IMG/VR virus record: IMGVR_UViG_3300033149_003577
Coordinates: 1-40,882 of that record
DNA: 40,882 nt
Source of the DNA: a virus
Strand: one strand, 5' to 3'
Shown here: positions 1 to 40,882 of the stretch, piece by piece
Layout of the letters: each line of letters opens with the position of its first letter
Position numbering within the stretch: position 1 is the first letter of the stretch
Position numbers and translations under genes: made by a program
Notes under the pieces: model-generated
The model's database searches: none
The model's input: only the letters and a program-made list of their open reading frames with translations
Told to the model about the DNA's origin: nothing

Positions 1-504
1 CGCAATATAGTCTAATGTTCTGTCAATCAATCGGGTAATGGAGTCATTCTCGAAAATGATGTTAGCCTGATCGGTCAACCAAGAAGAAGATTGAGGATTG
101 TTGGCTGTAACATCCGCTCCACTCTCCCCTGCAAATTTATGCGTTGCCCCTTCAGAGATGTCGTCTGCGTCCCCATCAACAGAGGATAGAATGATATGCC
201 CCGCCGAAATATCGGTTGATAGAACCTTACCGTATGTGCCGTCAGCAATGTCATCAAGGTCACCCACTGCTTCGGATAGCTTGATGTGGCCAGCGGAGAT
301 ATCGGTAGACAAAACCCTTGCATATGTCGAACCGTCTGCGATATCGTCTAAATCATTAACGCCAATCTCAAATGCGGTAAAACTAAGGTTGTCTTGCGTG
401 ATGCCTGAGTTGGCTACACGGTCAAACCAGTCTCGCCATTCACGAGACATGGTATCGCCACGGAAAAAAGGCGCCCTTATTGGGGGATGGTTTAATAAGC
501 TCAT
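1..504 (-). CDS. Tail fibre/needle-type repeat protein, cut by window edge
   Basis: This frame is open from an ATG at 504 to the window edge (168 codons seen). It carries two good copies and one weaker copy of a repeat built on 'DLDDIADG' followed by 'VLSTDISAGHI' (about residues 51-78, 82-108 and 112-122). Such short repeats are typical of phage tail-tip or fibre proteins that fold as a repetitive beta structure. It starts directly after the gp10-like gene, as expected for the last tail gene of a P22-like module. If the window closes on itself, the next codons are two residues and a TAG, giving about 170 residues. The exact role (needle, fibre or ejection) cannot be told from sequence. Confidence 0.75.
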   Translation of the reverse strand, partial: MSLLNHPPIRAPFFRGDTMSREWRDWFDRVANSGITQDNLSFTAFEIGVNDLDDIADGSTYARVLSTDISAGHIKLSEAVGDLDDIADGTYGKVLSTDISAGHIILSSVDGDADDISEGATHKFAGESGADVTANNPQSSSWLTDQANIIFENDSITRLIDRTLDYIA

Positions 505-1884
505 TTATTTTCCCCCCTGCGATTCCGGGCTTGCCTTTAATTCGGCAGCTTTCATAACCACTTCAACGGGGTCTGATACGGTAATTCTGAAGTTTCTGAA
601 TCCGCTTTCAGACCTCCCCAGTTGATCCCACGTAGCCCTGCGGGTATATTCTCCTATCTCGCCTATATCGGCCCAATGCTCGTTGCTCCAGGTCTTGCAG
701 TCATTATCGCTCCAATCAAGCATAGCTTGCGGGTCTGAACCCTGGCCCGAAACAAGCCCCACGCCCGCCTTGAAAAATATTCTCAGCCAATGAAACCTGT
801 CCGCGAAAATTTTGGGGATAACATGAACCCGCTGTATTGTTTCGCCGTCGTCTGTATAAACAGAGTCATCATATTTGTAAATTTTGCCATTTCTAAAATC
901 GCCGACAACATGAGTGCGATTGAAATAGGCATAACAATTAGCTCTATGCCGTTTATTGTCAGGATAGCTTGCCCGTTTGTGCCAATGCTTAACAGCCGCA
1001 TCGTAACACCACGTCACGCCAGCGGTCGGGAAGGTTAGCTGATAGAAAGAATGACCTTGATCTACAAACCCAAAACCGATAGCGTCGCTAATGGTAGAAT
1101 ATCCCGCAATCTCCCTCTCTATAAATCTTGTCGAAATAATAACAGGCGTATATCCTTCTATTCGCCTGACCTGTCCGTTGTTATCAAGCCAGAAAACAGA
1201 ATTGTCTATTTTGGCCGGTGACGCCGGGGCGCTCACCCCAACCTCCAGATAAACGCCTTCTCGTCTGTCAAAGGGGAAAGAATTGCCTGAGTTGTACCAA
1301 ACCTCGGAAGCGTTTTCGCCCAAAACAAGTACTTCTCTATGATCTGAAAAAACGGCCAGAACGTCCCCTGGGTCGCCTTCTGCCGAGGCGTAATCTAACG
1401 AACTCCAGCTTGTGCCATCGTTTAAGGCGGAAATATAGACAGAATCGGTGCTGGGCTTGTTTATTAAGAAATACCCGTCTTGATGAGTAACCGTGCCCGC
1501 TCCAGGGAAATCACCATCAGATATTTCCGCAAAGGTGTCTGCGCTTAAAGTGTAAACATAGCCCGTTGTTCCGTCTGTCACCATGACCTGAAGGCCGTTA
1601 TTCGCCATCCAGACCGTGCCGGAAGAAGAGTTAAGCGTTCCCTTGTTTGTGGCGTTATAATTGCCGTCTATCCTGAAAAAAGACGATCCGCTAACGGCAT
1701 AAAGATAGTCGCCCATCACGTGAAGCCCGCGCACTTCCGCCGAGGTGCCCAGGTCGCATAACTGGCTTAATCCCGGCGTGCCCACGAGCGCCGGATAGCC
1801 GTCATCAGATTCCGGCTCAAGGTATAAATTTACCGGATAATGCCCTTCTTGCTGTGGCGAATTTGATAAAAAAGATATCCGCAT
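505..1884 (-). CDS. P22 gp10-like packaged-DNA stabilisation / tail hub protein
   Basis: The 459-residue product is close to the usual length of the P22 gp10 (head-closure tail factor) family. It opens with 'MRISFLSNSPQQEG', like the N-terminus of those proteins, and continues as a beta-rich, aromatic repeat protein with propeller-like 'LGENASEVWYNSG' and 'VFWLDNNGQVRRI' segments. In P22 this protein forms a ring under the portal/gp4 assembly and keeps packaged DNA inside. Its place directly after a gp4-like gene in the same operon supports the call. The family is assigned by recall of sequence character, not by a search. Confidence 0.75.
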   Translation of the reverse strand: MRISFLSNSPQQEGHYPVNLYLEPESDDGYPALVGTPGLSQLCDLGTSAEVRGLHVMGDYLYAVSGSSFFRIDGNYNATNKGTLNSSSGTVWMANNGLQVMVTDGTTGYVYTLSADTFAEISDGDFPGAGTVTHQDGYFLINKPSTDSVYISALNDGTSWSSLDYASAEGDPGDVLAVFSDHREVLVLGENASEVWYNSGNSFPFDRREGVYLEVGVSAPASPAKIDNSVFWLDNNGQVRRIEGYTPVIISTRFIEREIAGYSTISDAIGFGFVDQGHSFYQLTFPTAGVTWCYDAAVKHWHKRASYPDNKRHRANCYAYFNRTHVVGDFRNGKIYKYDDSVYTDDGETIQRVHVIPKIFADRFHWLRIFFKAGVGLVSGQGSDPQAMLDWSDNDCKTWSNEHWADIGEIGEYTRRATWDQLGRSESGFRNFRITVSDPVEVVMKAAELKASPESQGGK

Positions 1885-1892
1885 GTTTCGTT

Positions 1893-2594
1893 TTAATATA
1901 TCTTTTCTGGTTCAAAAAAAATGTTTGAATATTCAGGGTGAAACGTTTGAGCTACCTGAAGCCAATATTGAGCCTGCGCCCTTAAATCTGCGCTGGGTGT
2001 TATTTCATACGCCGGCGCCATGTTCAGGGCCAGGTTTTTCATCAAAGCCAAATACCAGTGTTGCGGAAAGTCTGGCGTATCGTCTGAATCTTCTATGATT
2101 GTCAGGGGACGCAGATAAACAAATTCGATTGTTGAAGTGGTGTCCTCAGGGATTCTGTTAAGATAAAGCACACCCTCTGTTAACTGCTTTTCGTAGTAAT
2201 ATTTCGTCGGCGTGCCTGTTTCTGTTTTATTTAAAATGGCCTCATATTCGCCCAAAAGCATAGGACTCAACACAGTGTCATTGTCGTCTGAATCGCGTAA
2301 AAGGGCCGAGAGGATAGCCACTGGCGGGTCAATGTCAAGGTCGCCGCCCGAAGCCTTTAAACTGAAAGATATTTTTGCCGTCAGGGTCAGGCTTGCCCTC
2401 TCCCTGGCCCACATTTTAAGACCGGACGTAAAAACGTTCGGGGAACCCTGCCACGCCTTGACCATCATGTTTAAGATACGCCGCCCTCGTTTGGTATGAT
2501 GAGCCTTGGCGGTTTCTTCCGCCGCCAACACCCCTATTTCCATGAGAGCGTCTTGAATAATCGTGTCGCCGCTTACCGATAAATCAGTTGCCAT
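1893..2594 (-). CDS. P22 gp4-like / T7 gp11-like head-tail adaptor
   Basis: The product has 233 residues. The N-terminus 'TIIQDALMEIGVLAAEE' and the following 'RGRRILNMMVKAWQG' helix are characteristic of head-completion/tail-tubular-A type adaptors, which dock on the portal and begin the short tail. The C-terminal third, with 'FPQHWYLALMKNLALNMAPAY', also fits this group. It lies 8 nt before the gp10-like gene and just after the glycosyltransferase cassette. There is no catalytic motif, so the role is structural. Confidence 0.75.
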   Translation of the reverse strand: MATDLSVSGDTIIQDALMEIGVLAAEETAKAHHTKRGRRILNMMVKAWQGSPNVFTSGLKMWARERASLTLTAKISFSLKASGGDLDIDPPVAILSALLRDSDDNDTVLSPMLLGEYEAILNKTETGTPTKYYYEKQLTEGVLYLNRIPEDTTSTIEFVYLRPLTIIEDSDDTPDFPQHWYLALMKNLALNMAPAYEITPSADLRAQAQYWLQVAQTFHPEYSNIFFEPEKIY

Positions 2595-2598
2595 TTTT

Positions 2599-3672
2599 TT
2601 ATATTGCCTTTTTTGAGCTTATATTGTTTTCTAATTGAGTCCTAATTGCCTCAAACATCTTTTCTAATGAAATTTTTGCCTGACAATCAGCAACGCCTGT
2701 TTCCTCGTCTCTTTTGCAGAAATCAAAGCCATAATGCAAAATATGACACGGATAACAGTCGCACCCTTCAGGCTCAAGCGAAATGCAATTAACCCAATCT
2801 CTTGTCAAATTCTCGATAGAGGAATGAGACAGGGTGATAATTTTGGGAACGGGCAGAAACGAAACAGCGTTCAAAACCCCCGTTTCCGGCCCGATTACAA
2901 GGTCGGCCATCTCCGCGAAGGTTAATGTCTGCCTGACAGACCAAATACCCGAACGGCGAATGATCCGTGGTTCTTTCTCCCACCCCATTTCAAGAATTTG
3001 TGACAGTGTGTCGCCCACGAAAACAATTTTTACATCAGGATATGTCAACATTATCCGAGCTACCGCATTGTCAAGCCACGGCCACGCCTTGTTGACAGAC
3101 GAACCGGACAATGTCCAAAGGATAACCCGTCCCCCGATGCTGTGATATTCCCTTGTCGCCCACTTTCTCTCCCGGTTGCTGGGATAAAACTTGACATGAT
3201 ACGGAGGGAAGGGGACTCCGGCGATTAAATGCGTCATATCGAGATAGTTATGATTCATATAAGCGTGTCGAGCTTCCTTGGGCCAATAAACATGAATCTT
3301 GCCTTTTGCCGCCAGCAGGGAGGACTCAACCGATTCGCTTAAATTAATGAACCTGTCAAAACATGCGGCCAGTTTGCCCCAATACGGCCCCAGCTCAGGG
3401 TTGGGCACTTGGTTGAATTCCTGGATAAAGAAAGCGTCAATGTAGGGATTAAATTTCAGCAGTTCGTATCCGCTGGATTCAACATTGAGGGTTACGTGAT
3501 AACCCTGTTGTTTCAAGCCTGGCAGAATAGAGCTTGCCTGAATATAATCGCCAATGCCGCCGTATCTGACAACACATGCGCTTTTCCCTGGTCTTTTCCC
3601 GCCCAAATCCTGCTCTTGCCAGCGGGCCAACAGGTCAAGGTATTCTATTTTTTTTGAGCTAATATTCGCCAT
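2599..3672 (-). CDS. GT9 (ADP-heptose:LPS heptosyltransferase-like) glycosyltransferase
   Basis: This 357-residue protein has the two-domain GT-B layout of family GT9. An early 'VVRYGGIGDYIQAS' loop (about residues 35-47) matches the N-terminal nucleotide-sugar signature. A later 'DLVIGPETGVLNAVSFL' segment matches the GT9 donor-binding motif. Known relatives transfer heptose to lipopolysaccharide core. The C-terminal part has a CDCYPC cluster (CxCxxC) and another Cys further on, which is unusual and may bind metal. It overlaps the methyltransferase gene by 28 nt and belongs to a four-gene sugar/methyl transfer cassette inside the virion operon. Its acceptor (host LPS or virion protein) is unknown. 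Confidence 0.8.
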   Translation of the reverse strand: MANISSKKIEYLDLLARWQEQDLGGKRPGKSACVVRYGGIGDYIQASSILPGLKQQGYHVTLNVESSGYELLKFNPYIDAFFIQEFNQVPNPELGPYWGKLAACFDRFINLSESVESSLLAAKGKIHVYWPKEARHAYMNHNYLDMTHLIAGVPFPPYHVKFYPSNRERKWATREYHSIGGRVILWTLSGSSVNKAWPWLDNAVARIMLTYPDVKIVFVGDTLSQILEMGWEKEPRIIRRSGIWSVRQTLTFAEMADLVIGPETGVLNAVSFLPVPKIITLSHSSIENLTRDWVNCISLEPEGCDCYPCHILHYGFDFCKRDEETGVADCQAKISLEKMFEAIRTQLENNISSKKAI

Positions 3673-4616
3673 TCGTTTTTCGTTACGTATTCAAATTGAC
3701 CGTTTAACGGGTCGCCATATCTTTCTTCTTTGATTATTGTCAATCCCTCGTCCCTGCATTTTTGGGCAACATGATCTGAACAACCAAGCCATATATGCTG
3801 GTCGGGGTGCATGTGGCCGAGTATTTGATTTTTTTTGCCTTCAAACCACAGTTTTGCGTCTGGGGCCGATAAGAACAAATAGCCTCCAGGCGAAACCGCC
3901 CTGCACAATTTTTCTATTACCGCAAGCGGATTATCGAGGTGTTCTATAAGATGACTGGCCCAAACAATGTCGTATTGACCGTCTATTTCGTCTTTTCCGA
4001 TATCGCCGTAGATGAATTTGCCGCCAACGCCTTTAATTTGCTTTTTGCGTTCCTTGGAGCAGGCCAAATCCAAGCCTGTTACCTTCCAGCCGCGCCTGCC
4101 AAAGCCAACCAAGATAGCCGTATTAGAGAACCCTACTTCGAGTAGTTTGCCTTTGGGGGGCAGATCAATGTCTTGAAAAATAACGCCCGCCAGCAATCCA
4201 TATTTTGGGTTTATTTTTTTGCCCAGCTTGTCGCCGTAATCTTCATCGTAAATGCCTTGATTAAGAAAGGCGCGGTCTGCCAGCACAAATGTCATGCTTT
4301 CAGGGCAAACGTTGTAATATCCAACTACGCCCCCTTCTTGAGCGGGGACAGTGTCCTTTCCCGTAAAAACGCATTTAGGATTTTCCACGTTCTGCCTGAA
4401 ACATGCGGAAAACAAATCAACAGCGCAATCCAAACTGCGGAGCTCACGGCCTTCAACCGCATCAAGCGTTTTTGCGGCTGTTGTGTAAATCTCGCAATCA
4501 TGTTCGTTTTGCAACCACTCAACAACGGCCTTGTTATATTCCTGTGATGTGCTGGGATTGAACAGCAAAACCTTCTGGTTTTTCGGCGGGGAGCAAAAGC
4601 CGGTTAATATTTTCAT
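3645..4616 (-). CDS. SAM-dependent methyltransferase (Class I fold)
   Basis: The 323-residue product has a Rossmann methyltransferase domain in its C-terminal half. It shows 'LLEVGFSNTAILVGFGRRG' (SAM-binding motif I), 'VTGLDLA' (acidic residue at strand 2), 'DIVWASHLIEHLDNP' (motif IV) and 'GGYLFLSAPD'. The N-terminal half is of unknown fold and begins 'MKILTGFCSPPKNQKVLLFN'. Methyltransferases of this type often sit in polysaccharide loci and methylate sugars. Here it is overlapped by the GT9 gene and starts inside the end of the zinc-finger gene (4-nt overlap), so it is tightly coupled to the cassette. Confidence 0.8.
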   Translation of the reverse strand: MKILTGFCSPPKNQKVLLFNPSTSQEYNKAVVEWLQNEHDCEIYTTAAKTLDAVEGRELRSLDCAVDLFSACFRQNVENPKCVFTGKDTVPAQEGGVVGYYNVCPESMTFVLADRAFLNQGIYDEDYGDKLGKKINPKYGLLAGVIFQDIDLPPKGKLLEVGFSNTAILVGFGRRGWKVTGLDLACSKERKKQIKGVGGKFIYGDIGKDEIDGQYDIVWASHLIEHLDNPLAVIEKLCRAVSPGGYLFLSAPDAKLWFEGKKNQILGHMHPDQHIWLGCSDHVAQKCRDEGLTIIKEERYGDPLNGQFEYVTKNEWRILAQKK

Positions 4617-5224
4617 TCAGCCCCTTCGTCCTCTTCGGCTTTTTCAAGGTTATATTCCAGCAATCGCCTTAACCGCTTTTCGCCAAGCCGTTTATCGTGG
4701 TCTATGCCGAGAAGATCAAGCCACTCCAAAATCTGTTCCCTGTCTAATTCAGCGGGGTTTATCGGCAATCCAAGTTTTGTTTTTTCTTCTTCCTCAACAA
4801 TACCGTCCGGCAAGTCGTCGGCTGGCGGTTCAAGTTCAATGTTCGGCGAGTTGAGCGCGGGCACGTTAACCGTAAACGACAAAACGCCATTATCGTAATA
4901 GAACGTTCCGTTGTTTTTGGTCTGCAAATAAGACAATTCCTTTTCGTCGGCATTGACAAAAAGGTCATAAAGTTTGTCTTTAATCTTTTGCGCCTCAAAC
5001 GCGCCCCCGTGAATGTTAATAACGTGGGCATCAATTTCGTCTTGCGTTGCGGCCTTAAACCGGCAACCGGATTCAGGACAAAGGAATTCTTCTACGTTAT
5101 CCGCATCATCATCAATTAGCCTCCCAGCCGGATCATATGTCCGTCCATCTTGTTCGTATCTAATGTTGCTGTCCCCATAAACCTCTGCGTAGGGTCTGCT
5201 TTTGTCAAGCATTTGCGTGGTCAT
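4613..5224 (-). CDS. Phage protein with a C2H2 zinc finger and HeH/SAP-like C-terminus
   Basis: The 203-residue protein contains a clear C2H2 pattern: C49-x4-C54-x12-H67-x4-H72. This is rare in bacteria and their phages. Near the C-terminus 'REQILEWLDLLGIDHDKRL' followed by 'LRRLLEYNL' resembles the small helix-extended-helix domains seen in phage structural and nucleic-acid-binding proteins. The middle is acidic. It lies between the 45-residue gene and the methyltransferase in the late operon. Nucleic-acid binding is plausible but the real function is unknown. Confidence 0.6.
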   Translation of the reverse strand: MTTQMLDKSRPYAEVYGDSNIRYEQDGRTYDPAGRLIDDDADNVEEFLCPESGCRFKAATQDEIDAHVINIHGGAFEAQKIKDKLYDLFVNADEKELSYLQTKNNGTFYYDNGVLSFTVNVPALNSPNIELEPPADDLPDGIVEEEEKTKLGLPINPAELDREQILEWLDLLGIDHDKRLGEKRLRRLLEYNLEKAEEDEGAE

Positions 5225-5248
5225 TGTTTGTCTGTTTCCTTTCCTTTT

Positions 5249-5386
5249 TTATCTCTTCTTTTTATGTTTGTAATATTCGACCTGAGCAAGTCGTTGCTCG
5301 GCTTCGGTTCTTGTATCGTAGGGGCCGCCTAAATTCTTGCCCTTGCGGGAAACAACATAATATTTGCCTTTTTTCTTTTTAATCAT
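5249..5386 (-). CDS. Small basic protein, 45 aa
   Basis: This gene translates as a 45-residue Lys-rich protein starting 'MIKKKKGKYYVVSRKGKN' and containing 'GGPYDTRTEAEQRLAQVEYY'. The Y-x-V-V-S-x-x-G/K-x-L-G-G-P-Y pattern with a helical 'EAEKRL' tail recalls small proteins often found beside phage head genes. The start overlaps the last 8 nt of the upstream glycosyltransferase gene, and a GAGGTGA-type ribosome site lies before it. No function is known. Confidence 0.65.
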   Translation of the reverse strand: MIKKKKGKYYVVSRKGKNLGGPYDTRTEAEQRLAQVEYYKHKKKR

Positions 5387-6320
5387 CTTCCATCACCTCT
5401 TTTATAACCGCGTGTAACTTCTCGTAATTTTTGATAGAATATTTGTCCTGCACCCATCGCCGATAAAAAGCGGGCCGATAACTTGAGTCTAAAATTAACG
5501 ATGCCGCCTCATCAACTGTCCTAAAAATAAGGTTTTCCGGGAATTGATCTCTGGCCCCAGGCCAATCATGAACAATGGGTTTAATGCCCATTGCCATCGC
5601 CTCAATAACGTTATTGGGATTGCCTTCGTTTATAGATGTTGACAAAAGACATCTCTTGTCTTTCAGCCAGTTATAAACTTTGTTAGACGAGATCACCCCC
5701 TCCATTTTAAATCTATCCATAAGTCCCAAGGAATCTATATATGATGTAATCTGCCCCGCGATTTGCGAGCCAGCAGGCAAGCCAATTTGATGTATTGTGA
5801 ATTCTTCCGGCAGGGCTAAAAGTATCTGGCAAGCCAAAGGAATATTTTTTACATTTTTTATCAAGCAGACCATGGCAATTTTCTTGCTGTTTTTTTTCGG
5901 CTTTATGGGCTTAAAATCATCGAAATTTATTACGTTCGGGATAACGTGTTGTTTCGTTTCCGGCGAAAGGCGTCCCTTGAAATCCAACCCCATCAACCTG
6001 TTAAAAACTTTATGATAGTATTCGGAAACAAAAATTATGGCATTTACCGCCTCAAAGTTTATCGCATTTAGTAAATCAGGCTCCCAAAATTCATAGCGTC
6101 TTAAATATGAAATAATTTTCTTGTCCGGGAAATATTGTGACCAGAACGCTGTTATTTCGTTCATCCACATCGAGATAAGCAGGTCTGCTTTATCGCTTAA
6201 GTCGCCTAATTTACCGCCATCGCTCGTATGGGTTACGGTTAAATCGTATTGATTAAGCTCTTTCTCAATATAGGGAACCCAGCGATTGCTCCATTCTGGA
6301 TAATGCAAAAGAATTTTCAT
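5379..6320 (-). CDS. Glycosyltransferase, GT-B fold (GT4-like)
   Basis: The product has 313 residues. The C-terminal half shows the GT4 donor-site pattern 'EGNPNNVIEAMAMGIKPIV', where the conserved E-x7-E pair holds the nucleotide sugar. The N-terminal half has a short Rossmann start ('MKILLHYPEWSNRWVPYIEKE'). It begins within the last 4 nt of the preceding glycosyltransferase gene (ATGA-type overlap), so the two are probably translated together. The acceptor is unknown; host surface polysaccharide or a virion protein are both possible. Confidence 0.8.
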   Translation of the reverse strand: MKILLHYPEWSNRWVPYIEKELNQYDLTVTHTSDGGKLGDLSDKADLLISMWMNEITAFWSQYFPDKKIISYLRRYEFWEPDLLNAINFEAVNAIIFVSEYYHKVFNRLMGLDFKGRLSPETKQHVIPNVINFDDFKPIKPKKNSKKIAMVCLIKNVKNIPLACQILLALPEEFTIHQIGLPAGSQIAGQITSYIDSLGLMDRFKMEGVISSNKVYNWLKDKRCLLSTSINEGNPNNVIEAMAMGIKPIVHDWPGARDQFPENLIFRTVDEAASLILDSSYRPAFYRRWVQDKYSIKNYEKLHAVIKEVMEDD

Positions 6321-7345
6321 GTCAGTTTTTTATACAACTCTTCAATCTTGTGAATATGGTTGTCCATGCACCAGTCGAATCTTTTAAAGGTGACGTTTTG
6401 CCTGCATTGACGGTGTTCCGCCCACCTGTCAACGATTTCATCTACGGTTGAAACTTTTATTCCAAAGCCATGCTCTTCAACGAAATCGCCCGCCCTGTCT
6501 GCGTTCAGGGCGATAATCGGTATGCCCGCAGCCAAGTATTCAAAAAGCTTGTTAGGCATAGCGTATTGCCAGACCATATGTTCTCCCAAATTGCCAACCA
6601 ATCCCCAATTATGACGTCCAATTTTGCGGATTAGCGTGGTATATGGGTAAGACCCACGCCAAAAGGCTTTCCCTTCGTAATGCTTGGCGGTTTTGCCGTC
6701 TTTGCGTGGGGTATATAGGTGAAGAGGGATGTCCCTCTTGGTTAATTCCTCGGCCAGTTTCGTGTAATCGCAATAGGCAAAAAAGGCTAGCTCTTCTGTG
6801 CCTATTTCGTCTGGCAGATCAATCCTCCCTTCATATACAATTCCGCCTATCCATTTCCAGGAATCCAGCCGATACAACTCTTTGGGCACGTATGAAGGCA
6901 GTACAACGTGCGGCTGGGTTAACCCAAATTCCTTCATACATGCCTCGCGCATCGGCTCTGACACGAATACAAGGCCGTCTGCAAGTTGAAAGTTGTTTCG
7001 TTCGTCAACGCTAATTCTAACGTTTTTCGTGTCTTCCGGTTTTACTCGAATCAGCATGGAATCATGCGCGTCAAGCACAACCGGCTTGTCTGGCAATACG
7101 CTTTTCACTGCGGTCACAAACCACGATGGTTCGTTGTGTACGTGAAAAATGTCCGCATCTTTGTGCAGTTTGATTAGTTCATATAATTGGTCAAGGTTGT
7201 TATAAAGCGAAAACGTTTTATACCTCTCCGCGAAAGAAGGAATCTTCCACGCTAGGCAATGGACATTGTGCCCCGCGTCCAAAAGGGGCAAGGCCTCCTT
7301 CTGAACGCGGATACAACAATGTCTGGCTATTTTAACAATCTTCAA
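6317..7345 (-). CDS. Glycosyltransferase, GT4-like
   Basis: This 342-residue protein opens with 'MKIVKIARHCCIRVQKEA' and 'LLDAGHNVHCLAWKIP', then has 'ADIFHVHNEPSWF' and 'DKPVVLDAHDS'. This is the usual N-domain order of GT4 enzymes. Towards the end 'QYAMPNKLFEYLAAGIPIIAL' is the classic donor-binding motif. It starts one base after the end of the decoration-protein gene. It therefore sits directly downstream of capsid genes in the late operon, an unusual place for a sugar transferase. Confidence 0.82.
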   Translation of the reverse strand: MKIVKIARHCCIRVQKEALPLLDAGHNVHCLAWKIPSFAERYKTFSLYNNLDQLYELIKLHKDADIFHVHNEPSWFVTAVKSVLPDKPVVLDAHDSMLIRVKPEDTKNVRISVDERNNFQLADGLVFVSEPMREACMKEFGLTQPHVVLPSYVPKELYRLDSWKWIGGIVYEGRIDLPDEIGTEELAFFAYCDYTKLAEELTKRDIPLHLYTPRKDGKTAKHYEGKAFWRGSYPYTTLIRKIGRHNWGLVGNLGEHMVWQYAMPNKLFEYLAAGIPIIALNADRAGDFVEEHGFGIKVSTVDEIVDRWAEHRQCRQNVTFKRFDWCMDNHIHKIEELYKKLT

Positions 7346-7738
7346 CTAGCTGTCCCACTTGCTGTTATACAGCCTCACGTAATCAATGAAGCATATAACA
7401 GTGCCAGTTGCGACCGTGCCCTCGGTATCAATGGTCAAGTAAGAACCGGCGTCAACGTTTTTGTCAACATCCGCACTTGCGATTGTCCACGGAGCGGAGT
7501 CTGTGGACGCGATAACACTGGCAAGAGTTGAAGCGTTACGTTTTAGGTTAACTTTTATTTCCGTGCCGCCCTGCGTAGCGACATGCTGCACGCCAAACTT
7601 TAAAATTTTGATTGGCCCGCGCGGATAAAATCGCTTGAGCAGGGTAGTGTCACCAGTCATAGTGTTGGCATCCTGGTGAGGCCCTAAATATAACCGTTCA
7701 ATCACGCCATATTTGCTGTCATCATAAAAATTAGTCAT
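7346..7738 (-). CDS. Small virion protein, probably head decoration
   Basis: The 130-residue product is beta-rich, with alternating hydrophobic stretches such as 'GTEIKVNLKRNASTLASVI' and 'GSYLTIDTEGTVATGTVIC'. It lies 14 nt downstream of the coat gene. In many phages that slot encodes a capsid cement or stabilising protein. It has no recognised motif, so the role is inferred from position, size and composition only. Confidence 0.55.
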   Translation of the reverse strand: MTNFYDDSKYGVIERLYLGPHQDANTMTGDTTLLKRFYPRGPIKILKFGVQHVATQGGTEIKVNLKRNASTLASVIASTDSAPWTIASADVDKNVDAGSYLTIDTEGTVATGTVICFIDYVRLYNSKWDS

Positions 7739-7752
7739 TGTTCATCACCTCC

Positions 7753-9465
7753 TTAAGCCGCAGATTCCCATTTAATAATGCGAGCCTGCGCGTGCGCGGT
7801 GTGAACAAGCCCAAAGCCGCCAAGGTAGTACCATGCTACACCTTTCGACCGCCCGTAATCAGTGGGAAGTTTCCCCCTCATCTCTTCGGGCACGGCGATA
7901 GCTTCGGCGACCGTATCCTGTCCAAAGAAAAAGCACCAGTCTGTATAGGTAGTGCCATCTTTGTCTATGTTGGTTTGTTCAACAAATCTGGTGTTCTCGT
8001 ACCGCCCGATCTCGCCATGGACAATTCGCCCGAAGCCTTCACCGGTATACTGGTAAATGCCTTCCAAGCTGTTCTTGAATGTCCTGAAGGTTGACGGCCA
8101 GGAAAGAGCGTAATAATCGTCTCCGGTATACGGATCAATGTTCCTTTCCTTCATGGCGTCAACAATGGCCTTGACGTGACCGGTATCCAGGGCCTTGCTT
8201 GACGTTCCGCCAACCGTGCCGGTGGTTGAAATGGAAACGGCTGTGGTTGAAGTGCCTCCAGAGGGATAAGCACGTAACGGAGTTTCATTGAATTGGTTGT
8301 AGGCTTGAGTGTCGAACGCCTTTTTTGCGTCGTTTTTCAAAACCTTATGGATGATCTCCTTCACGGGGTGTTCCGAGAGATCATCGAGCTTGCCGGAGTA
8401 CGGCACGCTGTTCGCCATTTCAGTTATGGTCAAGGTTCCCTGAGTTATCGTGAAATTCGTTTCAGGAGTGGTATTTGTTTCTGCAATAGTGCCACCCTGC
8501 GTCTCTACGTTTTGATAAACATTCCAGTGGAACGTATCGCCATGTTTCTTCCCCTGCTGTGTGGCGTCCCGCACGTCGCAAAACTGGCGGAACTTACAAG
8601 CAGGTTGCAAGGCCATACGCAATTCCTTCGAGAGATTATCGCTGTACATATACGTTCTGTTACTTTCGGCATTTTAACGCCTACTGACCAACCCTATGGG
8701 GCTGGCGGGTAATTATTTCTAATTACCTCTTGCAGTCTCCTGCAAGTCCAGAGTACATCTTTGCGGCAAGTTTTTACGCCGCAGATTGCTCATACTCGTT
8801 GAGGAGTCCCTCTACTAATTTTCTGTTATGGCCTGGCCGCTTCACAAAGCGTTTGTAGAAATCAACAACAATGCTTATGTCGCCGTAATCAAGACAAACA
8901 TTTCGGTGGTTGCCGTCGTTGTCCGCTATTTTCTTTAAACGCCTTGCCAGGTATTGAATAATCAAGTCAAGCCTGTGCCCTTTGTCGCCAAATATCCAGG
9001 GTCGCAATAGTTTTGCCAGCAAATAAGCGCTTTGAAGCCTTTTTACTATCAAGAAAAGCGTGGGGTCTTGTCCGCTGTATTTTTCGTCGCCTGGTTTTTT
9101 CGTTGGTTTCTGCGCTCTTTCTGACAAATAATATTTAAGGCCCAGCCGTTCTACTATATCAACGGCTTTTTTAATTATTCCCGCGTCTGTGTTATAAAGT
9201 TTAATTTCTACTCCTATTTTGGGCTTGCTTTTATGCCTCTCGTTTCTTATGAAACAGCTTAAAGCAAGCGATCCCTTGCCTTCTATAACACCGGCCAGCC
9301 ATGCAATTTCTGCCTTAGTAGGGGTTCCCTGCTGATTATCTCTATTCATAATATTTTCACCTGGGTAGTAATTATGACCTTTCAAGACGTTCCAGCATAT
9401 CGCAATCTTAGGAGGCCAATATGTCAACCTCCGAGGGAATTAACCACCCACAATTGGCCGCTCAT
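7753..9465 (-). CDS. Major capsid protein, gene interrupted by a group I intron (exons 9465-9427 and 8652-7753)
   Basis: The mature frame is 13 codons at 9465-9427 (MSGQLWVVNSLGG) joined to 8652-7753 (YMYSDNLSKELRMALQPACK...), giving 312 residues. The join restores the N-terminus expected for N4-gp56-like coat proteins: a short 'LGGYxYSDNLS' start, then 'PACKFRQFCDVRDATQQGKKHGD'. Exon 1 has its own ribosome site (AAGGAG, 8 nt before the ATG), whereas the apparent start at 8649 has none. The 'GKLDDLSEHPVKEIIHKVL' and C-terminal 'GFGLVHTAHAQARIIKW' segments fit the coat family. It follows the scaffold gene, as is normal. Read without splicing, the product would stop at codon 14. Confidence 0.85.
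8653..9426 (-). ncRNA. Group I self-splicing intron (774 nt) in the coat gene
   Basis: Exon end GGAGGU (9432-9427) pairs with intron CCUCC (9415-9411) to form P1, with the required U.G wobble (9427 with 9416) at the 5' splice site. The intron ends in G (8653), and both splice sites fall between whole codons. A P10 helix is available: intron ACAUAU (9424-9419) with exon-2 AUAUGU (8651-8646). A P4-like pair joins UGCUG (9397-9393) to CAGCA (9334-9330). After the endonuclease gene come two hairpins capped by GNRA tetraloops: a 7-bp stem with GAGA (8746-8729) and an 8-bp stem with GAAA (8727-8708). P7 could not be assigned with certainty. Confidence 0.88.
8774..9349 (-). CDS. LAGLIDADG homing endonuclease inside the intron
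   Basis: From ATG 9349 the product has 191 residues; the frame is also open from a TTG at 9427, which is less likely. Near the N-terminus 'WLAGVIEGKGSLAL' is a LAGLIDADG-type motif (usual form LAGLIDGEGS), after which come beta strands and a second half 'LQSAYLLAKLLRPWI'. It looks like a single-motif monomer that would act as a dimer. The first codons ('DNQQGTP') overlap the conserved intron core, as in many phage intron-encoded endonucleases. An AGGTGA ribosome site precedes it. It would cut intron-less coat genes and spread the intron. The second catalytic-position residue is Glu and the next is Lys, so activity should be checked. Confidence 0.85.
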   Translation of the reverse strand: MNRDNQQGTPTKAEIAWLAGVIEGKGSLALSCFIRNERHKSKPKIGVEIKLYNTDAGIIKKAVDIVERLGLKYYLSERAQKPTKKPGDEKYSGQDPTLFLIVKRLQSAYLLAKLLRPWIFGDKGHRLDLIIQYLARRLKKIADNDGNHRNVCLDYGDISIVVDFYKRFVKRPGHNRKLVEGLLNEYEQSAA

Positions 9466-9494
9466 ATATTCTCCTTTTGTTCCTTTTTTTTCGT

Positions 9495-10631
9495 TTAAGC
9501 GAGTTGGCCTCTTTGCCTTTTTATCTCCCGAATAACGTTGGAACGTTCCGGTTCGCTACTCAGGGCAGGCGCGGACTCTTCCTCGGTTATAGATTTTTGA
9601 CTTACGCCCTTAACAGTATCAACGCTCTTTTTCTTCTCTTTTTTCTTCTGCAAATCGCTTTCCTTCTTTTTCTCTTGGGTAGGTTCGGGTTCTTTCAGGA
9701 ATTTTTCTCTCAAGGACATGCCAACCTTCTGGTAGGTTTCCCACGTGTTGGGGGCGCCGCCCGCGAGCAAATCATTAACCTTGCTTACCGCAAGTTGATA
9801 TAAATCCTCGTCAGAGACTATATCCCCGAAACCGCCCTGTTCTTTTGGCAAATGAAAGCGTTCTTGTATTTGTTTCGCAGTAAGTTTGCTTTCGATCTTA
9901 GACGTTATGTCGCCAATAACTTCTTGAAACCTTTCGTCGTCAAGCGAAATAGCCCCGTCCGATCGCGGCGTTTCGCTTTTAGACATTGCGGTTAGCTGTT
10001 TAAGGGCTTTTGCTGCCTCTTCCTCTTCGCCGTAACGAATAGCGTCAGCAAGTTCCATAAACTTTTCCAGGCTAATCGTTTCTTCTTCTTCTTCTGTGGT
10101 TTTTTGTTTCTTTTCTTCAACGTCCTCTTTCTTGGCGGCGGAAAGGGATAGTTGAAGCGCCATTAGGCTTTCTTTTGCCTCACGCACCTCTTTGAGTACC
10201 CTTGTGGCTTCCTCAAGGCGTTTATCAGCGGCGGTTTCTTTTTGAAACGTTCTTTGGCCCGCGTCTATAACTTTTGATAACGGGACTCTTTTTTTCTCGC
10301 CGTCAATTTTAACCTCTATCAGTTCTTCTTCCTCTTCTTCATCTTCCGGGGACGATTCTTCTTCTTCCTCTGTGTCTTTTTCCGCGTCCCCCTCTTCTTC
10401 TTCCGAAGCCGCCATCTCTTCATCTTCGGTAGGCTCCGGGTTTTCTTCTCCTTCCTCTAATAAGTCTTCTGCTTCCGATTCCTCGTCTGCAATTTCTCCT
10501 TGAAATTCGCCTGCCCGCTCGCTTAACGCGTTCTGAGCAAGACGTTCAATTGCAAGGTCGCGAGGGTTTGCATCGTTTTGTTTTTTTTGTTCTTCAGATA
10601 CGCCGTCTTTGGTAGCATCTTTCCCTGCCAT
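9495..10631 (-). CDS. Capsid scaffolding protein
   Basis: ATG 10631 is preferred because GAAGGAG lies 10 nt upstream; the longer frame to 10724 overlaps the preceding gene. The product has 378 residues and is extremely acidic (long Glu runs, about residues 30-110). It then has a Lys/Glu-rich helical region and ends in a basic tail ('VIREIKRQRGQLA'). Phage scaffolds typically have such charged coiled helices and a basic C-terminal hook that touches the coat. The gene sits between the portal and coat genes, the usual scaffold position. Confidence 0.75.
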   Translation of the reverse strand: MAGKDATKDGVSEEQKKQNDANPRDLAIERLAQNALSERAGEFQGEIADEESEAEDLLEEGEENPEPTEDEEMAASEEEEGDAEKDTEEEEESSPEDEEEEEELIEVKIDGEKKRVPLSKVIDAGQRTFQKETAADKRLEEATRVLKEVREAKESLMALQLSLSAAKKEDVEEKKQKTTEEEEETISLEKFMELADAIRYGEEEEAAKALKQLTAMSKSETPRSDGAISLDDERFQEVIGDITSKIESKLTAKQIQERFHLPKEQGGFGDIVSDEDLYQLAVSKVNDLLAGGAPNTWETYQKVGMSLREKFLKEPEPTQEKKKESDLQKKKEKKKSVDTVKGVSQKSITEEESAPALSSEPERSNVIREIKRQRGQLA

Positions 10632-10636
10632 TTTAT

Positions 10637-10939
10637 TTATTCTCCTTCTCCTGTTTCTTCTTGGTCGTGCATCATTCTTTCTTGTAATAGTTGTTCGCCT
10701 TGTGTGATTAAATCCATTATCCATTGAGGGGCTTTTTCGGCTATCCGCAGATCGTTTTGCAGCTCAATGATTTTTTTGGCGTCGTATGGGCTGACGTTAG
10801 CCAGTTCAGCAAAAATCCCCTCTCTTTCCAATTCAACCATGGCCTTAATATATTCCCACAAATTGCTTCCAAGAAAATTTTTGGCCTGGTCGTACAAGCG
10901 AATCCAATCGTCGTGACTTAAACTTTTCAAATCAAGCAT
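10637..10939 (-). CDS. Small acidic helical protein between portal and scaffold
   Basis: The 100-residue product begins 'MLDLKSLSHDDWIRLYDQ' and ends in an acidic tail (DQEETGEGE). It is predicted to be mostly helical. It overlaps the portal stop by 8 nt and the scaffold start follows after 5 nt, so all three are probably co-translated. It could be an assembly accessory factor. No motif is recognised. Confidence 0.65.
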   Translation of the reverse strand: MLDLKSLSHDDWIRLYDQAKNFLGSNLWEYIKAMVELEREGIFAELANVSPYDAKKIIELQNDLRIAEKAPQWIMDLITQGEQLLQERMMHDQEETGEGE

Positions 10940-12947
10940 TTCGGTTTATCGTTTCTCCCGGAACGGGGTTAAGCAAGTCAAGGTGTTTCGCGGCCAGCTT
11001 GCCGCCCACCTCTGCGGCCTTGCGCCTGTCTTGTCCTTCCTGCTTCATGCCTTCAAGCAAGAGTTTAACTTCATGTTCCTTGGCCTTGCTTTGAAGCTCG
11101 GCTTGCAGGGCCTGGATAATGCCTTGCATTTTTTGCAACGCCTGAACAAGTTGCATTTTTTCCGGATTCCTGTCTCCGCCGTCAAACTGGAAGAAGTTCA
11201 TGCCGTTCTTGTAACCAATCCGGCCAAAGACCTCTTTTATCACCTCTTCGATATTCCAAAGACCGGGAGGCGATTTAGCCAATATGTCTATTATCGTTCT
11301 GGTGGCTAAAATGAAATTCTGCACCCTGAGCAACGGGTCGGTTGCGCCGGAAGTCAGGTTTACCGAAAGCGTAAGCTCCTGGTTAAGAAGGTCGTCTGTC
11401 ACCTTGTCAATCCCAAATCGCTGAAACAGGTTAGCCTTGTCTGCGGCAATCGCTAAAATCACCTCGTCTGTTTCGTAATATTGCTCTAGCTTGGCTAGCT
11501 GTCTTAATGTCGGCTCAACCCATGTTTCGGCAAAAACTCTTAGGTCATACTCGATGATGCTCGTGGCTGAACCGCGCAACATCTGCATCCCGCCAACGGT
11601 TTCATTAAGACGGCGGTTCGTTTGTATTGTCGAGGCTGAAAAGTTTCCGATTAATTCATCGTAATCCACGTTAAGCCGGTCTTGTTCCATGTAGCTCGAA
11701 CCAGTAACATCGTGAAACTCTTCCGACTGAACATCATCTTGGCTGCTAACAAGCGTTACGCCGCCAGCGACGTTTCGCGTCAAGGACGTTAAGTCAACCT
11801 GTTTGCCCCGCGTAACAAACCAGCGTTTGTTCATAACCAGCTTGATATTATCAAGCCGCTGGTTCGCTATTTCGTTTATTTCTTTCTGGATGTTTTTGCC
11901 TAAATCCACCTTGCTTGAGGGATATATCTTGTGTGTCTCAAAGGTCAAATATCCCATGGTAAAGGGACGTTCGCCGTGAAAATACACCTCCCGGATAGGC
12001 TGCGGGTCGGTAAGCATAAACTGTGTGCCCAGGGTATAAAAAACGTAATCCTCATCACCGACTCTCATGAAATTGTGATGCACCCACACGATATCGTAAT
12101 CTTGCAGTTCTTTTGTGTGCTTTATGTCGGCAACGTCTTCTCTTTTGTCTTCCCTCGTCTGTCTGGTACTGTCGTATGTATTCTTTTTAACGGATTGAAT
12201 CTGCCCGTCTGACAATTTATGCCAAAGCGGTTGTCCGGTTTTGGGGTTTTTTTTGTTCATCTTGGCCTTTACGTCAATAACGTACATAGGCACAAGATGA
12301 ATGATATAAGGGCTGGTATTTATCGGGTCTATCCAGCTTGCCCCAGAGTGAATGCGAAGATTTTCTATAGGAATAAGTTCTATTACGGGCCGATCTTTCA
12401 GGATAATAGTTTCTTCTTTTTCCTCCAGCACAGCGTTTCCGTCTTCGTCGTAAACCGGCTCACCGTTTTCGTCTAAAACATTGTAAAGTTTCTTTTCTTT
12501 TCGCTCTTGATATTCCCAGTAGTTATAAGAGGCAACCACGCCGGTAACTGAGGCGTTTTGCAGGCCGCCAATGCAAATCATGAACCATGGAATTGTTTTC
12601 TGGAGCCTGTATTCAAGCAGTTTTTTCATTATGGCGGCGGAAGCGGCTTGTTTTTTGTCTTGCGGGCGTTGCGGTTCGACGTCCACAACGTCTTTATTGC
12701 CAAAAAAGGCCATCATTGCCGCCGCTTCGCTGTTTCTTATGGCTGTTCTGGTTTTGGGCCGAAAGATTTTGGAACGATATTTGTAAGCGGCGTTAAGATA
12801 CTTCGAGCCAGAATGATGGCGAGAATAAAAATATCTTATGTTGTCATTCCATTGCTTGCGGTAATTGTTGTCAATATAGGTGGTTGACTGCAAATAAGCC
12901 TGTTCCGCCCTTTTTAACCAAGCGTTTTTGTTCATTTTTTTTGTCAT
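10932..12947 (-). CDS. Portal (head-tail connector) protein
   Basis: The product has 671 residues, the size range of podovirus portals. N-terminal 'YRKQWNDNIRYFYSRH' and 'RSKIFRPKTRTAIRNSEAAAMMAFF', central 'IELIPIENLRIHSGASWID' and 'NEIANQRLDNIKLVMNKRWFV', and a helical, Lys/Glu-rich C-terminus ('ALQAELQSKAKEHEVKLLLE') match the usual portal layout. Twelve copies would form the DNA entry ring at the capsid vertex. It overlaps the preceding gene by 4 nt and lies between terminase and scaffold genes. Confidence 0.88.
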   Translation of the reverse strand: MTKKMNKNAWLKRAEQAYLQSTTYIDNNYRKQWNDNIRYFYSRHHSGSKYLNAAYKYRSKIFRPKTRTAIRNSEAAAMMAFFGNKDVVDVEPQRPQDKKQAASAAIMKKLLEYRLQKTIPWFMICIGGLQNASVTGVVASYNYWEYQERKEKKLYNVLDENGEPVYDEDGNAVLEEKEETIILKDRPVIELIPIENLRIHSGASWIDPINTSPYIIHLVPMYVIDVKAKMNKKNPKTGQPLWHKLSDGQIQSVKKNTYDSTRQTREDKREDVADIKHTKELQDYDIVWVHHNFMRVGDEDYVFYTLGTQFMLTDPQPIREVYFHGERPFTMGYLTFETHKIYPSSKVDLGKNIQKEINEIANQRLDNIKLVMNKRWFVTRGKQVDLTSLTRNVAGGVTLVSSQDDVQSEEFHDVTGSSYMEQDRLNVDYDELIGNFSASTIQTNRRLNETVGGMQMLRGSATSIIEYDLRVFAETWVEPTLRQLAKLEQYYETDEVILAIAADKANLFQRFGIDKVTDDLLNQELTLSVNLTSGATDPLLRVQNFILATRTIIDILAKSPPGLWNIEEVIKEVFGRIGYKNGMNFFQFDGGDRNPEKMQLVQALQKMQGIIQALQAELQSKAKEHEVKLLLEGMKQEGQDRRKAAEVGGKLAAKHLDLLNPVPGETINRNA

Positions 12948-13327
12948 ATAATAATTCCGTTAAACGGTTGATCTTGCGGCCTTATGCCTTCAACGTGCGT
13001 CGCATATTCTCCGTCCCACCATCCCCTTGACATCCTTGCTCGTTCCAAAATTTCGCCGCCGGCGCGCATTACGCACGTTAAATTCGGGTCGTTATAAACA
13101 CGATCAAGTTTCAACACATATCCGTAGCGAAAGGATACGGCTAAATTTCTTATAACCAAAACCCCGCCTAGCGCTTCATCATTGATATGCACCGCCCAAA
13201 GATGCCCGGGATAGTGCCTGTTTAACGCCTCGGCGCATCGTTTCGCCAGCAAAACATCGCCAAGAGGGTGGCCCTCTACCGGTTCTATTTTGTATTTTGT
13301 TTCCGGTTTAATGCTGATATGAACCAT
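12944..13327 (-). CDS. Conserved-looking small phage protein upstream of portal
   Basis: The 127-residue product contains 'HPLGDVLLAKRCAEALNRHYPGHLWAVHIND' and 'YGYVLKLDRVYNDPNLTCVMRAGGEILERA'. Proteins with this pattern occur just before portal genes in other short-tailed phages. It overlaps the portal start by 4 nt. The function is unknown; a role in head assembly or packaging is suggested by position only. Confidence 0.7.
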   Translation of the reverse strand: MVHISIKPETKYKIEPVEGHPLGDVLLAKRCAEALNRHYPGHLWAVHINDEALGGVLVIRNLAVSFRYGYVLKLDRVYNDPNLTCVMRAGGEILERARMSRGWWDGEYATHVEGIRPQDQPFNGIII

Positions 13328-13354
13328 AAATTATGCTCCGTTCTATGATAGTCT

Positions 13355-13786
13355 TTATGGGTAAAGATGAATTTTCGGCTCTAGCATCTCTCGTTCGAGG
13401 GCTTTTTTTTGGCGCATTCTGGCGGCTACGGGGTTTTTCAATTCCTGCAACTCCAGTCTGGCCGCATCAAGTTTTTCTTCCAATTCACTGCACATGCCCA
13501 TGGCGTGTCCAAGTTTGCCCTGTCTTGAATTTTCTTTTTCCATCGCCTTAATTACTTCGTCAAAACTTGATTCATCGGCCAGAAGATCCCACTTCATCCC
13601 CAAAAATTCGTTCTTGAAAGCCTGCATAGCTAACCTGTTAATTCCATGAATTATTCCCAAATAAGTATTTTTTATTACTCCGCCTATTTCCTTGTCGTTA
13701 TCGTCAATTTTGTTTATTTCATCTCTAGCCTTGCCTAAATCGGCCAAAAAAAGCGAAGGATTAAGCAACTTGTTTTTCTTGATCAT
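13355..13786 (-). CDS. Hypothetical helical protein, 143 aa
   Basis: ATG 13786 is chosen because GGGAGG lies 7 nt upstream; the longer frame to 13972 would overlap most of the neighbouring gene. The product has an N-terminal segment 'MIKKNKLLNPSLFLADLG' and a C-terminal coiled-coil-like helix ('CSELEEKLDAARLELQELK'). It overlaps the upstream gene by 26 nt. It is not recognised; it may be a packaging or head accessory protein. Confidence 0.65.
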   Translation of the reverse strand: MIKKNKLLNPSLFLADLGKARDEINKIDDNDKEIGGVIKNTYLGIIHGINRLAMQAFKNEFLGMKWDLLADESSFDEVIKAMEKENSRQGKLGHAMGMCSELEEKLDAARLELQELKNPVAARMRQKKALEREMLEPKIHLYP

Positions 13787-14114
13787 ATTGTGCCTCCCGT
13801 ATTGCTTGCTGTATTTTTGCAAGTTCGTCTTTATAGTCGTCGCAAACCTCTCTATATTCGATTGTTTCTTTATCTGTTTCGGGGGCAATCCTCTGCAACC
13901 GTTCAAGCTCAAGAAGCTCCTCGCCAAAACACTCAAGTTCAAAAAGTAAATCAGCCAAGAGTTCTTCCGCATCCAATGTTTTGTTTATTGTTTCATTTGA
14001 CAAATAAATTTCCTCTTCCCCCCAAGGCTTATCTTCCTCTGCTCTTTTTCTTATCTCCCAGCTTAGGCCCCTTAGACCGCTAACGTCGTCAAGAAATTTT
14101 TCAACGTTGAACAT
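13761..14114 (-). CDS. Hypothetical acidic helical protein, 117 aa
   Basis: The product is Glu-rich and predicted to be almost all helix ('LDAEELLADLLFELECFGEE', 'DYKDELAKIQQAIREAQYD'). It starts directly after the 60-residue gene stop and overlaps the next gene's start by 26 nt, so it belongs to the same translationally coupled string. No family is recognised. Confidence 0.6.
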   Translation of the reverse strand: MFNVEKFLDDVSGLRGLSWEIRKRAEEDKPWGEEEIYLSNETINKTLDAEELLADLLFELECFGEELLELERLQRIAPETDKETIEYREVCDDYKDELAKIQQAIREAQYDQEKQVA

Positions 14115-14297
14115 TTAATCTTCCTCCACCTCTGGATAGCACTCAATCTCCAGCAGTCTTGCCCTGACAGAATCCGGCAACCAGGCATATTCTTTAGGCG
14201 AATATTTCGCTTTCAGCGGTTCGGGCAAAAATTTATAATCAGGGTGATTCGTATAATTTTTCGGCGATCCGACTATATGTTCTTTTTCACTCATCAT
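14115..14297 (-). CDS. Hypothetical small protein, 60 aa
   Basis: The gene starts at ATG 14297 (or the ATG next to it at 14294). The product is Pro/Tyr-rich ('NHPDYKFLPEPLKAKYSPKE') and ends acidic (EVEED). Its start overlaps the end of the 47-residue gene, and the following gene starts directly at its stop. The tight packing is the main sign that it is real. Confidence 0.55.
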   Translation of the reverse strand: MMSEKEHIVGSPKNYTNHPDYKFLPEPLKAKYSPKEYAWLPDSVRARLLEIECYPEVEED

Positions 14298-14430
14298 AAA
14301 TTCCGCTTGTGCCCGAATCTGTGTTCAAGAACACCCGCCCGTCGCTGAACTCATAAACTTCTTCTTTTTCGTAATGATCCGGATCGGCCTCAACCACGAG
14401 GCTTAACCAGTTAAACGTTCTTTCCGCCAT
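14287..14430 (-). CDS. Hypothetical small protein, 47 aa
   Basis: ATG 14430 opens a 47-codon frame starting 'MAERTFNWLSLVVEADPDHY' and ending 'DSGTSGIYDE'. It fills what would otherwise be a 136-nt gap in a very compact operon and overlaps the next start by 11 nt. AGATGAT just upstream may serve as a weak ribosome site. No function is known. Confidence 0.5.
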   Translation of the reverse strand: MAERTFNWLSLVVEADPDHYEKEEVYEFSDGRVFLNTDSGTSGIYDE

Positions 14431-14433
14431 TTT

Positions 14434-14688
14434 TTAATCATCTCCCTTATAATCAGGATGCTCTTTAATCCGCGCCTCGACTGCGTGTAGGAACCAAAGT
14501 AGGTCTGTGGTTGTAGCAGGATAGTAAATCGTGTCTTGGATTTCATGATAAATCGCATAGCACGATTCACATAAGGCCCCAAGGCCCCCCGGTACTAAAG
14601 TGAAGCCTTGACTATGAACTATATGACCGAATTCATTTAGTTTTTTCTTACAAACAAAACATTGGTCTATACTTATTTGTTCCACCAT
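14434..14688 (-). CDS. Cys-rich putative zinc protein, 84 aa (paralogue 2)
   Basis: This protein has two CxxC pairs: 'CFVCKKK' near the start and 'LCESCYAIY' about 30 residues later, likely one zinc site. It ends 'IKEHPDYKGDD', the same ending as the neighbour at 14,691. The two genes are clearly tandem duplicates, with matching N-termini ('ISIDQCFVC'/'INLDQCFVC') but diverged middles. The ribosome site GGAGACGAT of this gene overlaps the last codons of the neighbour. Function unknown; DNA or protein binding near the terminase is possible. Confidence 0.6.
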   Translation of the reverse strand: MVEQISIDQCFVCKKKLNEFGHIVHSQGFTLVPGGLGALCESCYAIYHEIQDTIYYPATTTDLLWFLHAVEARIKEHPDYKGDD

Positions 14689-14690
14689 GG

Positions 14691-14966
14691 CTAATCGTCT
14701 CCCTTATAATCAGGGTGCTCTTTGATCTGTGACTTGACTGCGTGTAGGTACCCGTCTAGGCCCGAGCAAAAAGTGGGATATGTGGCGGGATAATTAATCG
14801 TATCTCGAATTTCCTGATAAATCGCACGGCATGATTCGCATAAAGCCCTAACGCACTCCCGCGTTATTACTATTGAAGGATCGTCCCAGCTAGTAATTAC
14901 ACTATCGAATTCGCTTATTTTTTTTCCGCAAACAAAACATTGATCCAGGTTTATTCGTTCTGTCAT
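14691..14966 (-). CDS. Cys-rich putative zinc protein, 91 aa (paralogue 1)
   Basis: This is a tandem paralogue of the 84-residue neighbour: 'CFVCGKK' near the start, 'ALCESCRAIYQEIRDTINYP' in the middle, and the shared C-terminus 'HPDYKGDD'. Four cysteines in two CxxC pairs suggest a zinc ribbon or knuckle. It starts just after the large terminase stop. It is 7 residues longer than its copy because of differences around the middle. No known function. Confidence 0.6.
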   Translation of the reverse strand: MTERINLDQCFVCGKKISEFDSVITSWDDPSIVITRECVRALCESCRAIYQEIRDTINYPATYPTFCSGLDGYLHAVKSQIKEHPDYKGDD

Positions 14967-14968
14967 GA

Positions 14969-16636
14969 TTAATCGTCTCCTACATATTCCGGCAAAAGGT
15001 CTCTCTCGTTAATTATTTGCGGAGGATTAATGTCAAGGTCGTATATTCTGCTCATAGCGTCTAAAAAATCCTTTGCCGTGGTTGCGGGAAAAAAGTAATA
15101 TTCGTTATTCAAAAACCATTCAACAAGGTTATAAATTCGCCCTTCGTGATCTCGTCTTTTTATCGGTTTAGCAACCAAATATCCCCGTTTATGATCTATG
15201 GCTTCTTGCATTTTTGCCGTAATTTCTATTTTTTCCCCGGTATCTTCATCAACATACGGCTGCCACGGGTAAAAAAATCGCCAATTTTGATGATCAGGGA
15301 TAAGCCGCCTTATCCTGTCGTCCTTAGCGTTTGTGTCGTCTCGTGTCCATGAAACCGGCTCGATAGGGAAGCTAACGTTCTCAATTCGCATCATTTCTTC
15401 AAAATAATCTATGTCTGTTTGCATCCCGTATCTTTCGTAACCAACCCGCACAACCTGAACGCCGGGAGCGCGAAGCCATTTATTGCGAAAATATTTCAAC
15501 ATCTTCCAGCGTTCGCCCAAGTCCATCTTGTGGCACGCGCCGTCGAGCAAAAACTTGTTTAAATGAGCGTCAACGCCAACAACCGCAAAAGCCGTGTTGC
15601 ACGCCCCCTTCTTTTTGCTGTTAGCGGGGTCAACCAAGACAGCAACATTTAATGTTTCAGGCCTTATCTCCCACCGGCGCACCCATTCCGGCTTGAATTC
15701 CTGCTCTTCGCCCGCAATCGGATTGCATAGCATCTGGCAGGCGACCGTGAAGGGGCTTGACTCTCTCTTTTTCGTCTCCCATTCTTCCGGCGTCAGCAAA
15801 ACCGGCTTGCCGTCAAGCGTTCCGTCTTCAGTGGCGGGATAGACGCGGGGCTTGAAAACGCCGCGATTAATCAAAACCTGGTAAGTATCTGCGAAATTAT
15901 ATCTTGTGCCTTCGTGCCAGGTTCTCCTTTCTCCCTTCGATCCACGCGCCGACAAGTTCCGGGACAATTCCCATGCTTGCGTGGTCTTTAAGATCATTTC
16001 AGGCGTCGAGACAGAGCGTTCAGTCACAATATCGTTATAAATCATTAACTTAAAGTGCTTCGCCGTTGGCATCCCGTCCACCAGCCCATACGCCTCGACT
16101 GTCTTCTCTTTAGGATTAGTCTTGCGTTTTACAACAATCCCGGAATCCAATGACCATGTAGGGGCCTCTTTCTTCGGGTCTTCCCAGAAAATGTCAGGAT
16201 AAAGTTGATATAACAGCGGGTTATATTCACTCTCCTGCTTAATCTGGTCCAAAAACGACTTCGCGATAGGCCGAGTGTGAGCAAAAATGCCGATAGTTAT
16301 CTCGGGGTCGTTAATAATCTCCTGAATCGAACCGGCAAAAGTAATAATCGTACTTTTGTACATTTCCCGGCCCCAGATATCTATATACCCGTCAGGGTCG
16401 GCTTCAACCTCGCGAATTCTCTCGTAAAGCCAGGGATGAAGAACGTCTGTTCGCCGCAAGATTACGCTTAATAGCACAAACCTGTCACGCTTGCCCAGGT
16501 ACGCCCATGAAGAAGAGTCAACGCCAGGGTCGTTCAATAGCTGCGAAACAAGCCTCTTTGCCTGCTCAAATGACGCGGCCCTGAGCATTTCAGCAATTTC
16601 AATTATTTCAGGCTTGGGTTCGGCGTTTGCGGTCAT
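14969..16636 (-). CDS. terL: Terminase large subunit
   Basis: The product has 555 residues. The ATPase half shows a phage-type Walker A variant 'GREMYKST' (about residues 89-96), with 'ITIGIFAHTRPIAKSFLDQIK' after it. The C-terminal nuclease half has the RNase H-like pattern: 'VLVDPANSKK' with a first catalytic Asp, then 'LLDGACHKMDLGERW' and 'RVGYERYGMQTDIDYF' with a conserved Glu. This enzyme powers DNA translocation into the prohead and cuts the concatemer. It lies directly after the small subunit gene and before portal, in the usual order. Confidence 0.9.
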   Translation of the reverse strand: MTANAEPKPEIIEIAEMLRAASFEQAKRLVSQLLNDPGVDSSSWAYLGKRDRFVLLSVILRRTDVLHPWLYERIREVEADPDGYIDIWGREMYKSTIITFAGSIQEIINDPEITIGIFAHTRPIAKSFLDQIKQESEYNPLLYQLYPDIFWEDPKKEAPTWSLDSGIVVKRKTNPKEKTVEAYGLVDGMPTAKHFKLMIYNDIVTERSVSTPEMILKTTQAWELSRNLSARGSKGERRTWHEGTRYNFADTYQVLINRGVFKPRVYPATEDGTLDGKPVLLTPEEWETKKRESSPFTVACQMLCNPIAGEEQEFKPEWVRRWEIRPETLNVAVLVDPANSKKKGACNTAFAVVGVDAHLNKFLLDGACHKMDLGERWKMLKYFRNKWLRAPGVQVVRVGYERYGMQTDIDYFEEMMRIENVSFPIEPVSWTRDDTNAKDDRIRRLIPDHQNWRFFYPWQPYVDEDTGEKIEITAKMQEAIDHKRGYLVAKPIKRRDHEGRIYNLVEWFLNNEYYFFPATTAKDFLDAMSRIYDLDINPPQIINERDLLPEYVGDD

Positions 16637-16642
16637 GTTGCT

Positions 16643-17092
16643 TTACGTATTTTCTTTTTCTTCTTCTTCCTTGTCTTCGCCCATGAAGGCCCTTTTAGCC
16701 TCTTCAAGGTTTATCTTGTGTTCAATCGGTTTGCCGTCTTCGCCCGTAACCTCATGTTTCTGAACATCTGTCCAGCCAAAATTGTTCTTCAGGTTAAAGA
16801 TCACCCCGGCGATCTGGCTTTTGCGGAATAACTGCTCCTCAACATACCGCTCGATGCGCACCATGGCTTTTTCCAGAATTTCCGAATACTCGTCCCCGCG
16901 CCTCCTGTAATCCAGGAGAACCTTCCGCGACGTGCCGTCCAGAAATTCCCCAAGCCCCGTCAGCGTATAGGGCCGACCAGACTTGTCGCATTCTTTAAAA
17001 TATTCATCCACGCGCTTCCTGAAAATCTCCACCGAGGGGAACTTTAACGGTCGCCCGCCCTTGTTTTTTTCTTTTTTTTCCGTATTTTCCAT
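16643..17092 (-). CDS. terS: Terminase small subunit (P22 gp3-like)
   Basis: The 149-residue product begins with a basic 'GGRPLKFPSVEIFRKRVDEYF' and 'PYTLTGLGEFLDGTSRKVL' helix-turn-helix region, typical of DNA-packaging gp3-type subunits. It ends 'KNNFGWTDVQKHEVTGEDGKP' with an acidic tail; that 'FGWxDxQ' phrase is common in this family. It recognises the packaging site and hands DNA to the large subunit, which starts 6 nt downstream. P22-type relatives package headful from a pac site. Confidence 0.85.
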   Translation of the reverse strand: MENTEKKEKNKGGRPLKFPSVEIFRKRVDEYFKECDKSGRPYTLTGLGEFLDGTSRKVLLDYRRRGDEYSEILEKAMVRIERYVEEQLFRKSQIAGVIFNLKNNFGWTDVQKHEVTGEDGKPIEHKINLEEAKRAFMGEDKEEEEKENT

Positions 17093-17099
17093 CTTTTTT

Positions 17100-17954
17100 T
17101 CAGGCGGCTATCCTCCTTCCTCTGATCGCTTTTTGATAACCTTCAATAATAAAATATTCGTCTGTAAAAATCCCATCTGTATAATAATTAAAACTGTTTA
17201 CTCTGGTTTTAACTGTTCTCCAAAATACAATCTTTTTTCCAAACAATTTAAATATATCGGCCCCCGCAAAATCTCCCAGTTTATGATGTCCAAAACTAGC
17301 GCAAAAGGCTTGATAAATATATTCAAATATCTCGGCGTCTAATTGAAGCTCTTTCTTTCGGGTATCGGTGGAAACTCTTCGCAATTGAAGATATTTAACG
17401 TTGTTAAATTCAGCAACAAACCGTATAATCCCCATTAATTCTATAAAATTATAACGATTAATTACTACCGATATGCGGCAATTATTGGTTCGTGGTATAA
17501 TATATTGCCAGTATGGTATTTCATAAACGCCGGTAATTTTGTGGTGAATATTGTAATCTAGCGAATTAATAGTATAGCCAATTTTTCCCCTGCAAGAATT
17601 TATTACATCCAAAAAACCAATAGCCTTGAACCCGTTTGTGCGTATCCCGACATTGAACCCCATATCGTCTTGAAGAAAATTTACAAGTTCCTCCAGGTAT
17701 TGGTAATTTAAGGGGTCAGTGTTTTGACCAGTTAAATAAAGTTTTTGGATGTTGTTGCGTTGGCAAAACAAGAGAAAACGATCAAAGTTTTCCCATTCGC
17801 CAAAATGAATATTATCAGATTTTGTTTTTGAGAACTCTTCTTCCAAATCTTTCCCAAGGCAAAAATAGCAATTAAAATTACAATCGCCTAACAGATTAAT
17901 GTTCGCAAATGTTGGGATATCTCTATCGTAATTTTTACTGAATGTCCCGTCCAT
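17100..17954 (-). CDS. Radical SAM protein
   Basis: ATG 17954 is preferred (one base after the upstream stop; 284 residues) over the longer frame to 18008. A radical SAM cluster motif C25-x3-C29-x2-C32 lies in 'GDCNFNCYFCLGKD', followed by a 'LYLTGQNTDPLNYQYLEEL' strand where the usual GGE motif stands, then 'VGIRTNGF'. These bind a 4Fe-4S cluster and S-adenosylmethionine and make a 5'-deoxyadenosyl radical. No second Cys-rich (SPASM) domain is seen. The base composition looks more AT-rich than its neighbours. It lies between a glycyl-radical-like gene and the small terminase, flanked by 16-bp direct repeats. Substrate unknown. Confidence 0.85.
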   Translation of the reverse strand: MDGTFSKNYDRDIPTFANINLLGDCNFNCYFCLGKDLEEEFSKTKSDNIHFGEWENFDRFLLFCQRNNIQKLYLTGQNTDPLNYQYLEELVNFLQDDMGFNVGIRTNGFKAIGFLDVINSCRGKIGYTINSLDYNIHHKITGVYEIPYWQYIIPRTNNCRISVVINRYNFIELMGIIRFVAEFNNVKYLQLRRVSTDTRKKELQLDAEIFEYIYQAFCASFGHHKLGDFAGADIFKLFGKKIVFWRTVKTRVNSFNYYTDGIFTDEYFIIEGYQKAIRGRRIAA

Positions 17955-17991
17955 GCTATCCGATATTAACAGCCGTCCTCCTTCCTCTGAT
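17111..17991 (-). repeat. 16-bp direct repeats flanking the radical SAM gene
   Basis: Identical copies TCCTCCTTCCTCTGAT (plus strand) lie at 17111-17126 and 17976-17991. They encode 'IRGRR' at the C-terminus of both the radical SAM protein and the upstream glycyl-radical-like protein. They also supply a GGAGG-type ribosome site. The 865-bp repeat-to-repeat unit contains the whole radical SAM gene, which suggests cassette insertion or duplication. Confidence 0.8.
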
Positions 17992-18384
17992 GCTCTCAGG
18001 CGTAACATCGCGGCCCAAGAAAAACTTCTGGCCGTTAACCTTGTCCCGGTCTCTCAATTCACCCAACTTGCCCTTGTTCCATTGCTCAACTTTCGTGAAA
18101 TATCCCGTAATCCTGGTTATTTGTTCCATATACAGCCCCCGCGTAAGCTCTTCGTATAGATCGTGCGGCGAGATGTACCTTAAAACGCTATTGTCTACAT
18201 ACGTGATATTGTTAGGATAATTGTCATACCATCTAAAACCGCCAACCCTGAAGGCCATCCCGGTGCTGTCCTCCACCTCAGCCGCCTCCACCCCAACATT
18301 ACCGTCACTATCAACCTTCTTAACAGGCTGAAATTCAACCTCCGGGTGATCCGCAAGAAACTTGTCAAATTCTTCTAATGTCAA
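17956..18384 (-). CDS. Stand-alone NrdD C-terminal-like / glycyl-radical-like domain protein
   Basis: The product has 142 residues and probably starts at TTG 18384 (GAGAGG upstream; the TTGA overlaps the previous stop). 'TRITGYFTKVEQWNKGKLGE' (about residues 90-109) matches the C-terminal end of anaerobic ribonucleotide reductase NrdD. There R-x-x-G-Y carries the glycyl radical and is followed by WN-x-GK-x-E. Here Gly94 would be the radical site. Full NrdD is about 600-700 residues, so this is only the radical-domain part, like the small spare-part protein GrcA/YfiD. A radical SAM gene follows after one base. Whether Gly94 is ever activated is unknown; similar small phage genes are often labelled as reductase fragments. 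Confidence 0.65.
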   Translation of the reverse strand: MTLEEFDKFLADHPEVEFQPVKKVDSDGNVGVEAAEVEDSTGMAFRVGGFRWYDNYPNNITYVDNSVLRYISPHDLYEELTRGLYMEQITRITGYFTKVEQWNKGKLGELRDRDKVNGQKFFLGRDVTPESIRGRRTAVNIG

Positions 18385-18545
18385 TGCAAACCCTCTCTAA
18401 GCCTTTGCGTGTTAGCAGAAGAAAAATACATACACCCGCATTGCGAAGATTTAATAATCACGTCATGAACCACGCAAAACCCTTTTTCTTTCAAAAGTTT
18501 AACCGGTACAAATCTTTCACATTTATGACAGGTTTTATTGTTCAT
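18381..18545 (-). CDS. Small zinc-ribbon-like protein, 54 aa
   Basis: The frame starts at ATG 18545, overlapping the previous gene by 11 nt. It has 'CHKCERFVPV' near the start and a later 'SQCGCMYF', giving CxxC plus CxC, so a single zinc site is likely. The stop overlaps the TTG start of the glycyl-radical-like gene. Function unknown. Confidence 0.55.
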   Translation of the reverse strand: MNNKTCHKCERFVPVKLLKEKGFCVVHDVIIKSSQCGCMYFSSANTQRLREGLH

Positions 18546-18762
18546 CTTTAAAATCATTAACCCCGTAAAAAATTAACCCGCCAGGATCGCCGTCTTTTTC
18601 AATCTTGCGTTGTAAATCATGAACAAGGGCGCTACGGGCTTTGCCAAGCATAGATTCGGTATCTTCGTGAATCCAATCTATTTCATCTCCCCTTAAATCA
18701 TCAATCGTGCGAATCGTAAACAAAACCCATTGAACCTGCTCCCTGTAAATGAAATCTTTCAC
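18535..18762 (-). CDS. Hypothetical protein, 75 aa (GTG start)
   Basis: The gene starts at GTG 18762 with AAGGGC 8 nt upstream. The product contains 'YREQVQWVLFTIRTIDDLRG' and 'IEKDGDPGGLIFYG' and is acidic overall. It sits 10 nt after the 57-residue gene and overlaps the zinc-ribbon gene. Not recognised; it belongs to the leading group of small genes of the late operon. Confidence 0.55.
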   Translation of the reverse strand: MKDFIYREQVQWVLFTIRTIDDLRGDEIDWIHEDTESMLGKARSALVHDLQRKIEKDGDPGGLIFYGVNDFKDEQ

Positions 18763-18772
18763 GATGTTGCCC

Positions 18773-18946
18773 TTATATTAATTTGTTTGCTTTAGCTCGT
18801 AAGGGTTTTAGTTGATAAAAAAGTTCCATATCATCTTCAGTTATATTACTTTCAAGCTTTTTGATTTTTTCTAATTCTTTCTTTCTTTTTTCTTTATATT
18901 GCTCCCTTATATCTTGAAAAACCCGAAAAGTTAAATAATCCCGCAT
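18773..18946 (-). CDS. Hypothetical coiled-coil protein, 57 aa; first gene of the late operon
   Basis: ATG 18946 opens a 57-codon frame: 'MRDYLTFRVFQDIREQYKEK' followed by a highly charged Lys/Glu helix and ending 'LKPLRAKANKLI'. An AAGG site lies about 10 nt upstream. It is the first recognisable gene downstream of the leftward promoter at 20,054-20,082, about 1.1 kb from the expected transcript start. Function unknown. Confidence 0.5.
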   Translation of the reverse strand: MRDYLTFRVFQDIREQYKEKRKKELEKIKKLESNITEDDMELFYQLKPLRAKANKLI

Positions 18947-19258
18947 GTTTAAACCAACCTTCCCCGGAAACTCGTTGAAAAATTACTCCGCGCCTGAAAG
19001 GGGGATATTTCATTTCGGCAAACTCAAAAGTCGGGTCGACCTCCAAATCGCCGACCCAAAAAAGTCGGTTTTTTCCGAAAAGCCGCCTCGTCCCGATCCC
19101 GGGCCGGGCCTCGGCTGCCTGGCCCTCGATGTCGCAAGATGACCTCAGAACCGCCCCTCGGACGGCCATCACGCCCGCGTCCTGGACTACGCATCCGCCT
19201 TGCTCGTGTGCAGAAGCTCTTGATAGTATTAATATGTCTTGCCATTATACCCTTCACG

Positions 19259-19457
19259 TTATCCACACCCCAAGGGCCCCAAAGTTTACATAATAACAGT
19301 TATCGGTACTTTTTTTGACGTTAAATACTTGAAATCATTACGAGTCATAGTTATGCACAATTATTACGGGGAATTATCAACAGGAAAAAGGCAAGATCGT
19401 CTAGAAGCCCTCGTCTCGGCGTCTGTCGCGCCAAGAGTTATCAACAGGTGTGGATAG
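19259..19457. other. DnaA-box cluster, candidate replication origin
   Basis: Two perfect consensus boxes occur: TTATCCACA at 19,259-19,267 and TTATGCACA at 19,351-19,359. Two identical one-mismatch boxes, TTATCAACA, lie at 19,374-19,382 and 19,438-19,446. An inverted near-match, TGTGGATAG, is at 19,449-19,457. Five boxes in 200 bp of intergenic DNA, with an AT-rich tract 0.7 kb away, resemble a bacterial-type origin. The phage also encodes initiator-like and loader-like genes near 25.6-27.1 kb. Confidence 0.6.
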
Positions 19458-20053
19458 GGGGCCAAACGAACCCACCGTAATTATCGATGGATCAAGAACC
19501 CTGTGGCGGTCTAAGTAGTAAAGATCAGAGTGCGATTGATCATCCCAGGAAGGGACACTTGCTACAACTATTACATCGTCCACTTTATTCCTCCTTTTTG
19601 CTTGCCCTGGGAGTCGCCCGTTGTGTGCATTTTTGTTTGCCGGCAGGTAACTCTTTTTTTAAGAGGGCGACATAACCCAAGGCAAGATACCGTTAATGAC
19701 GCCATTAATTGCATCATTATATTGATGTTATCTCCTAACCATCGCCATCTATCACAAGACATATCACTATCCCGTATGCACCCGCAGGACTAACGTGGCC
19801 TATGGTCGAGTGGAGCGCGTATAGATCATAGATATATATCGGACCTAACGGCAATCACCAGGGCTGTCTATCCAGCCAGGCCAGCCCTGCAACCTCTTAT
19901 GGCTCATGATAGTTGTCCGTTTCACCCGTCCCCCCGGGTCTTATTGGCCAGGCCCGGGATTATCGGCGCGCCGGGATGTTAGTGTCAGCGCGCCTATGTC
20001 ATTAGCGCTAGTATATCACCACCCACACGGCATATTATTACCGCGTGAGCGTG

Positions 20054-20082
20054 ATAATATCACATTGATATATGCTTGTCAA
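20054..20082 (-). promoter_or_regulatory. Leftward sigma70-like promoter for the late operon
   Basis: On the minus strand TTGACA (20,082-20,077) is followed after 17 nt by TATTAT (20,059-20,054). The -10 box lies inside a palindrome GTGATAATATCAC (20,051-20,063), a likely operator. Transcription would start near 20,047 and run about 1.1 kb before the first gene at 18,946. Confidence 0.7.
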
Positions 20083-20085
20083 GAG

Positions 20086-20105
20086 CTTTTGGGAGTTTTT
20101 GGGAG
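20086..20105. promoter_or_regulatory. Tandem 10-bp motif (candidate operator pair)
   Basis: TTTTGGGAG (20,087-20,095) and TTTTTGGGAG (20,096-20,105) are adjacent direct repeats, one helical turn apart. They sit just upstream of the leftward promoter -35 box, a typical activator position. The same core occurs in the rightward promoter at 30.32 kb and at 29.32 kb. Confidence 0.45.
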
Positions 20106-20254
20106 CATTTCTAAGACAATTTTTTTGCGTTTTTTTGTGTACTTTTCTTGTTCTTTAACGATTTTAGCTATTTACCTTGCGAAAAAAAAATTAAGATTAA
20201 ATTAAAATATCGAGCTAATCGCTCGTAATTGCTCATAATCACCCTAAATCAGAC

Positions 20255-20282
20255 TTGCCTATGTTACGGTATGGTATATACT
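20255..20282 (+). promoter_or_regulatory. Rightward promoter of the 20.4-22.5 kb operon
   Basis: TTGCCT (20,255-20,260) and TATACT (20,277-20,282) are spaced by 16 nt. The surrounding 'GTATATACTGG' resembles the 'GATATATACTTGG' of the rightward promoter at 30.3 kb. Transcription would start near 20,289 and enter a structured leader. Confidence 0.55.
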
Positions 20283-20394
20283 GGTAGCCATGTTAGACAC
20301 TCTCACAGGCCGCGCCGGTAGCCAACATCAGACACCCACAAGGGACGGGGCCGGCGACCTGTCCCCATCCCCCCTTGAAGGAGGAGGATTGGAA
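20283..20394 (+). promoter_or_regulatory. Structured 5' leader with direct repeats
   Basis: A direct repeat of the form GGTAGCCA...AGACAC occurs at 20,283-20,300 and 20,317-20,335. A stem can form between ACAGG (20,305-20,309) plus CGCCGG (20,313-20,318) and CCGGCG (20,351-20,356) plus CCTGT (20,358-20,362), placing the second repeat in the loop. CATCCCCCC and a strong GAAGGAGGAGG site follow, as in the leader at 30.4 kb. Confidence 0.45.
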
Positions 20395-20640
20395 ATGAAC
20401 GCAATGGAAAGAATCTACCCGGGGGCGAAAATAGTTGGGCTTGATCAGTTATACGTCGAGCTCGAAGATGGACGTCATCTATGGTACGACACCTTGGTGA
20501 GTACTGTTGATGACACGTTGGCCATAGCGCGTAATGGTCATGACGCTTATGGCCGACGTATCTTAATGATGGGGATTATCTTAATAGATGGCAACGGTTT
20601 CAGACGTGTAGCTGACTTCCGACCCCACGAAATCCTGTAA
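20395..20640 (+). CDS. Hypothetical small protein, 81 aa
   Basis: ATG 20395 is chosen because GGAGGAGGA lies just upstream; the longer frame from 20290 would read through the leader. The product contains 'GLDQLYVELEDGRHLWYDTL' and 'DAYGRRILMMGIILIDGNGF', a compact beta-rich small domain. It is the first gene of the short rightward operon. Not recognised. Confidence 0.65.
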   Translation: MNAMERIYPGAKIVGLDQLYVELEDGRHLWYDTLVSTVDDTLAIARNGHDAYGRRILMMGIILIDGNGFRRVADFRPHEIL

Positions 20641-20715
20641 CCCCTGCATCTTGCCTACCCTGAGCGGTAGGCTTGATGGAGTGGTTGACCAAAGAAGGAA
20701 GGAGGAGGAAAAACA

Positions 20716-21039
20716 ATGAGGGGAAGAGACGCCAAGTACAAAGTAGTGTGCCGATCAAAAACAAGCTGGTACGAGGACGGTCAGGCTGAGGCCCTGGCCT
20801 ATGGCGGCGAGTATGATAGCCTGACCGACGCCCTGGTCGAGTTAGGCGCGCGGATGATTGATGACCCTGAAGCCACAAGCAATGGCCGATGGGTTGTCGA
20901 GTCTGATGACCCAGAGGACTACGATGCCCAAGGTATGCTCATAACGGACCACGCCGACGTAACAGCCGAGATGGTTGCCGAGTACCTGGTTGATCACCTC
21001 GGTTATACCGAGGCCGAGGCCGAGCGGTCGTTAAAATAA
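20716..21039 (+). CDS. Hypothetical acidic protein, 107 aa
   Basis: A strong AAGGAGGAGG site precedes ATG 20716. The product starts basic ('MRGRDAKYKVVCRSKTSWYE') and becomes very acidic, ending with a helical 'VAEYLVDHLGYTEAEAERSL'. Very acidic small early proteins sometimes mimic DNA, but no motif supports that here. Unknown function. Confidence 0.65.
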   Translation: MRGRDAKYKVVCRSKTSWYEDGQAEALAYGGEYDSLTDALVELGARMIDDPEATSNGRWVVESDDPEDYDAQGMLITDHADVTAEMVAEYLVDHLGYTEAEAERSLK

Positions 21040-21056
21040 CAAAAAGGAGGGCGAAA

Positions 21057-21317
21057 ATGAACTGCCAGGAAATTATTAGAAAAGAACCACTTGAACACAA
21101 CGGCTACCAATTATCTTCAATTTCGCGTTCGCTTTATACTCACGTTGAAGTTGAGGAAATGTTCACGCGGCTTCAGCGAATTCCACGCAAAATATCAGCA
21201 TATGTCCAGAAAAGTAAAATTAAGGCGGTGTTTAAATCCAGTCATGCAAGAGATCCACGCAACAACTATTACATAGTGCAAACTACAGATGGTACGTTGT
21301 TTCACTTAGAATACTAG
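21057..21317 (+). CDS. Hypothetical small protein, 86 aa
   Basis: GGAGGG lies 6 nt before the ATG. The product is basic in its middle ('RLQRIPRKISAYVQKSKIKA') and ends with a beta hairpin-like 'NNYYIVQTTDGTLFHLEY'. It belongs to the string of small genes transcribed from 20.28 kb. No family recognised. Confidence 0.6.
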   Translation: MNCQEIIRKEPLEHNGYQLSSISRSLYTHVEVEEMFTRLQRIPRKISAYVQKSKIKAVFKSSHARDPRNNYYIVQTTDGTLFHLEY

Positions 21318-21330
21318 GGAGGTAAATATC

Positions 21331-21555
21331 ATGATGGAAACCTTGTATAAGCAAGGAGATAGGGTGCAAGTAATACAAATAGTTGACGAGGAGGGAGACG
21401 AAAAATATATAGGAAAGATCGGAACCATTGTAGCCTTAGATTATGATTGTGGTTGCGGTCAAACATATCCCCATGACCCCATGATAATGGTCGAGTTTGA
21501 TGATGGGGGGAATGAGGAATTTTGGAAAGAGGAACTAACCATAACTACAAATTAA
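21331..21555 (+). CDS. Hypothetical small protein with SH3-like character, 74 aa
   Basis: GGGAGG precedes the paired ATGs at 21331 and 21334. 'QGDRVQVIQIV' followed by 'GKIGTIVALDYDCGCGQTYP' and 'MIMVEFDDGGNEEFWKEEL' looks like a small beta-barrel (KOW/SH3-like) fold. It carries a CGC pair that could bind metal. The function is unknown. Confidence 0.6.
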   Translation: MMETLYKQGDRVQVIQIVDEEGDEKYIGKIGTIVALDYDCGCGQTYPHDPMIMVEFDDGGNEEFWKEELTITTN

Positions 21556-21580
21556 AGAAACTGAAGGAGGGTTATTAAAA

Positions 21581-21745
21581 ATGAAGCCAAAAGACGCCAA
21601 GGGCAGACTAAAGGAACACGAGGAAGAATCTCTTAAAGCCTTATACGATCAATATGATCGAGTCAGGGTTGAGGACATAACGGCAGGCCCTGTTACCGCA
21701 AATGAAATATTGCCGTTAGAAAAGGAGGCCATAGACGATGCTTAA
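21581..21745 (+). CDS. Hypothetical small protein, 54 aa
   Basis: GAAGGAGGG lies 8 nt before ATG 21581. The product is a charged helical peptide ('MKPKDAKGRLKEHEEESLKA', then 'LYDQYDRVRVED'). Its stop overlaps the next gene's start by 8 nt. Not recognised. Confidence 0.6.
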   Translation: MKPKDAKGRLKEHEEESLKALYDQYDRVRVEDITAGPVTANEILPLEKEAIDDA

Positions 21746-21914
21746 GGCAACAAAGCGCTTAGAATTATTCGAGGACGAACTTCGAGTATGGGAAAAGGCA
21801 AGGGCTCTCGGTCAAGCTCAAGTTCCGACCATCGGCATTAAGGCCCTTATCATTTCCTTGCTACGGGCCTGGTGTAAAGGGCAAAAGAAAAAAGGGGGAG
21901 GGCGTGCAAGATGA
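21738..21914 (+). CDS. Hypothetical small basic protein, 58 aa
   Basis: AAAGGAGG lies 9 nt before ATG 21738. The product has a helical start ('MLKATKRLELFEDELRVWEK'), a hydrophobic stretch 'IGIKALIISLLRAW' and a basic tail 'KGQKKKGGGRAR'. It could be an amphipathic or membrane-touching peptide. It overlaps the clamp-like gene by 4 nt (ATGA). Confidence 0.6.
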   Translation: MLKATKRLELFEDELRVWEKARALGQAQVPTIGIKALIISLLRAWCKGQKKKGGGRAR

Positions 21915-22522
21915 CAACATCACAAGTTGAAGAAAAAAGGCAGGCGCTAAATATTGTACATAATAATCGTACCCAATTTCGCGGGTTTGATTGTCTGTCG
22001 TGGGTTGCGAAACTTGCGGGAAAGCCAGGGGGAAAAGTAAACGGATACGATCTCCATGGGGTCATGTTTCGGGATGGGGTGGCTATATCAAGCGATGGCT
22101 ATAGATTACATGCCTGCGATTTTATGCAACAAGATTTAATGTTATGGTCAGTTGATGGAAACACTATTAACCCAGCGGAATTGTCTGGCTTTTATGAAGT
22201 TGTTAAGCTAACCAAAAAATTGATAACTCTTAATCCTGTTGATGATGTGCGTTGTCCGCGCTGGGAAAACGTTTTTCCGCCACACAAGGATTATCAGGCT
22301 GTTGCCATTTCTGGTCATTATTATCATGACCCTTCATTATCCCTGCAATATGCTAAAATAATACGAAAAATGGATGACCGCGTTACCATTAATTACCGAT
22401 ATTTTGAAGATGCCTTTTTCAATGATGACGGCTGGACTGTTTATTTATACGGCAAGGCATATCGTGAGCCTGTTTGCTTTATGAACGGTTGCAAGTTTGG
22501 CGCGATAATGCCGATGAAATGA
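21911..22522 (+). CDS. Beta sliding-clamp-like protein
   Basis: The 203-residue product carries 'AISSDGYRLHACD' (about residues 59-70), like the 'ATDGHRL' strand of DNA polymerase III beta subunits. It ends with a clamp-like C-terminus: 'FEDAFFNDDGWTVYLYG' followed by 'AIMPMK', compare '...AVIMPMRL'. Full beta clamps have about 370 residues in three domains, so this would be a short version. It is the last gene before a terminator. It could replace, load beside or interfere with the host clamp. The assignment rests on local motifs only. Confidence 0.5.
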   Translation: MTTSQVEEKRQALNIVHNNRTQFRGFDCLSWVAKLAGKPGGKVNGYDLHGVMFRDGVAISSDGYRLHACDFMQQDLMLWSVDGNTINPAELSGFYEVVKLTKKLITLNPVDDVRCPRWENVFPPHKDYQAVAISGHYYHDPSLSLQYAKIIRKMDDRVTINYRYFEDAFFNDDGWTVYLYGKAYREPVCFMNGCKFGAIMPMK

Positions 22523-22546
22523 AATAATTCTTGTCCCCCGCAATGT

Positions 22547-22585
22547 CGGCCTCACGAGATTGCCTTGTGGGGCCGTTTATTTTTC
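22547..22585 (+). terminator. Rho-independent terminator of the 20.4-22.5 kb operon
   Basis: CGGCCTCAC (22,547-22,555) pairs with GTGGGGCCG (22,567-22,575) as a 9-bp stem with one G.U pair and an 11-nt loop. A T-rich run follows (TTTATTTTTC, 22,576-22,585). It begins 24 nt after the clamp-like gene. Confidence 0.8.
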
Positions 22586-22645
22586 AAAAAAAACCAATTT
22601 CTGCGATAACCCTATACCTTACCCTTCGCCAAGAGACGATCGCCG

Positions 22646-22681
22646 CTAAAAACGGCTTATAGACACTTTTAACTGCCGTTT
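22646..22681 (-). terminator. Weak leftward terminator candidate
   Basis: Read on the minus strand, AAACGGC (22,681-22,675) can pair with GCCGTTT (22,656-22,650), with an 18-nt loop and a short T run after it. It begins at the stop of the last gene of the leftward 30.3-22.7 kb operon. The long loop makes it a weak call. Confidence 0.4.
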
Positions 22682-22989
22682 CAGAAAGAATCTGAACCCA
22701 TTCTGAACGTCCATAACGGGCAATTTAATTGCTCGCAAGCTAAAACGGCGTCTTTTATTGTTTGAGGATATCGCTTTTTGCTAAAACTGCTTCCCTGGCA
22801 CTCAAGGCAGAATTTGTGAATAATTTTCTCTGAAACCTTCTTGTCGCCAAAACGAAAGGGAAAGAAAAAGCAGTGATTGTTTTCGTCTCCCTGGCTCCCC
22901 AGCATTTCATCGCCGCCGCAATCCAAAATCGCTTGAGAATCGCCAACGCATTCAAGGCAGTATTTTCTGATCGCCTCGCCTGGAGTCAT
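22681..22989 (-). CDS. Multi-CxxC zinc protein, 102 aa
   Basis: The product shows 'AIRKYCLECVGDS', 'FCLECQGSSFSKK' and 'CEQLNCPLWTFRMG', that is two CxxC pairs plus paired C-terminal cysteines. The 'IRxYCLEC...CPLxxFRxG' frame is common in phage proteins of unknown function and likely binds zinc. It is the last gene of the leftward early operon, ending opposite the terminator of the rightward operon. Confidence 0.7.
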   Translation of the reverse strand: MTPGEAIRKYCLECVGDSQAILDCGGDEMLGSQGDENNHCFFFPFRFGDKKVSEKIIHKFCLECQGSSFSKKRYPQTIKDAVLACEQLNCPLWTFRMGSDSF

Positions 22990-22992
22990 GGT

Positions 22993-23475
22993 TTATTCTC
23001 GCAAATTTAAGATAGTCAAGACGCATTGTTTCCCTCGATTCTTCAATTTTTGTAATAATTTATAAAGCTGGTTCAATTCATCAAGTTGGTCGGCAAGAGA
23101 GTTGCACTCGTCTACACAAAATTCTAACCCCAGCGAAGCTCTACAAGCATACCCAAACCACCATTCAGGATAACAAATCCAAGCGTTGCTACGGCCATGC
23201 CTAGCCCATTGGCCCGGCCCCATGCGTCCGATTATGCCTGAAAAATCTATATCTGGCCGAAGGTCAAGATATATTGCCGGGGTTATTTTTCTGCTAGGCA
23301 AGCAAAAGGCGCTTAAAAAGGAAATTTCATTTGTATGAAAAACGCCATACAGAACATGGTCAAGCCCCACCCCGACATGCCCACAACGCACAGCAAAACG
23401 CGGTGTACGAGCAATCGTTATGCGACACGGCAACCCCTTACGAGTCCATTGCTTTTCAACTTCGGTAGTATACAT
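22993..23475 (-). CDS. Hypothetical protein, 160 aa
   Basis: The product has a basic N-terminus ('KGLPCRITIARTPRFAVRCG') and a Trp/Tyr-rich middle ('NAWICYPEWWFGYACRASLG'). Its C-terminal helix ('SLADQLDELNQLYKLLQKLK') looks like a coiled coil. Cysteines are scattered. It begins 3 nt after the 65-residue gene. No family recognised. Confidence 0.6.
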   Translation of the reverse strand: MYTTEVEKQWTRKGLPCRITIARTPRFAVRCGHVGVGLDHVLYGVFHTNEISFLSAFCLPSRKITPAIYLDLRPDIDFSGIIGRMGPGQWARHGRSNAWICYPEWWFGYACRASLGLEFCVDECNSLADQLDELNQLYKLLQKLKNRGKQCVLTILNLRE

Positions 23476-23478
23476 TGA

Positions 23479-23676
23479 TTACCTCTTCGTTTCTCTTGAG
23501 GCCTCTTTTTCCGTCCCCGTCGCACCGCTTACGTGCCATTGTGCAAGTTGGCCGGTTACGTCTTTTTCTTTTTCTATGGCTTCAACCGAAAAGCCCATGT
23601 CCACTAAAAATTCTATCAGTCCCTTTGCCTGCTCTGACCCAAAGCTCCCCTGTATCTTCACCGTTTGATTAGCCAT
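23479..23676 (-). CDS. Hypothetical small protein, 65 aa
   Basis: The product begins 'MANQTVKIQGSFGSEQAKGL' and contains 'IEFLVDMGFSVEAIEKEKD', a beta-alpha-beta-like small fold, with a polar tail. A GAGAGGG site lies upstream of the ATG. It sits 30 nt downstream of the protease gene. Unknown function. Confidence 0.55.
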   Translation of the reverse strand: MANQTVKIQGSFGSEQAKGLIEFLVDMGFSVEAIEKEKDVTGQLAQWHVSGATGTEKEASRETKR

Positions 23677-23706
23677 TTTCGCCCTCTCCTGTTCGTGGTT
23701 GCGCGC

Positions 23707-24534
23707 CTATTTAGTTTCGTTTTTGCGCTTTGCCTCGATTTCTAACTCTCTTAACTCTAGACACTCCTTTTCGGTTTTTGTTTTGTCATAAATGAAGTCG
23801 TAATGCTCCCCCGCCAGCCATTCGTATATCCGCTTGACGGGGATAAACAGTCCCATGTGAGTGATAGGCACACGGGCGGTCCAAGAAATTTGTGTGGTTG
23901 CCACCATGCAGGGTATGCCGATAAACTCTCCGGTGTGCGCCAAAAACATGGCCCCGCCTGAATTGCCGTAAATAATCTGGCTTGTGCTCATATCGTAATA
24001 CAGGGAGTCTACCAAAAAATTAACTCTGCTAATTTCGCCTGGCGTGCGTAGCGGCGGGAACAACAAACTGCACCCGGCGGCAACCGTGGGGTAGGATATA
24101 TAATATTTAGGCGGCGGGTTTTTTACAGTTGCGACGTATTGAACCTTTTCATCATATCTAAGTTTAAGCAGGGCTAGATCGTTGCGCTCGCTGTAAATTA
24201 CTATGTCCGCTTCGACCTTCAGGGTGCCCGTCGGCGTTGACAGGTTGTGGTACTTGAAAATTTCAACATAGACCGTGCTGCGCTTTTCAACCTGAACATT
24301 TTTTGATAAATCGCTATCCCATTCTTCCATTATCGAGATTGCGCCAGCAACAACATGATAATTTGTCAAAATATAGGTACTGTATTTATACATATCGCCG
24401 CTTCCGGGCCGTGAATACAGCACCGTGCCAGAGCCGCCGACGTTTCCCACTGTAACCCGCACGATAGGATATAGCATTTTCTCGTGTATTTTTTTTGTTG
24501 ACATGGGTTTGTGTAGAGATTGCGCCCCTAACAA
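23707..24534 (-). CDS. Trypsin-like serine protease, N-terminus possibly frameshifted
   Basis: All three catalytic residues of a chymotrypsin-fold protease are visible: His60 in 'LTNYHVVAG', Asp119 in 'ERNDLALLKL' and Ser192 in 'YGNSGGAMF'. No signal peptide is seen in this frame. The start is doubtful: TTG 24534 or ATG 24504 both lack a ribosome site. At 24617 an ATG with AGGAGG 7 nt upstream reads a short frame through a T8 run (24,601-24,594); a -1 shift there would join it to the protease frame. It may cleave a host or phage protein. Proteases with this triad are uncommon in phage early operons. Confidence 0.8.
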   Translation of the reverse strand: MLGAQSLHKPMSTKKIHEKMLYPIVRVTVGNVGGSGTVLYSRPGSGDMYKYSTYILTNYHVVAGAISIMEEWDSDLSKNVQVEKRSTVYVEIFKYHNLSTPTGTLKVEADIVIYSERNDLALLKLRYDEKVQYVATVKNPPPKYYISYPTVAAGCSLLFPPLRTPGEISRVNFLVDSLYYDMSTSQIIYGNSGGAMFLAHTGEFIGIPCMVATTQISWTARVPITHMGLFIPVKRIYEWLAGEHYDFIYDKTKTEKECLELRELEIEAKRKNETK

Positions 24535-24641
24535 CAGGTCTGTCTTTGCGCCAGTCTCGCCAACTGACGCAACCCCCGTGGCCGGATTAAAATAAAAAAA
24601 ACAATAATTTTCCTCATGACTAAACCTCCTTTGTGTGTTTT

Positions 24642-25067
24642 TTATATGAATAAATTACGCCACGCCCCGCCCTTCCATTGCCAACAAAACCACTTGAACT
24701 CAGGGTACATTTCACGCGCTATTTTAAACTTGACGGCGGCGTCGTCCCTCACCGGCCCGCCGCCCTTGATCTCGTGCAGCTCCATTGAACCGTCGGCGCA
24801 TACCACATGCCAATCTGGAGTATAGAACGTTTTGTCGGCCAGCCTGAACTTGAAGGCCTCGTAACGATAATTTTTTATTTCGCCTGTTGCCGCCCTGGGC
24901 TTTAAAAATTCCTCGGCAAAGCGTTGCTCGGTCTTGTTCGGGATTCTGCCCGCCTGTTTGATAGGTTCGGTCAAGGCCTTTTTCTCTTGCAATGCGGCGC
25001 CCCGCTGTGACGCTCTTTTGGCCCTGTACGCCTCTAAATCTTCTTCTGTCCAGCGGTAATGGCCCAT
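24642..25067 (-). CDS. DUF1064-like nuclease-fold protein
   Basis: The product has 141 residues. 'RIPNKTEQRFAEEFLKP' followed by 'NYRYEAFKFRLADKTFYTPDW' and 'ELHEIKGGGPVRDDAAVKFK' gives the E...PDW...ExK pattern of the DUF1064 family. That family has a PD-(D/E)XK-like fold and is found in phage replication modules. It may act as a junction or flap endonuclease. The start overlaps the end region of another frame, but the ATG at 25067 follows the previous stop by 8 nt. Family recognised by pattern, activity inferred. Confidence 0.7.
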   Translation of the reverse strand: MGHYRWTEEDLEAYRAKRASQRGAALQEKKALTEPIKQAGRIPNKTEQRFAEEFLKPRAATGEIKNYRYEAFKFRLADKTFYTPDWHVVCADGSMELHEIKGGGPVRDDAAVKFKIAREMYPEFKWFCWQWKGGAWRNLFI

Positions 25068-25075
25068 TCTGTCCT

Positions 25076-25321
25076 CTATTCAAGGGTCATGTGTTCTTTA
25101 TACAGGGTTAAAAATTGAGAGCCGTTACGCATGACGATATAAGGCGTCCCATTTTGAATAAAATAGCCCTCCCAACGCGCCAAAAGGTCAACATCTGTTT
25201 TGTCCGTAGCGTCCACTCGCGGTATAAGGTTGATCAGCTTCTTGTCCTCTAATTGCTCAGGACAAAAACTTCTGACCACGTTGCCTTCAAGATCATTCAG
25301 TAAAAAAAATTCTTTTTTCAT
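25076..25321 (-). CDS. Hypothetical protein, 81 aa
   Basis: The product starts 'MKKEFFLLNDLEGNVVRSFC' and has 'ARWEGYFIQNGTPYIVMRNG', a small beta-rich domain. It overlaps the previous gene by 4 nt (ATGA), showing co-translation. It lies between the coiled-coil gene and the nuclease gene. Not recognised. Confidence 0.6.
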   Translation of the reverse strand: MKKEFFLLNDLEGNVVRSFCPEQLEDKKLINLIPRVDATDKTDVDLLARWEGYFIQNGTPYIVMRNGSQFLTLYKEHMTLE

Positions 25322-25587
25322 GGTTTTTTCTCCTGTTCTTCCGGTTGTCCCTTAGAGGATGTTTCTATGCCACCCCGGGGCGGAGACGTGGCAAGAACAA
25401 TCCACCTTTCGACCCAATTCCTTAAGTCCACATGCTTTTTAGAGGCGGCGGCTACCCTGTTGTATCTTTTGAGCAACGGTTCAAAGGCGTCTTTATACAG
25501 GTCACGCTCTCGACGCAACTGCTCGTTCTCTCTTTTTAGCTTCTCGCAGTCGCCTAAACGCCAAAGCGCTTTTAAATATTTCCACAT
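25318..25587 (-). CDS. Hypothetical coiled-coil protein, 89 aa
   Basis: A heptad-like helix ('CEKLKRENEQLRRERDLYKD') dominates the first half, with 'HVDLRNWVERWIVLATSP' and an acidic/basic tail after it. The short hydrophobic N-terminus ('MWKYLKALWRLG') may touch membrane or partner protein. It sits after the loader-like gene. Function unknown. Confidence 0.55.
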   Translation of the reverse strand: MWKYLKALWRLGDCEKLKRENEQLRRERDLYKDAFEPLLKRYNRVAAASKKHVDLRNWVERWIVLATSPPRGGIETSSKGQPEEQEKKP

Positions 25588-25601
25588 TGCTATACCTCCC
25601 G

Positions 25602-26225
25602 TTAGTTATCCGGGTTTTCCGGATAACTGGTTAATAGTTTTGCGGGTGTGGTGTTTTCTATCTTGGCCGTTCCCTTGTTTTTGTTTTCGTCTGCAATTAA
25701 CTTGGGTTTGGGGATGTGGTCAAAATAACCATTTGCGTGGTTGTCAATTTCAGTAAGGCCCGGCAAGTGGCCGGTTCTCTTGATGCCTTCCCGAAAAAAT
25801 GACATATAAATTTTTCTAAAATCTTTCTCCCACCAAGTTAGTTCGCCCCCTTCCGTAAGACAACATTTGGGCCAACCGCCCATTCTCTCAATAACGGCTG
25901 TTATCACAGGGTCTTCAAACGCAACCGACTCATAAGCGCCTATGCTTGACATTGCTTTCAAGACAGTTGCCAGGGCTGTTTCGGCCCTGTCCTCAAGAGA
26001 CCCCGCGCCATATCCCATTGCTTCGAGAAAATCGGCCACGGTTGGCATTTTGGTAAATTTCCTTGTCGCCAACAGGTTATAAGCCGCTTGCTCTATTTCT
26101 TGAATTGAGAAACTTTTCAACACCTTAAATCGCATTTTCAGTCCCGGGGTTGACAATTCGGCTGAAAAGTTATCCGCGAGGCCGTTCATTAAATCCGTGA
26201 ATCTTTCTAAATCTTTATCGGTCAT
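25602..26225 (-). CDS. Helicase-loader-like replication protein
   Basis: The product has 207 residues. The N-terminal half ('DLMNGLADNFSAELSTPGL') and the C-terminal 'AVIERMGGWPKCCLTEGGEL' / 'WWEKDFRKIYMSFFREG' match DUF6475-like proteins. These pair with phage O-type initiators and are thought to deliver the host helicase. The gene overlaps the initiator gene by 11 nt, the classic O-P arrangement. The biochemical role is inferred from context. Confidence 0.6.
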   Translation of the reverse strand: MTDKDLERFTDLMNGLADNFSAELSTPGLKMRFKVLKSFSIQEIEQAAYNLLATRKFTKMPTVADFLEAMGYGAGSLEDRAETALATVLKAMSSIGAYESVAFEDPVITAVIERMGGWPKCCLTEGGELTWWEKDFRKIYMSFFREGIKRTGHLPGLTEIDNHANGYFDHIPKPKLIADENKNKGTAKIENTTPAKLLTSYPENPDN

Positions 26226-27084
26226 TTTCGCTTTCGCCTCTCATCTCATCAATAAAAGCTCGGCTTGCCCGATAATTAGCGTCGCCGAGCCTTGAGCCGG
26301 TTTTAGGGCCACGGTTGACATATTGACCGTTTAAGATTTTTACAAAATTTTTCGGCCCAAGAATCCAATCAAGATTGGCCTGAAAGTCTATAACCCTTCC
26401 CATCAAAAAGTCAGAAGCGTGAACCCAGTCCTCAAAAAAACTTCTCCACCATTCAAGGTTTTGCCTTTCAAAGTCTTCCCGCCACCTCAAGGCTATTTTT
26501 TTCTTAATCTTGTCCGCCGCCCTGACCGTCGGTAATTCGGGACAAATTTCGTGATATAAATTTATTATTTCTTGAGCGGGACATTTAGGGGGTTTTAAAT
26601 TTGGTTTTTTTGAGGGATTTTCCGACGAGGAAGTATCGCTAGATACTTCCGATAAAAGTACTTTAGTACTTGAAGAAGAAGATGAAGATGAAGAAGGGGG
26701 CGTTACTTTTTTGTTACCGTTTTGTTTCTCTCTATACTTCCTAACACGCAACCTGGTGTTTTCTTTTTCTTTTTGGTCTCTAAACATTCGCCTGTTACAT
26801 AGCGTTACTTCAGTATTACAATCCGTTACATTTCCGTTACATGTAACATCTGCGAATTTATACTTCATGCTTTCTTGTAGGAATAAAATCATCTCGCTTT
26901 CGGTTGCCCCTATCAGCCTGGCAAGGTTTGAAATTGTACCCTTAAGTAGACCCCGTTCTGGCGCTTCCCACATGAAACAAAGAAAATCAATCCACATGCC
27001 CCGAACAGCAAAACAACACATTCTTAATTGTGGGTCTGATAGCCAATCGCGAACATAAAATTGAAACGCCGGAGCTTTACTCAC
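26215..27084 (-). CDS. Replication initiator-like (O/DnaT-type) protein
   Basis: The product has 289 residues. The N-terminal domain 'FQFYVRDWLSDPQLRMCCFA' is a winged-helix-like start seen in phage replication proteins. A poly-Ser linker (about residues 129-140) then leads to a C-terminal 'NLEWWRSFFEDWVHASDFLM' / 'FQANLDWILGPKNFVKILNG' module shared with O-like and DnaT-like primosome proteins. It likely binds origin DNA and recruits the loader encoded next. No origin iterons were found inside the gene; the best origin candidate is at 19.3 kb. Confidence 0.75.
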   Translation of the reverse strand: MSKAPAFQFYVRDWLSDPQLRMCCFAVRGMWIDFLCFMWEAPERGLLKGTISNLARLIGATESEMILFLQESMKYKFADVTCNGNVTDCNTEVTLCNRRMFRDQKEKENTRLRVRKYREKQNGNKKVTPPSSSSSSSSSTKVLLSEVSSDTSSSENPSKKPNLKPPKCPAQEIINLYHEICPELPTVRAADKIKKKIALRWREDFERQNLEWWRSFFEDWVHASDFLMGRVIDFQANLDWILGPKNFVKILNGQYVNRGPKTGSRLGDANYRASRAFIDEMRGESENDR

Positions 27085-27132
27085 TATGGTTTCCTTTTGC
27101 GTTAAATCTCTTTAAACGGACGACTTTCAAGT

Positions 27133-27360
27133 TTACTCCCCACTGTCTATAGCGGTTTTAGAATCATGGGCGGGACACCTAGTCATGGCAAACGCCACGT
27201 TATATGTTTGACACAGCTTAAAAAAAGTCTTGGCGATATCACACGTTTTAATGACGCGACAATCCAAACACAAACAGTGTTCTTTTCTAAGTTTGTCCAT
27301 TTCGGTATGTTCCCAAACCATCACGCCGTATCGTTCTACTTTTTGAATTGTAAAATCCAC
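27133..27360 (-). CDS. Cys-rich hypothetical protein, 75 aa
   Basis: The product contains 'EHCLCLDCRVIKTCDIAKTF' and a later 'TRCPAH', giving a Cys/His cluster suited to zinc. It lies between the phosphoesterase and initiator genes, and an AGGAGGGCGTG-like ribosome site precedes the start. Function unknown. Confidence 0.6.
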   Translation of the reverse strand: MDFTIQKVERYGVMVWEHTEMDKLRKEHCLCLDCRVIKTCDIAKTFFKLCQTYNVAFAMTRCPAHDSKTAIDSGE

Positions 27361-27401
27361 TTACACGCCCTCCTGTCTTTTTGTGTTAATTTTGCCGCGT
27401 T

Positions 27402-28646
27402 TCATGCCGCATCCTTTGGCCAAGACACCCACTCGACTTCCTCAATTATTTTTGGGGTTTCTGGATAAATGGGCCAATGACAGGTAATGCCAATTTCCTG
27501 ATGCACGAAAAAGAGCAATTGGCAAGGCGGTTCGGGGCGAGCCCGGAGTTGAAGTTTGGCGTATTCGTTCCAGCCAATCAAAGACCCGTTTACCATGATG
27601 CGGCCCAACGGCATACATTGATGCCAATGCCCGATTAGCAGCGTATCGTAGCCTTGCCCCAACGCTTCGTGTTGCCCCCGCGTTTTAACGTCGCCCCGAA
27701 CAATGGGGCCGATTGCCCCAATAATGCCATCGCCGCCCCTGGTGCCCAGCCTATCGCCATGAGTTAAAAGAAACCTGTGCCCGCACACGCTAAAGGCCGC
27801 GTCTGTGCCAGCGGGGAGATAAAACTGAATACGAGGGTCATCTTTCAGCGTCATTTCCAAAATGCAGCCCAACAGCCAATCAAAGCTGGTATAATGCGGC
27901 GACTTGTACCTGGGTTTAGCCGTGTTTCGTGAATGGTTGCCTATTACCCACGGGACAAAAACCCTGCCAAACTTGTCCGCCAGCGTCTTAAACGCCCACA
28001 TTAAAACACCCGCCAAATCTATTAAGCCGGGGATGGTGGGAATTTCATTTGTTTCGGAAAGTTCAGTGTGGATGTCGCCGGATACCATATCGCCGCCCAC
28101 GGCCACGACAATGCCGGGATAATGCATGTTGGTCATGTGATTAATGGCTAAATGTATTGTTTTTTCGATTGTGGTTCTGAGCCGATTTTGGGCTATTATG
28201 AGATTATATTCATTAATATTGTTAACTTGAGCGGCGTCCACGGTTTCGGTCCAATGAGCGTCAGACAAATTAAGAACCGGTATGCCGGCATCGCCCGTTT
28301 TAACTTCGCGGACCAACCAGTTTGGCGGATCAGGGCTTTGTTCGGCAATTTTAAAAATCTGTTCACGGATAAACTTGGCGGTTATATTGTTGCGCCGTAT
28401 AGATTTTAGCTCTAACTCCAGCTCCCGAATTTTATTTTGCAGCGCTAGTTTTTCTGTTGCCCATTCTTCCTCCACGTCAACCGTTTCTGCCGTGATTCCT
28501 TCCCTGTCTGCCCGTTTTAACCAACCTGTAAGCGTTCGCCGGGGCATGCCAAGGATTTCAGCCACCTTGGCTTGATTTTGATGTATCGCCATTAATTTTA
28601 CGGCCCGAATTAAGTCAGAATTAGTGCCGTGTTTGCGTCGCGCCAT
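27402..28646 (-). CDS. Metallophosphoesterase with N-terminal helix-turn-helix
   Basis: The 414-residue protein has an N-terminal HTH ('QNQAKVAEILGMPRRTLTGW', about residues 22-41) and a coiled linker. A calcineurin-like phosphoesterase domain follows: 'LNLSDAHW' (DxH), 'VAVGGDMVSGD' (GD), 'WVIGNHSR' (GNH), 'LLTHGDR' and 'LIGHWHQ' (GHxH). These residues hold two metal ions. Relatives include SbcD/Mre11-type nucleases and phage phosphoesterases. A DNA-binding N-terminus suggests action on phage or host DNA. It starts directly after the HExxE gene stop. Confidence 0.85.
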   Translation of the reverse strand: MARRKHGTNSDLIRAVKLMAIHQNQAKVAEILGMPRRTLTGWLKRADREGITAETVDVEEEWATEKLALQNKIRELELELKSIRRNNITAKFIREQIFKIAEQSPDPPNWLVREVKTGDAGIPVLNLSDAHWTETVDAAQVNNINEYNLIIAQNRLRTTIEKTIHLAINHMTNMHYPGIVVAVGGDMVSGDIHTELSETNEIPTIPGLIDLAGVLMWAFKTLADKFGRVFVPWVIGNHSRNTAKPRYKSPHYTSFDWLLGCILEMTLKDDPRIQFYLPAGTDAAFSVCGHRFLLTHGDRLGTRGGDGIIGAIGPIVRGDVKTRGQHEALGQGYDTLLIGHWHQCMPLGRIMVNGSLIGWNEYAKLQLRARPEPPCQLLFFVHQEIGITCHWPIYPETPKIIEEVEWVSWPKDAA

Positions 28647-29027
28647 CTACGCCTCTCTATGTCGCTTTTCAAAAATCACGTTTTCCAGGGTGCGAATGAT
28701 TATATGAACCTGTTCATCGATTTCGCGCTCAAGAATAAAGCGACTGCCCGCTATGTCTCTCAAGTTTCCCAAAAGCAATTCACAAACTTCATGAAAGGCG
28801 CATCGCCTTATTTCTTTGTTGTTTAAGGGCAGGGCGTCTGTCCAATCTTTAGACAGCCCCATTACCGCCCACCGGTTGACGCTGTTGTAACCAACAAACG
28901 AAACGCGCCCCTCTTTATCGTCCCGCCTGTGTATAAATGACGTTTCCCAACCCCGTAAGCCGAAAAAATCTATCCAGAAACGACATTCTTTTTTAAAAAT
29001 CTCAAAATGTTTTTTGGTGGTTTTCAC
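28647..29027 (-). CDS. HExxE-type putative metalloprotein, 126 aa
   Basis: The central helix 'RRCAFHEVCELLLGNLRDIA' resembles the zinc-binding HExxH helix, but the second His is Glu (HEVCE), as in a set of small phage proteins with this layout. The N-terminal 'FFGLRGWETSFIHRRDDK' and C-terminal 'DEQVHIIIRTLENVIF' also fit that set. Peptidase activity is doubtful without the second His. It lies directly before the phosphoesterase gene. Confidence 0.6.
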   Translation of the reverse strand: MKTTKKHFEIFKKECRFWIDFFGLRGWETSFIHRRDDKEGRVSFVGYNSVNRWAVMGLSKDWTDALPLNNKEIRRCAFHEVCELLLGNLRDIAGSRFILEREIDEQVHIIIRTLENVIFEKRHREA

Positions 29028-29037
29028 CCGCCCCTAC

Positions 29038-29226
29038 CTACCCGTCGCCGATATCCACGCCAAGGTCTTGGCTTTGGCGATGAAAGGCCAGAACCGCGCT
29101 TTGAGCATAGGCTTGCACCCATCGCTGATAACAATCAACGCAATATCCAATCCTGTGCGGGGGGCGGTCGCAGTATGGGGTTATGCACCTTGGTTTTTCT
29201 TTTGGGCCTGGGGTTTTCTTTGGCAT
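29038..29226 (-). CDS. Small zinc-ribbon protein, 62 aa
   Basis: ATG 29226 is preferred because a GGGGGG run lies 6 nt upstream. The product is 'MPKKTPGPKEKPRC', then 'CDRPPHRIGYCVDCYQRW', so Cys at two positions plus a CxxC pair. This is a typical treble-clef or ribbon zinc site. It ends 10 nt before the next gene. Function unknown. Confidence 0.6.
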   Translation of the reverse strand: MPKKTPGPKEKPRCITPYCDRPPHRIGYCVDCYQRWVQAYAQSAVLAFHRQSQDLGVDIGDG

Positions 29227-29317
29227 GTTGCCCCCCCTTTTTTTCTCAAATTGACGCAAAATATAAAGACATGATAATTATGATAATTAGGGGTATATTT
29301 GCGTTTTTTCCTAAAAA

Positions 29318-29333
29318 ATATCCTTTTTGGGAA
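29318..29333 (-). promoter_or_regulatory. Candidate operator upstream of the second half of the leftward operon
   Basis: On the minus strand TTCCCAAAAAGGATAT lies at 29,333-29,318. The identical 16-mer on the plus strand is at 30,320-30,335 inside the rightward promoter. A partner half-site, TTCCTAAAAA, lies at 29,308-29,317 in the opposite orientation, making an imperfect palindrome. It sits between the HTH gene and the zinc-ribbon gene. Confidence 0.5.
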
Positions 29334-29355
29334 GTGTTTAGATAAAAAATTTTTT

Positions 29356-29769
29356 TTAAAGTTTAAGATTGTTGTCTTTGGCGTACTGTTTTAAAATGGT
29401 CAGAGGATCATGTCCCGCCTCGCGTAATTGAATCACAACAGACACGAGTTCCGGGAATTCGTGTATCTTGAAACGATCCAATGTCGCCCCTTCCGCCTCC
29501 GTCAACTCAACATGGCTTTTTACCTCTTCCACCGTAATTATTCCCCCTTGTAACAATCGCACGAAATGTTTTTCGTTCAAACCCTTGTTTGGATAATTTT
29601 TGTAATTTACTATCTCCGAAAGGTGGCTTGGGGATATGCCCGTGCGCGCAGAAATATCCTTATAGTAATAGTCTTCAAACTTCACCATAAACCGAAGCCT
29701 TTTGGAGATATAAGGATTGATTTTTTTCCAGAGCGCCGCTATCTGTTTTGGTCTTAGTTTGTCTGTCAT
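29356..29769 (-). CDS. HTH transcriptional regulator (candidate repressor)
   Basis: The product has 137 residues. 'YYKDISARTGISPSHLSEIV' followed by 'NYKNYPNKGL' (about residues 34-60) is a Cro/CI-type helix-turn-helix. The C-terminal part is helical and could dimerise. Its start is 3 nt after the lipoprotein stop, so the two are co-expressed from the promoter at 30.27 kb, opposite the early rightward promoter. That arrangement is typical of a lysogeny repressor. The shared 16-bp motif at 29,318 and 30,320 is a possible binding site. Confidence 0.7.
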   Translation of the reverse strand: MTDKLRPKQIAALWKKINPYISKRLRFMVKFEDYYYKDISARTGISPSHLSEIVNYKNYPNKGLNEKHFVRLLQGGIITVEEVKSHVELTEAEGATLDRFKIHEFPELVSVVIQLREAGHDPLTILKQYAKDNNLKL

Positions 29770-29772
29770 GCT

Positions 29773-30252
29773 TTAAGGCACCACATAAACGGTTAGGTTA
29801 AAAAGATTGCTGTTGTTTCCCTGTAGATCGGTAATTTGGAATTCAACGCGGTATTCCCCGGCAGGCAAGAACGAAAAATCCAAGCCCTGCCCCGTGTTTT
29901 GGTCAACAAAAAAATAAAACACTTCCTCGCTTACCTGCATTGGCATAGCCATGCAATAGGTGTCATAGGGCATGTTTTGGGGCAATACATAATCGGTCAT
30001 ACACAAATCAACCATGTCAAGGTCGGGGTCGGTAGCCCACATAAGAAGCACATATCGTTCCGATTGAGACAAAACGGTAACCGCTCCGTCCCAGTTATCT
30101 TCTGGGGCAAAATATATGTTATTAATGCGGGGCGGGGTGCCGTAATCGTCGCTACCCCCGCCACCCCCGCTACAAGACAAGGCGAGAAGGGAGAAAACCA
30201 AGGCAAGAAAAAGTTTCTTTGCGCTCGTTTTTTTTAGCGTGGCGCGCCTCAT
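29773..30252 (-). CDS. Lipoprotein (prophage-expressed moron candidate)
   Basis: From ATG 30252 the product has 159 residues. It begins with a basic N-terminus ('MRRATLKKTSAKK'), a hydrophobic stretch 'LFLALVFSLLAL' and a lipobox-like 'LSC' followed by a Gly run. It should be exported and lipid-anchored. The mature part is beta-rich ('GEYRVEFQITDLQGNNSNLF') like an Ig-type domain. It is first in the repressor operon, so it would be made in lysogens, where surface lipoproteins often block superinfection. The ATG lies almost at the expected transcript start. Confidence 0.75.
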   Translation of the reverse strand: MRRATLKKTSAKKLFLALVFSLLALSCSGGGGGSDDYGTPPRINNIYFAPEDNWDGAVTVLSQSERYVLLMWATDPDLDMVDLCMTDYVLPQNMPYDTYCMAMPMQVSEEVFYFFVDQNTGQGLDFSFLPAGEYRVEFQITDLQGNNSNLFNLTVYVVP

Positions 30253-30259
30253 GATTAAC

Positions 30260-30288
30260 AACATACAAGAAAAAAAAACAAATGTCAA
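30260..30288 (-). promoter_or_regulatory. Leftward promoter of the lipoprotein-HTH operon
   Basis: On the minus strand TTGACA (30,288-30,283) and TATGTT (30,265-30,260) are spaced 17 nt. The ATG of the lipoprotein is at 30,252, only 7 nt past the -10 box. The transcript would therefore be leaderless or nearly so. The promoter is back to back with the rightward one at 30,312. Confidence 0.7.
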
Positions 30289-30311
30289 GTAATTTTTCCC
30301 TTATTTTTTCC

Positions 30312-30340
30312 TTGACAAGTTCCCAAAAAGGATATATACT
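30312..30340 (+). promoter_or_regulatory. Strong rightward early promoter with internal operator
   Basis: TTGACA (30,312-30,317) and TATACT (30,335-30,340) are spaced exactly 17 nt, close to a consensus sigma70 promoter. The motif TTCCCAAAAAGGATAT (30,320-30,335) fills the spacer, so a repressor bound there would block RNA polymerase. Transcription would start near 30,347. Confidence 0.8.
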
Positions 30341-30346
30341 TGGAAT

Positions 30347-30500
30347 CACGATGGAGGGTTCCAGATGTGCGAATCTCCAAAAAAGCTGATTTTAAACCCC
30401 TTGGCCCCGTGTGCTGGCGCGGTCTCCGCCATGAACCCTCCAGCTCCCCAGGCGGCTTCTGGTCGCGCCAGCACACATCCCCCTCTTTGAAGGAGACTTG
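30347..30500 (+). promoter_or_regulatory. Structured leader RNA with crossing helices
   Basis: A perfect 13-bp inverted repeat GTGTGCTGGCGCG (30,409-30,421) / CGCGCCAGCACAC (30,464-30,476) is extended by CCGCC/GGCGG (30,426-30,430 / 30,451-30,455). Its loop shows GAACCCTCCA (30,433-30,442), complementary to TGGAGGGTTC (30,352-30,361) upstream, so a pseudoknot or switch can form. No U run follows, so it is not a simple terminator. A 12-codon frame starts at 30,351. Confidence 0.65.
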
Positions 30501-30734
30501 ATGGCTGGACCAATTAAAAGAAATCGTAGAATAAATCAATCGAACCTTTCTTCTCCAACGTGGATTGCGCAGCTTTTGCAAGCGGTAACGTCTGTTTTTT
30601 CAAGCCCCTATGCCTCAATGCACCGTAACGGTAAACATTATGCCGGACATGCCGGCCAGTTTCGTAAGGCCGTTGCTAAAAGGCGACGCTTGAACCAGAT
30701 AGCCCGCGCAAGCCGCAGGAAAAATAGAAGGTGA
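30501..30734 (+). CDS. Small basic protein, 77 aa; first gene of the long rightward operon
   Basis: ATG 30501 has GAAGGAG 6 nt upstream. The product is strongly basic: 'MAGPIKRNRRINQSN' at the start and 'FRKAVAKRRRLNQIARASRR' at the end. Small Arg-rich first genes in early operons can be RNA or DNA binders, such as antiterminators, but no motif proves that here. Confidence 0.65.
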   Translation: MAGPIKRNRRINQSNLSSPTWIAQLLQAVTSVFSSPYASMHRNGKHYAGHAGQFRKAVAKRRRLNQIARASRRKNRR

Positions 30735-30770
30735 ATCATAAGTGGTTATTGGTTAAACGGAGGGTGAACA

Positions 30771-30857
30771 ATGGAATCTAAGTGGTTAGACCGTGCGGCC
30801 TATGTTGGGCTGCTGATCGCTTTTGGCTACATGTTTTGGCAGTTTTTTATTCGATAA
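30771..30857 (+). CDS. Tiny single-pass membrane protein, 28 aa
   Basis: GGAGGG lies 7 nt before ATG 30771. The 28-residue frame has a charged start 'MESKWLDRAAY' and one hydrophobic helix 'VGLLIAFGYMFWQFF', ending in IR. It fills the gap between the basic gene and the paralogue array. It could be a membrane-acting peptide; the role is unknown. Confidence 0.5.
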   Translation: MESKWLDRAAYVGLLIAFGYMFWQFFIR

Positions 30858-30873
30858 AAGGAGTGGTGAATCA

Positions 30874-31638
30874 ATGTATAAATTAACCAGACCTGATGGC
30901 ACAGACTTTTTTTCCGGCACCATAAATTACGCCGAAAATATCGGCAAGGTTATACGTGTCACTGATTATGATGGACCAGAAAAGGGTACGTGGGGCAAGG
31001 GCATCCATGCTTCACGCAACCCGAATGATATTTTTCCGCTGGCAACGATACCTTGCAGGGCATTTAAAGTGAAGGGAATACAGCGAATAGCGGGAGATGA
31101 ACGCTGGGCTCGTTATCAAGCGGTAAGGGTTTTGGAAGAAGTCACTGGCCTTGACAAGTTGTTCGGCTGGAAATACTCGGAGGCCGTCAACCCTGTTAAT
31201 CCTTTTGAAATTAAACCGCCTAAAATTAATGATTCTCATATTGACCTGCTGGGGCAATGGGCTTTGGTTTGGGATTTAGTTCTGTGGTCAATTCATGATT
31301 CGGGCCTGAATCCAGAGCGAAGCGCACTTGGGAAATCTCTTCGATATTCGGTGATAGAGTTGATCGCGGATGCGGCGACAGATTTAGTTTTGCGCGAGGT
31401 TAAATTTTCGATTATAGACCCCCTTGTAGATTCGGTTTGGAGCGCGGCTTGGGCCTATATATGTTCTTTTTTCCCATTTATTAAAAAATGGAAACATGTA
31501 GACCACAAACCAGGCGAATATCCTTTTCAATACGCGGCAACCTTGTGGAAGCAGGGCCTTGTGCCTTCCTTTGACGGCGAGACGTGGAGGTTGCACGGCG
31601 GGGAGAAGGCAAGGGTTTTGTGGGAGGGCAAATTTTAA
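30874..31638 (+). CDS. Tandem paralogue A, 254 aa (unknown family)
   Basis: ATG 30874 with AAGGAG upstream is chosen over the longer frame. The protein has a conserved N-terminal domain ('MYKLTRPDGTDFFSGTINYA', 'GKGIHASRNPND', 'LDKLFGWKYSEAVNPVNPFE'). A variable helical middle (about residues 120-190) and a conserved C-terminal stretch ('AATLWKQGLVPSFDGETWRL') follow. It is the first of three tandem copies. The N-terminal domain pattern 'GxGxHASRNPND...RVLEEVTxLDxLFGWxY' occurs in other phage proteins of unknown role. Its stop overlaps the next copy's start (TAATG). Confidence 0.75.
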   Translation: MYKLTRPDGTDFFSGTINYAENIGKVIRVTDYDGPEKGTWGKGIHASRNPNDIFPLATIPCRAFKVKGIQRIAGDERWARYQAVRVLEEVTGLDKLFGWKYSEAVNPVNPFEIKPPKINDSHIDLLGQWALVWDLVLWSIHDSGLNPERSALGKSLRYSVIELIADAATDLVLREVKFSIIDPLVDSVWSAAWAYICSFFPFIKKWKHVDHKPGEYPFQYAATLWKQGLVPSFDGETWRLHGGEKARVLWEGKF

Positions 31639-32435
31639 TGTATACGCTAACCAAACTTGACGGCACGGACTTCTACTCTGGCAAGATCAATTTCGCCGAA
31701 AATATCGGCAAGGTTGTGCGAATTAGCGATTGTGACTGGTCGGGATACGAGGAAGACGATGTGATATTCGCCCTGGGCATTAAAGCCGCGCACAACCCGA
31801 ATGATTGCCTTGTTGGAGGCAGGATACCCTGCCGTGCATTCAGGGTGAAGGGGGTACAACGAATAGCGGGGGATAAAACCAAGACCCATTATCAGGCGGT
31901 AAAAGTTTTAGAAGAAATTACCGACCTTGACAGCCTGTTCGGGTGGAAATACTCGGAGGCCATGAACCCTGTTAATCCTTTTGAAATTAAACCGCCTAAA
32001 ATTAATGATTCTCATATTGGCCTGCTGGGGCAATGGGCTTTGATTCAGGATTTGATATGGGACTTGAATGAGTTTTCGATCAAAGCATCAATTCTTCATA
32101 CAGCCGTTAATGTGATTGACTCGTCTATTCTATATTCGCTTGAAAGAATAATATATGATGAAGTGTGGGAGCCGATTCTTCGTTCGGTCGAGGCCGAGGC
32201 TGAGGATTGGATTAAGGTTTTACTTTTGAATTCGATCCGGTATGCGGTTTGGGCCTACATAGGCTCCCTGTTCCCCAACATCAAAAAGTGGAAATATATA
32301 AACCATAAGCCAGGCGTACATCCTTTTCAATGCGCGGTAACCCTGTGGAAGCAGGGCCTTGTGCCTTCCTTTGACGGCGAGACGTGGAGGTTGCACGGCG
32401 GGGAGAAGGCAAGGGTTTTGTGGGAGGGCAAATTT
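31544..32435 (+). repeat. 92-bp identical direct repeat at the 3' ends of paralogues A and B
   Basis: Positions 31,544-31,635 and 32,344-32,435 are identical over 92 nt, exactly 800 nt apart. Each repeat includes the C-terminal codons and the GGGAGG ribosome site of the following copy. A second near-identical block in all three copies (about 31,171-31,260, 31,944-32,033 and 32,764-32,850) codes for 'KYSEAMNPVNPFEIKPPK'. These point to recent duplication or gene conversion. Confidence 0.85.
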
Positions 32436-32450
32436 CAATGTATGTATTAA
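31638..32450 (+). CDS. Tandem paralogue B, 270 aa
   Basis: ATG 31638 overlaps the TAA of paralogue A. The N-domain ('MYTLTKLDGTDFYSGKINFA', 'LGIKAAHNPND', 'LDSLFGWKYSEAMNPVNP') and the C-terminal stretch match paralogue A closely. The middle (from about residue 137 to 215) is different and helical ('DEVWEPILRSVEAEAEDWIK'). A TAA-to-CAA change at the ancestral stop adds three residues, so its end overlaps paralogue C's start by 13 nt. Function unknown. Confidence 0.75.
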   Translation: MYTLTKLDGTDFYSGKINFAENIGKVVRISDCDWSGYEEDDVIFALGIKAAHNPNDCLVGGRIPCRAFRVKGVQRIAGDKTKTHYQAVKVLEEITDLDSLFGWKYSEAMNPVNPFEIKPPKINDSHIGLLGQWALIQDLIWDLNEFSIKASILHTAVNVIDSSILYSLERIIYDEVWEPILRSVEAEAEDWIKVLLLNSIRYAVWAYIGSLFPNIKKWKYINHKPGVHPFQCAVTLWKQGLVPSFDGETWRLHGGEKARVLWEGKFQCMY

Positions 32451-33649
32451 CCAAACCTGACGGGACGAGCTTTGACTCCGACACGATCAATTACGCTGAA
32501 AACATCGGCAAGGTTGTGCGAATCACCGATTACGATTGGTCGGAGGAGGAAGAAATAGACGAGGAGGAAGAAATAATATGGGGCAGGGGCATCCGCGCCG
32601 CGCGCAATCCGAATGATTGTTTTGTTTTTCCTGCGGTAGAAATGCCTTGCCGAGCATTTAAAATAAGGGGAATTCAACGAATAGTGGGGGGTAAACGCTG
32701 GGTTCACTATCGAGCAGCCAAGGTTTTGGAAGAAGTTACCGACCTTGACAAGTTGTTCGGCTGGAAATACTCGGAGGCCATGAACCCTGTTAATCCTTTT
32801 GAAATTAAACCGCCTAAAATCAATGATTCTCATATTGACCTGCTGAAGCAATGGGACTCGATCCGAAGCTCGGCTTGGTGGGGGGTGCGGAAGTCTATTG
32901 AACGCTTCATAACAAGCGCAGGCGAAGTTAAGAACCCGATACGCAGAACATCAACTTGGAAATTGATTTTGGAATTGGTTTTTGCCTCTCTCGGATATCC
33001 AGATTGGGATTCAAATGTGGCTTTTTCGATACGACGCTCTCTTTATGAAGCAGCCTATGCCTACACAGGCACCTTGTTCCCAAGCATCAAAAAGTGGGAG
33101 GAGATAGACCATAAGCCGGGTGAATACCCCTTTCAGCCCGTAGTGGATTTATGGAAACAGGGGCTTATCCCCACTTTTGACGGCAGGATATGGAGATTGC
33201 ATGGTGGTAAAAAGGCGAAGGTTTTATGGGAAGACAAAAAGAGGGTTATTGACATTGCGAAAAACGTAGAGATAGACCCGCTCCTAGATGCAATTCAGAT
33301 TGACCCATATATAGCTTACTATTTCCACAAGAAGATCTGGCTATGGTGCGCGGGTAATCCCGAAAAAAAGGAAAAAGAGTGGCCCATGTGGGAAAAGAAC
33401 GGGGGAATAATTCCGCAACTAATAGCCGCGCATCCTGCCTGCGAGTTTAAAGTTGCGCAATCAAACGCATTCATCTCAACCTGTGACAAATATTGTTTGG
33501 TGGATTGGCCGGGGGGTAGGTGTACTGATCTCCCTAACGGGATTATGGGACTAGGCGAGAGATGGCGGACGGCGGAACAGAAAAAAGAACGCTCTCGCCT
33601 TGCCCGCCAAATAGCAAACCTGCCCATGCGAGATCGCTACAAAAAATAG
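32438..33649 (+). CDS. Tandem paralogue C, 403 aa, with extra C-terminal domain
   Basis: ATG 32438 follows the conserved GGGAGG of the repeat. The first 260 residues follow the same plan as copies A and B, with an acidic insertion (EEEIDEEEEI) near residue 30. A further 130 residues ('IDPYIAYYFHKKIWLWCAGN', 'IPQLIAAHPACEFKVAQSNA', 'NGIMGLGERWRTAEQKKERS') are absent from A and B. This may be the ancestral full-length form. Function unknown. Confidence 0.72.
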   Translation: MYVLTKPDGTSFDSDTINYAENIGKVVRITDYDWSEEEEIDEEEEIIWGRGIRAARNPNDCFVFPAVEMPCRAFKIRGIQRIVGGKRWVHYRAAKVLEEVTDLDKLFGWKYSEAMNPVNPFEIKPPKINDSHIDLLKQWDSIRSSAWWGVRKSIERFITSAGEVKNPIRRTSTWKLILELVFASLGYPDWDSNVAFSIRRSLYEAAYAYTGTLFPSIKKWEEIDHKPGEYPFQPVVDLWKQGLIPTFDGRIWRLHGGKKAKVLWEDKKRVIDIAKNVEIDPLLDAIQIDPYIAYYFHKKIWLWCAGNPEKKEKEWPMWEKNGGIIPQLIAAHPACEFKVAQSNAFISTCDKYCLVDWPGGRCTDLPNGIMGLGERWRTAEQKKERSRLARQIANLPMRDRYKK

Positions 33650-33657
33650 GAGACGCC

Positions 33658-33903
33658 ATGACCCCCGAAGAAATCCTGGCAAAAGAAATGATAAGGGCAA
33701 TGGAACTCATAGGACTGCGGGAACCGCAAGCAACAAATTCCCCGAACCCCAGAGATCAAGAGTGTTCCACCTGCAAATTCTGGTCGCATGGCGGCGATGA
33801 ATGGGGCTGGTGTCCAATGATTGCCTTATCGCTAAACCGTCAAAGAGAACCTTACGTGGAAACTTACAAGGGCTTTTCCTGTTTTGATTACGAGGGCAGG
33901 TAA
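33658..33903 (+). CDS. Small Cys-rich protein, 81 aa
   Basis: ATG 33658 is chosen for the AGGAG 6 nt upstream; the frame from 33562 lies inside paralogue C. The product contains 'ECSTCKFWSHGGDEWGWCPM' and 'GFSCFDYEGR', a four-cysteine cluster likely to hold zinc. Similar 'C-x2-C-x-F...C...C-x-x-Y' small proteins occur in many phages. Function unknown. Confidence 0.65.
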   Translation: MTPEEILAKEMIRAMELIGLREPQATNSPNPRDQECSTCKFWSHGGDEWGWCPMIALSLNRQREPYVETYKGFSCFDYEGR

Positions 33904-34182
33904 ATGAAGATTAAAATAGACGATATCGAGGTTACGGTCAGTAAAAAGATGATAAAAAACCTTAAAAAGTGGTTATCTCTTTCTGAATGTGAAAGAGAGC
34001 GAGAGTGTCCTTTTGAATTTGCTTACGATAATCTTTCTCGTCTATGCAATAATTTTTGCGGTAAGTTTTTCTTGGGCTTTAAATATACCAACGCTTGCCC
34101 AAGCAACACATATCCAATATCAGAAAAATTCCTGAAAATGGTTTCTCAAGTTGTTGAAAAATATGAGGAGGCAGGAGAATAA
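33904..34182 (+). CDS. Hypothetical Cys-containing protein, 92 aa
   Basis: The gene starts immediately after the previous stop. The product contains 'LSLSECERERECPFEFAYDN', 'RLCNNFCGKFFLGF' and 'ACPSNTYPISEKFLKMVSQV', with five cysteines. It may be a small zinc or disulphide-stabilised fold. Not recognised. Confidence 0.55.
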   Translation: MKIKIDDIEVTVSKKMIKNLKKWLSLSECERERECPFEFAYDNLSRLCNNFCGKFFLGFKYTNACPSNTYPISEKFLKMVSQVVEKYEEAGE

Positions 34183-34185
34183 ATC

Positions 34186-34446
34186 ATGGCTACAAACTGG
34201 GTTAGGGTCGGCGTTTGCTGGATAAAAGAAAAGCGGCTTAACTGCCGCATGGAAGAAGAAGATGACAAGAAGCTATTGCCTGGCGAACGGTTTATTGTTG
34301 TCTCAAATAAATGGAAAGCAAAAGAGAACCAACCCGATTATCATGTTTTAAAACCGATTGAAGTTGAAGGGGAACCTCCCCGGCAGAATGAACCAAAAGA
34401 CAATCGGCCTGAACCGCCGCCGCCGGATGATGATATTCCTTTTTAA
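34186..34446 (+). CDS. Small protein with an SSB-like acidic C-terminal tip, 86 aa
   Basis: The product has a short N-terminal domain ('NWVRVGVCWIKEKRLNCRM', 'LPGERFIVVSNKWKAKENQP') like DUF736-type small folds. A Pro-rich linker and the ending 'PPPPDDDIPF' follow. The last residues match the tip of bacterial single-stranded-DNA-binding proteins, which recruits repair and replication enzymes. Without a full OB fold it may compete for, or recruit, those partners. It lies four genes upstream of the recombination nuclease. Confidence 0.6.
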   Translation: MATNWVRVGVCWIKEKRLNCRMEEEDDKKLLPGERFIVVSNKWKAKENQPDYHVLKPIEVEGEPPRQNEPKDNRPEPPPPDDDIPF

Positions 34447-34476
34447 TGCGAACCGGAAAGACAGGATGAAAGAATC

Positions 34477-34875
34477 ATGAAGTGGACGAATGAGCTACCG
34501 AAGGAAGAGGGGTTTTACTGGTTAAGATATTCTCCCGACAATTCACCCTACATAATTAAAGTAGGAGGATTTCATGGGGACGGGATGCGTATCATACGTT
34601 ATGGATTAACGGATTTATTAGATATTGATCGTCCTTGCCATCAATTCGCTGGCCCCATTCCAGAACCCACAGAATGGACAAACAAGCCATCTAAAGAAGA
34701 GGGATTTTATTGGATTAGGAAATCTCCTAACAATTCGCCCTACATAATTGAAACAAAAGGGTCTTATGAGGAGGGGACACTCATTATACGTTATGGATTC
34801 TTGGAAAGAACATATTTAGGGAGCTTTTACCTTTCCTATCAATTTGCGGGGCCAATACCAGAGCCGGAGGATTAA
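34477..34875 (+). CDS. Two-repeat 'WTN-FYW' domain protein, 132 aa
   Basis: Two copies of one domain follow each other. Each runs from 'WTNELPKEEGFYWLRYSPDN' (residues 3-22; second copy from residue 67) to 'QFAGPIPEP'. A third, single-copy version is encoded at 35,496-35,714. The domain is about 64 residues, aromatic-rich and probably a small beta sandwich. Similar short domains occur in phage genomes without known role. Confidence 0.7.
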   Translation: MKWTNELPKEEGFYWLRYSPDNSPYIIKVGGFHGDGMRIIRYGLTDLLDIDRPCHQFAGPIPEPTEWTNKPSKEEGFYWIRKSPNNSPYIIETKGSYEEGTLIIRYGFLERTYLGSFYLSYQFAGPIPEPED

Positions 34876-34878
34876 GCA

Positions 34879-35499
34879 ATGATTACAGTTGTGCTTTTTG
34901 AAACAACAAGAATTAATGAAACCGTTGTTGCGGAAGAGGGCACAGAAATAGGGGAGAGCCTTAAGGCCCAAAACGTTTCAATCGGGAAAAAATGTAAAAT
35001 AGGCCATCACGTAACCATAAAACAAAATACGTTTCTCGGCGACAGGGTGATTATCGGGGACGATGTATTCGTCGGTGAAGGGGTTATAATAGAAGACGGG
35101 GCCCGGGTTGGGCAAAACGTAGTTATAGGCGATTTTGTCACTATCAAGAAAAACGCAATTATCCGCTCAAATTGTTCTATTCCAAGCAAGATGAAAATAG
35201 ACGCTGGTTTAGTTCTTAAAAAAAGCCCCAGCATGTTTCTTCATGGGGAAGTTGGAGAGCCTATTTATTGGGATTCGCCTACCGAAATTAGAATTGGAAT
35301 CTGTTGCCTCCCCGTTGAAAGATGGCGAGAACAGTTTCAGATAATATTGGGCAAGGCGGCAAGCTGGACGCAGGAAACTATTGATATTTATAAGGCGTAT
35401 TTTGATTTTTTGGTTAAAGAAGGCCATCCGTTTGAAATAAAGAAAACGTCGCCACATAGAAAAACGAAGGCAAAAAAGAAGGGGGAGAAAGAAACATGA
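34879..35499 (+). CDS. Left-handed beta-helix (hexapeptide-repeat) protein
   Basis: The product has 206 residues. Residues about 17-100 show many [LIV]-G-x4 hexapeptide turns ('VSIGKKCKIGHHVTIKQNTF', 'VIIGDDVFVGEGVIIEDGAR', 'VVIGDFVTIKKNAI'). This is the signature of the left-handed beta helix of acyltransferases. The C-terminal 80 residues are unrelated and helical, ending in a very basic tail. Trimeric sugar acetyltransferases share this fold, but the catalytic His cannot be assigned. It sits between two 'WTN' domain genes, far from the sugar cassette. Confidence 0.7.
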   Translation: MITVVLFETTRINETVVAEEGTEIGESLKAQNVSIGKKCKIGHHVTIKQNTFLGDRVIIGDDVFVGEGVIIEDGARVGQNVVIGDFVTIKKNAIIRSNCSIPSKMKIDAGLVLKKSPSMFLHGEVGEPIYWDSPTEIRIGICCLPVERWREQFQIILGKAASWTQETIDIYKAYFDFLVKEGHPFEIKKTSPHRKTKAKKKGEKET

Positions 35500-35714
35500 A
35501 AGAGTGGACGAATGAACCACCTAAAGAAGTAGGGTTTTATTGGTTTAGGTATTCTCCTGAAGACGAATTGCCCGAAATTGTTGAGGTGATAGAACGTATA
35601 CATGGAGGATTCGTTGTACGTTTTTTTGATGGTGCAAAAATAGATTTTGAGAACATTTCTCCTTCCCGTCAATTCGCTGGCCCCATTCCCGAGCCAGGGG
35701 AAGAGAAAGAATGA
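35496..35714 (+). CDS. Single 'WTN-FYW' domain protein, 72 aa
   Basis: The product 'MKEWTNEPPKEVGFYWFRYS...' ending 'RQFAGPIPEPGEEKE' is a paralogue of the two domains encoded at 34,477-34,875. It overlaps the beta-helix gene by 4 nt and the exonuclease gene by 4 nt, so it is translationally coupled to both. Function unknown. Confidence 0.65.
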   Translation: MKEWTNEPPKEVGFYWFRYSPEDELPEIVEVIERIHGGFVVRFFDGAKIDFENISPSRQFAGPIPEPGEEKE

Positions 35715-36499
35715 TTGACTCGATTCACCAGTCCCACTTGAACATGTGGCTTAGGTGCGGAAAGCAGTTTGAGTTTTACTTAACAAGGGGGCCGCTTCCC
35801 CCAGGAATAGCGGCCCGTCGCGGCGACGCCGTCCATAAGGCGGCGGAGATTAACCACAAGCAGAAAATTACGAGCAAAACAGATTTACCCCTTGGCGACC
35901 TTAAAGAAGCCGCCTGGGAGACATTTCGAGAATACATCAAAGAAGGCAACTTCTTTTTACCGAAAGAACAACTGCCAGACAAGGTTAAAATCATTAAAGA
36001 AACCGAGAGGCAGACGCTTGACGCCGTGGAGGTATATCGAGAAAAAATAGCCCCAACCATCCAGCCGACAATGGCCGAGCAACGCTTTGAAGTTGACCTT
36101 GGTCTTGATTTGCCCTTAGTGGGGACTATTGACACAGATCATGTGGAAGAAAAGAGAGCGATTATTGAGGATTTAAAATGCATGGTTGCCAAAAATCAAC
36201 AATGGGCCGACCGCCAGGTACAGCCGACCGTTTATCATTTGGGGTATCAGGAGCTTACCGGAACGTGGCCCGAACATTTACGATATGACTTAATCGTTCC
36301 GAACAAAAAACCCAAGCACATTCCCTTGAGAACCGAAAGAACACAATCAGACGTGGAACGATTAAAACGTTATTCTGAGGCGTTTTTACAAGATATAAGA
36401 ACGGGAAATTTCAGGCCAGCCGACCCGTCGCACTGGACGTGCAATCCCGCTTACTGCGGTTGGTACCAAATATGCCCGTATGGAGAAAAAAGGAGGTAG
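35711..36499 (+). CDS. PD-(D/E)XK exonuclease (RecB/Cas4-like) with Fe-S cysteines
   Basis: The 262-residue protein shows the Cas4/AddB-type order: Cys16 ('LRCGKQFEF'), His42 ('GDAVHKAAE'), 'GTIDTDH' (Asp141), 'IIEDLKC' (acidic-x-Lys at 153-156) and Gln171. Three C-terminal cysteines (244, 249, 255 in 'CNPAYCGWYQIC') follow. One N-terminal plus three C-terminal cysteines would bind a 4Fe-4S cluster. It probably resects DNA ends for recombination, with the annealing-type protein encoded 6 nt downstream. Confidence 0.82.
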   Translation: MIDSIHQSHLNMWLRCGKQFEFYLTRGPLPPGIAARRGDAVHKAAEINHKQKITSKTDLPLGDLKEAAWETFREYIKEGNFFLPKEQLPDKVKIIKETERQTLDAVEVYREKIAPTIQPTMAEQRFEVDLGLDLPLVGTIDTDHVEEKRAIIEDLKCMVAKNQQWADRQVQPTVYHLGYQELTGTWPEHLRYDLIVPNKKPKHIPLRTERTQSDVERLKRYSEAFLQDIRTGNFRPADPSHWTCNPAYCGWYQICPYGEKRR

Positions 36500-36505
36500 T
36501 TAACC

Positions 36506-37837
36506 ATGACAGATTCGGCGCACGCTTTAGACCCAGAGGTTTTAGAAAACATTCAACCCTTTTCCGGCGATATCCAAGAACCGGAAAAGTCCTTAATGGA
36601 CGGCCAGACCCTGCGACGGGTTCAGACGCCCTATACTACAGCCGTGACAGTGCAAAAGTCGAGAAAAATTGAAAGAGTGTCGGCTAGAGTACTGAAAGAG
36701 GCTGAGTCAGCCCGCAAATCTTTTTACTATGGCTGGGATGTAAAGAATCGAAAAACGGGCCGAAAAACCAGAGTAGAAGGGGCGACGATTGACCTTGCCA
36801 TGTGTATGGCTAGAAATTTTGAAAATTGCGCGGTGGACGTTGAGGTATCGGAGACCCTAACTCATTTTTTATTCAAGGGTGTTTTTATAGACCTTGAGAC
36901 TGGTTTTACTTGCCTTCGATTGTTCCGGCAAAGAAAACAGCAGAAGATTGGTAGCGGTTATGAAGATGACAGGGCGGAAGATATGGTTTTTCAGATTGGC
37001 CAATCAAAGGCCATCCGAAACGCAATACTACGGGCCATGCCAAAGTGGTTAATAGACGAAGCGATTGCGGTAGCAAAAAAAGCGGAGATTAAAAATATCA
37101 AAGGCGAGAACATTGCCCTTGCCCGCGCCCGCGTGATTGAGTTTTTCGGTCGCTACGGCGTAACCCCGGAAATGATATCTGAATATCTTGACGGTCGCCA
37201 GGAAAATCAATGGACGGCTGAGGATATTGCAAACCTGAAAGGGGTTGCCACGGCCATTACCGAGGGCCGCGTGAACGCGTTTGATGTGTTTGGGACACCG
37301 GAAGCTGAAACCGAACCAGAACCAGAACCAGAACCCACAGAAGAAAAAGAAGAGGATGCCGACAAGCCCGCGCCATCCCCTGCCCCCGCTAACGAGAGGG
37401 AAGCGTTCAGAAACGATTGGGTTAAGCTCCGGGCTACGGGCCTTGCGACGTATGTATTCCAAAACCTTCAGCGAATTAAGGAGGCCAAAGACAGGTGGCC
37501 TGACCTGTACGAAGAAATACGGGAAAAGTGGGGAAAACTTTGTGCCGAACCGTGGCCGCTGGACAAGGAACCAAATATGCCAGATAAACCAGAAGAGCTT
37601 TCGCTCCCCATGGACCTCAAACAGCATATAGATATTTTTTGCACCAAAAATCCGATGATTGAGAAGGACGGGTTCTACGAAATGCTTTTGGACGTTCCGG
37701 GCATTAAACAATCGCACCTTAGCATTATTGGCGGAATGTTGGTTGATGAAGAAATAAGCGCAAAAGAAATATGGGCAATGCTACAAGACGGCAATTTTAA
37801 TAGTTGGCTGGACAGCCAGGTCAAGCCGAGGGTGTAG
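36506..37837 (+). CDS. Putative ssDNA-annealing recombination protein
   Basis: The product has 443 residues. The N-terminal half has 'ARKSFYYGWDVKN', 'VEGATIDLAMCMARNFENCA', 'FIDLETGFTC' and 'FQIGQSKAIRNAILRAMPKW'. This pattern is found in phage annealing-type (Rad52/Sak-like) proteins next to exonucleases. A linker rich in Glu/Pro repeats (EPEPEPEP, about residue 270) leads to a C-terminal helical part. Partnership with the upstream nuclease, 6 nt away, supports a role in strand annealing. The family call is by pattern only. Confidence 0.6.
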   Translation: MTDSAHALDPEVLENIQPFSGDIQEPEKSLMDGQTLRRVQTPYTTAVTVQKSRKIERVSARVLKEAESARKSFYYGWDVKNRKTGRKTRVEGATIDLAMCMARNFENCAVDVEVSETLTHFLFKGVFIDLETGFTCLRLFRQRKQQKIGSGYEDDRAEDMVFQIGQSKAIRNAILRAMPKWLIDEAIAVAKKAEIKNIKGENIALARARVIEFFGRYGVTPEMISEYLDGRQENQWTAEDIANLKGVATAITEGRVNAFDVFGTPEAETEPEPEPEPTEEKEEDADKPAPSPAPANEREAFRNDWVKLRATGLATYVFQNLQRIKEAKDRWPDLYEEIREKWGKLCAEPWPLDKEPNMPDKPEELSLPMDLKQHIDIFCTKNPMIEKDGFYEMLLDVPGIKQSHLSIIGGMLVDEEISAKEIWAMLQDGNFNSWLDSQVKPRV

Positions 37838-37841
37838 TGCC

Positions 37842-38054
37842 ATGAGACTCATGACACAAGAAAACATACCGGCCCCCGCGCCACGGAAGTCAAGACATGC
37901 TTGGGTTAAGAGCCTGAAACCAGGCGGACCTTGCCAGAAAATTGAGGTTACGCCCGACGAAGCCAGGAGCATCAGGGTTACGCTTAGTAACCAGCCCGGA
38001 GAATATACAACTCGGAAAATAGGCAACGTGTTGTATGTGTGGCGGCTGAGTTAA
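37842..38054 (+). CDS. Hypothetical protein, 70 aa
   Basis: The product begins 'MRLMTQENIPAPAPRKSRHA' and has 'EVTPDEARSIRVTLSNQPGE' and 'RKIGNVLYVWRLS', likely a small beta domain with a basic start. It begins 4 nt after the annealing-type gene. Not recognised. Confidence 0.6.
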   Translation: MRLMTQENIPAPAPRKSRHAWVKSLKPGGPCQKIEVTPDEARSIRVTLSNQPGEYTTRKIGNVLYVWRLS

Positions 38055-38083
38055 TACGTGGTCACGACAAAGGAGAGCTAGGC

Positions 38084-38263
38084 GTGGGCAAGAGTAAAAG
38101 CAAGCCAAAAAGTATATATATTGTTAAAATCGTAGATTATGAATATCAAAAAGTTGAAGCTAACTCGGAGAAAGAGGCGCTTGAAGAAGCGTCATTTACG
38201 GATGCGTTGTTGTGGCGGCATATACACAAAAAAATCGTTGATAAAATAGACAGAGGGGACTAG
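38084..38263 (+). CDS. Hypothetical protein, 59 aa (GTG start)
   Basis: GTG 38084 is preferred because AGGAG lies 8 nt upstream; the ATG at 38039 lies inside the previous gene. The product is 'KPKSIYIVKIVDYEYQKVEA' followed by 'NSEKEALEEASF', a beta-beta-alpha small fold, with a charged tail. Unknown function. Confidence 0.55.
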   Translation: MGKSKSKPKSIYIVKIVDYEYQKVEANSEKEALEEASFTDALLWRHIHKKIVDKIDRGD

Positions 38264-38265
38264 CC

Positions 38266-38634
38266 ATGCCCTGTATACCCATACCAGGCGGCTTTATCTG
38301 TGTCCCGAATCGTGCTTATATCTGCTTTGAATCTCATACCTATGTAGCAGAATGGGCTGGTTGGGGCATAATAGGGTTCAGAACTGCGTGGAAAGACGAG
38401 GAAATTGTTCCAGAGGACGTGCCTCAGGCGGTGTTGAACTTGTTTTTTCCGTGGTATCACGAGCATGTACGCATACCTGAATGGCATAGAAATTACAAAA
38501 ACCGACTTATGGCGGCAGGGTTTACTGCGGCTGAGGCTGAAGATTACCTGTTGTCTAACGTGGGGAATTATAATTATGAGGATGACCCCGAGGACGTGGC
38601 GGATGAAGAATTAAGCTATTGGGCGGAGGATTAG
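38266..38634 (+). CDS. Hypothetical protein, 122 aa
   Basis: The product starts 'MPCIPIPGGFICVPNRAYIC', has an aromatic middle ('VLNLFFPWYHEHVRIPEWHR') and an acidic C-terminus. Several N-terminal Cys residues suggest metal binding. It begins 2 nt after the previous stop. No family recognised; not obviously lytic. Confidence 0.6.
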   Translation: MPCIPIPGGFICVPNRAYICFESHTYVAEWAGWGIIGFRTAWKDEEIVPEDVPQAVLNLFFPWYHEHVRIPEWHRNYKNRLMAAGFTAAEAEDYLLSNVGNYNYEDDPEDVADEELSYWAED

Positions 38635-38660
38635 CTTGACATTCAACTCCGAACATAGCC

Positions 38661-39179
38661 ATGCGTGAACTCAGTCTTTTTACGGGAGCCGGCGGTGGCA
38701 TATGGGCTACAAAATATTTACTTGGCTGGCAGACCGTGGGATATGTGGAGATAGACGACTATTGCCAACGAGTTATCAGGCAAAGGATAGATGACGGATA
38801 CTTTGACAACGCGCCAATTTTCGGCGATATCCGAACATTCATTGATTCAGGGTACGCCGAGCAATATACGGGAATGGTTGATGTCATTACCGCCGGATTC
38901 CCTTGTCAGCCCTTTTCGGTTGCGGGAAAGCGAGAAGGAGAGTCAGACCCCCGAAATCTTTGGCCGGAAACCGAAGAGTGCATACGCTTGGTACGACCCC
39001 GATTCGTTTTGTTGGAAAACGTACCAGGGCTCCTTGCTCACCGGTACATACGACGAATTTTCGGAGACTTGGCCGAGAGCGGGTATGATTGTAGATGGAA
39101 AGTTATATCTGCGGCAGAAGTGGGAGCGCCGCATAAACGTGATAGGCTCTGGATTCTGGCGCACACCCCATGCGAGTGA
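38661..39179 (+). CDS. DNA (cytosine-5) methyltransferase, catalytic part (172 aa)
   Basis: The motifs of a C5-cytosine methyltransferase are present in order: 'SLFTGAGGG' (SAM site, residues 5-13), 'FPCQPFS' with catalytic Cys82, 'LLENVPG' (ENV, 119-121) and 'HKRDRLW' (motif VIII, 158-164). The frame then stops, so the target-recognition region and motifs IX-X are missing. They are encoded in the +1 frame (38,791-39,792), which overlaps this gene by 389 nt. No ribosome site is seen before ATG 38661. Active enzyme probably needs both products, or a frameshift. Confidence 0.85.
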   Translation: MRELSLFTGAGGGIWATKYLLGWQTVGYVEIDDYCQRVIRQRIDDGYFDNAPIFGDIRTFIDSGYAEQYTGMVDVITAGFPCQPFSVAGKREGESDPRNLWPETEECIRLVRPRFVLLENVPGLLAHRYIRRIFGDLAESGYDCRWKVISAAEVGAPHKRDRLWILAHTPCE

Positions 39180-39792
39180 CGGTGAAGGCGGTGTTATGGA
39201 GATGAGAGAGGGTGTTGCCGGTCATTATAAATTGAGAGATCACGTCCAAGAAAAGAATAAGCGGTACTGGCCCACGCCAAGTAGGGGTTCAGACACCGGA
39301 GGGCAAGGGATTGGACTAACTGGTGGCTCTGGAAACCGCCACAAGTTTTATGAGATGATGAAAGAACGTGGATACGAAAAACCGGAAAAGCTATTAGGTC
39401 AGCTTAATCCCGATTGGGTGGAATGGCTGATGGGATGGCCGATTGGCACGTCAAGGCTTGAGCCGATGGAAGAAATTGTCTGGCTGGGTTGGGAGATAGA
39501 CCCTGCGGATGGGGGTGCAAATTTAACAACGGCGGTCAAAATGTGGCCTTCTCCTCGCGCTGGAAATCCTGGAAGCCGCCCAAATCAAAAGGGCGGCAAA
39601 ATATTGGCAGAAGAAGCAAAAAAAATTAATGGCGGTGGCCCTATCCCTCGTGTAACCACGAACACTAAAGATAGAGTCAATCGCCTTAAGGCTTTGGGAA
39701 ACGGCATGGTTCCTTTGTGTGTAGCGTTGGCATGGAAAATATTATCTGGCATAAAAAAAGAAAGAGGCTTAACCCTTGACATTCAACCCTGA
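38791..39792 (+). CDS. Second methyltransferase frame: dual-coded N-part plus C-terminal motifs (333 aa)
   Basis: The first 129 codons overlap the catalytic methyltransferase gene in the +1 frame, yet read like a conserved protein: 'REWLMSLPPDSLVSPFRL', 'AWYDPDSFCWKTYQGSLLTG' and 'EFSETWPRAGMIVDGKLYLR'. Similar phrases occur in phage methyltransferase-associated proteins. The rest has 'LNPDWVEWLMGWPIG' (205-219) and 'NRLKALGNGMVP' (297-308). The latter is the motif IX/X region that the catalytic half lacks. ATG 38791 has AAAGG 4 nt upstream, so separate translation is plausible. It probably completes a split enzyme. Confidence 0.75.
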   Translation: MTDTLTTRQFSAISEHSLIQGTPSNIREWLMSLPPDSLVSPFRLRESEKESQTPEIFGRKPKSAYAWYDPDSFCWKTYQGSLLTGTYDEFSETWPRAGMIVDGKLYLRQKWERRINVIGSGFWRTPHASDGEGGVMEMREGVAGHYKLRDHVQEKNKRYWPTPSRGSDTGGQGIGLTGGSGNRHKFYEMMKERGYEKPEKLLGQLNPDWVEWLMGWPIGTSRLEPMEEIVWLGWEIDPADGGANLTTAVKMWPSPRAGNPGSRPNQKGGKILAEEAKKINGGGPIPRVTTNTKDRVNRLKALGNGMVPLCVALAWKILSGIKKERGLTLDIQP

Positions 39793-39835
39793 ACATAGCC
39801 ATACTGCCCCCCAAAAACAAGGGGAGGGGTATGTC

Positions 39836-40882
39836 ATGAAAGGTGGAGTATACAAATCAGGGAGCAAGTACGGAAAGCCGTGGCAGGTCAGGCATGGAAA
39901 TATCCATAAAACCTTTGCCACAGAGGAAGATGCGCGAATTTTTTTGGCCGGTTTGTGGGTAAAAGACAAGGAGAAAATTCTCGATGAAAGAGCTTACCGA
40001 AGAGACAACCCGCTGGGTTTTTCGAACCAAGCGGAAAAATGGCTTGGGATTAAGAAAAACGAGGTACGGTGTTACCGCAACCTTGCGAACCACATTGGGA
40101 GAGCTACAGCTTTTTTTGGCAACAAAAACATCAAAGATATTTCCTACGCAAGCCTTGAAGATTTCCTTCTCTCCCTACCCGAAACATTATCGGGAAAAAC
40201 GAAAGCAAATATTCTTGCGACGCTACATGCGTTCTTTGTCTGGCTCAAAAAACGGGGAGAAATCCAAAGCGTTCCCAGGTTCCCGAAAGTTAAATACGAG
40301 CTAGGTTGGCGAAAGACCGTAGACAAGGCGACACAACAAGCGATTTTTGAGGAAGTGTACCGCCTGACCAACGATAAAAACCCAAAGCTATGGATAGGTT
40401 TTCTTTGGCTATGCGTATACTATTCAATTCGGCCAATCGAGCTGATCCACATTCAAGAAAAAGATTTTCGATATGATTTAGGCGGGGTTGAAATCTGGTA
40501 TTCAAAGACGGGCAAACCTAAGTTTGTCCCCTTTTTGCCAGAGGACTTGGAACTTGCCAAGTCTTTTGGCCCAGCGTTCCCGTCTCTTTATTTTTTTAGG
40601 CACGTCCAGGGTAACGGCCACGCTAAACCAGGATCACGCTTTGGGAAAGATTTATTATGGAGACAATGCAGGCAGGCACTTAAAAACCTTGGCATGGACA
40701 AAGAGGGATTAAGCCTATATGGGATCACTCGGCATAGCTCCATGAGGGCCTTGCGAAAAACCAAGACTCCTGAAGAGATCAGGCGAGGCTCTATGCACCG
40801 GACAAGCGAATCCTTTGAAAGATATTTCCGGATTGAGCAAGACGAAGTAAGGGACGTTTATTCTAGTACGAATCTAGTACGG
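39836..40882 (+). CDS. int: Tyrosine integrase, cut by window edge
   Basis: The frame is open from ATG 39836 (GGGGAGGGG upstream) to the window end, 349 codons. Catalytic residues are Arg199 ('YYSIRPIEL'), Lys in 'SKTGKPK' (about 224), Arg299-His300 in 'GITRHSS', His321 and the nucleophile Tyr330 ('SFERYF'). The first His of the usual HxxR box is replaced by Gly, a known variant. An N-terminal arm-binding segment and a SAM-like core-binding domain precede the catalytic part. If the window is circular, four more codons and a TAA complete it. It marks the phage as temperate. Confidence 0.88.
   Translation, partial: MKGGVYKSGSKYGKPWQVRHGNIHKTFATEEDARIFLAGLWVKDKEKILDERAYRRDNPLGFSNQAEKWLGIKKNEVRCYRNLANHIGRATAFFGNKNIKDISYASLEDFLLSLPETLSGKTKANILATLHAFFVWLKKRGEIQSVPRFPKVKYELGWRKTVDKATQQAIFEEVYRLTNDKNPKLWIGFLWLCVYYSIRPIELIHIQEKDFRYDLGGVEIWYSKTGKPKFVPFLPEDLELAKSFGPAFPSLYFFRHVQGNGHAKPGSRFGKDLLWRQCRQALKNLGMDKEGLSLYGITRHSSMRALRKTKTPEEIRRGSMHRTSESFERYFRIEQDEVRDVYSSTNLVR

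Follow-up and report, generated by a model that had tools for sequence, protein, structure and literature searches.

The major coat gene of an uncultured phage is interrupted after its thirteenth codon, at Gly-Gly|Tyr, by an insert that we consider, with a probability of about 0.92, to be a self-splicing group I intron that carries a LAGLIDADG gene, would be spliced to give a 312-residue coat protein, arrived by homing and now encodes an endonuclease that is probably dead. The phage is represented by an IMG/VR virus record, and the window, by which we mean the whole stretch of DNA analyzed, comprises 40,882 bases. An earlier note on this DNA had proposed a 774-nt group I intron at 9426-8653 after coat codon 13, and that proposal is supported by a match to a leave-one-out covariance model, by covariation among related introns and by empty sites in the coat genes of relatives. 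Feature coordinates are collected in Table 1.

The interrupted coat gene and its intronless relatives

On the minus strand, in the frame that comes after the scaffold ORF, an ATG at 9465-9463 with a ribosome site upstream (AGGAG, 9475-9471) opens a reading frame that encodes MSGQLWVVNSLGG and then meets a TGA at 9426-9424. A second frame, from an ATG at 8649, is a 298-aa ORF that holds the remainder of the coat protein. As had been claimed in the earlier note, excision of 774 nt (9426..8653) joins the two frames in phase: the junction becomes ...GGT|TAT ATG TAC..., and the joined exons encode a 312-residue coat protein that begins MSGQLWVVNSLGGYMYSDNLSKELRM. At the level of sequence, excision thus restores an intact gene, as the joined 312-aa frame can be matched to intronless relatives from residue 1 to residue 312. 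In a profile search exon 2 matched phrog_1357, a major head protein family (E = 1.4e-16), and its neighbors include genes for an SU10-type portal (E = 1.3e-37), a scaffold (weak match, E = 0.0074) and a terminase. Based on the profile match and its location after the portal and scaffold genes, we assign the gene to phrog_1357. The phage is podovirus-like, and the intron interrupts its major coat gene.

In a tblastn search, 39 phage records matched 80% or more of the length of the joined protein, among them Vibrio phage 219E41 and relatives, Escherichia phage PTXU04 and Streptomyces phages. Among viral contigs with a coat match, of which the best 80 of 170 were kept, the coat was uninterrupted in 79, with an N-terminus of MAGQVWAVNSLGGYMYS or similar, and all 79 of these intronless relatives aligned through residues 1-30. 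Gly12 and Gly13 were invariant across 59 distinct intronless sequences, residue 14 was Tyr or Phe, and the first base of codon 14 was always T. Since these residues are fixed in the 59 sequences, the intron site (GG|Y) lies in invariant codons.

It could be argued that there is no intron, and that the coat gene is broken by the insert, leaving a shorter coat protein that starts at ATG 8649, where the 298-aa ORF begins. We regard this as exceedingly improbable, as no ribosome site lies ahead of 8649, the extra N-terminus is conserved in every intronless relative, and the insert has a covarying group I core whose splice elements match the exons. Homologous coat proteins starting at the residue encoded at 8649, which the earlier note had named as evidence that would speak against an intron, were not found among the intronless relatives, since 79/79 read through the junction.

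Table 1. Features of the interrupted coat gene and its intron in the window
Feature	Position	Strand	Evidence
Coat exon 1 (13 codons, MSGQLWVVNSLGG)	9427..9465	-	N-terminus conserved in 79 intronless relatives
Coat exon 2 (299 codons + stop)	7753..8652	-	phrog_1357 match; tblastn residues 1-312
Group I intron, 774 nt	8653..9426	-	covariance model, covariation, related introns
P1: exon GGAGGU 9432-9427 / guide GCCUCC 9416-9411, with U9427.G9416 at 5' splice site	9411..9432	-	72/72 pairs, 12 introns
P10 guide ACAUAU; partner 3' exon AUAUGU 8651-8646	9419..9424	-	sequence
P3 5' strand AGAUUGC; partner GCAAUCU 8789-8783	9402..9408	-	69/72 pairs
P4-P5 region, GCUGG...AAUCAGC	9331..9396	-	sub-threshold RF00028 alignment 9397-9266; invariant columns
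P5-extension hairpin UCAUAAU/AUUAUGA; holds ORF ATG 9349-9347	9346..9377	-	sequence and related introns
Intron ORF, LAGLIDADG protein, 191 aa	8774..9349	-	profiles, predicted structure
Codon AAG (K25), at catalytic D/E position of LAGLIDADG	9275..9277	-	motif comparison
P7 5' strand GAGUAU; partner GUACUC 8756-8751	8792..8797	-	covariation, covariance model
P8 GCGGC/GCCGC	8763..8782	-	covariation, covariance model
P9 CUUGCAG-GAGA-CUGCAAG; GNRA loop GAGA 8739-8736	8729..8746	-	covariation, covariance model
P9.1 GGUAAUUA-GAAA-UAAUUACC; GNRA loop GAAA 8719-8716	8708..8727	-	sequence
P9.2 hairpin CCAGCCC-CAUA-GGGUUGG	8688..8705	-	sequence

The ribozyme core and splice sites

Introns related to that in the window were found via the intron ORF in loci L081-L083, L084-L086, L142, L138 and L178 and in two MAG contigs (L223 and L224), and via its coat in L001. 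The elements that had been drawn from the letters, namely a P1 with its U.G pair, P10, a terminal G, a P4-like pair and two GNRA-capped hairpins, are all present. The window has the U.G pair in P1 and the terminal G (G8653) of a group I intron, as well as the conserved P3-P4-P5-P6-P7-P8 core in which P7 and P3 are interleaved; the P4-P6 piece appears in the RF00028 alignment.

The check suggested for the Rfam group I models had a divided outcome. No match was found in a gathering-threshold search of the whole window with Rfam, and at relaxed thresholds RF00028 matched the window in two pieces of 16.1 and 11.0 bits, below its gathering value of 50 bits, which is a curator's threshold and no defining feature of group I introns. 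We attribute the miss to divergence and to the splitting of the core by the 576-nt ORF. A one-piece RF00028 alignment over 8966-8729 was rejected in favor of the split core, since it mis-placed P1. With a covariance model built from ten related introns, the window being left out, there was a single group I match in the window (8813-8707, 74.8 bits, E = 2.9e-19), and the same model found no match in 20-odd intronless coat loci searched alongside.

Many compensatory changes were seen in P1, P3, P7, P8 and P9 across 12 related introns. Pairing within introns was complete in P1 (72/72) and P8 (48/48) and nearly so in P3 (69/72), P7 (65/72) and P9 (65/72). When strands were swapped between introns only 57-74% of positions paired, and for each of the five helices 0 of 20,000 re-pairings were as good, a count that is no strict probability, as the sequences are related. 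The P1 guide strand in this test was the best match chosen near the splice site, and P1 was tested by anchored strands because its MAFFT alignment was poor. Pair counting in P7, P8 and P9 of ten introns, again excluding the window, found 91.4% of cells paired and 39 double-changed cells, where shuffling gave a mean of 13.6 and none of 500 shuffles was as high; the covariation score for the ten introns was 0.648 versus 0.234 in shuffled alignments, and all slid controls were far lower.

The computations show the structure of the intron, and its boundaries to within 1 nt. The readings 9426/8653 and 9425/8652 yield an identical mRNA because intron and exon 2 both start with T, and the terminal-G rule favors 9426..8653. 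The intron follows codon 13 in the window, L084, L142, L223 and L224, and in L081-L083 and L085 it lies 1 nt later, with one base of codon 14 ahead of it (GGN GGN T|...G|AT ATG). In the proposed mechanism exon 1 would be held at its end by the guide at 9416-9411 and exon 2 by P10, and splicing would then give the 312-residue coat protein, as the structure and the empty sites suggest.

Translation and splicing

The intron ORF begins within P5 and at its other end runs through P7, P3' and P8, with its stop codon in the P8 loop. Its ATG at 9349 has a ribosome site (AGGTG, 9362-9358) in the loop of the P5-extension hairpin; a start at TTG 9427, which would give 217 aa, was rejected, as both the relatives and the ribosome site favor ATG 9349. 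A 7-bp hairpin (9377-9371/9352-9346) pairs the ORF start codon of the window with CAU, and most relatives have theirs in the same hairpin (as GTG with CAC in L081), the exceptions being L138 and L223. In 11/11 introns measured, an in-frame stop codon occurs within 15 nt of the intron start. An early in-frame stop and a hairpin-hidden start are known means of excluding ribosomes from a folding intron (PMC3073962). Ribosomes arriving from exon 1 would halt at the splice-site TGA, and burial of the ORF start codon in the P5-extension hairpin would keep translation out of the core until splicing.

This arrangement resembles that of T4 td/I-TevI, where the ORF lies in P6 and creeps into P7 and a hairpin hides the ribosome site; a stop codon just past the 5' splice site is likewise shared with T4 td and with group I introns generally (PMC3073962). 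T4 td differs in having a GIY-YIG enzyme and in interrupting the thymidylate synthase gene (PMC3073962).

The earlier note had raised the idea that the intron gates late expression, and splicing could be imagined as a regulated switch for the timing of coat production, given that most relatives have the ORF start codon paired in the P5-extension hairpin and that control between translation and splicing is known for T4 td/I-TevI (PMC3073962). We consider this very improbable: the hairpin arrangement shields splicing and is expected without any switch, and most relatives are intronless, so control of coat timing is independent of the intron. We infer that the start-codon hairpin and the early stop support protection of splicing, and the idea of a gate found no support.

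The intron-encoded protein

That a LAGLIDADG gene lies inside the intron was borne out. In a Pfam scan the window ORF fell under the LAGLIDADG cut-off, and the related intron ORFs exceeded those of LAGLIDADG_3 or LAGLIDADG_1. A profile of nine proteins matched I-OnuI, I-CvuI and other LAGLIDADG structures in a PDB profile search. The AlphaFold2 model of the ORF (pLDDT 82.7) resembles I-CreI and I-MsoI, with best E values of about 1e-6 to 2e-6 and TM scores of up to 0.76 by target length, and has the LAGLIDADG fold with a single motif, as in I-CreI.

The motif in the window is LAGVIEGKG, in which the penultimate position, that of the catalytic acid, is Lys25. This position was E in 22 and D in 5 of 28 distinct motifs, nearly all of them from loci found with patterns that left it free, and K in the window alone. 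In enzymes of the I-OnuI/I-CreI type, the residue aligned with K25 is the catalytic acid, and the structure of I-CreI(D20N) was among the structural matches of the model. The LAGLIDADG catalytic acid is required for cleavage. Because K25 replaces that acid, the window protein is probably cleavage-dead, and its earlier description as an endonuclease needs correcting to one that is probably inactive, with K25 set against D or E in 27/27 other distinct motifs. With an endonuclease probably unable to cut, the window intron is likely past its mobile phase.

Apart from this codon the ORF is intact, without visible decay, and it is nearer to the other site-A proteins than L084 is. Its intactness means that the loss was recent, or that K25 is an error, or that the protein has another function. 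Resting on one codon of a metagenome contig, K25 may be an assembly or sequencing error. An intron as described here whose protein is an active endonuclease, K25 being an error or tolerated, would fit the intact ORF, the E or D of the other site-A proteins and the GAG that L084, the nearest relative, has in place of AAG, one G-to-A change apart; we think it unlikely, if well worth bearing in mind, in view of the alignment of K25 with the catalytic acid and the uniformity of D/E in the other motifs. Retention of the ORF as a maturase that aids folding of the intron, with its nuclease function gone, would account for a long ORF free of decay despite loss of the acid, and maturase-like activity was reported for a Thermotoga LAGLIDADG intron protein (PMC3984707). 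That is less probable again, as recent loss explains the intact ORF equally well and the core is complete without help from a protein. We favor a protein that has probably lost cleavage.

Related introns and the genes they interrupt

Introns at the same site were found in nine other coat genes (L081-L086, L142, L223 and L224), with the frame restored in each upon excision, and homologous introns occur at two further sites of the same coat gene. The nearest coat relative, L001 (80% aa identity), has a related but different intron 22 codons downstream, after Lys-Phe-Arg|Gln, which is invariant too. In the coat tree, which has long branches, was built without a mixture model and was used for strongly supported statements only, the next nearest coats after L001 are intronless. 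L082 and L083 have introns that are 92% identical in nucleotides and ORFs 94% identical in amino acids, and coats that are only 57% identical; from this we infer recent horizontal transfer of their intron. The relatives are consistent with arrival by endonuclease-driven homing into coat genes, as may have happened in the window. L082 has a second intron near coat residue 235 (3139-3469; RF00028, 80.5 bits, which passes the cut-off) with no complete ORF. Neither the HEG protein nor the intron DNA matched any of 50,697 phage records, and we accordingly found no isolate with a near relative of the intron. A scan of viral contigs with a 15-base core pattern was discarded, as its 119 stretches were about what a rough chance estimate gave and few held an intron.

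Phage introns usually lie in polymerase, reductase or terminase genes. When a wider search with ORF profiles was filtered by the core model, about 55 loci with such a core remained, and the interrupted gene was classified in 49 distinct loci, comprising 12 window-type coats, 5 others and 32 exon-2 ORFs. The five others are coats of phrog_9953 type (L087, L089 and L091) and phrog_1328 type (L088 and L092). The 32 exon-2 ORFs, scanned as a set, matched 12 PHROG families, 11 of them major head protein and one unknown; a major head match was found for 17/19 of those scanned singly, and by our reading of the tallies 29/32 belong to major head families. Major capsid genes of several PHROG families are thus interrupted in about 46/49 classified loci, and no interrupted gene of another known class was found among the 49. 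The remaining three of the 32 exon-2 ORFs (L266, L272 and L281, 54-57% alike) are of one type, without a PHROG match, and possibly represent an unrecognized capsid family.

Several loci have more than one such element. In L261 (3295-6660) a window-type coat is in five pieces (residues 1-48, 54-258, 258-273, 275-295 and 289-312), with intron-core matches between most of them, and the phrog_1328-type capsid loci L288, L315 and L322 each have several intron-core matches (3 to 5 strong).

We lean, by a modest margin, toward the view that the window intron belongs to a LAGLIDADG group I lineage almost restricted to phage major capsid genes, at many sites, in several PHROG major-head families and with as many as about four introns in a single coat gene (L261). 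Since the sample was seeded from coat introns, the capsid preference is a strong lead and no measured enrichment.

Other features of the window

Between the coat and later structural genes (2599-7345) are a glycosyltransferase-like ORF (5379-6320) and other sugar- or methyl-transfer-like ORFs. Two neighboring small cysteine-rich paralogues of 84 and 91 aa lie at 14434-14966; the one scanned had no Pfam match. A radical-SAM match at 17100-18008 was weak and under the Pfam cut-off, and a trypsin-like peptidase domain was found at 23707-24534. Three tandem paralogous ORFs at 30823-33649, with repeat units of about 800 nt and DNA 77-85% identical, had no Pfam match. At 38661-39792 is a C-5 cytosine methylase whose 172-aa first ORF covers only PF00145 positions 1-161 and is followed by an overlapping second ORF; the gene is possibly split or frameshifted.

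Comparison with known introns and implications

Capsid introns with LAGLIDADG ORFs and major capsid protein (MCP) genes with multiple introns are already known (PMC3706429, PMC7886860). Splicing of the capsid-gene intron of mycobacteriophage LittleE was shown in vivo by RT-PCR, and lactococcal phage Tuc2009 is cited alongside it as a case of a capsid intron (PMC3706429). Compared by description rather than by sequence, the LittleE and window introns both interrupt a major capsid gene, are of similar size (the LittleE insert being about 820 bp, or 819 bp as published), follow a U, end in G and encode a LAGLIDADG protein related to I-CreI; they differ in phage group and insertion site, and the LittleE ORF is on the opposite strand (PMC3706429). 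Delta and Zeta crAss-like phages also have group I introns in the MCP gene, one of which is in five fragments, similar to L261; their introns occur in PolB, primase and other genes as well, whereas the lineage described here is found almost only in capsid genes (PMC7886860). In PhiPA3, the intron endonuclease gp210 targets an essential gene of a rival phage (PMC11620839), which is a possible benefit for the active relatives of the window intron. However, gp210 is an HNH enzyme in an RNA polymerase gene (PMC11620839), and the window enzyme is probably inactive. Neither the apparently inactive enzyme nor the capsid-restricted lineage was found in the literature searched, and the capsid specialization looks undescribed.

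Phage surveys both target the coat gene and use it as a marker, and introns in it conceal the true N-terminus, as gene callers would give a truncated coat and a free ORF. If the capsid preference is true, it raises the question of why a selfish intron family tracks capsid genes across families that share little sequence; possible causes would be the late, high-level transcription of these genes, conserved codons that encode the fold, or interference with rival phages.
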